Positions 1 through 64,000 of a stretch of 64,000 nucleotides of DNA are shown here, piece by piece. The stretch is from Wenjunlia tyrosinilytica. GTDB lineage: Bacteria > Actinomycetota > Actinomycetes > Streptomycetales > Streptomycetaceae. The first letter of the stretch is position 1; the number at the start of each line of letters is the position of its first letter. The notes beneath the pieces are model-generated. The model saw nothing but the letters and a program-made list of their open reading frames with translations, did not search any database and was not told where the DNA came from. The stretch covers positions 62,001-126,000 of the forward strand of contig NZ_BMMS01000003.1 of NCBI RefSeq assembly GCF_014646055.1, written 5' to 3'. A program made the position numbers and the translations under genes.

Positions 1-746
1 ACGCAGATGAGGGTGGCGGCGGCCCCGTCCAGGACGCGGGCGCCGGCCTTGGTGGCGGTGGCCGCGGTGTCGAGGACGACGCGCAACGGCTGCGGCCGGC
101 CGGGGTGTTCGTGGTCGCGGACGGCCAGGTGCGGATCGTCGGCGGCCATGGTGCCGGAGCCGACGACGACCGCGTCCGCCTCGGACCGCAACCGGTGGAC
201 GTCGGCGCGGGCCTGCGGCCCGGTGATCCAGCGGCTGCTGCCGTCGAGGGCAGCGATCCGGCCGTCGAGTGTGGCCGCGTACTTCCACAGCACGAACGGG
301 CGGCCCCGCAGTACCGAGATCAGCCAGGCCTCGTTGGACGCGGCGGCCTCGTCGGCGAGCAGGCCGCCCTCGACGTCGATGCCGGCGGCGGCGAGCGTCG
401 CGGCGCCGCCGTTCGCGAGGGGGTGGGGGTCGGCGACGGCGTGGACGACCCGGGTGATCCCGGCGTCGATGAGGGCGAGCGCGCAGGGGCCGGTGCGGCC
501 GGTGTGGTTGCAGGGCTCGAGGGTGACGACGGCGGTGCCGCCGCGGGCGCGCTCCCCCGCCTGCCGCAGGGCGTTGACCTCGGCGTGGGGGCCTCCGGCG
601 CGCTCGTGCCAGCCCTCGCCGACGACCTCTCCGGCGGGGTCGAGGACGACACAGCCGACGATCGGGTTGGGGCTGGTGGAGCCGAGGCCGCGCGCGGCGA
701 GCAGGATGGCCCGGCGCATGGCGTCGGCTTCGGGGAGCGGTGCCAC
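1..746 (-). CDS. ribD: RibD, riboflavin biosynthesis deaminase/reductase (3' end cut by window edge)
   Basis: This bifunctional cytosolic enzyme would deaminate and then reduce the pyrimidine intermediate of riboflavin synthesis. The N-terminal deaminase domain shows the zinc motifs HAEVNALRQ and a following PCNHTGRTGPC segment. The start of the reductase domain (KYAATLDGRIA, then GSGTMAADDP) is also visible. About 248 codons are present and the gene continues past position 1. The GTG start at 746 follows an AGGAGG ribosome site; an ATG nine codons in is less likely. An FMN riboswitch lies upstream on the same strand, so flavin feedback is expected. Family identity is clear; only the C-terminus is unseen. 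Confidence 0.93.
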   Translation of the reverse strand, partial: MAPLPEADAMRRAILLAARGLGSTSPNPIVGCVVLDPAGEVVGEGWHERAGGPHAEVNALRQAGERARGGTAVVTLEPCNHTGRTGPCALALIDAGITRVVHAVADPHPLANGGAATLAAAGIDVEGGLLADEAAASNEAWLISVLRGRPFVLWKYAATLDGRIAALDGSSRWITGPQARADVHRLRSEADAVVVGSGTMAADDPHLAVRDHEHPGRPQPLRVVLDTAATATKAGARVLDGAAATLIC

Positions 747-1201
747 CGGAGTCCTCCTGCCGCGTCTTGGGCGCGGACTCCGGGGTGGCGGGAAAAGACG
801 GGTCGCCGATTCGGGACGCGGCACCGCGGGGGCGTCCACTGGTCCTCGCGGACAGGTGGAACCGCTGACGGCGGCGTACCGGCTGACGCCCGCCGCGCAC
901 TGCCTCCCATCCGGACTTTAACCGTCGGTCCAGGAATTTCACCTGGTCAACCGGCCGCTGGTTGCGGCCGGGTCGCGGACTGTAACCGCCGGTTCGGAAT
1001 TTCACCGACCCCGGAGTGCGCGAACGTCACTGATACGCGTCCAGTGTGCCACGTCCCGTCCACGCCGGTGGAGGGCACCGTCCTGTGGGCTCGATCACTC
1101 GGGCCCCGCTCCAGCGGCCCGCCACCGGCGCTCTGCGGTTGCTCGACGCGTTCTCCGCGCGGCCTCGGCCGGAGCATGCGGTCCCGGCCGAGTTCGGGTC
1201 T
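747..1201. other. 455 bp gene-free stretch holding the ribD leader
   Basis: Between the ribD start and the end of the lyase gene there is only the FMN aptamer (895-1021), its expression platform (747-894) and the presumed rib promoter region (1022-1201). I see no convincing -35/-10 pair and no credible small gene. Long open frames crossing it have no start signal and no family resemblance. Confidence 0.6.
895..1021 (-). promoter_or_regulatory. FMN riboswitch (RFN element) upstream of ribD
   Basis: Read on the minus strand, the segment carries the conserved RFN core: GGTGAAATTCCGAACCGGCGG, then CAGTCCGCGACC, a variable hairpin, GGTGAAATTCCTGGACCGACGG, and AAGTCCGGATGGGAG. The closing P1 helix pairs AGTGCGC (1015-1021) with GCGCACT (895-901). 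Binding of FMN would lower expression of ribD and the genes beyond it. About 150 nt separate the aptamer from the ribD start. Confidence 0.93.
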
Positions 1202-2593
1202 TCAGCCGAGGATGTTGTCCAGTTGCTCGGCGCCCGGGCGCAGGAGCCACAGGTCACCGCCCGGCGGGGGCTGGAGCCCGGCGACGGCCGCGCGGGCCTC
1301 GTCGTCCCCCTTGTCGGCGGCGGCGTGGACGATGTCGTCGGCCGCGTAGGCGTGGAAGTCGAGTTCGGGATGGGGCCAGGGCTGCTCGCCGGTGGCGGAG
1401 GGCAGCAGGAAGTCGACGGCCTTGAACAGCCCTGCGCCGTTGGGGCCGGTGTGGTGCCACAGGTCCACGCCCACGCGGTCCCCGACGGCGGCGAGCCGGG
1501 TGAACGCCACGAGGTTGAAGGTCGAGTAGTGCCAACTGCGGGTCCGGGCCAGCTCACCGGGCTGGCTGCCGTCGGCCGCGATCTGGGCGTCGACGCGCTT
1601 GGCGCGCGCCCGCGTGACGACGGAGCGGGCGAGGTCGCGCCGTCCGACCGCGGCGGCGAGGGCGGCCACCTGCATGTCGGCGAAGGTGCCGTGGTTGTTG
1701 AGGGCCGCCGACTCCTCCTTGCCGAAGTCGCTGTCCACCAGCCAGTCGAGGAACCGCTCGTTCCACTCCCTCATCCCCGTGCGGTCGGCGGAGGACCAGC
1801 CGGGCGCCCCGGAGTCGAGGATGGCGGCGGCGTCCACGACGCTGGTGAAGCCCTGCGAGAAGTCGATGATGCCGATGGCGCGGCCGTCGTACTTGCAGGG
1901 GATGAACTGGGCGTGCTGGAGGCTGGGGTTCATCCGGGTCGCCGGGGTCACGAACCAGGTGCGCAGGATCTCGGCGGCGTGCTCGGCGTAGGCGCGCTTG
2001 CCGGTGTAGTACCAGGCGAGGGAGAGCTCGTAGGCCGATTCGAAGACCTTGGCCCGCTCGGGATGGTCGGTGAGCTTGTCCACATCCGGATTGCGCCGGC
2101 CATCCTTCTGAACGTACGGGCAGCCGTAGGGGTTGTCCGCGGTCCTGGGCAGGGTGGGCCACCAGTAGGGCGCCTGGCTGAAGTAGTCGTGCTTGTCGCC
2201 GCCGGGCGGCACCTGGTCCTTGTCGGTGACGGTCCACGGGCCCTGCCCGAGCCAGGCGTCGGCCTGTGCGGTGAGGTCGCGCAGCGCCCGCTCGAGCTTC
2301 CGGTCGCCCGCCTTGAGCCGCACCTTGGTCCTCCACAGCCGCTTGCCGTCGAGGACCACGGTGCGGGGCACCGCGGCTGCGGGCGTCGGGGCTGCGGGCG
2401 CCGATGCACGGGGAATCGCGGCTGCGGGAGCCGAGTCACGGGGAGCCGACGCACGGGGAGCCGCGGCCGCGGCCGCCCCGGCACGCGGTCCGGGCTCGGC
2501 GGCGCCGGTGGCCGGCACCCCCAGCGCCGCGACGAGGGCGGCGGCCACGGCCGCGCGGACCAGTCGCCGGTGGACTCCTGATGGCGCACTCAT
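1202..2593 (-). CDS. secreted alginate lyase-family polysaccharide lyase
   Basis: This 463-residue protein looks like an exported uronate-polysaccharide lyase of the alginate-lyase (PF05426, alpha/alpha-toroid) type. Residues 1 to about 32 form a signal peptide with an Arg-rich start and an Ala/Val/Leu core, followed by an Ala/Pro/Ser linker with repeats near residues 40-80. The catalytic part shows HDYFSQAPYWWP, then NNHGTFADMQ with the Asn-His pair typical of the fold, and later SWHYSTFN. The ATG at 2593 is preferred over a TTG five codons upstream because the signal peptide then begins normally. The true substrate (alginate, glucuronan or another uronan) cannot be read from the sequence. 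Confidence 0.82.
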   Translation of the reverse strand: MSAPSGVHRRLVRAAVAAALVAALGVPATGAAEPGPRAGAAAAAAPRASAPRDSAPAAAIPRASAPAAPTPAAAVPRTVVLDGKRLWRTKVRLKAGDRKLERALRDLTAQADAWLGQGPWTVTDKDQVPPGGDKHDYFSQAPYWWPTLPRTADNPYGCPYVQKDGRRNPDVDKLTDHPERAKVFESAYELSLAWYYTGKRAYAEHAAEILRTWFVTPATRMNPSLQHAQFIPCKYDGRAIGIIDFSQGFTSVVDAAAILDSGAPGWSSADRTGMREWNERFLDWLVDSDFGKEESAALNNHGTFADMQVAALAAAVGRRDLARSVVTRARAKRVDAQIAADGSQPGELARTRSWHYSTFNLVAFTRLAAVGDRVGVDLWHHTGPNGAGLFKAVDFLLPSATGEQPWPHPELDFHAYAADDIVHAAADKGDDEARAAVAGLQPPPGGDLWLLRPGAEQLDNILG

Positions 2594-2616
2594 CCCAGCA
2601 CACTCCAATCAGATAG

Positions 2617-2631
2617 CTGAACGATGTTCAG
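2617..2631. promoter_or_regulatory. palindromic putative operator upstream of the lyase
   Basis: CTGAAC-GAT-GTTCAG is a perfect 6-bp inverted repeat 24 bp before the lyase start. It lies in the spacer between a weak -35-like GTGACT and a -10-like TATCTG on the minus strand. This would be a natural position for a repressor site. The regulator is unknown and the promoter elements are weak. Confidence 0.4.
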
Positions 2632-2837
2632 AGTCACGACGGCGCGCCAGGCTATGCCCACCCCCCGGGCGGCACAACGGGGAAGGTTTGGTTCCGTTTG
2701 TGAACCGCGGGCCGCGGGCCGCGGGTCGGCGCGGGGTGCCGCCGCACGGCCGCGCGGGTTCGCCCGGGACGGCGGGTCCACGACCCGCCGCAGGAAGTGC
2801 GCGCCAACTCGCCTGCCGGGCGTGGCTCTTGGCCATT

Positions 2838-2878
2838 GGTACAGACCTATTGACGATCTGGTCTAGTCCTCCTAGGCT
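2838..2878 (+). promoter_or_regulatory. chitinase-type promoter with two DasR-like operator sites and no obvious gene
   Basis: TTGACG (2850-2855) and TAGGCT (2873-2878) are separated by 17 bp, a good vegetative promoter. Two imperfect copies of the GGTCTAGACC core flank or enter it: GGTACAGACC (2838-2847) and GGTCTAGTCC (2860-2869). Streptomyces chitinase promoters carry such repeats, and DasR recognises the same core. It points right, into the 3' end of the ROK gene. Confidence 0.55.
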
Positions 2879-2982
2879 CCGTGGTACGAGGACCGTTCCG
2901 TCACTCGACACGAGTCACCCGGTGGCGGCAGTGGAACAGGGCGCCTGCCGTCACCGGGCCACCACCGCGCCCGGACGTGCGC

Positions 2983-4167
2983 TCACACCGTGGCGAACAG
3001 ATCCCGCCTGGCGGCGTCCAGTGCGATGACCATCGCCCCGCGCAGCACGGGGCTGCCCTCCACCGTCCCGGCCCGCACCTGGGTGTGCAGCGGGGACAGC
3101 TCCTCCAGCCGCGTCTGGACCCGGCGGGTGAGTTCCGCTCCCCCGGCCCGCCCCACCTCGCCCCCGAGGACGACGCAGCCCGGGTCGAGAACCGCGGTCA
3201 GCGCTGCCGCGCCGATGGCGATCCGCCCGGCGAGCTCGTCCAGGAAGGCCCCGTTTCCCGTTCCCAGGGCCTCACCCAGCGCCGCCTCCGCCGCCGGAGG
3301 GTCGTCCTCGGACGCGGCCGCGATCCCATGGCGGCGGGCGAGCGCGCATACGGCGGCGCTTCCGGCGAGGGAGTGGAATCCGCCGTCGCACACCGTTGCC
3401 GAGGGCAGTCCCGAGGTGCCCGGCACAGGCAGGAATCCGATCTCGCCGGTCCCCCCGGACGCCCCCCGCCGCAGCCTGCCCTCCAGGATCACGGCGGCGC
3501 CCACTCCGTGTCCGAGCCACATCAGGACGAAGGTCTCGCGGTCCGCCGCGGCGCCGACCTGGGCTTCGGCGATCCCGGCGAGGTTGACCTCGTTGTCGAG
3601 CAGGACGGGTGCGTCAAGTCCCGTGCGCAGGGCGGCGACGAACTCGGCGTGCCAGGCGGGCAGCGCGCCGGTCGCGCTGAGCTCGCCAGTGGCCGGGTCG
3701 ACCAGCCCCGGAGCGCCCACGACGATGGTGTGCAAGGTGGCGTCCGCCCCGCTCTCGCGCAGGGTGCGGCCGAGGGCGGACACGGCGTCCTCGACGATCC
3801 GGGCGGCGGGCCGCGACGGGTCCACCGGGAGCACGGTCTCGGCGAGCACTCCCCCGGCGAGGTCGGCCACGGCGAGGCTCACACTCCGGGTGCGCACGTC
3901 CGCGGCCGCGATGTGCGCACGGTCGGCGGCCAGTCCGTACAGGCGGGCATTGGGGCCGCGCCGCTGCTCCCCCGCCTCGCCGACGACCCGGATCAGTCCC
4001 CCGTCCCGGAGCCGTTCGACGAGGTCGGCGACGGTGGGGCGGGACAGCCCGGTGGCCTGCTTGAGCTGGTTCGCGGTCAGCGGGCCGCGCTCGACGAGGA
4101 GTTCGAGGGCGAGCCGGTCGTTGATGGCGCGAGCCGTTCGGGGCGAGGCCGTGCGGGCGGTCGTCAT
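2983..4167 (-). CDS. ROK-family transcriptional repressor
   Basis: This 394-residue sugar-responsive regulator has a winged helix at about residues 20-60 (LTANQLKQATGLSRPTVADL) followed by a ROK domain. The ROK segment DNEVNLAGIAE (191-201) has Glu193 where ROK kinases carry the catalytic Asp. The Cys-rich zinc motif of sugar kinases is absent, so it is a regulator rather than a kinase. GGTGEIGF at 238-245 is retained. It diverges from an MFS transporter, with a perfect palindrome in the 57 bp between them, so it probably controls both genes. The inducer sugar is unknown. Confidence 0.9.
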   Translation of the reverse strand: MTTARTASPRTARAINDRLALELLVERGPLTANQLKQATGLSRPTVADLVERLRDGGLIRVVGEAGEQRRGPNARLYGLAADRAHIAAADVRTRSVSLAVADLAGGVLAETVLPVDPSRPAARIVEDAVSALGRTLRESGADATLHTIVVGAPGLVDPATGELSATGALPAWHAEFVAALRTGLDAPVLLDNEVNLAGIAEAQVGAAADRETFVLMWLGHGVGAAVILEGRLRRGASGGTGEIGFLPVPGTSGLPSATVCDGGFHSLAGSAAVCALARRHGIAAASEDDPPAAEAALGEALGTGNGAFLDELAGRIAIGAAALTAVLDPGCVVLGGEVGRAGGAELTRRVQTRLEELSPLHTQVRAGTVEGSPVLRGAMVIALDAARRDLFATV

Positions 4168-4191
4168 GGCGGGATCCTATGCAGACTGTTT

Positions 4192-4214
4192 CTATCAGGC
4201 AGGCTTCCTGATAG
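4192..4214. promoter_or_regulatory. 23-bp palindromic operator between ROK and MFS genes
   Basis: CTATCAGG (4192-4199) and CCTGATAG (4207-4214) form a perfect 8-bp inverted repeat with a 7-bp centre. It lies 24 bp from the ROK start and 10 bp from the MFS start, so one bound dimer could block both divergent promoters. Assignment to the ROK protein is inferred from position only. Confidence 0.65.
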
Positions 4215-4224
4215 TTTACGTGGC

Positions 4225-5472
4225 ATGCCGTCCATCCCATCCCCGCGGAGCGAGGCCGACGCCGACGGGGCCGAGGCGCGCCGGGTCCGCCGGGCCCGCG
4301 TCGCCGTCGCCACCGTCTTCGCCCTGCACGGCTGCGTCGCCGGCAGCTTCGCCACCCGGATCCCCTGGGTGCAGGACCGGCTCGACCTCTCCCCCGGGCA
4401 CCTCGGGCTCGCCCTGTCGTTTCCCGCCCTCGGCGCCTCCCTGGCCATGCCGCGGGCCGGACGGCTCGTCCACCGCTGCGGCGGGCGCGCGGCGGTGCGC
4501 GGCCTGCTGACGCTGTGGTGCGCCGGACTCGCCCTGCCCGCCCTCGCCCCCGGCCTGCCCGTGCTCTGCGCGGTCCTGTTGCTCTACGGAGCCTCGGCGG
4601 GCATGGCGGACGTGGCCATGAACGGCCAGGGCGTGGAGGTCGAGCAGCGCTTCGGGCGCTCCATCATGTCGGGCCTGCACGGCATGTGGAGCCTGGGCGC
4701 CCTCAGCGGCTCGGCGCTGGGCGTCCTGGCGACCCACACGGGCCTGGACGCGCGGATCCATCTGTCCTCGGTCGCCGCCATCCTCGTCGTGGCCGGGCTC
4801 CTGGCGTGCCGCAACCTCCTCGACATCCGGCCGGAACCGGACGAGCAGGCGCCGCCCCGCTTCGCGCTCCCGCCCAGGTCCGCGCTGGCCATCGGCGGGG
4901 TCGGGATGTGCGCGGTGTTCGCCGAGGGGGCGAGCATGGACTGGTCCGGGGTCTACCTCAGGGACATCACCTCGGCGTCGGCGAGTGTGGCGGCGGCCAG
5001 TTACGCGGCCTTCGCCTCCACCATGACCGCCACCCGGCTGGCCGGTGACACGGCGGTACGCCGTTTCGGCCCGGTGCGGACCGTGCGCGCCGGCGCGGTG
5101 GTGGCCACGCTCGGCGGCCTGCTGGTCGTCCTGGCCCGCGTCCCCGCGCTCGCCATCGCGGGTTTCGCCCTGCTGGGCGTGGGGATAGCCGTGGTCGTCC
5201 CGCTGGCCTTCGCCGCTGCGGGCAAGAGCGGACGGGCCCCGAGCCAGGCCATCGCGGGCGTCGCGACCATCACCTACGCGACCGGGCTGCTCGCCCCGGC
5301 GGCGTTCGGCGCGATCGCCGACGCCTCGTCGCTGACCGTGTCGTTCGCGATGGTGACCACGGGCACGGCGGTACTGATCGTGGCCGCCGGGGCGCTCAAG
5401 CCCGCGGCCACGGGCGTGCGGGCGGGCAGCCCCGGGCCCGCCCCCTCGAAGGTCCCGGCGGACGGGGGCTAG
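4225..5472 (+). CDS. MFS transporter
   Basis: A 415-residue integral membrane protein with about 12 hydrophobic segments, typical in length for the major facilitator superfamily. After a charged N-terminus it begins with RIPWVQDRLDLSPGHLGLAL and the loop RAGRLVHRCGGR, matching the MFS loop after helix 2. The resemblance is to the sugar/fucose-permease-like branch often paired with ROK regulators. The ATG at 4225 is chosen because upstream sequence is the operator and the antisense ROK gene. Its 3' end is 5 bp from the convergent ABC ATPase gene. Substrate unknown; a sugar or sugar derivative is inferred from the ROK neighbour. Confidence 0.88.
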   Translation: MPSIPSPRSEADADGAEARRVRRARVAVATVFALHGCVAGSFATRIPWVQDRLDLSPGHLGLALSFPALGASLAMPRAGRLVHRCGGRAAVRGLLTLWCAGLALPALAPGLPVLCAVLLLYGASAGMADVAMNGQGVEVEQRFGRSIMSGLHGMWSLGALSGSALGVLATHTGLDARIHLSSVAAILVVAGLLACRNLLDIRPEPDEQAPPRFALPPRSALAIGGVGMCAVFAEGASMDWSGVYLRDITSASASVAAASYAAFASTMTATRLAGDTAVRRFGPVRTVRAGAVVATLGGLLVVLARVPALAIAGFALLGVGIAVVVPLAFAAAGKSGRAPSQAIAGVATITYATGLLAPAAFGAIADASSLTVSFAMVTTGTAVLIVAAGALKPAATGVRAGSPGPAPSKVPADGG

Positions 5473-5477
5473 CGGCC

Positions 5478-6668
5478 TCAGTCGCGTTCGGCGTTGTCCG
5501 GGTGGGTGAGGTTGACGCCGGTGGACGGATCGAAGACATGCGCCCTCGGCACGTCCAGCCACAGCTCGATCGGATGGCCCTCGCGTGCGCCCGTGGCCGC
5601 GTTGAGCCGGGCGACCACCTGGTGGCCCATGGACCCGGCGTCCTTCAGCCCCGACTCGGTGGCCAGTTCCTCCAGTTCGGAGGTGGCCGCCGGTCCCCCG
5701 GTCTCGGCGAAGTGCACATAGACGTCCGAGCCCAGCGACTCCAGCACGTCCACGGTGGTGGTGAAGGTGTGGCCGCCGCGCCCAGCCTCCACCAGTGCCG
5801 CGTCCTCGAAGTCCTCCGGGCGGAAGCCGACGATGACCGACCTCGGCGCGTTCTGCCGCTCCAGTTGCTGCCGCGTCCGGTCGTCCACGACCAGGTCGCC
5901 CAGGGAAGTGCGCAGCATGCCGTTCTCGAGGGTGGCGCTGAGGAAGTTCATCGCCGGTGACCCGATGAAGCCCGCCACGAAGATGTTGCGGGGCTCCTCG
6001 TACAGGTACTGAGGAGTGCCGACCTGCTGGACGAGTCCCCCGCGCATGACCACGACGCGGTCGCCGAGGGTCATGGCCTCGGTCTGGTCGTGGGTCACAT
6101 AGACGGTGGTCGTGCCCAGCCGCTGCTGGAGCCGGGAGATCTGTGTGCGCATCTGGACACGGAGCTTGGCGTCGAGGTTGGACAGCGGCTCGTCCATGAG
6201 GAACGCCTTGGGGCTGCGTACGATCGCGCGGCCCATGGCCACCCGCTGTCGCTGGCCGCCGGAGAGGTTGGCGGGCTTGCGGTCGAGGTGCTCGGTCAGG
6301 TCGAGGATGCGGGCCGCCTCCTCCACCTTCTCCCGGATGGATGCCTTGTCGATCTTTGCCAGGCGCAGCGCGAAGCCCATGTTGTCCCGCACGCTCATGT
6401 GCGGGTAGAGCGCGTAGCTCTGGAAGACCATGGCGATGTCGCGGTCCTTGGGCGCCTTGTCGTTGACGATCTGGTCGCCGATGCGCAGGGTGCCCTCGGT
6501 GATGTCCTCCAGTCCGGCGATCATGTTGAGGGTGGTGGACTTCCCGCATCCCGAGGGGCCGACGAGGATCACGAACTCGCCGTCGGCGATGGTGAGGTTG
6601 ACGTCCTTCACGGCGAGGGCGCCGTCGGGGTAGCGCTTGGTGATGCCCTCGAGCTGGATCTCGGCCAC
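5478..6668 (-). CDS. ABC transporter ATPase, SugC/UgpC-like
   Basis: A 396-residue cytoplasmic nucleotide-binding subunit of a carbohydrate importer. Walker A GPSGCGKST is at 37-45, the signature LSGGQ near 136, Walker B FLMDEPLSNLD near 156 and the switch His in VYVTHD. The C-terminal region has the regulatory beta-barrel fold of MalK/UgpC proteins (VIVGFRPEDF). The GTG at 6668 follows GGAGAAGGAGG. It is last in a lipoprotein-permease-permease-ATPase cluster, so it is a dedicated ATPase rather than the shared MsiK. By analogy with LpqY-SugABC it would power trehalose uptake. Confidence 0.9.
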   Translation of the reverse strand: MAEIQLEGITKRYPDGALAVKDVNLTIADGEFVILVGPSGCGKSTTLNMIAGLEDITEGTLRIGDQIVNDKAPKDRDIAMVFQSYALYPHMSVRDNMGFALRLAKIDKASIREKVEEAARILDLTEHLDRKPANLSGGQRQRVAMGRAIVRSPKAFLMDEPLSNLDAKLRVQMRTQISRLQQRLGTTTVYVTHDQTEAMTLGDRVVVMRGGLVQQVGTPQYLYEEPRNIFVAGFIGSPAMNFLSATLENGMLRTSLGDLVVDDRTRQQLERQNAPRSVIVGFRPEDFEDAALVEAGRGGHTFTTTVDVLESLGSDVYVHFAETGGPAATSELEELATESGLKDAGSMGHQVVARLNAATGAREGHPIELWLDVPRAHVFDPSTGVNLTHPDNAERD

Positions 6669-6715
6669 GGTGGTTCCTCCTTCTCCTCCGGCTTGTCCTG
6701 CGGTCGCCGGGCCGG

Positions 6716-7549
6716 TCAGCCCTTGACCGCCCCGGCGGTCAGACCTGCGACGATGTGCCGCTGGAAGAGCAGCACGAACGCGATGATGGGAATGGTGATC
6801 ACGACCGCGGCCGCGGCGATCGATCCGGTGGGCTGCTGGAACTGCGAACTGCCGGTGAAGAACGCGATGGCCGCGGGCACCGTGCGTGCCCTCGTGGTGG
6901 AGGTCAGCGAGATCGCGAAGAGGAAGTCGTTCCAGCAGAAGATGAAGACCAGGATGGCGGTGGTGAACACTCCGGGCGCCGCCAGCGGGGCGATCACCAT
7001 CCGGAAGGCCTGGGCGGGGCTGGCACCGTCGACCTTGGCCGCCTTCTCCAGGTCCCAGGGGATCTCCCGGAAGAACGCCGACAGCGTGTAGATCGCCAGC
7101 GGCAGGGAGAACGTCATGTACGGGATGATCAGCCCCGGCCAGGTGTCGAACAGGCCCAGGATCCGCTCGATGTTGAACAGCGGTGAGACCAGGGAGATCG
7201 GCGGGAACATCGCGATCAGCAGGGACATGCCGATCAGCAGCCGTTTGCCGGGGAAGCGCAGCCGCGCCACGGCGTAGGCGGCCATGGTGCCCAGGACTAC
7301 CGCGATCACGGTGGAGATCAGGGCGATGCCGATCGAGTTGATCAGGGCCCGGGTGAACTCCGAGGTGCGGAAGATGCCCCGGTAGTTCTCGAACGTCCAC
7401 TGCTCGGGGACGAAGTCGCCGTCCGTGAGGGTGCTGGGGGTCTTGAAGGACAGCGCCGCGATCCACCACACGGGGAACAGGGCGTACCCGACCACGATCA
7501 GGTTGATGACGGTCCAGCGTGCCAGGTACCTCTTGCCGGCGGCAGCCAT
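6716..7549 (-). CDS. ABC sugar permease, SugB-like
   Basis: A 277-residue inner-membrane permease with about six helices, typical of MalG-type subunits. The cytoplasmic EAA loop reads [28 protein letters not shown] in part and contacts the ATPase. Its ATG overlaps the upstream permease stop by one base (TGATG), indicating translational coupling. It is followed 47 bp later by the ATPase gene. Assignment to trehalose import rests on resemblance of the whole cluster to LpqY-SugABC. Confidence 0.9.
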
Positions 7550-8502
7550 CAGCGTCGCACCTCCGAGCCGGGCGCGGCGGCCCCGAACAGTTTGATGAAC
7601 GCGAAGGCGATGATGCCCACGCAGATGAAGATCAGCACCGAGATCGCCGAGCCGATGCCCAGGTTGAGGGCCGTGAACAGGTTGTCGTAGCCCAGGATCG
7701 ACACGGACTCGGTGCCGTTGGCGCCCCCGGTGAGCACATAGATGTTGTCGAAGACCCGGAAGGCGTCGAGGGTGCGGAACAGCAGCGCCACCAGGATCGC
7801 GGGCTTCATCAGCGGCACGGTGACGAAGAAGAAGCGCTGCCAGGCCGAGGCGCCGTCGACCATCGACGCCCGCAGTGTCTCCTCCGGCACGAGAGCGAGC
7901 CCGGCCAGCAGGAGCAGCGCCATGAACGGCGTGGTCTTCCAGACCTCGGCGAGGATGATCAGCCCGATGGCGTCCCAGCGTTCGGTCAGCGGGGCGCTGC
8001 CCTCGGGCAGCAGGCTCGCCAGGTAGCCGATGCCGGGAGTCCAGGCGTACTGCCAGGAGAACGCGGCGACGACGGTCACGATTCCGTAGGGGATCAGGAC
8101 GGCGGTCCGTACGACACCTCGGCCGAAGATCGTGCGGTGCATCACCAGGGCGAGCATCATGCCGAGGACGAGTTCGACGGCGACGGAGACGGCGGTGATC
8201 ACGACGGTCACCTCGAACGCCTGCCACCAGAAGTCCGAGGAGAGCACCGCCCCGTAGTTGCTCAGGCCGATGAAGTGGGCCTGGCTGGGGAAGCGCAGGT
8301 CGTAGCGCTGGAGCGAGAGGTAGACGGCGTAGCCGATCGGATAGGCCGTCACCGCGAGCATGACGACGACCGCCGGGGAGCACAGGAGCCAGCCGAGCCG
8401 GCGTTCCTGCCGGGCTCCCTCGGACAGCGCCTCGGCCGCCGCCCCGCTCTGTTCCGGCGCTCCCTCGGGTGCGGCGCCGGCCGGTGCGGCCCGACCGCTC
8501 AT
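7549..8502 (-). CDS. ABC sugar permease, SugA-like
   Basis: A 317-residue MalF-type permease with a cytoplasmic Ala/Glu-rich N-terminus of about 35 residues and roughly six helices. The EAA loop is [20 protein letters not shown]. The end of the protein, [20 protein letters not shown] through [11 protein letters not shown], closely resembles what I remember of mycobacterial SugA. It follows the binding-protein gene by 49 bp and overlaps the next permease by one base. The substrate is inferred, not shown. Confidence 0.9.
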
Positions 8503-8551
8503 CGTGGCCTCCCTGGGGGTGCGGAGTGATCGGGAAGTGCGCTGCGGTGGC

Positions 8552-9868
8552 TCACGGGATCAGCCCCTTGGACTGCAGGGCGTCGTTGATCTGGCCCCTG
8601 AGCCGGTCGACGGCGCTGCGCGGCTGGATCCCGGACGGGGGCGAGAGCGTGTGGGAGATCGCGATCGACACGTTCTGGTACGCCGGGGTCTGGGGGCGCA
8701 CACTGCCCAGTTGCAGCGCGGAGAGCACATCGGCGGCGAAGGGGTAGCTCTTGATGAGGGCGGGGTCGGAGTACAGGCTCCGCAGGGTGGGGGGCAGTCC
8801 GCCCTTGAGCGCCGCGGTCATCTGGTTCTGCCGGTTGCGCAGGCACAGCGCGGCCTCGAACGCCTCGTCGGGGTGGCGCGAGTAGGCGCCGATCGCCAGG
8901 TCGATGCCGCCGATGGTGGGCCGCGAGGGGCGGTCGGCGTCGACCCGCGGGTAGGGCGCCCAGCGGAAGACCTTGAACAGCTGCGGCTTGTTGGCCTTCA
9001 TCGACGGATACACGAAGGGGTAGTTGACCTCGAAGGCGGCGGTTCCGGACTCCATGGCGAGGCGGTTCTGGTCCTCCATCTGGTTGGACAGGGAGGGGTC
9101 CGCCGCGGGCGAGTCGGCCAGGTCGCGCATGACACCCGCCGCGGTGACCGCGGGCGGCCCGAGCGAGGGGGCCATGGCGTTCGGCGTCAGGATCGAGCCG
9201 CCCGCGCTGACCACGAGCGAGTTGAACCACACGGTGAGGCCCTCGTACTGCGCGCCCTGGATCTCCACGTAGTGCGGTTTGTTCCTGGCCGCCAGGTCCC
9301 GGGACATGGCGATCATCTGGGCCCAGGTCTTCGGGGGGTGGGGGACCAGGTCGGTGCGGTACCACAGCAGCTGGGTGTTGGCGTTGTAGGGGACGGCGTA
9401 CAGCTTGCCCTTCCACGTCGCCGTCTTCAGGGGGACCGCCAGCGTGCCCTTGGTGGCCCGGGCCTTGTTCGCCCCGGTCCACTCGCGGATCCAGCCGGCC
9501 TCGGCGAACTCCGGGGCCCAGGTCACGTCGAGCCCGAGGATGTCGAGCGCCGAGTCCTGCGCGGCCAGCCGCCGCACCAGCTGCTGGCGCTGGGCGTCGG
9601 CCGCCCTGGGCAGTTTGTTGTAGTGGATGACGTAGCGCCCGTTGGAGGCCCGGCCGCAGTTGGTAGCGGCCTCGGCGAGCGCGCCGGAGTCGTCGGAGAA
9701 GTTGTACCAGTTCAGGTCGACGGGGCCGGACGACCCTCCACCGCCGCAGGAGGCCAGGGTCGAGGCGAGCAGCGGCAGGACGGCCAGGGCCCGCAGGCGC
9801 CGTGCCCCACGCGCACGGGAGCCTGTCCCGGCGGGTCGCCCCGCGATCCGGTGGGCCCGTCCGTCCAT
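8552..9868 (-). CDS. solute-binding lipoprotein, LpqY-like (probable trehalose)
   Basis: A 438-residue periplasmic-type binding protein of the carbohydrate uptake family. The signal ends in the lipobox LASC with Cys41 as lipidated residue. Stretches such as LDILGLDVTWAPEFAEAGW, NTQLLWYRTDL, VWFNSLVVSAGGS and FEVNYPFVYPSM parallel mycobacterial LpqY. It heads the importer operon. In mycobacteria this system recycles trehalose released at the cell surface; here it could serve recycling or uptake during spore germination. Maltose or another disaccharide remains possible. Confidence 0.85.
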   Translation of the reverse strand: MDGRAHRIAGRPAGTGSRARGARRLRALAVLPLLASTLASCGGGGSSGPVDLNWYNFSDDSGALAEAATNCGRASNGRYVIHYNKLPRAADAQRQQLVRRLAAQDSALDILGLDVTWAPEFAEAGWIREWTGANKARATKGTLAVPLKTATWKGKLYAVPYNANTQLLWYRTDLVPHPPKTWAQMIAMSRDLAARNKPHYVEIQGAQYEGLTVWFNSLVVSAGGSILTPNAMAPSLGPPAVTAAGVMRDLADSPAADPSLSNQMEDQNRLAMESGTAAFEVNYPFVYPSMKANKPQLFKVFRWAPYPRVDADRPSRPTIGGIDLAIGAYSRHPDEAFEAALCLRNRQNQMTAALKGGLPPTLRSLYSDPALIKSYPFAADVLSALQLGSVRPQTPAYQNVSIAISHTLSPPSGIQPRSAVDRLRGQINDALQSKGLIP

Positions 9869-9939
9869 GCGCTGTGCACCTCACTCCCGTGGAGCCCCGC
9901 CGCCTCGACCGATTACCCTGCGTAGCCCTTCTGGTACGG

Positions 9940-9968
9940 ACACTAGAACCCGAGCAAAGCAATCACAA
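9940..9968 (-). promoter_or_regulatory. putative promoter of the ABC importer operon
   Basis: On the minus strand TTGTGA (9968-9963) and TAGTGT (9945-9940) are spaced by 17 bp. This would give a leader of about 65 nt before the lipoprotein ATG. The elements are moderate matches to the vegetative consensus. No clear operator palindrome was found beside them. Confidence 0.4.
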
Positions 9969-10073
9969 GCCAACATAAGGTTCAATTCGGTCACGGCCGC
10001 CACCGACGCGCTGAGAGCCCCTCCACCGAGGAGGCGCCGCCGCACCGTCCCTCCTGAGGGGGATGCCGGAAGC

Positions 10074-10865
10074 ATGACCATTGCTGCCACTGTGTCCGCT
10101 ATGACACCAGCGCAGCAGGCAGGACCGGTACGGCAGGCAGGACCGGAACACGAGACAGGGTCGGCACACGAGACAGGACCGGGGCGACCGGCACGACCCG
10201 CGAGCGTGGGCGCGGTGGTGGAGCGGATGCGGACGTTGCGTGACGAGCTGCCTCCCGGCGACGGCGTCGGCACGTTCAACCGGGTGTACCTGTCGGTCAC
10301 CGAGGAGATGCTGCGGCGCCTCGGCAACGGGTACTTCGCCGCCCCGGTCGTGGCCGCGCGGCTCGATGTGCACTTCGCCGGGCGCTACCTTGCCGCGGTG
10401 GACGCCGTGGCGCGGGGCCGCCGCCCGCCGTCGTGCTGGCGCCCGCTCTTCCAGGCCCGCCACCATCCGGGCCTGCGTCCGCTGCAGTTCGCGCTTGCCG
10501 GGATCAACGCGCACATCGGCCACGACCTGGCGCTGGCCGTCGTCGGCACCTGCCGGGACCTGGGGATCGAGCCCGAGGACATGGAGGACGACTACCAGCG
10601 GGTGGGCGAGGTCCTGACGGCGCTGGAGGAACGCGTCCGCGAGGAGCTGATGCCGGGGCCCGACCTGCTCGACATCGCCGACCCGCTGACCCACCTCGTG
10701 GGGGCGTGGAGCCTGGAGCGTGCCCGTGAGGCGGCCTGGGCGGCGGGCCGGGCGCTGTGGCGGCTGCGCGGGCTTCCCGACGTCCACGACGAGTTCGCCC
10801 ACCGCCTCGACCAGAGCGTCGGCCTGGTCGGCCGCTTCCTTCTGACTCCGCTGTGCGGCCGGTGA
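10074..10865 (+). CDS. DUF5995 family protein
   Basis: A 263-residue protein matching the actinobacterial DUF5995 family as I remember it, with FNRVYLSVTEEML near 68, DVHFAGRYLAAVDAV, CWRPLFQARHHPG and LQFALAGINAHIGHDLALAVV. The conserved His pairs suggest a metal- or ligand-binding helical fold, but no function is established to my knowledge. The first 45 residues are low complexity. The ATG at 10074 is used because the conserved region begins well after it; a start further in is possible. No signal peptide is visible. Confidence 0.75.
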   Translation: MTIAATVSAMTPAQQAGPVRQAGPEHETGSAHETGPGRPARPASVGAVVERMRTLRDELPPGDGVGTFNRVYLSVTEEMLRRLGNGYFAAPVVAARLDVHFAGRYLAAVDAVARGRRPPSCWRPLFQARHHPGLRPLQFALAGINAHIGHDLALAVVGTCRDLGIEPEDMEDDYQRVGEVLTALEERVREELMPGPDLLDIADPLTHLVGAWSLERAREAAWAAGRALWRLRGLPDVHDEFAHRLDQSVGLVGRFLLTPLCGR

Positions 10866-10978
10866 GCGCCCGGTGAGCGCCCGGCAGCGCGCCTTCGGAA
10901 AGCTTGCCCAACGGTGCGCCGCTTCGCCGCCCGGCGTCGGTACGTTCGTCGGGTCGCCCGCCCCCAGGAGGAAGTGCC

Positions 10979-11344
10979 GTGCCGTCAGTCGACCTCAAGG
11001 ACCTCGCAGCCGCCCTCCCCGAAGCCTGGAGCTCCCGTGTGCTGGGGGTGGTGGGCAGCGCCTGCGTGAAGGTGCTGCGCATGAACGAGCTGCCGGTCGA
11101 GGAGGAGACCCACGACGCCCCGGAGGCGCTGCTCGTCCTCGACGGCATCCTCGAACTCGTCGTGGAAGGGCGCCCGGTGCCCGTCCGCGCGGGTGAGCTG
11201 TTCCTCGTGCCGGCCCGGACCCCGCACACGGTCGGCAGCGGCAGCCACGGGACGCTGGTGATCGTGGAACTGCTCGGCACCGTGTACGGCACCGGGGAAC
11301 CCGTGGCGATGGCCGCGCCGTCCTCCCCCGGTGCGCGGCGATGA
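10979..11344 (+). CDS. small cupin-domain protein
   Basis: A 121-residue single-domain cupin. Residues about 35-95 contain EETHDAPEALLVLDGILELVV and VRAGELFLVPARTPHTV. The second metal His is present (PHTV), but the first motif has Glu/His in a variant arrangement, so metal binding is not certain. The GTG at 10979 has AGGAGG seven bases upstream. It runs convergently into the large SpoIIE-type gene with 7 bp between them. Role unknown. Confidence 0.8.
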   Translation: MPSVDLKDLAAALPEAWSSRVLGVVGSACVKVLRMNELPVEEETHDAPEALLVLDGILELVVEGRPVPVRAGELFLVPARTPHTVGSGSHGTLVIVELLGTVYGTGEPVAMAAPSSPGARR

Positions 11345-11351
11345 CGCGCGG

Positions 11352-14246
11352 TCAGTCCCCGCGCGGCACGGCGATCTCGGCCCACACCTGCTTGCCGCCG
11401 CTGAGCGGCACCGTCCCCCAGGCGTCCGACATGGCCTCGACCAGCAGGATCCCCCGGCCGCCGGTCGCCTCCCAGCCGATGTTCCGGGGCTTGATCGGGG
11501 TGCGCGGGGAGGTGTCGCTGACCGCGATGCGCAACCGGTCGTGGATATAGGTCAGGTCAAGCTGCACCTGCCCCTCGGTGTGCACCAAGGCATTGGTGAC
11601 GAGCTCGGAGACGACCAGCAGTCCGGCGTCGGACCCCTCCCTCAACCCCCACGACCGCATCGTGCGCGCGGTGAACCGGCGGGCGTGCGAGACCGCCTCG
11701 GGCAGACGCCACACCACCCACCTCGCGCGGACCGGCCGGACCGCCATGCCGTCGTAGCGCATGAGGAGCAGGGCCACGTCGTCGTCACGCCGGGTGGCGC
11801 TGCCGAGGACCGCGTCCGCCACCAGGCCGAGACGGGCGGGATCGGCGTCGGCGAGCGCCTGGCACAGCAGGTCGAGCCCGTCGTCGAGGGGCAGGGTCGC
11901 GGACTCCACGAGGCCGTCCGTGGAGAGCGCGAGGACGGTTCCGGGGGCCAGGCGCAGCGGGTTCATGGGGAACTCCGCGTCCTGGACGACCCCCAGCGGC
12001 GGCCCGCCCTCGGTCTCGGCCACGTGCGCCGTTCCGTCGGGGTGGCGCAGCACCGGGGGCAGATGCCCGGCCCGCACGCACCAGCCGGTGCCCTCCTCCA
12101 GGTTGAGCTCGACGTAGCAGCATGTCGCGAACAGGTCCGTCTCCATGCCGACGAGCAGGCGGTTGGCGTGGGAGACGACGACGTCGGGGGGATGCCCCTC
12201 CACCGCGTAGGCGCGGATCGCGGTGCGCATCTGGCCCATGAGGGTGGCGGCCTGGGCGTTGTGCCCCTGGACGTCGCCGATGACGAGGGCGGCCCGTCCG
12301 TCGGACAGCGGGATCACGTCGTACCAGTCGCCGCCGACCTCCAGGCCCACGGTCGCCGGAAGGTAGCGGGCCGCGGTGACGGCGCCCGCCAGCGCCGGAA
12401 GCCTTCGGGGCAGCAGACTGCGCTGGAGCATGCCGACGAGTTCGTGCTCGGCGTCGAAGGCGCGGGCCCGCACCAGGGCCTGTCCGACCAGTCCGGCGGT
12501 CGCGGTGAGCAGGGCGCGCTCGTCGCTGCCGAAGTCGTGCGGCTCGTCCCAGCCGACCAGGCAGGCGCCCACCACGCTTCCGGCGGCGGGCAGCGGCATG
12601 ACCGCCAGGCCCCCGGGGCCGACACCGGCGACGGCGGCCTCGAGCGGGGCCCCGGCGGGCCAGAGGCAGACCCGCCCGGAGCGCAGCGCGGCCTCCAGGG
12701 TGGGCATGGCCCGCAGGGGTGCGTCCGGCCACTCGGAACGCCATTCGGTGCGCCACACCTCGGGCCAGGCATCGGCTTCGGGAGGGCTGAGGACGGTGAC
12801 GACCAGGCGGTCGGACTCCAGTTCGGCGAGGGCGACCCGGTCCGCTCCCAGCGGGTGGCGCAGGGCGTCGACCACGGCCCGGCTGACGTCCTGGACGGTC
12901 ACCGAGGTGGCGAGGGCGGCGGCAAGGCGCTGGACCCGGGCGACCTCGTCGACGCTGGGGCGCAGGTGGGAGGCGTCGGCCACGGTCCCCAGCAGCAGGC
13001 CGGGGCGGCCCTCGGAATCGAGGAGCATCCGGCAGCGCAGCCGCAGCCAGCTGAGCGCACCGCTGGGGCGGCGGATCCGGAACTCCAGCTCGCGGTCGCC
13101 GCCGACGGCCGCCCGGGCGGGTTCGACGAAGGAGAGCAGGGCGGGCAGGTCCTCCGGGACGGTCAGGGACAGCAGGGTCTCCACCCGCCCGTCGAAGTCC
13201 TGCGGAGGGAGGCCGAAGAGTTCGAGCACCCGCTCGTCGGCCTCGATCCGGCCCGTCTTGACGGTCAGGCTGAACGAGCCCGAGCGCAGCTCGCGGGGGT
13301 CGACGAGCGCGGCGCCGCCGGAGGGCCCGGCGCCATTGCCGGGCACCGGCCGGGCGGCGAGCTGGTCGGCGAAGAACTCCAGGCGGGACCGTTCCTCGGC
13401 GTCGAAGCCGCCCGGCTCGTCGGTCACGGCGAGCAGGCAGCCGAACCACCGGCCCTCCGCCCTCAGGGGAAGGACGGCCACCGAGGCGTCCGGCCGGCGC
13501 GGCCCGGCCGGCTGGGCGGGGGCGGTCCGGGGATCGGCGGCCCCGGGATCGGAGGCCTGGTGATCGGAGGTCCAGTGATGGGAGGCCCGGGGGTCCGAGG
13601 CCCGAAGGTCCGAGGCCCGGTGATCCGAGGTCCGGGGGTCCGAGGCCTGGGGGTCCGAGGCCTGGGGGTCCGAGGCCCGGGGGTCCGAGGCCCGGGGGTC
13701 CGAGGCCCGGGGGTCCGAGGCCCGGGGGTCCGAGGCCCGGTGATCGGGCGCCTGGTGATCGGAGGCCTCGCCACCGGCCGTGCCGGGGTGCGCGGCCTCA
13801 CTGTGCGCCGCCTCACTGTGCGCCGCCTCACTGTGCGCCGCCTCACCGTGCGCGGCCTCACTGTGCGCCGCCTCACCGTGCGCCGCCTCGCCGTGCGCCG
13901 TCAGGCCATGGGCCGTCTCGGGGTGGGCGGCGAGCTCCCCGGCACTGAGCCAGACCGGTTCCCCGGAGCGGTAGGCGACGGCCACGGGCGACCCGCCGGT
14001 CGGCGGGTACCCCTCGCGCAGGCCGTAGAGGGAGCGGGGCACACCGACGCTCTCGACGAGACGAAGCTCGCCGCCGGTCTCGCCGCGCGAGTAGACGGCG
14101 GCCAAAGTAGCCTGCGTGAAGACGGGGACCTGTTCGAGTACGGCCCTCATCCGCTCGCGGGAGCCGACGTCCGCCTGTACCGCCCCGACGCTGGTCTCCG
14201 GGCGTAGCGACCTGGCTCCGCGTCTTTTCGCGCCGTCGCTGGCCAC
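11352..14246 (-). CDS. PAS/GAF/PP2C (SpoIIE) phosphatase with ATPase domain and repeat insert
   Basis: A 964-residue soluble multidomain regulator. The order is a GAF-like domain (about 30-105 and resuming near 250), a period-5 repeat insert (106-240), a PAS domain (about 320-430), a second GAF domain (about 440-590), a SpoIIE/PP2C phosphatase (about 610-820: GGDWYDVIPL, IGDVQGHN, LSTDGLVES, DDDVALLL) and a C-terminal HATPase_c domain (SELVTNALVHT, GGRGILLVEAMSDAWG). Such proteins act in partner-switching control of sigma factors through anti-sigma antagonists. The GTG at 14246 is the first start after the intergenic region. Targets are not encoded nearby. Confidence 0.9.
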   Translation of the reverse strand: MASDGAKRRGARSLRPETSVGAVQADVGSRERMRAVLEQVPVFTQATLAAVYSRGETGGELRLVESVGVPRSLYGLREGYPPTGGSPVAVAYRSGEPVWLSAGELAAHPETAHGLTAHGEAAHGEAAHSEAAHGEAAHSEAAHSEAAHSEAAHPGTAGGEASDHQAPDHRASDPRASDPRASDPRASDPRASDPQASDPQASDPRTSDHRASDLRASDPRASHHWTSDHQASDPGAADPRTAPAQPAGPRRPDASVAVLPLRAEGRWFGCLLAVTDEPGGFDAEERSRLEFFADQLAARPVPGNGAGPSGGAALVDPRELRSGSFSLTVKTGRIEADERVLELFGLPPQDFDGRVETLLSLTVPEDLPALLSFVEPARAAVGGDRELEFRIRRPSGALSWLRLRCRMLLDSEGRPGLLLGTVADASHLRPSVDEVARVQRLAAALATSVTVQDVSRAVVDALRHPLGADRVALAELESDRLVVTVLSPPEADAWPEVWRTEWRSEWPDAPLRAMPTLEAALRSGRVCLWPAGAPLEAAVAGVGPGGLAVMPLPAAGSVVGACLVGWDEPHDFGSDERALLTATAGLVGQALVRARAFDAEHELVGMLQRSLLPRRLPALAGAVTAARYLPATVGLEVGGDWYDVIPLSDGRAALVIGDVQGHNAQAATLMGQMRTAIRAYAVEGHPPDVVVSHANRLLVGMETDLFATCCYVELNLEEGTGWCVRAGHLPPVLRHPDGTAHVAETEGGPPLGVVQDAEFPMNPLRLAPGTVLALSTDGLVESATLPLDDGLDLLCQALADADPARLGLVADAVLGSATRRDDDVALLLMRYDGMAVRPVRARWVVWRLPEAVSHARRFTARTMRSWGLREGSDAGLLVVSELVTNALVHTEGQVQLDLTYIHDRLRIAVSDTSPRTPIKPRNIGWEATGGRGILLVEAMSDAWGTVPLSGGKQVWAEIAVPRGD
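13527..13931. repeat. 27-unit, 15-bp in-frame repeat (two adjoining pentapeptide arrays)
   Basis: Within the SpoIIE-type gene residues 106-240 are an unbroken period-5 repeat. Eleven units resemble AAHSE/AAHGE/TAHGE (106-160) and sixteen resemble ASDPR/ASDPQ/ASDHR (161-240). DNA units include GTCCGAGGCCCGGGG and CACTGTGCGCCGCCT. Both arrays share length and register, so copy changes would keep the frame. Confidence 0.95.
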
Positions 14247-14487
14247 GTCGTCATTACACCGCCTTCCGGGGTCCCGTGCAGCCGATGTTCCACGACCGAC
14301 GGGGAGGGGACCGGCTCCGACGGTTCAACCAGGCTCGGTAGTTTCGAACAGTTCGCCCTGGCCCGTCAATGGACACGCGGGATGGCGACCGGCCCGGTCA
14401 CCGCAGCCGTGGCGCGGCCCGCGCGGTGGTGCGGTGAACCGCCCCTGGGGCGCTTGTGCGAACGCACCGGGGGCGGTGGCCCGGAAT

Positions 14488-14525
14488 GAGCCCTTCGGCT
14501 CTGTTCTCCCCGAGCCCTTCGGCTC
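14488..14525 (-). terminator. tandem hairpins at the davB 3' end
   Basis: GAGCCCTTCGGCTC occurs at 14488-14501 and again at 14512-14525, each a 5-bp stem with a 4-nt loop. The surrounding 24-bp unit is duplicated, and the second copy contains the davB stop codon. No U-tract follows, which is common for terminators in this genus. Confidence 0.55.
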
Positions 14526-16224
14526 AGTTCTCGTCGAGCTCGACCGGGGCGATGCGGTCGTAGACGTCGCCGGGGCCGGGGTTGCTCGGGTCGGTGGCGC
14601 CGCCGAAGTGGTGCATGACGCCCCACACCGCGTTCAGCGCGGTCTGCACGGCTCCCTCGGCCCATCCGGCCGTCCAGGAGATGTCGTCGCCGGCGAGGAA
14701 GATGCCGCGCTTGTCCTCGGGCAGCCGGTCCTGCATGAAGTGCGTGAACAGGCGCCGCTGGTAGCGGTAGTGACCGGGCAGGTTGGCCTTGAACGCGCCC
14801 ATGAAGTACGGCTCGGCCTCCCACGAGACGGTCACCGGGTTGCCGATGATGTGCCGCCGGATGTCGACGTCGGGGTAGATCTCCGCGAGCGACTTGAGCA
14901 TGACCTCCATGCGCTCGTTGGCGCTCAGCGGCAGCCATTTGAGCGAGTCGTCGCACCAGGTGTAGGACAGGCAGATCACGGCGGACCTGTCGGGCCCGTT
15001 GTCCAGCAGGTAGGTGCCGCGGGTCATCCGGTCGGTGAGGGTCATGCTCATGACCTCACGGCCGGTCTCGGGGTCGATGTCCTTCCAGAACGGCCGGTCG
15101 ACCGGGATGAACAGCTTCGAGGACTCCATGTAGTGCGTGCGCTCCATGGCCGTCCAGTGGTCCATGGGGAACAGCGACTCGTCGCACGCGATCTTCGACA
15201 GCAGCATCCAGGACTGCGCGGTGAAGATCGCCGCCGCGTAGGTGCGCACGTCGCCGGTGGCGTCGGTGACCGTGACGCGGTTGCCCGCGGTGCGGTGCAA
15301 ACGGGTGACGGCCGGGCGCGGCTTCCCGCCGTGCAGGGACTTCAGCGTCGTGCCGCTGGGCCAGTGCACGCACTTGTCCGGCTCGCGCTCCCACAGGCGC
15401 ACCGGCAGCTGCTGGCTGCCGCCCACGATCCCTCGGTGGTCGTCGTCCGCGCCGGTGTACACGACGCGAAGGATCTCCAGGATGGAGTTCGGGAAGTCGG
15501 TGTCCCAGCCGCCGGTGCCGAAGCCGACCTGGCCGAAGATCTCCCGGTGGCGGAAGGAGCGGAAGGCCTCGGAGGCGCACAGGAAGCCGTAGAAGGTCTG
15601 GTTGTCGAGCTGCTCGACCAGCTCGGCCCAGATCTTCCTGATGGTGTCGGTGTCCCGCTCGCGGATGGCGCGCTGCATCTCGCCGAAGCGGGCGCCGTTG
15701 TCCAGCGTGGCGTTCCACGCCTCGTTGACCTGGTGGTAGACCTCGGGCAGGTCCTCGGCGGTGCGGGCGTAGTGGGACTCGCCCTTGAGGTCGACCACCG
15801 TGCTGGAGGTGTCCGGGGCCAGCGGGTTCGGGAACGGCTCGGTCTCCAGGCCCGCCTTGTCGATGTAGTGGCCCAGCGCGGTGGAGCACGGCGGGAACCG
15901 CATCGCGCCCATCTCGGCGGTCAGGCCGGGGTCGCAGCCCTCGAAGCCCACGGTCCGCAGACGCCCGCCGATCCGGTCCGCCTCGTAGACGACGGGCTTG
16001 AGGCCCATCTTCATCAGCTCGTACGCGGCCACGATCCCGGACAGGCCGCCTCCGATGACGGCGACCTCCTTGCCGTGCTCGGTCGCCGGTATCGAGCCGA
16101 GCCCGGCGGGGTGGGCCAGGTAGTCGTCGTAGGCGTAGGGGAAGTCCGGGCCGAACATCGTCAGGGGCGGCTGCTGGGCAGCGGCCTGCTCGTCGTGGAC
16201 GGCGGTGGGCACCGTGGACGTCAT
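14524..16224 (-). CDS. davB: L-lysine 2-monooxygenase (DavB-like flavoprotein)
   Basis: A 566-residue FAD-dependent amine-oxidase-fold enzyme that would convert L-lysine, with oxygen, to 5-aminovaleramide and CO2. The FAD motif GGGLSG is at 58-63, Glu81 ends the second strand, and GGRLR is at 87-91. Long segments match Pseudomonas DavB as I remember it: FGPDFPYAYDDYLAHPAGLG, GQVGFGTGGWDTDFPNS, LTDRMTRGTYL and GDDISWTAGWAEGAVQT. The ATG at 16224 has AAGGAG before it. The amidase for the next step (davA) lies immediately upstream in the same direction. Substrate assignment as lysine is strong by similarity and context, though a related amino acid is possible. Confidence 0.85.
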   Translation of the reverse strand: MTSTVPTAVHDEQAAAQQPPLTMFGPDFPYAYDDYLAHPAGLGSIPATEHGKEVAVIGGGLSGIVAAYELMKMGLKPVVYEADRIGGRLRTVGFEGCDPGLTAEMGAMRFPPCSTALGHYIDKAGLETEPFPNPLAPDTSSTVVDLKGESHYARTAEDLPEVYHQVNEAWNATLDNGARFGEMQRAIRERDTDTIRKIWAELVEQLDNQTFYGFLCASEAFRSFRHREIFGQVGFGTGGWDTDFPNSILEILRVVYTGADDDHRGIVGGSQQLPVRLWEREPDKCVHWPSGTTLKSLHGGKPRPAVTRLHRTAGNRVTVTDATGDVRTYAAAIFTAQSWMLLSKIACDESLFPMDHWTAMERTHYMESSKLFIPVDRPFWKDIDPETGREVMSMTLTDRMTRGTYLLDNGPDRSAVICLSYTWCDDSLKWLPLSANERMEVMLKSLAEIYPDVDIRRHIIGNPVTVSWEAEPYFMGAFKANLPGHYRYQRRLFTHFMQDRLPEDKRGIFLAGDDISWTAGWAEGAVQTALNAVWGVMHHFGGATDPSNPGPGDVYDRIAPVELDEN

Positions 16225-16291
16225 CGGGTGGACTCTCCTTGCGGGCGGAACGTGCGGGGGAAGGCGGGGGCGGGTGCCCGGGCCGGGGGTT

Positions 16292-16374
16292 TGCGGCCCC
16301 GGTAGGGCTGGGGGGTCTGCGGCCCCGGTGGGGCTGGGAGGTTTTGCGGCCCCGGTGCGGCCGGGGGCGCGGCG
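16292..16374. repeat. three 26-27 bp imperfect repeats between davA and davB
   Basis: TGCGGCCCCGGT recurs at 16292, 16318 and 16345, each followed by a G-rich tail such as GGGGCTGGGAGG. The array fills most of the 154 bp between the two genes. No function is apparent; the minus strand of this spacer is C-rich. Confidence 0.8.
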
Positions 16375-16378
16375 GGCG

Positions 16379-17164
16379 TCAGTAGAGCTCGGGGCGGCGG
16401 TCGGCCAGGTAGGTGTTGGCGGCTCGCGAGGCCTTGAGGAACTGCGGGTCCACGTCGGCGGCGATCAGCTCCTCGCCGCATCCGGCACGGGCCCGCTCGA
16501 TCCCGTCGGGGCCGACCAGGCAGCTCAGGCCGGTGTACTCCAGGTCGCCCTCGGCGCCGCAGCGGTTGGCGTAGGCCAGGTAGAGCTGGTTCTCGAAGGC
16601 CCGGGCGGGAACGATGGTGCGCGGAACGATCTCGTACGGGCGCATCAGGCCGGTGGGCACCACGAGGAGCTCGGTCCCGTTGAGCGCGTGCTTGCGGACG
16701 TTCTCGGGGAACTCCACGTCGTAGCAGACCAGGACGCCGACGCGGACGCCGTCGATGTCGGCCTGGGCGAGCGCCGTCGCTCCGGGGGCGAAGTGCTTGT
16801 TGTCGTAGTCGCCGAACAGATGCGTCTTGCGGTAGCCGGTCAGGCGTGAGCCGTCGGCCGCGAGGACGTTCACCGCGTTGTAGACCGCGTCGCCGTCGCG
16901 CTCGGGGTATCCGTAGACGAGGGCGATTCCGTGCTCGGCCGCGATCTCGGCGGCCCGCCGGAAGGAGGGGCCGTCCGCGGGCTCGGCGAGGCGGTCGGTC
17001 TCCTCGCCGATGATGTAGCCGCTGAGGAACATCTCCGGGCAGACGAGCAGCCGGGCGCCCCGCGAGACCGCGTCACGGGCCGCCTCGTCCAGCAGCCCGA
17101 GATTGCGCTCCGGGGTTCCGGAGCCTTCCGGGCCCTGGTACAGCGCGATGCGCAGCGGCGTCAT
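16379..17164 (-). CDS. davA: 5-aminovaleramidase (DavA-like nitrilase-superfamily amidase)
   Basis: A 261-residue carbon-nitrogen hydrolase that would hydrolyse 5-aminovaleramide to 5-aminovalerate and ammonia, the step after DavB. The catalytic triad is visible as Glu44 (CPEMFLSGY), Lys113 (YRKTHLFG) and Cys147 (VCYDVEFPEN). Length and motifs match Pseudomonas DavA. It precedes davB in one transcription unit. Upstream lie three ATTGCG-type sites, suggesting control by the neighbouring Lrp/AsnC regulator. The later pathway genes (davT, davD) are not in the window. Confidence 0.85.
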   Translation of the reverse strand: MTPLRIALYQGPEGSGTPERNLGLLDEAARDAVSRGARLLVCPEMFLSGYIIGEETDRLAEPADGPSFRRAAEIAAEHGIALVYGYPERDGDAVYNAVNVLAADGSRLTGYRKTHLFGDYDNKHFAPGATALAQADIDGVRVGVLVCYDVEFPENVRKHALNGTELLVVPTGLMRPYEIVPRTIVPARAFENQLYLAYANRCGAEGDLEYTGLSCLVGPDGIERARAGCGEELIAADVDPQFLKASRAANTYLADRRPELY

Positions 17165-17250
17165 GGGGTCCTCTCGGGCGGGTCTGGTCAGGCTTTCCTA
17201 CCGACTCCCCGACGGTACAAAGCACACGCGATGAGCGACAAGGCGCGGTT

Positions 17251-17311
17251 ATTGCGCATAGGAGAGCGATTCATTGCGTGTTTTCGGCCACCGACGGCGG
17301 ATCATTGCGCA
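17251..17311. promoter_or_regulatory. three ATTGCG(C/T)(A/G) sites upstream of davA (putative Lrp sites)
   Basis: ATTGCGCA occurs at 17251-17258 and 17304-17311, and ATTGCGTG at 17273-17280. They lie 87-147 bp before the davA start and just after the lrp-type gene. The same motif is repeated upstream of the permease. Spaced copies of a short motif fit the multimeric binding of Lrp/AsnC proteins. Confidence 0.55.
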
Positions 17312-17391
17312 CGGGCGTCGGGGTCCGCGGTGAGGCGCTCATGAGCGCCCGGCCTGGGGCTTCGAGGCCGCCGGCCGGGGCCGCGGGTGTC

Positions 17392-17847
17392 CTAGCCCGG
17401 GGCGCCGGAGGAGAAGCGGCGCAGCAGCGGGGACAGGACGAGCACGGACTTGGTGCGCTCGACGAACGGCTCGCCGTTGATGCGCTCCAGCACCTGCTCG
17501 AAATGCCGTACGTCCGCGGCGAAGACCTGGAGGATGGCGTCCGCGTCGCCCGTCACGGTCGACGCGGACACCACCTCCGGGTAGCGCGCCATCACTCGCC
17601 GGATGTCGTCCGGAGAGGTGCTGCTGCGGCAGTACACCTCGATGAACGCCTCGGTGGACCAGCCGAGCGCGGCCGGGTCCACCCGCACGGTGAATCCCTT
17701 GATCGCGCCGGCCGCCAGGAGCCGGTCCACCCGGCGCTTGACGGCTGGCGCGGACAGGCCGACTTCGCTGCCGATGTCGGCGTAGGAGCGCCGGGCGTCC
17801 TGCGCCAGGGCATGGACGATGCGCTCGTCGAGGTCGTTCAGTCGCAC
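17392..17847 (-). CDS. Lrp/AsnC-family transcriptional regulator
   Basis: A 151-residue feast/famine regulator. An N-terminal helix-turn-helix (residues about 5-50, with SYADIGSEVGLSAPAVKRRVDRL) is followed by the RAM ligand-binding domain (about 65-140, containing SASTVTGDADAILQVFA). The GTG at 17847 gives the standard family start RLNDLDERIV. It sits between the permease and davA genes, which both have ATTGCGCA clusters upstream, so it is the obvious local regulator. Lysine is the likely ligand by context. Confidence 0.9.
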   Translation of the reverse strand: MRLNDLDERIVHALAQDARRSYADIGSEVGLSAPAVKRRVDRLLAAGAIKGFTVRVDPAALGWSTEAFIEVYCRSSTSPDDIRRVMARYPEVVSASTVTGDADAILQVFAADVRHFEQVLERINGEPFVERTKSVLVLSPLLRRFSSGAPG

Positions 17848-17897
17848 GGGGTCTACTCGATCACTCGGTGGTCGGACACGGGTGGATCAGGGCGTGT

Positions 17898-19394
17898 TCA
17901 CTGCTGGGTCGGCGCCGGGTCGGCCGACGCCAGTGTGGACCTGCGTCGGCTGTAGGTGAAGTAGATCACGAGGCCCACGGCCATCCAGCCCAGGAAGGCG
18001 ACCCAGGTGACCGGTTCCAGACTGGCCGTCATCCACACGCACAGGCCGAACCCGATGAGCGGGGTGACCGGCGAGAACGGCACCCGGAAGCCCCGCTTCA
18101 TGTCCGGGCGGGAGCGCCGCAGGACGATGACGGCGATGTTGACCAGGCCGAACGCGAACAGCGTGCCGATGCTGGTGGCGTCGGCGAGCTCGCCCAGCGG
18201 GACGAACGCGGCCAGCAGACCGCAGAACGCCGAGACGATGACCGTGTTGGCCCGCGGGCTGCCGGTGCGCGGGTCGACCTTGGAGAAGACCTTGGGCACC
18301 AGGCCGTCGCGGGACATGGTGAACAGGATCCGGGTCTGCCCGTACAGCACGGTCAGGACCACGCTGGCGATGGCGACCACGGCGCCGACGGCCAGCAGGA
18401 CCGCCCAGATGTTCTGCCCGGTCACGTCCTGGAGGATCGCGGACAGGCCCGCCTCGGAGTCGGCGAAGTCCTTCCACGGGGAGGCGCCGACGGCGACGAC
18501 GGCCACCAGGCAGTACAGGGCGGTGACGATGCCGAGCGAGAGCATGATCGCCCGGGGCATGTCGCGCTGCGGGTTCTTGGCCTCCTCACCGGCGGTGGAG
18601 GCGGCGTCGAAGCCGATGTAGGAGAAGAACAGGGTGGCTCCGGCGGCGCTGACACCGGCCATGCCCAACGGCATGAAGGGGGTGTAGTTGCCGGCCTTGA
18701 TGCCGGTGAAGGCGACCGCGCAGAACAGCAGCAGGGCGGCGGTCTTGACCACCACCATGACCGTGTTGGCGCGGGCGCTCTCGCGGGCCCCGCCCAGCAG
18801 AAGCGCCATGGCGATCAGCACGACCAGCAGCGCCGGGAGGTTGAATACGCCGCCTCCGGAGCCCGGCGGGCCGGCCAGCGCCGCCGGGATGGTCGCTCCT
18901 ATGGTGCCGTCCAGCAGCTCGTTGAGGTATTCCCCCCAGCCGACCGCGACCGCCGCGACCGAGACGCCGTACTCGAGCATCAGGCACCAGCCGCAGACCC
19001 AGGCGACGAGCTCGCCCATGGTGGCGTAGGCGTAGGAGTACGAGGAGCCGGAGACCGGGATGGAGCCGGCCAGCTCGGCGTAGGACAGCGCCGAGAACAG
19101 CGCGGTCAGCCCGGCGACGACGAACGAGATGACGACCGCGGGGCCGGCCTTGGGCACCGCCTCGCCCAGGACGACGAAGATGCCGGTGCCCAGCGTGGCT
19201 CCGATGCTGATCATCGTCAGCTGCCACATACCGAGTGTGCGCCGCAGCTGCCCGCCCTCGCCCTGCCCGCTCTCGGCGACCAGGCGCTCCACGGGCTTGC
19301 GGCGCGTCAGGGAGGCGAGCGGCCCGGTCGGCCGCGGTACGGGGTGGTGCTGAGGGGTGGTGTCGGGGGGTGCGGCTGCTGTGCCGTGATCCAC
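17898..19394 (-). CDS. APC-family amino acid permease (probably cationic amino acids)
   Basis: A 498-residue integral membrane transporter with about 12 helices. After a 35-residue cytoplasmic leader it begins the family core with WQLTMISIGATLGTGIFVVLGEA. The loop SYIGFDAASTAGEEAKNPQRD is typical of the CAT/YfnA subgroup, whose members often carry lysine or arginine. The GTG at 19394 is chosen because AAGGAG lies seven bases upstream; an adjacent GTG at 19397 is close. It stands 50 bp before the Lrp-type gene in the same direction, fitting a role in lysine uptake for DavBA. Confidence 0.88.
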   Translation of the reverse strand: MDHGTAAAPPDTTPQHHPVPRPTGPLASLTRRKPVERLVAESGQGEGGQLRRTLGMWQLTMISIGATLGTGIFVVLGEAVPKAGPAVVISFVVAGLTALFSALSYAELAGSIPVSGSSYSYAYATMGELVAWVCGWCLMLEYGVSVAAVAVGWGEYLNELLDGTIGATIPAALAGPPGSGGGVFNLPALLVVLIAMALLLGGARESARANTVMVVVKTAALLLFCAVAFTGIKAGNYTPFMPLGMAGVSAAGATLFFSYIGFDAASTAGEEAKNPQRDMPRAIMLSLGIVTALYCLVAVVAVGASPWKDFADSEAGLSAILQDVTGQNIWAVLLAVGAVVAIASVVLTVLYGQTRILFTMSRDGLVPKVFSKVDPRTGSPRANTVIVSAFCGLLAAFVPLGELADATSIGTLFAFGLVNIAVIVLRRSRPDMKRGFRVPFSPVTPLIGFGLCVWMTASLEPVTWVAFLGWMAVGLVIYFTYSRRRSTLASADPAPTQQ

Positions 19395-19566
19395 CACGGA
19401 GCTCCTTCGGAGTCGGTACCTGCGGCTCGGTGGCGGCGAAGGGAGCCCGGCAGGACGCGGCCATGCCGAAGGCGCGAGAGCGCGCAGCGACGGGGGACCG
19501 CGAGCTCGGGTTCTCCGCCGCTCCACGTACGGCAGCCGACACTACGAGGTGGCGCGGGCCGTGCGT

Positions 19567-19637
19567 AATGCGCATTCGTTGCGCATTGTGCGCCGAATGT
19601 TGCGCGGCGCCGTGCGGGTGGGGCGAATCATTGCGCC
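19567..19637. promoter_or_regulatory. cluster of ATTGCGCA-type sites upstream of the permease (putative Lrp sites)
   Basis: AATGCGCATT at 19567-19576 is a perfect palindrome. Related copies are GTTGCGCATT (19578-19587), TGTTGCGCG (from 19599) and ATTGCGCC (19630-19637). The spacing and motif match the cluster before davA. They lie about 170-240 bp before the permease start. Confidence 0.5.
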
Positions 19638-19686
19638 CCACCCGCCCAGAACGCCGATCGCGGGTGAACGGCGGGCGGCGAGGGGG

Positions 19687-21991
<2,305 letters not shown>

Positions 21992-22153
21992 GGGACCAGT
22001 ATCGCGGCGGCGTCCCGACGGATTCGAGGTGCCCCCGGCAGTTGATCACTCTAGGATTGCCGCCGGGGGATTTCTTGGTGCCGTCGTCGGGCGGGCCGGG
22101 CCGGTGGAGCCCGTGGGAGACCGGACCCCGAAGGAGCCAGGAGAAGGGTCTGC

Positions 22154-24280
22154 ATGCACTCCGATCACGGTTCTGCGGCACGGGGGGAGCCCTCGCTCGC
22201 CCAGGCGGCCGAGGCGCTTGTCTTCGACGCCCTGACGGCCCTGGGCATGGGACTGGTGCGGTGGGAGGCCGGGAACGGCACGGTCGAACTCGACGCCGAG
22301 GCCGCGCGCCTGGTCACCCTGGCCCCGGAGCACACCGTGGTGCGCGCGAGCGTGGTGCGGGCGTGCTTCCACCCGGAGGACTTCGTCGAGCTCGGCACAC
22401 GGGTCGTCCTCGCCCTGACCGAGAACTCCGTGGCGGAGGCACTGCTGCGGGTGGTGGCCGACGACGGCCGGGTCCTGCGGGTGGTCAGGGCCCGGATGCG
22501 GCCGCTGGGCGGTGAGCGCCCGGATGTCGTGGTCGGCACACTCCACGAGGAGCACCACCTCGACGGCGCCCCGGACGGGGTCCGGCCGCAGCTGACGCTG
22601 CCGCCGCTCGGCGAGACGGAGTGGCGGCGCTCGCGGGAGGCGTTCCTGCTGGACGCCGGCCGCGCCCTGGCGGAGGCCACGAGCACCAGCGCGGTCCTTC
22701 GCGTCGCGGCGAACCTGTCGATGCCCGGCTTCACCCCCGACGGTCTCGCGGTCTTCGGGGTGGAGGGCGACCGGCTCTCCGCCATCGGGTTCCACGGGTA
22801 CGGCGCCGGCGAGGAGGACGCGTTCGACTCGATGCCGCTGAACACCGAGTACCCGGCGGCGCTCGTGGCGCGCACCGGTCGCGCCATCTACCTGCCCACG
22901 CAGGAGTCGTACAAGGAGCGGTTCCCCGGCACCTGGCCGCTGGTCAGACCGTTCGGGCGCAACTCCTGGGCGTTCTTGCCGCTGGTGGTGGGCGGGCGCA
23001 CCATCGGTGCCTGGATGGCCTCGTTCGTGCAGCCGGTGACCTTCACACCGGACGAGCGGGCGGTGCTGACCACCATCGCCCGGATGCTCGCGCAGGCCCT
23101 CGACCGCGCCCGCGTCCACGAGTCCGAGCGCGCCCTGTCCGACGGCCTCCAGCGCACCATGCTCCCCAAGACCCTGCCCACCGTGGAGGGGATGACCGTC
23201 GCCGCGCGCTACGTGCCCACCGGCGGCGGCCTCCAGGTGGGCGGCGACTGGTACGACGTCATGTCACTGCCCAACGGCAGGACGGCGATCGCGATCGGCG
23301 ACGTGCAGGGGCACGACGTGCGCGCCGCGGGCATCATGGCGCAGCTGCGGATCGCGCTGCGCGCCTACGCCTCGGAGGGGCACCGGCCCGACGCGGTGCT
23401 CGCCCGCGCCTCCCGCTTCCTCGCGGGCCTGGACACGGACCGGTTCGCGACCTGCCTGTATCTCGAACTGGACCCGGTCAACGGCGCTCTGGACATCGCC
23501 CGGGCGGGACATCTGGATCCGGCGATACGGCTGAGCGACGGCACCTGCGTGGTGCGGCCGGTGCCGGGAGGACTGCCGCTGGGCGTCGACCCCGACGACG
23601 ACTACCCCGTCACCCGCCTGGTTCTCGACCGCGGCGAGGTGATGCTGCTGTGCACCGACGGGCTGATCGAGACCGGCGGCCACGACCTGGACTCGGGCAG
23701 GCACCGGCTGCACGGTGTCCTCGGCCCGGACAGCGCCGAGGACATGGAGTCGCTGGCGGACGACCTGATCGGCGCCGTCCACGGGCCGGCGTCGCACCAC
23801 GCCACGGGCCCGCTGGCCGACCGGCGCCAGGACGACATCGCGCTGGTCCTGCTGCGCCGCGACCTCGCGTGCGCAAGGGTGGCGGGCGCCGCCCGCCGCA
23901 CCGTGCTGACGATCTCCCAGGCCGAGACGAGCCGCATCGCGGCCGCCCGCGCGGACGTCCGGGCCACGCTCCACAACTGGGCCGTCCCCGAACTGGTCGA
24001 CGTGGCCGAGCTGCTGGTCTCCGAACTCCTCACCAACGTCCTGGTGCACACCGACTGCGACGCGATGCTGACCGCCGAGCTGACCGGTCCGCAGGAGCGC
24101 CGCAGGCTCAGGGTCGAGGTCAGCGACCAGAGCCAGCAGCTCCCCCACCGGCGCAGCCCCGGAGAGCTGGCCTCCTCCGGCCGCGGGCTGCTTCTGATGG
24201 ACGCCCTCGCCGACGCCTGGGGAGTGGAACCGCGCGGGTACGGCAAGAGCACATGGTTCGAGCTCAGCGAGGGTGTCTGA
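22154..24280 (+). CDS. PAS/GAF/PP2C (SpoIIE) phosphatase with C-terminal ATPase domain
   Basis: A 708-residue soluble regulator: PAS-like N-terminus (about 20-130), GAF domain (about 150-310), SpoIIE/PP2C phosphatase (about 320-540; GGDWYDVMSL, IGDVQGHDVRA, LLCTDGLIETGG, QDDIALVLL) and a HATPase_c domain (about 570-708; SELLTNVLVHT, GRGLLLMDALADAWG). It shares its catalytic half with the SpoIIE-type protein at 11.3-14.2 kb but lacks the repeat insert and the second GAF domain. Likely role is partner-switching control of an alternative sigma factor. The ATG at 22154 follows CAGGAGAAGG. Confidence 0.9.
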   Translation: MHSDHGSAARGEPSLAQAAEALVFDALTALGMGLVRWEAGNGTVELDAEAARLVTLAPEHTVVRASVVRACFHPEDFVELGTRVVLALTENSVAEALLRVVADDGRVLRVVRARMRPLGGERPDVVVGTLHEEHHLDGAPDGVRPQLTLPPLGETEWRRSREAFLLDAGRALAEATSTSAVLRVAANLSMPGFTPDGLAVFGVEGDRLSAIGFHGYGAGEEDAFDSMPLNTEYPAALVARTGRAIYLPTQESYKERFPGTWPLVRPFGRNSWAFLPLVVGGRTIGAWMASFVQPVTFTPDERAVLTTIARMLAQALDRARVHESERALSDGLQRTMLPKTLPTVEGMTVAARYVPTGGGLQVGGDWYDVMSLPNGRTAIAIGDVQGHDVRAAGIMAQLRIALRAYASEGHRPDAVLARASRFLAGLDTDRFATCLYLELDPVNGALDIARAGHLDPAIRLSDGTCVVRPVPGGLPLGVDPDDDYPVTRLVLDRGEVMLLCTDGLIETGGHDLDSGRHRLHGVLGPDSAEDMESLADDLIGAVHGPASHHATGPLADRRQDDIALVLLRRDLACARVAGAARRTVLTISQAETSRIAAARADVRATLHNWAVPELVDVAELLVSELLTNVLVHTDCDAMLTAELTGPQERRRLRVEVSDQSQQLPHRRSPGELASSGRGLLLMDALADAWGVEPRGYGKSTWFELSEGV

Positions 24281-24401
24281 CCCCTCCGGCCGCGTCACCG
24301 CCCCACCCGTTCACCTGATTGCCCCGCTTCGCAGCAGGGGCCGTTGTCGGTCCCCCGTGCCATGCTGTGGCCGACTCGGCGAAAGAGACGGGGGCACACT
24401 C

Positions 24402-26549
24402 ATGAGTCCGCAACTCAACGGGGTCGGGAGGGTGGCCACGCTGGTCTGCGGCCGCCGCTCCAAGTGGATCGTGCTGGTCCTGTGGATCGTGCTGATCGTG
24501 GCGGCGGCGCCCGCGGCGGCCAAGCTCACGGACGCGCAGAACAACGAGGCGTCCTCCTGGCTGCCCGGGAGCGCCGAGTCGACCAAGGTGGTCGAGCTCA
24601 CCAAGCAGTTCCGCCCGGACACCGTGCCCGCGGTCGTCCTCTACGCCCGTGACAGCGGCCTGACCGCCGCGGACAGGGCGAAGATCGCGGCGGACGTCGC
24701 CGAGCTGCACACCCTGCGCTCGCACGGCACCCAGGGCGCCAAGGTGCGCGGCCCGTTCTTCGACCGCGCGCGGAATCCGCGCGCGGCCACCGTCCTGGTC
24801 CCGGTCGTCATCGGCACCAACGGGTGGAACGACCTGGCCAAGGCCGTCGACGACATGCGCGCCATCACCGGCAAGGGCGGCCCCCCGGGGCTCCAGACGC
24901 ACATCACCGGACCCGCCGGCACCGCCGCCGACCAGGCCGACGCCTTCGCGGGCATCGACGGCACCCTGCTGTACTCCGCGCTGACCGTCGTGATCATCAT
25001 CCTGCTGTTCACCTACCGCAGCCCGACCCTCCTGCTGGTGCCCGTCCTCTCCGTCATCGGCGCGCTGCTGAGCGCGCAGGCGGTGATCTATCTGCTCGCC
25101 CGCCATGCCGACCTCGTCGTCAACGCGCAGAGCGCGGGCATCCTGACCGTGCTCGTCTTCGGCGCCGGGACGGACTACGCGCTGTTGCTCGTGGCCCGCT
25201 ACCGCGAGGAGCTGCGCCGCCACGAGGACCGGCACGAGGCGATGGCGCTGGCCCTGCACCGGGCGGGGCCCGCCATCATCGCCAGCGCCGCCACGGTGGC
25301 CCTGAGCATGCTGGTCCTGCTCGTCGCCGACATGAACTCCACCAGTGGCCTCGGCCCCGTGGCCGCCGTCGGCATCACGGTCGGCCTGATCGCGATGATC
25401 ACCCTGTTCCCCGCCCTGCTGGTCATCTGCGGCCGGTGGGTCTTCTGGCCGGTGATCCCGCACGTCGGCTCGCCCGAGCCCACCAAGACCGGGGTGTGGG
25501 CCCGCATCGGCCGCAGGATCGCCCGCCGCCCGCGCACGGTGTGGGTGACCACCGCGGTGATCCTGGCGGCCCTGGCCTGCGGCCTGACGACGCTCAAGGC
25601 GGACGGCCTCAGCAACGCCGACAGCTTCACCGGCACCCCCGACTCCATCGTGGGCCAGCGTGTGCTGGCCAAGTACTTCCCCGCCGGGTCCGGGGAGCCG
25701 CTGGTGGTGATCGCCAACGTCGGCAAGGCCCGGCAGGTCGGGGAGGCGGTGGCCCGCGATCCGGGAGTCGTCCCCGACTCGGTCGGCCCGGCGCCCGGCC
25801 AGCCCCCGGTGAAGAACGGCCGGGTCTATCTCGAGGCCACGATGAAGAACCCCTCCGACAGCTCCGCCGCCGAGCACACGGTGGAACGCGTGCGGGACGC
25901 CGTCCACCCGATCCCCGGCGCGGACGCCAAGGTGGGCGGAGACACCGCCGTGCGCCTGGACGCCGACCGGGCCGCGGCCCGCGACCGGAATCTGATCATC
26001 CCGCTGATCCTGGTGGTCGTGCTGATCATCCTGTCGGTCCTGCTACGGGCGCTGGTGGCCCCGCTGGTCCTCATCGGCACCGTCGTGCTGTCCTTCGCCG
26101 CGGCACTGGGCATCAGCGCCCTGGCCTTCCGCCACGTCTTCCACTTCGCCGGCGAGGACACCTCGTTCCCGCTGTTCGTCTTCGTCTTCCTCGTCGCGCT
26201 CGGCATCGACTACAGCATCTTCCTGATGACCCGGGTGCGCGAGGAGACGGCCACGGTCGGCACCCGCGAGGGCACCCTGATCGCGCTCGCCGCCACCGGA
26301 GGCGTCATCAGCTCCGCCGGCCTGGTCCTGGCGGGCACCTTCGCCGCCCTGGCGACCCTTCCGATCGTGGCCTTCACGGAGTTGGGCTTCGCGGTGGCGC
26401 TGGGCGTCCTGCTCGACACCTTCGTCGTGCGCTCGGTCCTGGTCTGCGCGATCTCGCTCGACGTCGGCCCGAGGATGTGGTGGCCCAGCCACCACGACCC
26501 GGAGTCGTCGGGGAAGGCCAAGGCCCCCGCCGACGCCCCCGGCGGGTGA
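24402..26549 (+). CDS. MMPL-family (RND) transporter
   Basis: A 715-residue membrane exporter with the two-fold MMPL layout: a helix near 20-40, an extracytoplasmic loop, five helices, a second loop and five more helices. The proton-relay motifs GTDYALLLVARYREE and GIDYSIFLMTRVREE are both present. Actinobacterial MMPL proteins export lipids or hydrophobic natural products, but the cargo here is unknown. The ATG at 24402 is followed directly by a hydrophobic first helix. Its stop codon forms the loop of a terminator-like hairpin. Confidence 0.9.
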   Translation: MSPQLNGVGRVATLVCGRRSKWIVLVLWIVLIVAAAPAAAKLTDAQNNEASSWLPGSAESTKVVELTKQFRPDTVPAVVLYARDSGLTAADRAKIAADVAELHTLRSHGTQGAKVRGPFFDRARNPRAATVLVPVVIGTNGWNDLAKAVDDMRAITGKGGPPGLQTHITGPAGTAADQADAFAGIDGTLLYSALTVVIIILLFTYRSPTLLLVPVLSVIGALLSAQAVIYLLARHADLVVNAQSAGILTVLVFGAGTDYALLLVARYREELRRHEDRHEAMALALHRAGPAIIASAATVALSMLVLLVADMNSTSGLGPVAAVGITVGLIAMITLFPALLVICGRWVFWPVIPHVGSPEPTKTGVWARIGRRIARRPRTVWVTTAVILAALACGLTTLKADGLSNADSFTGTPDSIVGQRVLAKYFPAGSGEPLVVIANVGKARQVGEAVARDPGVVPDSVGPAPGQPPVKNGRVYLEATMKNPSDSSAAEHTVERVRDAVHPIPGADAKVGGDTAVRLDADRAAARDRNLIIPLILVVVLIILSVLLRALVAPLVLIGTVVLSFAAALGISALAFRHVFHFAGEDTSFPLFVFVFLVALGIDYSIFLMTRVREETATVGTREGTLIALAATGGVISSAGLVLAGTFAALATLPIVAFTELGFAVALGVLLDTFVVRSVLVCAISLDVGPRMWWPSHHDPESSGKAKAPADAPGG

Positions 26550-26560
26550 CCCGCCGGGGG
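26536..26560. terminator. hairpin with the MMPL stop codon as its loop
   Basis: CCCCCGGCGGG (26536-26546) and CCCGCCGGGGG (26550-26560) form a perfect 11-bp stem. The three loop bases TGA are the stop codon of the MMPL gene. It lies between the convergent MMPL and rsmB genes and could terminate both. Confidence 0.7.
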
Positions 26561-26577
26561 TCCGCCTGCCCCGGCCT

Positions 26578-28035
26578 TCAGGCGGTTCTGCGCAGCAGGG
26601 CCAGGTACATCGCGTCGGTGCCGTGGATGTGCGGCCACAGCTGGATGTCCGGTCCCTCCCCGAGGTGCTCGACTCCCGGCAGCAGCGGGCGGGCGTCGAT
26701 CCACTCGGCGCCGACGGCCGGGCCGCCCCGGCCGCGCAGGACGTCCTCGACGACCGCGCGGGTCTCGGCCAGGTGCGGCGAGCACGTCGCATAGCCCACG
26801 ACGCCGCCGACCCGCACCGCTTTGAGCGCCGAGCGCAGCAGACCGCGCTGGAGCGGGGCGAAGTTCCGCACATCCTCGGGGCGGCGGCGCCACCGTGCCT
26901 CGGGACGGCGGCGCAGCGCGCCCAGCCCGGTGCACGGGACGTCCACGAGGACCCGGTCGAACGCGTCGGGCCGCCAGGCGGGCATGGTGCCGTCGGCGGT
27001 GATCACCTGGTAGGGGCCCGGGTTGCCCTCCAGGGCCTTGGCGACCAGCCGGGAGCGGTGCGGCTGCCGCTCCGAGGCGACCAGGGCGGCCCCGCGCCGA
27101 GCGGCCACGGCGGCGAGCAGGGCGGCTTTGCCGCCCGGTCCCGCGCAGCCGTCGAGCCAGCGCCTGTCCTCCCCTTCGAGGGGCGCCGAGGCCAGGGCGA
27201 GAGCCACGAGCTGGCTGCCCTCGTCCTGCACTCCCGCGCGGCCCTCGCGCACCGCCTCCAGGGACGAGGGGTCACCGCCCGCCGCGAGCCGCACCGCGTG
27301 GGGCGACCAGCGGCCGGGGCGCCCGGCGTCCTCGGGGAGCGCCCGCAGCAGTTCCGCGGCGTCGGAGCGCCCGGGGCGGGCGACCAGGGTCACCTCGGGA
27401 CGCTCGTTGTCGGCCGCCAGCAGCTCCTCGATCCCCTTGCGGCCGCCGCCGAGCGCGTCCCACAGGGCGGAGACGACCCAGCGCGGGTGCGAGTGGACCA
27501 CGGACAGGTGGTCCTCGGGGTCCTCGTCGTAGGGCGGGGCGACCTCGTCGAGCCAGGCGTCGAGGTCGCGGGCGGTGATCCGGCGCAGCACCGCGTTGAC
27601 GAACTTGGCCCGGCCGTCGCCGAGCACCACCCTGGCCAGGTCCACGGTGGCGGAGACGGCGGCGTGGGAGGGGATACGGGTGCTCAGCAGCTGGTGCGCG
27701 CCGAGGGCGAGGACATCCAGCACGGGCGGGTCCACCTCGCGCAGGGGACGGTCCACGCAGGCGGCGATGATCGCGTCGTAGGTGCCCTGGTGGCGCAGGG
27801 TGCCGTAGACGAGCTCGGTGGCGAACGCGGCGTCGCGCCGGTCCAGTTCGCCGCGGGACTCGGCCTCGCGCAGCAGGGCGGGCAGGACGAGGTTGGCGTA
27901 GGCGTCGCGCTCGTCGACGGCGCGCAGCACCTCGAACGCGAGGATGCGCACCGGGTCCCGCTGGGGACGCCGGTAGGGACGGGAGCCCCCGCGCGGCCGG
28001 TCGGGGCGCTGGCGCTTGTCGTTCACTGGACTCAT
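26578..28035 (-). CDS. rsmB: 16S rRNA cytosine-C5 methyltransferase RsmB
   Basis: A 485-residue protein with an N-terminal NusB-like RNA-binding domain (about 28-165) and a C-terminal SAM-dependent methyltransferase (about 240-485). The SAM loop is [10 protein letters not shown]. The two catalytic cysteines lie in [18 protein letters not shown] and YATCSPH. It would methylate C967 (E. coli numbering) of 16S rRNA. The first 25 residues are basic and low complexity. The start overlaps the fmt stop by 4 bp, so the two genes are translated together. Confidence 0.93.
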
Positions 28036-28979
28036 TTCTCCCTGGAATGCGCGCCGAGCCGCTCGCCGGACTCGATGCGGACCCCGCGTGCCCAGTCTGC
28101 CGCCCGCATGGCCTTCTTGCCCTGGGGCTGCACCTGCGTCAGCTCCACGGCATGGCTGCCGGTGCCGACGTGGACGGAGTTCTTGCCGACGGCGAGCTGG
28201 CCCGGGGCCAGGTCGGCGCGGGCCGCGTCCGGCTTGACCGGGGCCAGCTTCAGCCGCTCGCCGCGGAAGGTGGTCCAGGCGCCCGGCGCCGGGGTGCAGC
28301 CGCGCACGACCCGGTCCACCCGCAGCGCGGGTGCCCGCCAGTCCACATGGGCGTCCTCGACGGTGATCTTGGGGGCGAGGGTGATGCCTTCGCCGGGCTG
28401 CGGCACCGCTTGCAGCGAGCCGTCCTCGACCCCGTCCATGGTGGCCGTCAGCAGCCGGGCGCCGGAGTGGGCGAGGCGGGTGAGCAGGTCGCCGCTGGTG
28501 TCGGTCGGCCGCACGTCCTCGGTCACCACCCCGTAGACCGGTCCGGAGTCGAGGCCGCGTTCGATGAGGAACGTGGTGGCGCCGGTGACCTCGTCGCCCG
28601 ACAGCACGGCGTGCTGCACGGGGGCCGCGCCCCGCCAGGCCGGGAGCAGGGAGAAGTGCAGGTTGATCCAGCCGTGGGCGGGGATGTCGAGGGCGGCCTG
28701 CGGCAGCAGGGCGCCGTAGGCGACGACGGGGCAGGCGTCGGGGGCGATCTCCCGCAGCCGCTCCAGGAACTCCGGCTCGCGCGGACGCTCCGGCTTGAGG
28801 ACCTCGATCCCCGCTTCCTGCGCGCGGTGCGCGACCGGGCTCGCCACCAGCCTGCGGCCTCGCCCCGCGGGTGCGTCGGGCCGGGTGACGACGGCGACGA
28901 CCTCGTGCCGGTCGGATGCCAGCAGGGCGTCGAGCGCGGGGACGGCGACCTCGGGGGTGCCGGCGAAGACGAGCCTCAT
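28032..28979 (-). CDS. fmt: methionyl-tRNA formyltransferase
   Basis: A 315-residue enzyme that formylates initiator Met-tRNA using 10-formyltetrahydrofolate. The catalytic-domain signature is clear: [16 protein letters not shown] at the start, then [19 protein letters not shown] containing the catalytic Asn/His region, and the Asp in GLDSGPV. The C-terminal tRNA-binding barrel follows. It lies between def and rsmB in one transcription unit. Length is normal for the family. Confidence 0.96.
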
Positions 28980-29049
28980 CGTTGGTGTGGTGCCTCTCGG
29001 TTGGCGTTGGCGGGGTGCTGTCCGGCGCTCGCCCGGGGTCGCCCGGCGG

Positions 29050-29595
29050 TCAGATGGCGCGGCCGAAGGTGCTGTGCGGGGAGACCTTCACCCGGGGCAC
29101 GGCCTCGCCCGCCCACTCGGCCTCGCGTATCGCCTTCATCGCCGCCTTGCGCTGCTCGGCGTCGAGGCGGTCGATGAAGACGATCCCGTCCAGGTGGTCG
29201 GTCTCGTGCTGGATGCAGCGGGCGAGCAGTTCGGTGCCCTCCAGGACCACCGGGTCGCCGTGCATGTTGAAGCCCCTGGCGACGGTGCCGTGGGCGCGTT
29301 TGCAGTCGTACCGCAGCCCGGGCAGGGACAGGCAGCCCTCGGGACCGTCCTGCTCCTCCTCGGTCAGTGTCAGGTCGGGGTTGATCAGATGCCCGGTCTC
29401 GCCCGCCACGTGGTAGGTGAACACCCGCAGCGAGATACCGAGCTGCGGGGCGGCCAGTCCGGCGCCGGGGGCGTCGAGCATCGTGTCGGTGAGGTCCTTG
29501 ACGAGGGTGCGCAGCTCCTTGTCGAACGTGGTCACCTCGCGTGCCCTCATACGCAGGACCGGGTCGCCGAACAGCCGGATCGGCTTCACTGACAC
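29050..29595 (-). CDS. def: peptide deformylase
   Basis: A 181-residue metalloenzyme removing the N-formyl group from nascent proteins. All three family motifs are present: [10 protein letters not shown] (44-53), EGCLSLPG with metal ligand Cys88, and QHETDHLDG with His130 and His134 and catalytic Glu131. The GTG at 29595 has GGAGG seven bases upstream. It leads the def-fmt-rsmB group, with 70 bp between def and fmt. Confidence 0.96.
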
Positions 29596-29786
29596 GTGCG
29601 TGCCTCCAGGGGCCGGGGAGTGGTTCGCGGGCAGCGCTCCAGTCTACGAGTGCGGCGGCCGACGCAGGCTCACCCCCCGTGCAGCGTGACCGAAAGGGCA
29701 GGTGGCGCGTTGGTCAAAGGAGATTGACCGCAGCGGGCCGTTGTGCGGCCCCACCTTCAACGCAACGCCGGTTCGAGAGGCATTCC

Positions 29787-30296
29787 ATGGCCGACCACGC
29801 CACCCACGACGCCCAAGCCCGGGCCAGCCTGCATCTGCTGGTGCGGGACATCGAGCGGGTCCGCCGGCAGGTGGACGCCCTGCGCACCCTCACCGCTCAG
29901 CTCGGCAATGTCTACCGCCCGCGCCGCACCGGTCCATCGGCCGGCTTCGTGGTCTACGGGCGTGCGCCCGCCCCCACCGTGCGGCTCGCGCAGGAACTGC
30001 GGGACAGCGTCGAGACGCTGGTGACCGCGGCGGTGGACTTCGACCGCTCCCTCGGCTTCTCCTGGGACGCCGTGGGGTCCGCGCTCGGGGTCACCAAGCA
30101 GGCGGTCCACCGCCGCTACGGCGCCCGCAGGTCCACCCCCGCCCCCGGGATCCAGGAGGGTGAGCCGACCGCGGCGACGCTCCCCGAGCAGGCACCGCGC
30201 ACCGTGCCGACGGCCCGCACCGCCCCCGGCCATCCCGCCCGGCTGGCCCACGAGGAGCCGCGCCACAACGTCTTCCCCGGCCCCCGCACCGGCTGA
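29787..30296 (+). CDS. hypothetical protein with a putative helix-turn-helix
   Basis: A 169-residue protein without a named family. Residues about 85-115 contain [20 protein letters not shown], which reads as a helix-turn-helix like that of small sigma-like or Xre-type DNA-binding proteins. The N-terminal 75 residues are helical and charged ([21 protein letters not shown]), possibly a coiled coil. The last 50 residues are Pro/Thr/Ala-rich and probably disordered. The ATG at 29787 has CGAGAGG upstream. It is divergent from def and convergent with priA. Confidence 0.7.
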
Positions 30297-30399
30297 CCCG
30301 GCCTCCCCCGATCCACCCGGCCGCTTCGTCCACGAGCGGCCGGGTCCAGCAGAAGCGCATGCGAGCGGCCCGGCGTCCCGCGTGCGTTCCGAGCGGGAC

Positions 30400-32502
30400 T
30401 CAGCCGATGTCCGGCGGGTCGATGCGGACCCGGACCGGGTCGGGCTCCTTGCGCGCGATGCGCACCGCTTGGGCCGACTTCAGGGCCGCGGCGAGCGCGG
30501 CCCCCTGGCCCGGGCGCACCCTCAGGAGCACGCGCTCCAGCGGCTCGTCGCCCCACTGGGCCGTCGGTGGAGCGGGCACGGGGCCGAGGATGTCGGTGTC
30601 GTCGGGCAGGGGCGTCGTCGCGAGCAGATCGGCGACCGCCGCCGGTTTCCCGGTGACCGCGGCCATCCGGGACACGGGCGGGAAGCCGAGCTGCGCGCGC
30701 TCCGCCAGCTCACGCACCGCGTGGCCCGCCGGATCCCACCGGACCAGCGCCTGGACCGGACGCAGCGAGGGCTCGGCGACCACGACGACCGTGCCGCCCT
30801 CGCTCTGCGGGCGCACCAGGGCGGCGGCGCCCAGCCAGCGCCGCAGCGCCTCCTCCCCCGCTCGCAGATCCGGCCGGTTGAGCAGGGCCCAGCCGTCGAG
30901 CAGGAGCGCCGCGGCATAGCCGCCCTCCGCCACGGGCTCGGCCCCCGGCGTCGAGATCACCAGCGAGGGCCGACCGGGCACCGAGGCGATGACGCCGTCG
31001 CGCCCCGAGGTGCGCACGGGCACCTTGGGGAAGGCACGGCCCAGCTCGTCGGCCGTGCGCCGGGCACCGACGACCTGGGCGCGCAGCCGGGTGGAGCCGC
31101 ACGCCAGGCAGTGCCAGGCCGTCTCCGGCCGCCCGCACCACGCGCAGTGCAGCACACCGTCCTCGTCCCGTATCTCCAGCGGACCCGCGCAGACCTGGCA
31201 GTGCGCGGGCTCCCGGCAGCGCTCACAGGCCAGCCGGGGGACATAGCCACGGCGGGGCACCTGGACCAGCACCGGCCCCCGCTCGAGCGCGTCACGCGTG
31301 ATCTGCCAGGCGAGGCTGGGCAGCCGGGCGGCACGGGCGGCGGCGTCCCTGGCCTGGTCGTTGTCCCCCACCGTGCGCACCAGCGGCGCGGCGGCGCGCA
31401 GGGCCTCCCTGGGCGCCGCCAAGGGCAGTGCCCACCGGGTGTCGACGAGCTGGGCGCCCTCGGCGGTGCAGGTGAGCCCGCCGAGGAGGAAGCCGGTCCG
31501 CTCGTTGGCCGCCCGGAGCACCAGGACGTCACGGGCGTGCGGCTGCGGGGCGTGCTGCTCGGAATGGCTGGAGTCGCCGTCGTCCCACAGCGCGACCAGT
31601 CCCGGATCCCGCACGGGGGCGAACATCGCGGCGCGGGTCCCGACGACGGCCCGCACCGCGCCGCGGCTGAGCGCCAGCCATCTGCGGTACCGCTCCCGCG
31701 GGCCGGACTCCGCGGTGAGCACGACATGGTGCCCCTCGCCCACCAGCGAGCTGAGGGCCGCGTCCACACGCGCCGCGGCGCGGCCGTCCGGGACCACGAC
31801 GAGCGCGCCCCGGCCCGAGGCCAGCGTGGCCACGACCGCGCGGGCGAGCTCCTGCGGCCAGTGCGGCCCCGGCAGCGCCGTCCACACCGCGCGGGGGGTG
31901 TCACCGCGCCGCAGGGCCTGGAGGAACGCGGACCCCGCCGGGTAGCGGGACCAGGTCCCCGGCTCGGGCGGGTCCGGTGCCGGCCGGGGCTCGGGGGACG
32001 GTTCGGCCTCGGCACGGCCGTGCCGGGGCGGGACGGCGAGCTGGAGGACATCGGCGAGGGTGCCCGCGTACCGGTCGGCGACGGAGCGTGCGAGGGCTAG
32101 CAGATCGGGGCTGAGCACGGGCTCGGGCGAGAGCACGGAGGCGAGGGGCGCGAGAGGGCCCCGGTAGTCGCTGGACTCGCGCCGCTCGACGATGTACCCG
32201 TCGACGAGCCGGCCGCCGGTGCGCCTGCCCTTGTCCGCCTTGGCGACGTGGCCGCCGAACCGGACCCGGACCCGGGCTCCGGGGACCGCGTCGGCGTCCA
32301 TCGAGGACGGCACCGAGTAGTCGTAGAGCCGGTCGAGGTGTGAGAGCGCCTTGTCGACGGCCACGCGGGCCACGGGCAGCCGCTCGGCGGTCGGCACGGC
32401 CTTGCGCGCCCGCGGCTTCGCCTTGCGGACGGCTTCCCGGATCAACGCGAGCTGCTCGGGTCCCTCCTGGCCCTGCCCCTCGCCGCCGTTCTCGCTGCTC
32501 AC
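30400..32502 (-). CDS. priA: PriA-like primosomal protein lacking helicase motifs
   Basis: A 700-residue replication-restart protein. The N-terminal DNA-binding domain (VARVAVDKALSHLDRLYDYSVP) is intact, and the eight-cysteine zinc region (CERCREPAHCQVCAGPL, then CAWC and HCLACGS) is complete. The Walker A site is absent, with PGPHWPQEL where GxGKT would stand, and the DEAH box is replaced by DDGDSSHSEQ. Actinobacterial PriA proteins are known to be degenerate in this way, so it probably acts as a structural replication-restart factor rather than an ATPase. GTG at 32502 is preferred to TTG at 32508 because of AGGA spacing. Confidence 0.88.
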   Translation of the reverse strand: MSSENGGEGQGQEGPEQLALIREAVRKAKPRARKAVPTAERLPVARVAVDKALSHLDRLYDYSVPSSMDADAVPGARVRVRFGGHVAKADKGRRTGGRLVDGYIVERRESSDYRGPLAPLASVLSPEPVLSPDLLALARSVADRYAGTLADVLQLAVPPRHGRAEAEPSPEPRPAPDPPEPGTWSRYPAGSAFLQALRRGDTPRAVWTALPGPHWPQELARAVVATLASGRGALVVVPDGRAAARVDAALSSLVGEGHHVVLTAESGPRERYRRWLALSRGAVRAVVGTRAAMFAPVRDPGLVALWDDGDSSHSEQHAPQPHARDVLVLRAANERTGFLLGGLTCTAEGAQLVDTRWALPLAAPREALRAAAPLVRTVGDNDQARDAAARAARLPSLAWQITRDALERGPVLVQVPRRGYVPRLACERCREPAHCQVCAGPLEIRDEDGVLHCAWCGRPETAWHCLACGSTRLRAQVVGARRTADELGRAFPKVPVRTSGRDGVIASVPGRPSLVISTPGAEPVAEGGYAAALLLDGWALLNRPDLRAGEEALRRWLGAAALVRPQSEGGTVVVVAEPSLRPVQALVRWDPAGHAVRELAERAQLGFPPVSRMAAVTGKPAAVADLLATTPLPDDTDILGPVPAPPTAQWGDEPLERVLLRVRPGQGAALAAALKSAQAVRIARKEPDPVRVRIDPPDIG

Positions 32503-32735
32503 GCACAAGTCCTACCAGATGGGCAGGACAGATGAACCGTCGGCGAGGTCTCCCGAGACCAGTCCGGCGGCGGCGTCACGCGGTATCGAACCGCACGCGG
32601 CGAGCGCGCCTCATCCAACGCCTCACCCGACGAAGTAGCCGCTGCCCTCGCACCGGGAGGACTCCGGGCCGGAGACCGCGCCCCGCCCCCGCCACACCAT
32701 TGCGCGAAACCCCGCGCGTTGTCCCCGAGCACGAC

Positions 32736-32768
32736 GGCGGCCCCCGACCGGCGAGGTCGGGGGCCGCC
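32736..32768 (-). terminator. strong hairpin terminator after metK
   Basis: GGCGGCCCCCGACC (32736-32749) and GGTCGGGGGCCGCC (32755-32768) form a perfect 14-bp stem with a 5-nt loop. It begins 17 bp past the metK stop codon on the minus strand. The rest of the 276 bp up to priA shows no gene. Confidence 0.85.
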
Positions 32769-32784
32769 GCGGACGTGCGGGGTG

Positions 32785-33993
32785 TCAGACGCCCGTGACC
32801 TCGCGCAGGGCGTCCACGCGGTCGGTGCGCTCCCAGGTGAAGTCGGGCAGCTCCCGGCCGAAGTGCCCGTAGGCAGCGGTCCGGGCGTAGATGGGCCGCA
32901 GCAGGTCGAGGTCGCGGATGATCGCGGCCGGACGCAGGTCGAACACCGCCGCGATGGCCTGCTCGATCTTCTCGACCTCGATCTTCGCCGTGCCGAAGGT
33001 CTCCACGAACAGACCCACCGGCTCGGCCTTGCCGATCGCGTACGCCACCTGCACCTCGCAGCGCGAGGCGAGGCCCGCGGCCACCACGTTCTTGGCGACC
33101 CAGCGCATGGCGTACGCGGCGGAGCGGTCCACCTTGGACGGGTCCTTGCCCGAGAAGGCGCCACCGCCGTGGCGGGCCATACCGCCGTACGTGTCGATGA
33201 TGATCTTACGGCCGGTCAGGCCCGCGTCACCCATGGGGCCACCGATCTCGAACCGGCCCGTGGGGTTGACGAGCAGCCGGTACCCCTCGGTCTCCAGCTT
33301 GATCCCGTCCTCCAGGAGCGCCTTCAGCTCCGGCTCCACCACGAACTCGCGGATATCGGGCGCCAGCAGCGAGTCGAGGTCGATGTCCGAGGCGTGCTGG
33401 GAGGAGACGACGACGGTGTCCAGGCGGACGGCCTTGTCACCGTTGTACTCGATGGTGACCTGGGTCTTGCCGTCCGGGCGCAGGTAGGGGATGGTCCCGT
33501 TCTTGCGCACCTCGGAGAGCCGCTTGGACAGCCGGTGGGCCAGCGTGATCGGGAGCGGCATGAGCTCGGGCGTCTCGTCGCAGGCGTAGCCGAACATCAG
33601 GCCCTGGTCGCCCGCGCCCTGCTTGTCCAGCTCGTCCTCGTCGCCCTCGACGCGGGACTCGTACGCCGTGTCGACACCCTGCGCGATGTCCGGGGACTGC
33701 GCACCGATGGAGACCGACACACCGCAGGAAGCGCCGTCGAACCCCTTCTTGGAGGAGTCGTACCCGATCTCCAGGACCTTGTTGCGCACCAGGGTCGCGA
33801 TGTCCGCGTAGCCCGAGGTGGTCACCTCACCGGCCACATGGACCTGGCCGGTCGTGATGAGCGTCTCTACGGCGACCCGGGAAGTGGGGTCGTCCTTGAG
33901 GAGCGCGTCGAGAATGGTGTCGCTGATCTGGTCAGCGATCTTGTCGGGGTGCCCCTCGGTCACGGACTCCGAGGTGAACAGGCGGCGAGACAC
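32785..33993 (-). CDS. metK: S-adenosylmethionine synthetase
   Basis: A 402-residue enzyme making SAM from methionine and ATP. It opens with [27 protein letters not shown] and contains [12 protein letters not shown] and [19 protein letters not shown], the two family signatures. The GTG at 33993 with AGGGAG just upstream gives the usual Streptomyces length. It is followed by a strong terminator. I see no recognisable SAM riboswitch in the 235 bp between coaBC and metK. Confidence 0.97.
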
Positions 33994-34228
33994 ATCGCTC
34001 CCTGGGGTTGCAGCGGCTGCTGGCTTGTACCCCTCCGACCCGACGGCGGGAAGGAGGGCGGGACTAGGCACCGTACAGGGCTGCGCCTGCGCGATGCCGT
34101 GACCAGTTTATCGGGCAGCTCACTCGAGCGGGCGTCGTGTCTCGCGGACTGGATCAGATGTGTCGCGGCACATACCCCGATGCAGCAGCGCTCGACCCCC
34201 AGGTCGGCGGGGTCGCGACACGCGGACG

Positions 34229-35440
34229 CTACCGGGTGAGGCGCTCGCGCACCAGGTCCCAGACGACGTCGGCGAGGGCTTCCTTGGGGCCGAGGGGAAC
34301 GGGGGTCTCGGTGCCGTCCGCGCCGAGGACGACAGCCTCGTTCTCGCCCGTGCCGAACGCCTTGCCGTCCCCCACCTCATTGACGACCAGCAGGTCGCAG
34401 CCCTTGCGGTCGAGCTTGGCGCGGCCGTTGGCCAGGACGTCGTCGGTCTCGGCGGCGAAGCCCACCACGAGCTGCCCGGCACGCAGGCGCCGACCCGAGA
34501 TCTCGGCGAGGACGTCGGGGTTGCGGACCAGCTCGACGGGGGCGGGCTCGACACCGTCCTTCTTCTTGATCTTGCCCGGGGTGTACACCGCCGGGCGGAA
34601 GTCGGCCACGGCGGCGGCCATGACCACGGCGTCGGCGTCGACCGCGGCCTTCAGGACCGCCTCGCGCAGCTGGACCGCCGTGCCGACACGGACGACGTCG
34701 GCGCCGACCGGGTCGGGCAGCTCCGCATTGGCCGACACCAAGGTCACCGCGGCGCCGCGGGCGACGGCCGTGCGGGCCAGGGCGTACCCCTGCTTGCCCG
34801 ACGAGCGGTTGCCGAGGTAGCGGACGGGGTCCAGGGGCTCCCGGGTCCCGCCGGCGCTGACCACCACATGGCGGCCCGCCAGATCTGCGGTGACGCCCTC
34901 GGCGCCCCGGGCGAGCACCCGGCGGCAGGTCTCGAAGATCTCGGCGGGGTCGGGGAAGCGGCCCTTGCCGGTGTCGGCGCCGGTCAGCCGCCCGACGGCG
35001 GGCTCGATGACGACCGCGCCCCGGCGGCGCAGTGCCGCCGCGTTCTCCTGGGTGGCCGGGTGCTCCCACATCTCGGTGTGCATGGCGGGGGCGAAGACGA
35101 CCGGACAGCGCGCGGTCAGCAGCGTATTGGTCAGCAGGTCGTCGGCGAGTCCGTGGGCGGCCTTGGCCAGCATGTCGGCGGTTGCGGGGGCGACCACGAC
35201 GAGGTCGGCGCCCTGGCCGATCCGCACGTGCGGGACCTCGTGGACGTCCTCCCAGACCTCGGTGGACGCGGGGTTGCCCGACAGCGCCGCCCAGGTCGCC
35301 TCGCCCACGAAGTGCAGCGCGGACGCCGTGGGCACCACGCGGACGTCGTGCCCCGACTCGGTGAGGCGGCGCAGCAGCTCGCACGCCTTGTAGGCGGCGA
35401 TGCCTCCGCTCACACCGAGGACCACCTTCGGCTTGCCCAT
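34229..35440 (-). CDS. coaBC: bifunctional CoaBC (phosphopantothenoylcysteine synthetase/decarboxylase)
   Basis: A 403-residue enzyme of coenzyme A synthesis. The N-terminal CoaC flavoprotein domain (1-190) has VLGVSGGIAAYKACELLR, the active-site segment ATADMLAKAAHGLADDLL and the APAMHTEMW motif. The C-terminal CoaB domain (190-403) has SAGGTREPLDPVRYLGNRSSGKQG and AAAVADFRP, with the strand KIKKKDG. It lies downstream of rpoZ, from which it is separated by a long perfect hairpin, so its expression may depend on read-through or its own promoter. Confidence 0.95.
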   Translation of the reverse strand: MGKPKVVLGVSGGIAAYKACELLRRLTESGHDVRVVPTASALHFVGEATWAALSGNPASTEVWEDVHEVPHVRIGQGADLVVVAPATADMLAKAAHGLADDLLTNTLLTARCPVVFAPAMHTEMWEHPATQENAAALRRRGAVVIEPAVGRLTGADTGKGRFPDPAEIFETCRRVLARGAEGVTADLAGRHVVVSAGGTREPLDPVRYLGNRSSGKQGYALARTAVARGAAVTLVSANAELPDPVGADVVRVGTAVQLREAVLKAAVDADAVVMAAAVADFRPAVYTPGKIKKKDGVEPAPVELVRNPDVLAEISGRRLRAGQLVVGFAAETDDVLANGRAKLDRKGCDLLVVNEVGDGKAFGTGENEAVVLGADGTETPVPLGPKEALADVVWDLVRERLTR

Positions 35441-35462
35441 CGACCCTCCCGGTCGGGTGAGC

Positions 35463-35508
35463 GCACACCTTGGGCCCGGCGGCCGCGGCCGCCGGGCCCA
35501 AGGTGTGC
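35463..35508. terminator. 46-bp perfect palindrome between rpoZ and coaBC
   Basis: The arms are 23 bp each and perfectly complementary with no spacer: the left begins GCACACCTTGGGCCCGGCGG and the right ends with its complement. The symmetry centre lies between 35485 and 35486. As RNA it would form one very stable hairpin on either strand. It lies 33 bp past the rpoZ stop. Confidence 0.85.
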
Positions 35509-35541
35509 TGCAGACGTCGTGTGCCTACGGGGCCGTGCCGA

Positions 35542-35811
35542 CTACTGGGCCGTCTCGATGGCCTCGGCGGTCAGCATGCCCGCGTTGATCTCGCGCAGGG
35601 CGATGGAGAGCGGCTTCTCGTGGACGTGGGTGTCCACCAGCGGGCCGACGTACTCGAGCAGGCCCTCGCCGAGCTGCGAGTAGTAGGCGTTGATCTGCCG
35701 CGCGCGCTTGGCCGCGTAGATCACGAGGCTGTACTTCGAGTCCGTGGCCTCGAGCAGCTCGTCGATCGGCGGGTTGATGATGCCCTCGGGCGCGGTAATG
35801 GAAGAGGACAC
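35542..35811 (-). CDS. rpoZ: RNA polymerase omega subunit
   Basis: An 89-residue omega subunit that supports RNA polymerase assembly. The sequence [20 protein letters not shown] through [14 protein letters not shown] is the standard Streptomyces form. The GTG at 35811 gives the usual length; an upstream ATG at 35838 would add nine unlikely residues. It lies between gmk and coaBC in the conserved order. Its leader contains the 16-bp-period repeat array described separately. Confidence 0.96.
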
Positions 35812-35893
35812 GATCTGCCTTTCGCTGCTTTCAAACAAGGGGAAGAAGATCGGACACCCGGCCCGGACATCCAGCGAACCCTCGGTGTCGAAC

Positions 35894-36020
35894 CTTCAGT
35901 ATCCGAATCTTCAGGCATCCGGACCTTCAGGCGCCCGACGCTTCAGGCACCGAACACTTCAGGCGCCCGATGCTTCAGGCATCCGACGCTTCAGGCACCG
36001 AACATTTCAGGCATCCGGCC
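35894..36020. repeat. eight-copy, 16-bp-period repeat between gmk and rpoZ
   Basis: CTTCAG cores recur at 35894, 35909, 35925, 35941, 35957, 35973, 35989 and (as TTTCAG) 36005. Units resemble CTTCAGGCATCCGACG, CTTCAGGCACCGAACA and CTTCAGGCGCCCGATG. The last copy contains the gmk stop codon. The array fills the 3' side of the gmk-rpoZ gap and would be in the rpoZ leader on gmk read-through. Confidence 0.92.
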
Positions 36021-36603
36021 GGGAGTCCTCCTGGGGGTCTTCCCCAGGCGTACTCAGCATCAAGGCTAGCAGCTCACGCGCCACGTCCTCGACGGAAGTG
36101 TTGACCAAGGTCTCGTCGAACTCCGACTCCGCCGCGAGCTCGACCTTGGCCGCCTCGAGACGGCGCTGGATCACCTCGGGCGGCTCCGTGCCCCGCCCGG
36201 TCAGACGACGGACGAGTTCGTCCCAGGAGGGCGGGGCGAGGAAGACCAGCTGCGCCTCCGGCATCGACTGCCGGACCAGGCGGGCGCCCTGCAGGTCGAT
36301 CTCGAGGAGCACCGGCTCACCTCGTTCGAGCCGCTCCTGCACCGCCTTGCGGGGGGTGCCGTAGCGGTTTCCCGCGAACTCCGCCCATTCGAGCAGCTCA
36401 CCATTGGCGATGAGCTTGTCGAACTCGTCGTTGTCGACGAAGAAGTAGTGCACCCCGTCCTTCTCACCAGGCCGCGGTTTGCGGGTGGTGGCAGAGACCG
36501 AGAGCCATACCTCGGGGTGTTCCTTGCGCATATGGGCGACGACCGTGCTCTTGCCGACTCCCGAAGGGCCGGAGAGCACGGTCAACCGCGGACGATGGGT
36601 CAT
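36007..36603 (-). CDS. gmk: guanylate kinase
   Basis: A 198-residue kinase converting GMP to GDP. The P-loop GPSGVGKST is at 12-20, followed by [32 protein letters not shown] and [13 protein letters not shown]. The acidic tail after residue 185 ([11 protein letters not shown]) is dispensable-looking and its stop codon sits inside a tandem repeat. It follows ihf by 39 bp, as in other streptomycetes. Confidence 0.97.
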
Positions 36604-36642
36604 GGGACCGATTATCCCGGTTCCGGGCCGTGCCGCGGAACG

Positions 36643-36966
36643 TCAGGCCGCGCCGCCGCCGAACTCTCGCTCCAAGGAGGCGATCTGGTTGGACCCGAGA
36701 CCGCGCACGCGGCGGCTCTCGGAGATACCGAGACGCTCCATGATCTGCTTGGCGCGGACCTTTCCCACGCCGGGCAGGGATTCGAGCAGGGCGGAGACCT
36801 TCATCTTGCCGATCACGTCGTTTTCCTGACCGGCCTTGATCACCTCGTGGAGCGAAGCGCCGCTGTGCTTGAGCCGGTTCTTGACCTCGGCGCGCTCCCG
36901 GCGAGCCTCAGCGGCCTTCGCGAGCGCGGCTGCGCGCTGTTCAGGGGTCAGGGGCGGAAGTGCCAC
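36643..36966 (-). CDS. ihf: actinobacterial integration host factor (sIHF)
   Basis: A 107-residue nucleoid-associated protein unrelated to the enterobacterial IHF dimer. A long basic N-terminal helix (EQRAAALAKAAEARRERAEVKNRL) is followed by a helix-two-turns-helix DNA-binding domain containing LPGVGKVRAKQIMERLGISESRRVRGL. In Streptomyces it influences DNA topology, sporulation and antibiotic production. The GTG at 36966 matches the family start ALPPLTPEQR. A good promoter lies about 115 bp upstream. Confidence 0.96.
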   Translation of the reverse strand: MALPPLTPEQRAAALAKAAEARRERAEVKNRLKHSGASLHEVIKAGQENDVIGKMKVSALLESLPGVGKVRAKQIMERLGISESRRVRGLGSNQIASLEREFGGGAA

Positions 36967-37078
36967 GCCTAGTCACCTCAGTGGAGTTCGAATACAGGAT
37001 GTGAGACGCAGAGGAACCTAGTGGCTCCGGCCGGACCGGAGCAACGAGAAACGCCCTGCTGGTGGAACCTACCGCCGG

Positions 37079-37107
37079 AGCGTAGCCCCCTTGAACAGCC
37101 GCGTCAG
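37079..37107 (-). promoter_or_regulatory. putative promoter of ihf
   Basis: On the minus strand CTGACG (37107-37102) and TACGCT (37084-37079) are 17 bp apart. The start site would lie near 37072, giving a leader of just over 100 nt before ihf. The surrounding 37100-37190 is notably AT-richer than the rest of the window. Confidence 0.5.
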
Positions 37108-37195
37108 GAAAAGAAACCGAAAAGTCCAGATCAGCAGCGTGCGACAGGGACTTTTCAGGACTTACGGGACAGTTTTTTCCAGGAAATCTCGCTGG

Positions 37196-38032
37196 TCAGG
37201 CCAGTGCCGCCCGAATCTCGCCCACAAAGCGGTCCGAAGCCTCGCGCAGCGCCTGCGGGGAGGGGCCGTGCCGCAGCACGTCCCGGCTCACGCTCGGGAC
37301 CACGTTGCCCACCGCCTCGCCGAACACCTTGGGAAGGTCCGCGGGGGTCGCGCCCTGGGCACCGATGCCGGGGGCGAGCAGCGGGCCATTGACGCCGAGG
37401 GCCACGCCCGCCTCCGCGAGGGTGGCGCCGACGACCGCGCCGACGGAGCCGAGCGGCAGCGCACCCTCGTTCTCGCGGGCGATGTGGTCGAGCATCACCT
37501 GGGCGACGGACGGGCCGCCCGCGGTCGTGGCGCGCTGGACCTCGGCGCCCTCGGGGTTGGAGGTCAGGGCGAGGACGAAGACGCCGGCACCATTGGCGCT
37601 CGCCGTGTCCAGGACCGGGCGCAGCGAGCCGAAGCCGAGGTACGGGCTGACGGTGACGGCGTCGCAGAACAGCGGGGAGGACTCCTCCACGTAGGCGGCG
37701 GCGTACGCGGCCATCGTGGAGCCGATGTCGCCGCGTTTGGCGTCCATGAGCACCAGGGCTCCCGCGGCGCGGGCGTCGGCGACCGCGCGCTCGAGGACGG
37801 CGACGCCCCTGCTGCCGAAGCGCTCGAAGAAGGCCGACTGGGGCTTGAGGACGGCGACGCGGTCGGCGAGGGCGTCGACGACGGTGCGGGTGAACCGCTC
37901 CAGCCCGGCGATGTCGTCGCCGAGGCCCCACGCGGACAGCAGTGCGGCGTGCGGGTCGATGCCGACGCACAGCGGGCCCCGCGTCTCCAGGGCGGTGCGC
38001 AGACGGGCGCCGAACGGCTCGCGGGGCATCAT
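37196..38032 (-). CDS. pyrF: orotidine 5'-phosphate decarboxylase (type 2)
   Basis: A 278-residue enzyme for the last step of UMP synthesis. The mycobacterial-type signature DAKRGDIGSTM is present, with GPLCVGIDPH near the start and APGIGAQGATP near the end. ATG at 38032 overlaps the pyrD stop by 4 bp (ATGA); a second ATG follows immediately. It is the last gene of the pyr operon. Confidence 0.96.
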   Translation of the reverse strand: MMPREPFGARLRTALETRGPLCVGIDPHAALLSAWGLGDDIAGLERFTRTVVDALADRVAVLKPQSAFFERFGSRGVAVLERAVADARAAGALVLMDAKRGDIGSTMAAYAAAYVEESSPLFCDAVTVSPYLGFGSLRPVLDTASANGAGVFVLALTSNPEGAEVQRATTAGGPSVAQVMLDHIARENEGALPLGSVGAVVGATLAEAGVALGVNGPLLAPGIGAQGATPADLPKVFGEAVGNVVPSVSRDVLRHGPSPQALREASDRFVGEIRAALA

Positions 38033-39333
38033 GCGGTGTTCTCCTCGCTGTCGGGGTCGGGGCTGCCGGGGACGGCTTCACGGCCGCCGGGGGCGGCTTC
38101 ACGGCCGCCGGGGGCGGCTTCACGGCCGCCGGGGTGCGCTTCGGGCCGCGGCCCGTCGTTCCCGTCGGCCGATGCGGGGGCGGGCTCCGCCTCGGCGGGT
38201 GCGGGCTCGGGGACGGCGTCGGCGCCGACGGCCTCGGCCAGGGTGCCGTAGGGGCTCGCCTTCAGCCGGGCGGCCAGTCCCCGGTGGATCCGGCGGCACC
38301 AGAACGGGCCCTCGTAGATCAGGGCGCTGTAGCCCTGCACGAGCGTCGCTCCGGACAGGATCCGCTCCCAGACGTCGTCCGCGCTCTCGACCCCGCCCAC
38401 GGCGATCAGGGTGAGCCGGTCGCCCGTGCGGGCCCGCAGGCGGCGCAGGACCTCCAGCGAGCGGGCCTTGAGCGGGGCGCCGGACAGCCCGCCGGCCCCG
38501 ATCCCCTCGACGGTCGCGGCGTCGGTGGCCAGGCCCTCGCGGCCGATCGTGGTGTTGGTGGCGATGATGCCGTCCAGGCCGAGTTCGAGGGCGAGGTCGG
38601 CGACGGCGTCGACGTCCTCGTCGGCGAGGTCCGGGGCGATCTTCACCAGGAGCGGCAGCCTGCGCCTCTCGGCCGGTCCGCGGCGCTCGGCCGAGTTGTC
38701 GGCGGCCGCGCGCACCGCGCTCAGCAGCGGCCTCAGCCGGTCCACCGCCTGGAGGTCGCGCAGCCCGGGCGTGTTGGGCGAGCTGACGTTGACCACGAGG
38801 TAGTCGGCGTGCGGGGCCAGCCGCTCGGTGCTGGTGACGTAGTCGGCGACGGCCTCCGACTCGGGGACGACCTTGGTCTTGCCGATGTTGACACCGATGA
38901 CCGTTTTGCGGCGCCAGGGCTGGTCGGCACGGGCGGCCAGGCGGGCGGCCACGGCGGAGGAGCCCTCGTTGTTGAAGCCCATGCGGTTGATCAGCGCCCG
39001 GTCCTCGACGAGGCGGAAGAGCCGGGGTGCGGGGTTGCCGGGCTGGGGCTCGGCGGTGACCGTGCCGATCTCGACGTGGTCGAAGCCGAGCATCGACAGG
39101 CCGTCGATCCCCATGGCGTTCTTGTCGAAGCCCGCGGCGAGGCCGAAGGGCCCGGGCATCTCCAGGCCGAGCGCCTTGACGCTCAGGGAGCGCTGCCTGG
39201 GGGCGAGCAGGAAGGCGGTCAGCGAGCGCACCCCCGGCAGGGCGGCGGCGACGCGGATCCAGGTGAAGGCGCTGCGGTGGGCCTTCTCCGGGTCCATCCG
39301 CTTGAAGATCAGGTTGAAGAAGAGGCGGTACAT
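38029..39333 (-). CDS. pyrD: dihydroorotate dehydrogenase, class 2, with repeat tail
   Basis: A 434-residue quinone-dependent enzyme of the membrane-associated class 2. The N-terminal helical extension [20 protein letters not shown] is characteristic. Core motifs are [34 protein letters not shown] with the catalytic Ser, and the FMN-binding [14 protein letters not shown]. The last 60 residues are an Ala/Pro/Glu tail ending in three GGREAAP repeats (21 bp each, 38074-38138), outside the normal family length. It overlaps pyrF by 4 bp. Confidence 0.95.
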
Positions 39334-39416
39334 GAGGGCCTTCTGGGAGCGGGGGCGAGGGGGCGGCGGGAGGGGGACACCGGGAGGGCACCGCTGCGGT
39401 GTCCCCCCCTCCCCGC

Positions 39417-42735
<3,319 letters not shown>

Positions 42736-42743
<8 letters not shown>

Positions 42744-43935
42744 GCTGGCCCTCCAACGGTGCGGTGCGGTGCTGGTCGCCGTCGCGCATGAGCTCGACGA
42801 ACCGGTCGAACAGGTAGGCCGCGTCGTGCGGGCCCGCTGCCGCCTCGGGGTGGTACTGCACGCTGAACGCGGGGGCGTCGAGCAGTTGCAGTCCCTCGAC
42901 CACGTCGTCGTTGAGGCAGACGTGGCTGACCTGGACACGGCCGAACGGGGTCTCGCTCACCTCGTCCAGCGGCGCGTCCACGGCGAAGCCGTGGTTGTGC
43001 GCGGTGACCTCGACCTTGCCGGTCGTGCGGTCCTGGACGGGCTGGTTGATACCGCGATGGCCGTACTTGAGCTTGTAGGTGCCGAACCCGAGCGCGCGGC
43101 CGAGGATCTGGTTGCCGAAGCAGATGCCGAACAGCGGCGTCCCGCGCTCCAGCACGCCCCGCATGAGGGCGACGGGGTGGTCGGCGGTGGCCGGGTCGCC
43201 GGGGCCGTTGGAGAAGAACACTCCGTCGGGCCCGACCGCGTAGACGTCCTCGAGCGTCGCGGTCGCGGGCAGGATGTGCACCTCGATGCCGCGCTCGGCC
43301 ATGCGGTGCGGGGTCATGCCCTTGATGCCGAGGTCGACGGCGGCGACGGTGAGGGTCGCGGATCCGGCGGGGAGGGGTTCTCCGTCGGGGCCGAGAGCCG
43401 GGACGACGTACGGCTCGGTGGTGGCCACCTCGGCGGCGAGGTCGGCGCCCTTCATCTGCGGCGCGGCCTGCACCTTCGCCAGCATGGCGGCCTCGTCGGC
43501 CACCGCGTCGCCCGAGAAGACGCCGACGCGCATGGCGCCGCGCTCACGCAGGTGGCGGGTGAGGGCGCGGGTGTCGATGCCGCTGATGCCCACCACGCCC
43601 TGGGCGGCGAGCTCCTCGTCGAGGGGGCGGCGCGAGCGCCAGTTGGACGGGACGCGGGCGGGGTCGCGCACGACGTAGCCGGCCACCCAGATGCGCCTGG
43701 ACTCGGGGTCCTCGTCGTTGACGCCGGTGTTGCCGACGTGCGGGGCGGTCATCACGACCACCTGGCGGTGGTACGAGGGGTCGGTGAGCGTCTCCTGGTA
43801 GCCGGTCATCCCGGTGGAGAACACGGCCTCGCCGAAGGTCTCCCCCACCGCTCCGTAGGCGCGGCCCCGGAAGGTGCGCCCGTCCTCGAGGACGAGTACG
43901 GCAGGGACCCTGCGGGCCTGCGTCGGTGCGGTCAT
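42736..43935 (-). CDS. carA: carbamoyl-phosphate synthase small chain
   Basis: A 399-residue glutaminase subunit delivering ammonia to CarB. The N-terminal domain has [21 protein letters not shown]. The class I amidotransferase domain shows the nucleophile Cys in [12 protein letters not shown] and the His/Glu pair in [13 protein letters not shown]. It overlaps carB by 8 bp and the upstream membrane-protein gene by 4 bp. Confidence 0.97.
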
Positions 43936-44723
43936 CGTGCGCCTTCCTGGTGGTGCATGTCTTCGGGGTCAGCGGGTGCGTCCGCGGCGGACGCGGCGGA
44001 CTCGGCGGGCGCGACGGGCGCGGCGGGCGCGACGGGCGCGACGGCGGTGGGAGCGGCGGGCGCGGCGGGCGCGACGGCGGTGGGAGCGGCGGGCGCGGCG
44101 GGCGCGACGGCGGATGCCGCGGCGGCGGGCGTGGCGGCGGCGGGCGCCTTGGACGAGGCGATCGACCGGACGCGCTCCACCCAGGCCGCGTGCTCCGCGG
44201 GGTGGTCGGCGCGGAAGCCGGAGTCGATCAGCCGTCCGCCGTGCTCCCAGGTGATCACCAGCAGGCCGCCCTCGGTGACGACCTTGCCCGCGATGCCCTT
44301 GTCGAGCCTGGCTCCGCGTACGGCGCCGGACGGGATCAGGAAGCTCGCGGCGCCCTGGCGGCGTACGGCGATCCCCTCCTCGCCCGCGGTCAGCTCGACC
44401 AGGCTGCGGGTGCCGAGGCCGTGGGCGACTATCCGGTCAAGCCAGTCGCCGGAGGTGGTGCTGCCGTGGTATCGGCCGGTCAGCCTCGCGGCCCCGGGTG
44501 TCCCGGCGCCGTCCGGGGCGGCGCCGGTCTGCGGCAGCGCGGGAAGCTCGGGCAGGTCGCCATGGCGGGCGGCGCGCCGCTTCCAGGCCCGCCACATCAG
44601 CACGTACACGGCGAGGACGACCACGACGAGCGCCGCGACCCACAGCAGCCGCTCCGTGAGGTCCGTGGTCTTCGCGGAGTGCTCCCCCGCCGCCAGCACC
44701 GCCAGTTGCGTCGTCGAGGTCAT
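43932..44723 (-). CDS. PH-like membrane protein in the pyr operon
   Basis: A 263-residue protein with one transmembrane helix near residues 26-45 ([19 protein letters not shown]) and a basic cytoplasmic segment. A compact domain at about 85-190 ([14 protein letters not shown] through [16 protein letters not shown]) reads like a bacterial PH-type fold. The last 70 residues are an Ala/Pro/Val tail with an 11-residue repeat ([11 protein letters not shown]). It overlaps pyrC and carA by 4 bp each, so it is firmly part of the operon. Its function is unknown. The domain call is tentative. Confidence 0.72.
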
Positions 44724-46012
44724 ACGAGCTTCCCGTCCAGAACAGTCGCCTTGCCCCGCAGGAAGGTGGCCGTCACCCTGCCCGGCAGCTCCAGCCCGGC
44801 GTACGGGGTGTTGCGGCTGCGGGAGGCGAAGCCCGCGGGGTCCACGGCACCACGGTAGTCCGGGTCGACCAGGGTGAGGTTGGCCGGCTCACCGGTCGAG
44901 ACGGGGCGGCCGTGGCCGCTCAGCCGCCCGATCAGGGCCGGGCGGAACGACATGCGGTCGGCCACCGCGGCCCAGTCCAGCAGCCCGGTATCGACCATCG
45001 TGTGCTGCACGACGGACAGAGCCGTCTCCAGGCCCACCATGCCCATGGCCGCCACCGCCCACTCGCAGTCCTTGTCCTCGGACGGGTGCGGGGCGTGGTC
45101 GGTCGCGACGCAGTCGATGGTGCCGTCGGCGAGGGCCTCGCGCAGCGCGCGGACGTCCGCCTCGGTGCGCAGCGGCGGGTTGACCTTGTAGACCGGGTCG
45201 TAGGAGCGCACGAGCTCGTCGGTCAGCAGGAGGTGGTGCGGGGTGACCTCCGCCGTGACGTTCCAGCCCTTGGACTTCGCCCAGCGCACGATCTCGACCG
45301 AGCCCGCCGTGGACAGGTGGCAGATGTGCACGCGGGAGCCGACGTGGGCGGCGAGCAGGACGTCGCGCGCGATGATCGACTCCTCGGCGACGGCCGGCCA
45401 GCCGCGCAGGCCCAGCTCGCCGGAGACGGGGCCCTCGTTCATCTGGGCGCCCTCGGTGAGCCGGGGCTCCTGGGCGTGCTGGGCGACGACGCCGTCGAAC
45501 GCCTTCACGTACTCCAGTGCCCGGCGCATGATCACCGCGTCGTCCACGCATTTGCCGTCGTCGGAGAAGACCCGCACTCCGGCCGCGGAGTCCGCCATGG
45601 CGCCGAGCTCGGCGAGCTGCTTGCCCTCGAGTCCGACGGTGACGGCGCCGACCGGCTGGACGTCGCAGTAGCCGGACTCCTTGCCGAGGCGCCAGACCTG
45701 CTCGACCACGCCGGCGGTGTCGGCGACGGGGAAGGTGTTCGCCATGGCGTGCACGGCGGTGAATCCGCCGACGGCGGCGGCGCGGGTGCCGGTCAGGACG
45801 GTCTCGGAGTCCTCACGGCCGGGCTCGCGCAGATGGGTGTGCAGATCGACCAGGCCGGGCAGCAGGACCTGTCCGGCCGCCTCGACGACGGTGGCGCCCT
45901 CGGGGTCGAGGCCGGTGCCGACGGCGGCCACGGTGCCGTTCTCGATCAGGACGTCCTGCTGGTCGCCGCCGAGTACCTTGGCGCCGCGGATCAGGGTCTT
46001 GTCGGTGCTCAA
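44720..46012 (-). CDS. pyrC: dihydroorotase
   Basis: A 430-residue zinc amidohydrolase closing carbamoyl aspartate to dihydroorotate. Metal-binding motifs are [10 protein letters not shown], a middle His in [15 protein letters not shown], and [12 protein letters not shown] with the catalytic Asp. The TTG at 46012, with GGAGAAG nine bases upstream, overlaps the pyrB stop as TTGA. No nearer ATG or GTG would preserve the conserved start [10 protein letters not shown]. Confidence 0.95.
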
Positions 46013-47040
46013 CTGTTCTTCTCCTCGGTACGGGCGGTGGCTGCGGCGGGGAGCTCGGCCGGGGGCGCGGCGCCGCCGAGCAGGAGGTACATCACGGCCA
46101 TGCGGACGCTGACGCCGTTGCTGACCTGCTCGACGATGGTGGAGCGGACGGAGTCGGCGACCTCCGCGGCGATCTCCATGCCGCGGTTCATCGGGCCCGG
46201 GTGCATCACGATGGCGTGCTCGGGCAGCGCCGCCATGCGCGCGGCGTCGAGGCCGTAGCGGCGGCTGTACTCCCGCTCGGTGGGGAAGAACGCGGCGTTC
46301 ATCCGCTCGCGCTGCACCCGCAGCATCATCACGGCGTCGGACTTGGCCAGGACGGCGTCGAGGTCGTACGAGACCTCGCAGGGCCAGTTCTCGATACCGA
46401 TCGGCAGCAGGGTGGGCGGCGCGACGAGGGTGACGTGCGCGCCCAGGGTGCCCAGCAGGTGGACGTTGGAGCGGGCGACCCGGCTGTGCAGGACGTCGCC
46501 GACGATGGTGACCCTGCGGCCCTCGAGGTCGCGGCCGGTGCCGTCCCCGGGGCCCCGGTGGTGGACCGGGCCGCCGTCGGCCGCGCCCGCGAGGTGGCGG
46601 CGCATGGTGAAGGCGTCGAGCAGCGCCTGGGTGGGGTGCTCGTGGGTGCCGTCCCCGGCGTTGACGACACTGCCGCCGATCCAGCCGGAGTTGGCCAGGC
46701 GGTGCGGGGCCCCGGAAGCGTGGTGCCGTATCACGACGGCGTCGGCCCCCATGGCCTCCAGGGTCAGCGCGGTGTCCTTGAGGGACTCGCCCTTGGAGAC
46801 CGAGGAGCCCTTGGCGGAGAAGTTGATGACGTCCGCCGACAGGCGCTTGGCGGCCGCCTCGAAGGAGATGCGGGTGCGGGTGGAGTCCTCGAAGAAGAGG
46901 TTCACGACGGTGCGCCCGCGCAGCGTGGGGAGTTTCTTGATGGGGCGGTCGGCGACGCGGGCCATCTCCTCGGCGGTGTCGAGGATGAGGATGGCGTCGT
47001 CGCGGGTGAGGTCGGCGGCCGAGATGAGATGGCGCTTCAC
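46009..47040 (-). CDS. pyrB: aspartate carbamoyltransferase catalytic subunit
   Basis: A 343-residue enzyme making carbamoyl aspartate. The carbamoyl-phosphate loop [13 protein letters not shown], the segment [17 protein letters not shown] and [12 protein letters not shown] are all present. A Gly/His-rich insert ([18 protein letters not shown]) follows the HPTQ segment and makes it slightly longer than usual. The GTG at 47040 has GGAG eight bases upstream; another GTG three codons earlier is less well placed. It is second in the operon. Confidence 0.96.
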
Positions 47041-47107
47041 GTGGGTCACTCCGGAGGAGACATCGGACGGCGGGCATACGGGTGCCCCGCGGGCGGGGCA
47101 GCGGCGG

Positions 47108-47752
<645 letters not shown>

Positions 47753-47878
47753 TCTGGGTTACCCCGCCACCGTACCAGGGCGGGAATGACTCCCGTTCCC
47801 GGGTCCTGTCGCACAAGCCGTACACCTGCGCTAACCGGCCAGAGTGCGAGGTCCGGCGGCACGAGTGGACCTTTCGGC

Positions 47879-47908
47879 TTGACGAAGCCAAATTACGCTG
47901 CGTAACCT
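47879..47908 (+). promoter_or_regulatory. bldD promoter with BldD operator
   Basis: TTGACG (47879-47884) and TAACCT (47903-47908) are 18 bp apart. TTACGC-T-GCGTAA (47893-47905) is a perfect palindrome overlapping the -10 and matches the BldD box, consistent with the known self-repression of bldD. A second partial site, CTCACAGTGAGTGA, follows at 47907-47920. Confidence 0.8.
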
Positions 47909-48011
47909 CACAGTGAGTGACTGCGGCGCCTGCCGGAGATGGGGGACATCGAGCCGGCGGACCTGCCGCACAGTTGTCCGTTGCCGCCGAGTACTTCGTC
48001 CGGGGAGTCAT

Positions 48012-48512
48012 ATGTCCAGCGACTACGCCAAGCAGCTCGGGGCCAAGCTCCGCGCCATCCGCACTCAGCAGGGCCTCTCCCTCCACGGAGTCGAGGAGAA
48101 GTCGCAGGGTCGTTGGAAGGCCGTGGTCGTCGGCTCCTACGAGCGCGGAGACCGGGCGGTTACCGTGCAGCGTCTCGCCGAGCTCGCGGACTTCTACGGC
48201 GTGCCCGTGCAGGAGCTGCTTCCCGGCGGCTCGCCGCGCGGCGCCGCCGAGCCGCCGCCGAAGCTCGTCCTCGACCTCGAGCGCCTGTCCCAGGTGCCGC
48301 CGGAGAAGGCCGGGCCCCTCCAGCGCTACGCCGCCACGATCCAGAGCCAGCGCGGCGACTACAACGGCAAGGTGCTCTCGATCCGCCAGGACGACCTGCG
48401 CACCCTCGCCGTGATCTACGACCAGTCGCCCTCGGTACTGACCGAGCAGCTCATCAGCTGGGGCGTGCTCGACGCGGATGCGCGCCGCGCCGTGCCGCAG
48501 GATGAGAGCTGA
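48012..48512 (+). CDS. bldD: BldD, c-di-GMP-dependent developmental repressor
   Basis: A 166-residue master repressor of Streptomyces development. The N-terminal Xre-type helix-turn-helix spans about 8-70 (LGAKLRAIRTQQGLSLHGVE). The C-terminal domain carries the c-di-GMP signature RxD-X8-RxxD exactly, with Arg114, Asp116, Arg125 and Asp128. ATG at 48012 follows CGGGGAG. It diverges from pyrR across 307 bp that hold both leaders and promoters, and it has a BldD box in its promoter. A strong two-way terminator follows. Confidence 0.97.
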   Translation: MSSDYAKQLGAKLRAIRTQQGLSLHGVEEKSQGRWKAVVVGSYERGDRAVTVQRLAELADFYGVPVQELLPGGSPRGAAEPPPKLVLDLERLSQVPPEKAGPLQRYAATIQSQRGDYNGKVLSIRQDDLRTLAVIYDQSPSVLTEQLISWGVLDADARRAVPQDES

Positions 48513-48569
48513 CCTGCTGAAACGTCACATCCGTTGATCCACGTCCCATGAGCACGGTCCGGCAGCGCG

Positions 48570-48609
48570 AGGGCCGGGCCACGAACCCTGGGGTTCGTGG
48601 CCCGGCCCT
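48570..48609. terminator. bidirectional terminator between bldD and nusB
   Basis: AGGGCCGGGCCACGAACCC (48570-48588) and its exact complement (48591-48609) form a 19-bp stem with a 2-base formal loop. It lies between two convergent genes. A short T-rich segment (TTCTGCTT) follows on the plus strand. Confidence 0.9.
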
Positions 48610-48655
48610 TCTGCTTGGCCGCCGACCGCGGCTCCCGCCCCGCCGCGCTCGCGGC

Positions 48656-49084
48656 TCAGCCGCGGCGCAGCGTGGGCTTGAGATCCTTCAAGCGGCCCAG
48701 CAGGCCGTTGACGAAGGCCGGGGAGTCGTCCGTGGAGAACTCCTTGGCCAGCTCCACCGCCTCGTCCAGCACGACGGCGTCGGGGACGTCGTCCTCCCAG
48801 ATCAGCTCGTACGCGCCGAGCCGGAGGACATTGCGGTCCACGACCGGCATGCGGTCCAGGGTCCAGCCCACGGCGTAGGTGGCGATGAGCTCGTCGATAC
48901 GGGTCGCGTGCCCGGTGAATCCCTCGACGAGCTGCATCGTGTACTCGGTGACCGGCGGCTGCCGGTCGTCGGTCCGCGCGAGCCGGATCCAGTCCGCGAG
49001 GACCGTCGTCGGCTTCTCGCCCCGCTGGTCGGCCTCGAAGAGGATCTGGAAGGCGCGCTTGCGGGCCTTGTTGCGGGCAGCCAC
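48656..49084 (-). CDS. nusB: transcription antitermination factor NusB
   Basis: A 142-residue all-helical RNA-binding protein that acts with NusE in rRNA antitermination. It opens with AARNKARKRAFQILFEADQRG and ends with the conserved DDSPAFVNGLLGRL. The GTG at 49084 is 2 bp from the efp stop codon, so the genes are co-translated. Length is normal. Confidence 0.96.
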   Translation of the reverse strand: MAARNKARKRAFQILFEADQRGEKPTTVLADWIRLARTDDRQPPVTEYTMQLVEGFTGHATRIDELIATYAVGWTLDRMPVVDRNVLRLGAYELIWEDDVPDAVVLDEAVELAKEFSTDDSPAFVNGLLGRLKDLKPTLRRG

Positions 49085-49086
49085 GG

Positions 49087-49653
49087 TTAGCTGTTCACCC
49101 GACCGAGGTACTCACCCGAGCGGGTGTCGACCTTGACCTTCTCGCCGGTGGTGATGAACAGCGGAACGCCGATCTCGTACCCGGTCTCGAGGCGTGCGGG
49201 CTTGGATCCGCCGGTGGAGCGGTCGCCCTGGACACCCGGCTCGGTGTACTCGATGACGAGCTCGACGGAGGCGGGCAGCTCGACGTAGAGCGGCGAGCCC
49301 TCGTACATCGCCACCACGGCGTCGAAGCCCTCGAGGAGGTAGTTGGCGGCGTCGCCCACGGTCTCCGGGGAGATGTGGATCTGGTCGTAGGTCTCGGTGT
49401 CCATGAAGACGAAGTCGGCGCCGTCCTTGTAGGAGAACTGCATGCCGCGCTTGTCGACGTTGGCCGTCTCGACCTTCACCCCGGCGTTGAAGGTCTTGTC
49501 GACGACCTTCCCGGAGAGCACGTGCTTGAGCTTCGTACGGACGAAAGCCGGGCCCTTGCCGGGCTTGACGTGCTGGAACTCGACTACGGACCAGAGCTGG
49601 CCCCCGTCGAGCTTGAGCACGATGCCGTTCTTGAGGTCGTTCGTGGTGGCCAC
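49087..49653 (-). CDS. efp: translation elongation factor P
   Basis: A 188-residue factor that relieves ribosome stalling at polyproline. The tip loop reads PGKGP (31-35) with Lys33 in the position that other bacteria modify. Actinobacterial EF-P is known to carry this Pro-bracketed loop and work without modification, and no modifying enzyme is seen nearby. The GTG at 49653 follows CAGGAG. It is directly upstream of nusB. Confidence 0.96.
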
Positions 49654-49721
49654 GGTTGCGGAATCTCCTGAAGTGCTGCTTCGGCGACCCAGGGGCGCCC
49701 CTGTCCGGCACCTCGCGGGCG

Positions 49722-50828
49722 CTACAGGGCGAGCAGCTCCTTGGTCGTGATGGTGAGTAGCTCGGGTCCGCCGTCCGCCGCGTGGCGGACGACGAGCGTG
49801 TCATCGATCCGGACCCCGCCCCGGCCCGGGAGGTGGACCCCCGGTTCGACGGTGACCGGCACGCAAGCGTCCAGTTTACCCATGGCCGCAGGGGACAGCC
49901 GAGGGTCCTCGTGGATTTCGAGGCCCACGCCGTGCCCGACGCAGGGACCGAGCAGGTCGCCGTACCCGGCCGCCTCGACCACCTGACGTGTCACGCGGTC
50001 CACGTCCCGGTGGGCGACGCCGGGAACGAGCGCCTCGCGGCCCGCCCGCTGGGCGGCGAAGACGACCTCGTACAGCTCGATCTGCCAGGCCGCCGGCTCG
50101 GTGCCGATCACGAAGGTGCGGCCGACCTCGCAGCGGTAGCCGCGGTAGCGCGCGCCCAGGCAGACGGTGAGGAAGTCGCCCTCCTCCACCCGGCGGTCGC
50201 TGGGTGTGTGGTGGGCCGCTCCGGCGTTGGGCCCGGTGCCGACGCAGGTGGGGAACGCCGCTCCGTCCGCGCCGTGGTCGACCAGGCGGCGCTCCAGCTC
50301 CAGCGCGAGGTGCCGCTCGGTGCGGCCGACCAGGATGGACTCCAGCAGCTCGCCGAGGGCCTGGTCGGAAATCTCCGCGGCGATCCGGATCGCGGCGATC
50401 TCCTCGTCCTCCTTGACCAGCCTGAGCTGCTCGACCACGCCGCCGAGGTCGTTCAGGCGCAGCCGAGGGGCGACCTTCGCGATGGCCCGGTGCCGGGCGA
50501 CGGTGAGGTGGTGCTCCTCCACGGCGAGGCCGTCGGCGCCGAAGCCGGGGGCCAGATCCGCGGCGGCGACCGCCGGGTCCCCTTCCGGCGAGGGCAGTAC
50601 GACATGGCCGACGTCCTCGGGCATCCGGCCCTCGGCGGGGTCGCCCGAGGGCTCGCGGGGCAGCACCAGCAGATCGCGGTCGGGGGCGAGCAGGAGGACG
50701 GCCCCCGCGGGCGCGTATCCGCACAGGTAGCGGACGTTCGGCTCCCGCGAGACCAGCGCGGCGGTACTGCCCGCCGCCGCGCAGCGCTCGCGCAGCCGCA
50801 GGCGTCTCGCCGCGTGCACCTCGGACAT
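49722..50828 (-). CDS. M24-family (aminopeptidase P-like) protein with altered metal site
   Basis: A 368-residue protein with an N-terminal creatinase-type domain (1-130) and a pita-bread M24 domain. Compared with aminopeptidase P, three of the five metal ligands differ: the first Asp is Cys ([11 protein letters not shown]), the second Asp is Glu (CEVGRTF), and the last Glu is Asp (VRIDDT). The His in [10 protein letters not shown] and the Glu in VEPGVH remain. It may be inactive, use another metal state, or have a creatinase-like metal-free role. It precedes efp by 68 bp, a position kept in Streptomyces. Confidence 0.82.
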
Positions 50829-50900
50829 GATGCGAGCCTACGAGGCTCGCGGCGGCCCGGCCCGCTCAGCGGGGCCACTCGGATGTCCGGCCGGCCCGGA

Positions 50901-51773
50901 TCACCAGACCGGAGGGCCCACCACACTGCGAGCGACCACCCGATCGAGTGCTTCGGCGGCGGTGGCGACATCGAGCTGGGAGTTGTCGATGATCGGCAGG
51001 CCGGAGCCGTACCAGCCCGCCATCCGGCCGTGGATGCGGGCGACCTCCTCGTCGGACAGGCGCCGGTTGCCGCTGCGCTCGGCGTTGCGGGCGAGCACCA
51101 CCTCGAGGCCGGGCAGCAGGACCACGGGGAGCAGGCCGGGGCCGACGTGGCGCTTCCAGCCGCCGAGGCCGACGACCGGGCGGTCGGGGAAGACGGCGTC
51201 GTCGATGATGCAGGAGATGCCGTTGGCCAGGAAGTTGCGGGCCGCGAAACCGCAGGTCCGCCGGGCCAGCCGGTACTGGGCCTCGGAGTGCTCGTTCCAG
51301 CCGGACTGCGGGTCGGCGAAGCCCGAGCGCACCCACTCGCGCACGTCGTCGAGGCTGATGTGCGCGGTGGACGCCGGACGGCGGTCGGCCCAGTGGCGGG
51401 CGATGGTGGTCTTTCCCGCGCCCGCCGGTCCGATCAGCAGGACGGCGATCGGCGCCGTCGTGCCGGGCTGGTGCTGGGGCGTCGGTGTCGGTGTGGGCGT
51501 CGGCGGGGGCGGGGGCGTGGGCAGCTGGACCGTGCTGGGCGGGGGAAGCGGGAAGTGCCCGGTGCTGGTCGGCTGCGGTGTCGGCGGCTGCCCGGTGGGC
51601 CCGGGGTAGCCGGAGCCCAGCGGTCCCGGTCCGGCGCGGTGGCCGGCCCCGGCGGCGCGGTGGTCGGCCCCCGAGGGACGGCCCGCCTCGGCGGGCCGGG
51701 GAGCCCGGCCGTCGGGGTGCCCGTGCGGGACACCGGACGGCGGGGGCAACGGCACCCCCCCAGCATGCTGCAT
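50901..51773 (-). CDS. P-loop ATPase/kinase-like protein with Pro-rich N-terminus
   Basis: A 290-residue protein. The first 105 residues are Pro/Gly-rich and disordered, ending in TPTPTPTPQHQ. The domain beyond has Walker A IGPAGAGKTTIA, followed by HISLDDVREWVRSGFADPQ and IIDDAVFPDR, resembling zeta-toxin/polynucleotide-kinase-type P-loop proteins. ATG at 51773 is chosen for its GGAG; a longer form from 51836 is possible. It lies between aroQ and the M24 gene. Substrate unknown; RNA, nucleotide or small-molecule phosphorylation are all possible. Confidence 0.7.
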   Translation of the reverse strand: MQHAGGVPLPPPSGVPHGHPDGRAPRPAEAGRPSGADHRAAGAGHRAGPGPLGSGYPGPTGQPPTPQPTSTGHFPLPPPSTVQLPTPPPPPTPTPTPTPQHQPGTTAPIAVLLIGPAGAGKTTIARHWADRRPASTAHISLDDVREWVRSGFADPQSGWNEHSEAQYRLARRTCGFAARNFLANGISCIIDDAVFPDRPVVGLGGWKRHVGPGLLPVVLLPGLEVVLARNAERSGNRRLSDEEVARIHGRMAGWYGSGLPIIDNSQLDVATAAEALDRVVARSVVGPPVW

Positions 51774-51892
51774 CTCTGCCCACTCCGTCTCCTGGGGCGC
51801 GGCGCCCTCTCCCTCGGGCGGCCCGCGCGCTGGCAACCGAACGGTACCGTCCCCAGCGGGGTCTGTGGGAAGGGTGGCCGGTCAGGAGCCTT

Positions 51893-55114
<3,222 letters not shown>

Positions 55115-55338
55115 CGGTGCTCCTTCATCTGCGCCCGTGCGTTTGCCTCACGCAGATCTTCCCACGATTCGGGCGGGCGCCCGCGCCCCGTCCAGGGTGC
55201 GGACCGGCCCGACGGCCGGAGCGGGGAACGGTCGACCACCCCGGCAGGCACCCGGGGCGCCGGACTGGAGCGGGAAGGGCAAGACGGCCGGGGCGCCCGA
55301 GTGGAGCGGACGGGCACGGCGGGCCCGACGAGGCGCCC

Positions 55339-55890
55339 GGGCACCCGACGAGGGCGCGGCCACGCCGACCGGGCACCGGGCGGGGGCGGGACGGCCACGG
55401 CGACCGGGCGGCGGACAGCACGCCCACCGGCACGGTGGCCCGGCAAGGCGACCGGGCACCGAACAAGGGCGAGACCGCCACGGCGACCGGGCGGCGGACA
55501 GCAGGCCCCCGGCAAGGCGACCAGGGCCCCGGACAAGGGCAGGACCGGCAAGGCGATCAGGCACCAAGAGGCAGGCCCACCAGCACGACAGCCCGACAAC
55601 CCCCGCCCAGGCACCAGACGAAGGCGAGACCACCACGGCGACTGGGCAGCGGACAGCAGGCCCACCGGCACGAGCCCGGCAACCCGCCCAGGCACCGGAC
55701 AAGGGTGAGACCGCCACGGCGACCCGGCGCCGGACAGCACGCCCAACCAGCACGACAACCCGACAACCCACCTGGGCCCCGGACAAGGGCAGGACCGGCA
55801 AGGCGGTCAGGCACCAAGAGGCAGGCCACCGGCACGACAGCCCGGCAAGGCGGCCGGGGACCGGACAAGGGCGGGACGGGGCGGCGCGGT
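55339..55890. repeat. degenerate tandem array of about seven ~82-bp units, A-A-B pattern
   Basis: The 797 bp from 55115 to 55911 hold no credible gene. Units begin at about 55372, 55455, 55525, 55610, 55691, 55775 and 55857, spaced 70-85 bp. A-type units share GACCGCCACGGCGACCGGGC and GCGGACAGCA; B-type units (55525, 55775) share GGACAAGGGCAGGACCGGCA, GGTCAGGCACCAAGAGGCAGG or close forms. The order is A-A-B-A-A-B-partial, with a short decayed copy at 55339. Unit lengths are not multiples of three, so the open frames on both strands are not evidence of coding. The flanks (55115-55338) are GC-rich with weaker resemblance to the repeat. Confidence 0.85.
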
Positions 55891-55911
55891 CGCCCCAAGG
55901 TGTGCCGGGCG

Positions 55912-56241
55912 CTAGTTCGGTGACTGGTCCGGTGTCCGGCCGGGGGGCGGTTCCGGGGCCTCGCTTGTGGGGGCGCCGTATGTCTGCCCCGCCGCAGGCG
56001 CGTAGCTGCCCAGGTAGTGGCTGCCCGGGCGCTGCCCGTACTGGGCGGCGGCGTGGACGGGTCGGCCCGACCGGACCGCCCTGCGGTACTGGATCTTCCG
56101 CACCAGCTTGAACACCCAGGTCGCGACGACGGCCAGCGCGACGAGTCCCAGCAGCGTGAGCGCCAGCCAGTGCGGCAGGAAGGACAGCACGACTGCGAAG
56201 ATCTTGCTGCCGATGGACGCCTGCAGGGTGTGCCATTCCAT
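55912..56241 (-). CDS. small membrane protein of unknown function
   Basis: A 109-residue protein. Residues about 13-45 (FAVVLSFLPHWLALTLLGLV onward) form one long or two short membrane helices, followed by a basic segment (KLVRKIQYRRAVRSGR) that would face the cytoplasm. The last 50 residues are Pro/Gly/Tyr-rich and probably disordered. The ATG at 56241 is preceded by GGGGGAGC. It lies between the repeat array and the tetR gene. No family recognised. Confidence 0.65.
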   Translation of the reverse strand: MEWHTLQASIGSKIFAVVLSFLPHWLALTLLGLVALAVVATWVFKLVRKIQYRRAVRSGRPVHAAAQYGQRPGSHYLGSYAPAAGQTYGAPTSEAPEPPPGRTPDQSPN

Positions 56242-56295
56242 TGAGCTCCCCCTCCGGATACGGAAAACGCGTCCGGATCCTAGCGCCCGTCCCCG

Positions 56296-56871
56296 TCAGC
56301 CGCTGCTCGCCCCCCGAGCGAGCAGCAGGAGCGCGTCGACGAGGTCCGAGGCGGGTGAGCCGGTGGCCAGGCGGCGCAGTTGGAGGCCGAAGACGAGGGC
56401 GACGGCGGTGCCCGCGACCCGCTCGGCCTCGGGCACGCCGAGCCCGCCGAGGATCCGCGCGGCCAGCCGGTCGTAGGCGGCGAAGCACTCGGCCGCCGCG
56501 GTGCGCAGCCGCTCGTCCCGGCCGGCCTGGACGTACAGCTCGAAGGGCGCGATGTGCGTGCTGTCGAACTCCGTGCCCCCGGCCACCTGGGCGACGGTGG
56601 CCGCGGCCCCGTCGAGGTCGATCCCGTCGGAGCGGCACAGGTCGGCGAGCTCGGTGAAGCGCCGGGTCTCCTCCCCGACGAAGTGCAGCAGGCTCTCGCG
56701 CAGCAGCTCGTGCTGGGTCTCGAAGTGGTAGGTGACCGTCCCCAGGGAGACTCCCGCCTCCTTGGCGATCCGCCGGTTGGTGACCCCGGCGAGGCCGTCC
56801 TGGCCGATGATGCGCAGGACGGCGTCGATGATGCTCTGCCGGGTGTCGGCGGGCTTGGACATGCGGATCAT
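56296..56871 (-). CDS. TetR-family regulator
   Basis: A 191-residue repressor with an N-terminal helix-turn-helix (about 24-55: VTNRRIAKEAGVSLGTVTYHF) and a helical ligand-binding domain. The HTH is of the typical TetR form with Tyr/His at the end of the recognition helix. It starts 7 bp after the amidase stop, in the same operon. The 16-bp palindrome before the amidase is the likely operator, giving autoregulation plus control of the divergent dehydrogenase. The start may instead be the ATG at 56862. Confidence 0.9.
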   Translation of the reverse strand: MIRMSKPADTRQSIIDAVLRIIGQDGLAGVTNRRIAKEAGVSLGTVTYHFETQHELLRESLLHFVGEETRRFTELADLCRSDGIDLDGAAATVAQVAGGTEFDSTHIAPFELYVQAGRDERLRTAAAECFAAYDRLAARILGGLGVPEAERVAGTAVALVFGLQLRRLATGSPASDLVDALLLLARGASSG

Positions 56872-56878
56872 TGTTCCA

Positions 56879-58381
56879 TCAGCGTCCCGGCTCCATCCCG
56901 CGAAGGGCGGGGCGGCTCTCGTACCAGCGGCGGTCGGCCTCGAGCTGGGCGGCGAGGGAGACGAGGAGTTCCTCGCTGTTCGCCGGGCCGAGCAGTTGGG
57001 CGCCGACCGGCAGCCCGTCGCGGGTGAAGCCCGCGGGCACGCTCATCGCCGGCCAGCCGAGCACATTCCACGGCCATGCGTAGGGGCAGGCCGCTGTCAT
57101 CGCCTTGTCCGTCCGCCAGGCGCTCAGATCGTCGAAGGCGCCGATGCGCGGGGGCGGGGCGGCGGACGTCGGGGTGAGCACGATGTCGTACGAGCGGTAG
57201 ATCCCGCCGATCCTGCGGTGCTGGCGGGGCTCGCGGGCCCGGGCGAGGCGCAGGACGGGCCCGGCGAGACGTCTGCCGGTGCGCGCGGCGGCGCGGGTGC
57301 GGGGGTCGAGCAGGCCGGGCTCGGGGTGCAGGGCGGCCAGTTCCGCGACCCCCGCGGTGGCGCGGGCCACCAGGCTGGGCCCGATCAGGCCGTAGCGCGG
57401 CCTGGCCTCCTCGACGTCGTGCCCGAGGCGGGCGAGCGCCTCGGCGAGGTCGGCGACCGCGCGGCGCACATCGGGGTGCGCGGTGGCGCGGGTGCCGGTC
57501 AAGGGCGGCCGCCACGCCAGGGCGATGCGCAGTCGGCCCGGCTCCCGGCGGGCGGCCTCCCGGGCGTTGATGGGACCGGGCCGGTGCAGATCTTTCGGAT
57601 GGGCGCCGAGGACGGTGTCCAGCAACAGGGCCGCGTCGCCGACGGTACGGGCCAGCGGTCCACTGACGGCCAGGCCGTTGAAGGCGTCGCTGTACGGGTG
57701 CAGGGACACCCGCCCGCGCTGCGGCTTGATGCCGACGAGATGGGTCCAGCCCGCGGGGATGCGGATGGATCCGGCACCGTCGGAGCCGAGCGCGGCCGGG
57801 ACGAGTCCGGCGGCGACGGCGGCGGCCGAGCCGCCCGAGGAGCCGCCGGGGGTGTGGTCGGTGTTCCAGGGGTTGCGGGTGGCACCGAAGGCGGGGCCCT
57901 CGGTGAAGGGCCACTGGCCGAGCTCGCAGGCGTTGGTCTTGCCGACGATCACCGCCCCGGCCTCGCGCAGCCGCCGCACCGGCTCGGCGTCGGCGGACGC
58001 GGGGCCGATCTCGCCCCGGCAGCCGAACAGCGTCGGCAGTCCCGCGACATCGGTGTCGTCCTTGACCGCCACGGGCACCCCGAGCAGGGGCCGCCGCACC
58101 AGAACGTCGTGCGCCGCCCCCGCCCCCGCTCCCGCGGCGAGTGCGCGGTCGGCCTTCTCGGCCTCCTCCAGCGCGGCTTCGGCGCGAAGGCACCGGAAGG
58201 CGTTGATCGTGTCCTGGGTGGCCTCGATGCGCTCGAGCGACGCCCGGACCAGGGCCACCGAGGTGGTCCGGCCCTCGGCCAGGGCTCGGGCGCACTCGGC
58301 GAGTCCGGTGGGACGGGCCGACGCGGTGGGTCCGGTTGAACCGGTGGGGCCCGGTATTCCCATGGATTCGGCTGTGGACAC
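56879..58381 (-). CDS. amidase signature-family hydrolase
   Basis: A 500-residue Ser-cisSer-Lys amidase. The triad is Lys107 (VPVAVKDDTDV), Ser181 (GGSSGGSAAAVA) and nucleophile Ser205 (SDGAGSIRIPAG). The first 25 residues are a Pro/Gly/Ser-rich leader. Substrate cannot be predicted; fatty-acid amides, aryl amides or peptides are all handled by the family. The GTG at 58381 is chosen because the conserved part follows. It is co-transcribed with tetR and divergent from a short-chain dehydrogenase. Confidence 0.9.
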   Translation of the reverse strand: MSTAESMGIPGPTGSTGPTASARPTGLAECARALAEGRTTSVALVRASLERIEATQDTINAFRCLRAEAALEEAEKADRALAAGAGAGAAHDVLVRRPLLGVPVAVKDDTDVAGLPTLFGCRGEIGPASADAEPVRRLREAGAVIVGKTNACELGQWPFTEGPAFGATRNPWNTDHTPGGSSGGSAAAVAAGLVPAALGSDGAGSIRIPAGWTHLVGIKPQRGRVSLHPYSDAFNGLAVSGPLARTVGDAALLLDTVLGAHPKDLHRPGPINAREAARREPGRLRIALAWRPPLTGTRATAHPDVRRAVADLAEALARLGHDVEEARPRYGLIGPSLVARATAGVAELAALHPEPGLLDPRTRAAARTGRRLAGPVLRLARAREPRQHRRIGGIYRSYDIVLTPTSAAPPPRIGAFDDLSAWRTDKAMTAACPYAWPWNVLGWPAMSVPAGFTRDGLPVGAQLLGPANSEELLVSLAAQLEADRRWYESRPALRGMEPGR

Positions 58382-58401
58382 GGTCGCCTCCCCTCTCTAT
58401 C

Positions 58402-58417
58402 GTTCGTTCGAACGAAC
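58402..58417. promoter_or_regulatory. 16-bp TetR-type operator palindrome
   Basis: GTTCGTTCGAACGAAC is perfectly palindromic and sits in the 58-bp gap between the divergent amidase and dehydrogenase starts. Size and symmetry fit a TetR dimer. The tetR gene lies at the end of the amidase transcription unit. Confidence 0.75.
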
Positions 58418-58439
58418 AGGTCCTCGGGAGGCTACTCGT

Positions 58440-59231
58440 ATGCGCATCACCGGAACAACCGTCCTGCTCACCGGGGTCACCGGCGGCATCGGCCGGACGA
58501 TCGCCCGGGACCTCGCGCGAAAGGGGGCGAAGTTGGTGATCTCCGGGCGGCGCCCCGAGGCTCTTGGGCCGATCGCCGCCGAGCTCGGCGCCCGCGCCGT
58601 CACCGCCGATCTGGCCGACGCCGACCAGGTGGCCCACCTCGCCGAGGCCTGCGGGGACGCCGACATCCTCATCGCCAACGCCGCTCTGCCCTCCAGCGGC
58701 GACCTGCTCGACTACACGCCTGGCCAGGTGGACCGGGCGCTGACCGTGAATCTGCGGGCCCCGGTCATGCTCGCCCGCCTGCTCGCGCCACGCATGGTGG
58801 ACGCGGGACGCGGCCATGTGGTGTTCGTCGGCTCGATCTCCGGAAAGGCCGCCAGCAAGTCCTCGTCCCTGTACACCTCGACCAAGTTCGGGCTGCGCGG
58901 CTTCGCCCATGGCTTCCGCCAGGACCTGCACGGCACGGGGGTCGGGGTCTCCCTCGTCCAGCCCGGATTCGTCCGTGACGCGGGGATGTTCGCGGCCACG
59001 GGCGCGACCCCGCCCGGCGGTGTGCGCACGGTCTCCCCCGAGCAGGTGGCGGCGGGCGTCATCCGGGCCATCGAGCGGGACCTGTGCGAAGTCAACGTCG
59101 CCCCGCTGGAGTTGAGGCTGCTGAGCGCGATTGCCGGGCAGTTCCCGGCATTCGCCGCGATGGTGCAGCGCCGCTCGGGCGCGGAGCGCACCATCGGCCG
59201 GATCGTGGAAGCCCAACGCGAAAGCCGCTGA
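58440..59231 (+). CDS. short-chain dehydrogenase/reductase
   Basis: A 263-residue Rossmann-fold oxidoreductase. The cofactor motif TGVTGGIG is at 11-18, the NAG-like motif is ANAA (79-82), and the catalytic set is Ser132, Tyr145 and Lys149 (YTSTK). An Arg-Arg pair after the second strand (SGRRPE) suggests NADPH. The ATG at 58440 has GGGAGG upstream. Its divergence from the amidase around one operator suggests both act on the same compound, which is unknown. Confidence 0.92.
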   Translation: MRITGTTVLLTGVTGGIGRTIARDLARKGAKLVISGRRPEALGPIAAELGARAVTADLADADQVAHLAEACGDADILIANAALPSSGDLLDYTPGQVDRALTVNLRAPVMLARLLAPRMVDAGRGHVVFVGSISGKAASKSSSLYTSTKFGLRGFAHGFRQDLHGTGVGVSLVQPGFVRDAGMFAATGATPPGGVRTVSPEQVAAGVIRAIERDLCEVNVAPLELRLLSAIAGQFPAFAAMVQRRSGAERTIGRIVEAQRESR

Positions 59232-59297
59232 CGACGCACCGCCTCAGCATGGCGCACGTCGCAGCGTGGCGCACCGCCTCGGACGCGGCGCACCGCC

Positions 59298-60140
59298 TCA
59301 GACCTCCCGCGCCGCCAGTGCCGCCTCGCCCGCGGCCCGCATCGCCGCCAGGGGGGCCGGGGACCGGCCCGTCATCAGTTCCACCTGGAGCACCGCCTGG
59401 TGGACCAGCAGGTCGAGTCCCCCCACGACCGCTGCCCCGCGCGCCGACCAGGCGGCGGCCAGCGCCGTGGGCCACGGCTCGTAGAGGACGTCGAACAGCG
59501 CGCCGGGGCGCTCCGGCACCGCGTGCGCCAACTCGTCCGTCGTGCCCGCCGGGGTGGTGGAGACGACCAGCTCCGCCGAGAACGCCCGCGCCGCGCGGGA
59601 CCACTCCTCGGTGCGCACGGTGACCCCCAGCCGCTCCCCCATGGCCCGCATCTGCTCGGCCCTGGCCTCGCCGCGCACGTACGCGGTCACCTCGCCGCGG
59701 CAGATCCGCGAGAGCGCGGCCAGTGCCGAGGAGGCCGTGGCGCCCGCGCCCAGGACGGCGGCCGACGCGACCTCGTCCACCCCTCGTTCACGCAGCGCCG
59801 AGACCATGCCCGGGACATCGGTGTTGTCCCCTACTTTGCGCCCGTCGGGGGTGAAGACCACCGTGTTCACGGCGTCCACCGACGCGGCGACGGGGCCGAT
59901 CCCGTCCAGCAGCGGCATGATCGCGCGCTTGAGCGGCATGGTCAGCGACAGGCCGGCCCATCGCTCCTGCTCGGCCTCGAGCCCCTTGACGAACGCGGGC
60001 AGCGCGGCCTCGTCCACCTCGAACCGGTCGTACCGCCAGCCGTCGAGCCCGAGGGCCTCGTAGGCGGCGCGGTGGAGCACCGGGGAGAGGGAGTGGGCGA
60101 TGGGCGAGCCCAGGACCGCCGCCCGCTTTGCGTCTGCCAT
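59298..60140 (-). CDS. aroE: shikimate dehydrogenase
   Basis: A 280-residue NADP-dependent enzyme reducing 3-dehydroshikimate. The substrate domain has GSPIAHSLSPVLHRAAYEAL, and SLTMPLKRAIMPLLD contains the catalytic Lys; the partner Asp is in GDNTDVPGM. The nucleotide loop is VLGAGATASSALAAL. It starts 7 bp after the mltG stop. Its stop codon lies in a short GCACCGCCTCAG duplication. Confidence 0.95.
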   Translation of the reverse strand: MADAKRAAVLGSPIAHSLSPVLHRAAYEALGLDGWRYDRFEVDEAALPAFVKGLEAEQERWAGLSLTMPLKRAIMPLLDGIGPVAASVDAVNTVVFTPDGRKVGDNTDVPGMVSALRERGVDEVASAAVLGAGATASSALAALSRICRGEVTAYVRGEARAEQMRAMGERLGVTVRTEEWSRAARAFSAELVVSTTPAGTTDELAHAVPERPGALFDVLYEPWPTALAAAWSARGAAVVGGLDLLVHQAVLQVELMTGRSPAPLAAMRAAGEAALAAREV

Positions 60141-60147
60141 CGTGCCG

Positions 60148-62043
60148 TCAGCCGTCCTTGTGCTCTTTCTGGTACTTGTTGAACTCGGCCACGTTCTTGT
60201 CGTGGACCGCCTGGTCGTTCGTGAAGCGGGTGTCCCCCGGCCTCACGGTGACGAAGTAGACCCAGTTGCCCTTCGTGGGGTTCAGCGCGGCCTCGATAGC
60301 CTGGTGGCCGGGGTTGCCGATGGGTCCGGGCGGAAGCCCCTTGACCTTGTACGTGTTGTAGGGGCTGTCGAGCTGCGTCTCGCCCTCGGTGGTGTCCAGC
60401 GTGCTGCGGTTGAGGGCGTAGTTGATGGTGGAGTCCATCTGCAGCAGGCCATGGGTCGCCTCGGTGTCCAGGCGGTTGTACATCACCCGGGCGACCTTGC
60501 CGAAGTCCTTGTCCTCCTTGGCCTCGGCCTGCACGATGCTCGCCAGCACGATCACCTCGTACGGCGACCTGTCGACCGCCTTGGAGGCGTCGGCCAGTCC
60601 GTCGCGGCGGTACTCCTTGTCGGCCTGCTTGACCATCTGCTTGACCAGGTCGAGCGGCTTGGTGTTCTTGCCGACGGTGTAGCGCGAGGGGAACAGGAAG
60701 CCCTCGGGGTTGCCCTTGGCGTAGTCGGGCAGGCCCAGATCGGCGTCCTTGACGGCGTCGCGGGTCTCGCCGGCCTTCAGCCCGAGCTTCTTGTCGATCG
60801 CCTCGTAGATCTTGGAGGCACGCAGGCCCTCCGGGATGATCAGGGCGTTGAGGCTGGCCGGGTCGGTCATCACCTTGACGGCGGAGCCCGCCGACATCTT
60901 CTTGTGCATGGGGTACACCCCCGCCTGGATGCTCTTGCCGTCGGCCGCCTCCACGAAGGCCTTGGTGCTCTTGACCACGCCCGCGCGGACCAGGATGTCG
61001 CCCATGTCGGACAGGCTCGCCCCGTCCGGGATCTCGACCTGGACGTCTCCCGTGCCCGCCCCGGAGAAATCGGGCGGCGGGCCGAAGTGCGACTGCCAGA
61101 ACTGGTAGCCCACATAGCCCACGCCCGAGACGGCGCCGCCGAGGACCAGTACGACGACCAGGCAGGCCATGCCGCTGCGGCGGGGTCTGGTCTTCTGCTT
61201 GGGCCCTCGGCCGCGCCGGTCCTGGCGCGAGGACCGCTCGTCCGGCTCGTCGTCCCAGTCGCCGTCCGGGTCGTCGTGTCCGCGCGCGAAGAACGCGTGG
61301 TCGTCGTCCTCCTCGCCGTCCATGGGCGGCTGCTGGGGATCGGCGTGCGGCTCGGTCCGCGTGGCCTGCGGCTCCTGGCCGTAGTCCTGCCCGCCGTAGG
61401 GGTCGTAGGGCTCGGCCCCGGCGAACGGGTCCTGGCCCTGGTGGGCGGGGTCCTGGTGCCGGCCCGGGTCCTGGTAGGTCCCCTGCGGTCCCTGGCCGTG
61501 GGGATCCTGCCGTCCGTAAGGGTCCTGCTGGCCCTGGCCGTAGGGATCCTGCTGCCCCTGACCGTAGGGATCGGGCTGGCCCTGGCCGTAGGGGTCCGGC
61601 TGTCCTTGGCCGTACGGATCGGGCTGGTTCCGGCCGTAGGGGTCCGGCTGGCCCGGGCCGTAACGATCCGGCCGGCCCTGGCCGTAGGGGTCCGGTTGGC
61701 CGTACGGATCGGGCTGGCCGTAGGGGTCCGGATGGACGTACGGATCCGGCTGACCGTAGGGGTCCGGCCGTCCGTACGGGTCCTGCTGGCCGTAGGGATC
61801 GTGTCCGTAGCCGTGGTGGTCGGGCTGCTGGTACGGGTCGCCCTGGGGGCGGCCGTACGGGTCACCGGAGCCCTGGTAGGAGCCCTCCCACTGCGCGGCC
61901 TGGGCCCCCTGCTGAGCGCGCGGCGCAGCGCCGTAACCGTCCCAACCCCCCGTAGGCGTCCCGTGCCCGGCCCAGTCGGGGTCCGTGAGCGGATCCCCTG
62001 GGTACCACGGATCGGAACCGGAGCCCCGGCCAAGGTCAGTCAT
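60148..62043 (-). CDS. mltG: MltG (YceG-like) endolytic transglycosylase with DPYGQ-rich N-terminus
   Basis: A 631-residue cell-wall enzyme that cleaves nascent glycan strands. Residues 1-290 are cytoplasmic and disordered, with about fifteen DPYGQ/DPYGR repeats between 61 and 220 and an acidic stretch near 240-270. A single transmembrane helix spans 292-313. The extracytoplasmic YceG domain follows with LIIPEGLRASKIYEAI, the catalytic Glu in VLASIVQAEAK, and LQMDSTINYAL. It lies between ruvX and aroE. The long N-terminus is typical of streptomycetes in kind; its repeats are probably variable. Confidence 0.93.
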   Translation of the reverse strand: MTDLGRGSGSDPWYPGDPLTDPDWAGHGTPTGGWDGYGAAPRAQQGAQAAQWEGSYQGSGDPYGRPQGDPYQQPDHHGYGHDPYGQQDPYGRPDPYGQPDPYVHPDPYGQPDPYGQPDPYGQGRPDRYGPGQPDPYGRNQPDPYGQGQPDPYGQGQPDPYGQGQQDPYGQGQQDPYGRQDPHGQGPQGTYQDPGRHQDPAHQGQDPFAGAEPYDPYGGQDYGQEPQATRTEPHADPQQPPMDGEEDDDHAFFARGHDDPDGDWDDEPDERSSRQDRRGRGPKQKTRPRRSGMACLVVVLVLGGAVSGVGYVGYQFWQSHFGPPPDFSGAGTGDVQVEIPDGASLSDMGDILVRAGVVKSTKAFVEAADGKSIQAGVYPMHKKMSAGSAVKVMTDPASLNALIIPEGLRASKIYEAIDKKLGLKAGETRDAVKDADLGLPDYAKGNPEGFLFPSRYTVGKNTKPLDLVKQMVKQADKEYRRDGLADASKAVDRSPYEVIVLASIVQAEAKEDKDFGKVARVMYNRLDTEATHGLLQMDSTINYALNRSTLDTTEGETQLDSPYNTYKVKGLPPGPIGNPGHQAIEAALNPTKGNWVYFVTVRPGDTRFTNDQAVHDKNVAEFNKYQKEHKDG

Positions 62044-62160
62044 CTATCCCCTATCACCGGGACGGCGGCGCTGCACGATCCAGGCTCCTGGACTCGCCTC
62101 AGGGTTCGAACGAGCGCCCTAACGGGCTGCCACATCCCGCGGAACGTTACCGTACCGCGA

Positions 62161-62619
62161 TCAGACAACCACTTCGACGCACTCCCCAGGAGTAGTACCG
62201 GAGACCCGTTCGGTCTCGAGGGCGCTCTGCAGGATGACGACCGCGGCCGCCTGGTCGACGACGGACCGGCCCTTCTTGCTCCGCACACCCGAGGCCCGCA
62301 GGCCATGGGTGGCGGTGACGGTGGTCATGCGCTCGTCCACCAGCCGTACGGGGACGGGCGCCACGAGCTTCGCCACGTCCTGGGCGAAGGCTCTGACCTT
62401 CGCCGCGGCCGGCCCCTCGCGCCCGTTCAGGGAGCGCGGAAGGCCGACCACGACCTCGATCACTTCGTACTCGGCGGCGATCTCCGCGATGCGGGCCCGG
62501 TCGCCCCGGCCCGCCCGCACGGTCTCCACGGGAGTGGCGAGCAGGCCGTCGGGGTCGCAGGAGGCGACCCCGATCCTGGCGTCGCCGACGTCCACGCCGA
62601 TCCGCCGCCCGCGGCGCAT
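62161..62619 (-). CDS. ruvX: YqgF/RuvX-type nuclease
   Basis: A 152-residue RNase H-fold protein. Conserved segments are RIGVDVGDARIGVASCD with the first catalytic Asp, VVVGLPRSLNGREGP, and VRLVDERMTTVTA. In E. coli the homologue takes part in 16S rRNA 5' processing. Its ATG overlaps the alaS stop by one base (TGATG), so the two are coupled. Confidence 0.95.
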   Translation of the reverse strand: MRRGRRIGVDVGDARIGVASCDPDGLLATPVETVRAGRGDRARIAEIAAEYEVIEVVVGLPRSLNGREGPAAAKVRAFAQDVAKLVAPVPVRLVDERMTTVTATHGLRASGVRSKKGRSVVDQAAAVVILQSALETERVSGTTPGECVEVVV

Positions 62620-64000
62620 CAGGCGGCCCGCTCCGCGACGAGGCGCTCGACGGCGCCCACGGCCTCGTCCACGGCGGACGGGTCGCTGCCGCCGCCCTGG
62701 GCCACGTCGTCCTTGCCGCCACCGCCGCCGCCGAGGGTCTTGGCGGCGGTGCGCACCAGCTCACCGGCCTTGATGCCGCGCTCGCGGGCGGCCTCGTTGG
62801 TGGCGACGACGACGAGCGGACGGCCGTTGGCCACGGTGAAGACGGCGACGACCGCCGGGCGGCCGCCGGTGACGCGGTTGCGGACGTCGAGGACGAGCTT
62901 GCGCAGGTCGTCGGCGCCGGCGCCGTCGGCCACCCGGGCGGCGACCAGCGCCACCCCGTGCACGTCCCGCGCCTGCTCGGCGAGGCTGCCCGCGGCCTGG
63001 AGGACCTTCTCCGCGCGGAACTTCTCGATCTCCTTCTCGGCGTCCTTCAGCTTGGCCAGCAGACCGGAGATCCGCTCGGGCAGTTCCTCGGGGCGGCCCT
63101 TGACGATGTCGGTCAGCCGGGAGACGACCGTGTGCTCGCGGGCGAGGAAGTTGTAGGCGTCCACGCCGACGAGCGCCTCGACCCGTCGCACCCCCGAGCC
63201 GATGGAGGACTCGCCGAGCAGCTTGACCAGGCCGAGCTGGGCGGTGTTGTGCACGTGCGTGCCGCCGCACAGCTCCTTGGAGAAGTCGCCGATGGTGACC
63301 ACACGCACCCGGTCGCCGTACTTCTCGCCGAACTCCGCGATCGCGCCCTGCTTCTTCGCCTCGTCCATGCTCATGACCTCGGCGGTCACATCGAGCTCGC
63401 GGGCGAGCACCTCGTTGATCTTCTGCTCGACATCGCCGAGCACCGTGCCGGGAACGGCGGACGGGGAGCCGAAGTCGAAGCGGAAGCGGCCGGGAGAGTT
63501 CTCCGAGCCCGCCTGGGCCGCCGTCGGGCCGAGGGCGTCGCGCAGGGCCTGGTGGGTCAGGTGCGTGGCGCTGTGGGCACGGGCGATGGCGCGTCGGCGG
63601 CCGGTGTCGATCTGCGCCCAGGCTCCGGCGCCGACGGTGACCTCGCCGACCTGGACGACGCCCTTGTGCACGCTGACGCCGGGGACCGGCTGCTGGACGT
63701 CGCGGACGTCGATCACCGCGCCGGAGTCGATCCTGATCCGGCCGGTGTCGGCGAGCTGGCCGCCTCCCTCGGCGTAGAACGGGGTGCGGTCGAGGACGAC
63801 CTCCACCTCGTCGCCCTCGTGGGCGGCCGGGGAGGGCAGGCCGTCGACGAGCAGGCCCACCACGCTGGCCTCGCCCTCGAGGTCGGTGTAGCCGGTGAAG
63901 ACGGTCTGCCCGGCCTCGTCGGCGATGCCCCGGTACGAGGTGAGGTCGGCGTGCCCCATCTTCTTGGCCAGGGCGTCGGCCTTGGCCCGGTCCCGCTGCT
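62619..64000 (-). CDS. alaS: alanyl-tRNA synthetase (5' part outside the window)
   Basis: About 460 C-terminal codons are visible; the gene begins beyond 64000. Present are the end of the aminoacylation region, the editing domain with [11 protein letters not shown] and the zinc-binding [13 protein letters not shown], the coiled-coil linker ([19 protein letters not shown]) and the DHHA1/C-Ala domain with [20 protein letters not shown]. An internal Met at 63959 is not the start because coding continues upstream ([13 protein letters not shown]). It overlaps ruvX by one base. Confidence 0.95.

Follow-up and report, generated by a model that had tools for sequence, protein, structure and literature searches.

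In the spacer between the gene of a 109-aa small protein and aroC of Wenjunlia tyrosinilytica, we found a degenerate tandem array of ~82-bp units. It is probably a private, non-coding minisatellite that was born in this spacer and then decayed, likely without a specific function. The array is ordinary in kind and extreme in degree. The features that matter here, given as positions of the window (the whole analyzed stretch of 64,000 nucleotides), are:

53930-55114, minus strand: aroC, chorismate synthase (TIGR00033, 451.5 bits; cut-off 212.2)
55156-55204, minus strand: aroC promoter-like module, GTCC-N7-GGAC-N24-GTGGGAAGAT, also in 34 of 56 relatives' spacers
55241-55338, no strand: more degenerate 35-36 bp repeats with 2% T that prolong the array towards aroC (repeat family D5 and composition)
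55339-55890, no strand: core degenerate array of ~82-bp units (six and a half) in the order A-A-B-A-A-B
55355-55592, no strand: block 1 of the trimer duplication (u1 and u2 of type A, u3 of type B)
55593-55839, no strand: block 2 of the trimer duplication (u4 and u5 of type A, u6 of type B)
55840-55881, no strand: truncated unit u7, about half length
55912-56241, minus strand: 109-aa small protein, between aroE and aroC in each of the 31 Streptomyces loci found with it
56296-59231: TetR, amidase, and SDR-like cassette between aroE and the 109-aa gene

At the level of the units, TRF gave periods of 83 bp (55357-55522) and 81 bp (55525-55877). Copies of the main repeat family (D1) started at 55355, 55438, 55508, 55593, 55674, and 55758, with spacings of 83, 70, 85, 81, and 84 bp and an extra 62% copy at 55323, and a second family (D2) gave the final unit spacing of 82 bp. 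Together, the two families reproduced exactly the spacings of the original prediction, which had counted seven units: six are full, and the seventh is only about half a unit. A tandem array implies off-diagonal structure in a self-comparison, and this was present, with 822 self-similar 24-mer pairs at a lag of at least 25 versus a mean of 10 and a maximum of 26 in 60 dinucleotide shuffles. By plain autocorrelation, the region as a whole did not stand out clearly from its shuffles: the value was 0.434 at lag 238, and the maxima of the shuffles averaged 0.40 and reached 0.44.

The order A-A-B-A-A-B and the duplication of a block of units, both proposed beforehand, were upheld by the identities of u3/u6 and u2/u5. 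Allowing gaps, these were the closest pairs (0.93 and 0.87, pairs with the short u7 aside), and ungapped identities were 0.88 for u3/u6, 0.87 for u2/u5, and 0.74 for u1/u4. Once aligned, the trimer blocks were identical at 200 of 232 bases, with 21 gap columns. Gapped identity across types was 0.70 for u1/u3 and 0.72 for u4/u6, yet 0.84 for u2/u3, and u1 was no nearer to u4 (0.80) than to u2 (0.81) or u5 (0.80). Since the u1/u4 pairing is not distinctive and u2/u3 are this similar, the case for a trimer duplication comes mainly from u2/u5 and u3/u6. Without gaps, the copies of the array are 62-88% alike, and the most divergent units stand at 62-65%.

TRF also detected a weaker sub-period of 35-36 bp that extends to about 55241, and the aroC-side flank contains a 22-nt repeat (family D5, 91%) at a spacing of 36. 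Within the units, few shuffles were as good as the 35-bp sub-period in u1 (8/500), u2 (8/500), and u6 (7/500); it was weak in u5 (44/500) and not above shuffles in u3 (168/500 as good) or u4 (156/500). We infer a neutral course of events, in which local slippage would have expanded a ~35-bp founder, T-free by chance, into ~82-bp units by duplication, a trimer of these units would have been duplicated later by unequal exchange or slippage, and the copies would then have drifted apart. Against a founder of ~35 bp, the sub-period is clear in only three of the six units.

At the locus level, aroE, the 109-aa gene, and aroC are neighbors in all 31 Streptomyces loci, which were picked by the 109-aa protein, so all of them carry its gene. 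Their spacers between the 109-aa gene and aroC are short (125-271 bp vs. 797 bp here) and lack the array. For further relatives, 30 loci were taken from 61 genomes; among the 29 relatives with an aroC locus in this set, the spacer before aroC measured 103-545 bp in 25, the other four being left out because aroE lay outside the stretch. The 109-aa gene was found in one of these 29 loci (L066; tblastn, E 1e-8), and the genome of the congener, with an aroE-aroC spacer of 183 bp, gave no match to the protein; thus, this gene is not universal. The protein itself had no family above cut-off (the best was DUF6203, 16.2 bits vs. 26.7). The genes 3' of aroC on the minus strand are presumably aroK, aroB, and aroQ.

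The array and the cassette sit on opposite sides of the 109-aa gene. In the cassette, the amidase (PF01425, NF004717) and the TetR gene (PF00440, PF17940) matched families above cut-off, and the NCBIfam matches listed for the SDR-like gene were all below it. The original prediction had suggested an insertion hotspot shared by cassette and array, which is doubtful with the 109-aa gene between them. Since this gene separates the two and is adjacent to both aroE and aroC in the 31 loci, two separate events seem more likely, and the gene order suggests that the cassette is probably an insertion of its own.

In its own genome, the array matches well only at its own position; the next best match covers 60 bp at 77% identity (E 6e-4). 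A dispersed repeat family (MIRU or a transposed satellite) was rejected, as no related units were found at several sites, in a search of its own genome and among the arrays of 864 kb, and a plasmid or phage origin was rejected because the array matched no plasmid or phage record. Short matches appeared in 39 of 60 relatives at E 0.001. Of these, the best seven (39-124 bp, 73-87% identity) were either megabases away from aroC or on a different contig, and we take them as low-complexity matches. The array remains without a recognized repeat family, in agreement with the earlier statement that no named repeat was seen. Among the matches listed in a search of titles and abstract openings of open-licence papers, neither this array nor T-free intergenic arrays in Streptomyces were reported.

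The plus strand of 55341-55890 contains 22.2% A and 1.3% T, compared to 13.2% A and 14.1% T in the whole window, and the T-poor sequence goes beyond the core array to about 55241. Every stop codon contains T, as does its complement, so DNA without T has no stop in any of the six frames; in 55303-55889, the six frames together hold three stops. GC by phase was flat in the array (0.77/0.77/0.76, vs. 0.51/0.77/0.96 in aroC), differences between copies were spread over the phases with none favored, and four of the long frames over the array had no Pfam match above cut-off. One of these four matched H-NS weakly (13.5 bits; cut-off 25.6), in the portion of the frame that lies beyond the repeats. Coding on either strand was rejected because of the flat codon phase, the frame-breaking unit lengths, and the lack of an above-cut-off match. 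This bears out the non-coding nature of the array and the view that its open frames on both strands are a by-product of near-absent T, not genes. The same three observations speak against a gene remnant that once encoded a low-complexity hydrophilic protein, in which T-free codons would give small or hydrophilic residues. Some other highly skewed repeats of this genome have periods divisible by three, as such a remnant might have, but we consider it very unlikely here. Minisatellites are head-to-tail arrays of non-coding units of roughly 10-100 bp. The array is likewise head-to-tail and non-coding, as in bacterial intergenic minisatellites, and it has neither the frame-keeping unit length nor the codon periodicity of a protein-coding repeat.

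The array is located between co-directional genes, so it may be transcribed, which would suit a structured or regulatory RNA of repeated domains. However, its predicted folding was no better than 20 dinucleotide shuffles on each strand (z +1.08 and +1.15), and Rfam gave no match inside the array; three matches below the gathering score fell within 56042-56331, beyond it. The structured RNA suggested in the original prediction did not hold up, and we give an RNA of this kind hardly any credence. A G-quadruplex array was also rejected, with one motif on the plus strand and none on the minus strand (shuffles average 0.33 and 0.29).

The genome of W. tyrosinilytica is rich in such arrays. A census of contigs C1, C2, and C3 (L079-L118) plus the window, with gene calls from a simple purpose-written caller, yielded 69 entries of non-coding arrays of at least 60 bp in 864 kb, two of them being the aroC-side array. 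Five sampled relatives gave 6 in 400 kb (the congener) and 5, 9, 15, and 4 in 200 kb each. The density was about 8 per 100 kb here vs. 1.5 in the one congener, about fivefold (p 1e-6; p 5e-6 against all five), in a comparison where one relative is equally rich, the stretches are unmatched for position, and the window is counted in. The 31 Streptomyces loci (364 kb, copies of one region) had two arrays. Periods were multiples of three in 54% of the arrays of this genome and other values in 32 of 69, and a third of the arrays are perhaps missed coding repeats. Only 9 of 2346 pairs of entries were similar, weakly, and one of these was the aroC-side array with itself; thus, the arrays appear to be locally born and not one spreading element. 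Another array (L104:15768-16048), of about three 97-bp units with a 99% match in a convergent spacer, is probably young.

Within these 864 kb (40 stretches of 20 kb plus the window), the aroC-side array has the strongest A/T asymmetry of all 500-bp windows with >12% A+T (0.91; next 0.59). One A-free run of 142 bp lies elsewhere and exceeds the longest T-free or A-free run of the array itself (133 bp). T-free and A-free sequences make up 1.2 and 1.1% of non-coding 35-mers, and 82-mers with no more than one T account for 0.17%. If founders were about 35 bp, this share of ~1% predicts roughly one or two T- or A-free founders in a set of about 67 arrays, and a founder effect is the simplest account of the T poverty.

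Several observations do not sit easily with the minisatellite explanation. T poverty persists in the aroC-side flank and across copies that have diverged, G-to-A changes outnumber C-to-T changes (14 vs. 5, p 0.036, uncorrected and with direction by majority), and C/G transversions are frequent (17 column events). In favor of the minisatellite, the transition columns, 23 A/G and 5 C/T events, agreed with the rates in the other arrays (expected C/T share 0.285, p 0.29). A strand-asymmetric mutation process, such as cytosine deamination on the strand displaced in transcription, could have made or kept the plus strand T-poor, and the G-to-A excess points that way. In the other arrays, oriented A over T (the aroC-side array and those with equal A and T omitted), rates were equal (65 G-to-A vs. 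60 C-to-T, p 0.24), and transcription-linked deamination was rejected as a general cause of skew. By inspection of the arrays of this genome, the A-rich strand also occurs in both orientations to the flanking genes, and we regard such a process as quite unlikely to explain the array.

A further point against a plain minisatellite is the skew of the arrays of this genome as a set, which is far above that of same-length segments and mildly above that of one-unit segments. It exceeded 0.6 in 35% of the arrays vs. 1% of same-length non-array segments, an excess to be expected when a short unit is repeated. Compared to segments of one unit length, the mean percentile was 0.599 (n = 69, both aroC-side entries included), with 23% of arrays above the 90th percentile; for periods not divisible by three, the excess was not significant (0.543, n = 32, z 0.85). 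By analogy with the proposal for Borgs, a lineage-wide repeat-generating process might favor strand-asymmetric (T-free or A-free) templates, and the array would be one product. It would be based on the fivefold density relative to the congener and the mild A/T-asymmetry excess per unit length, and we find it improbable.

As for the minisatellite we favor, its effect is most likely limited to a longer spacer, with the promoter-like module before aroC left in place. In relatives (loci L018-L078), this module precedes aroC with rigid spacing as GTCC-N7/8-GGA(C)-N23-25-GTGGGAGGAT-like sequence, in 16 of the 31 Streptomyces spacers found by the 109-aa protein and in 18 of 25 spacers from other relatives. 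Here, some 36 bp separate it from the T-poor repeats, and the distance between its -10-like part and the aroC start is 51 bases, compared to 81-133 bases in the Streptomyces loci with the motif and 47-113 in other relatives. Simple scans for sigma-70-type promoters and for terminators gave no match in 55000-56400. The module may be the aroC promoter, possibly an operator plus -10 region.

The array occupies the gap from the stop of the 109-aa gene to this module. Taken with its top-ranking asymmetry, this might indicate a functional spacer or insulator that shields aroC from upstream read-through or offers candidate sites for nucleoid or regulatory proteins. However, units are as low as 62-65% identity, the relatives examined manage without the array, and many unrelated arrays occur elsewhere in this genome. 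We therefore see a specific function as unlikely.

Mycobacterial MIRU/VNTR loci are intergenic minisatellites of actinobacteria with units of tens of bp, and MIRU units are related between loci. Unlike these, the aroC-side unit has no good match elsewhere in its genome. In a survey of bacterial satellites, those of Clostridium difficile are called unique and mutually unrelated, and Streptomyces coelicolor is tabulated with 38 satellites, 4.20 per Mb, a density obtained with other thresholds and not directly comparable with our census (Subirana and Messeguer 2019, PMC6749651). As described there, they are local tandem arrays like ours, which differs in being degenerate, trimer-structured, and nearly T-free. 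In a paper on Borgs, tandem repeats are locally born, locus-unique, partly intergenic, and A-enriched, and their frequency in some genomes far exceeds that in related or host ones (PMC9879509). Going by that text, the aroC-side array shares local birth, locus uniqueness, and an A-enriched strand with them. In contrast to the diverged units found here, those of Borgs are recent and nearly perfect, and the enrichment in A or T differs between arrays of the W. tyrosinilytica genome.

As a single locus, this array matters little. It calls for caution in annotation, since six-frame open stretches in such DNA reflect missing T rather than genes. Moreover, it is an extreme one among the many arrays of this actinomycete genome, and the filled site can be compared with relatives that have a short spacer, which could serve the study of how long minisatellites are born and decay in high-GC bacteria.
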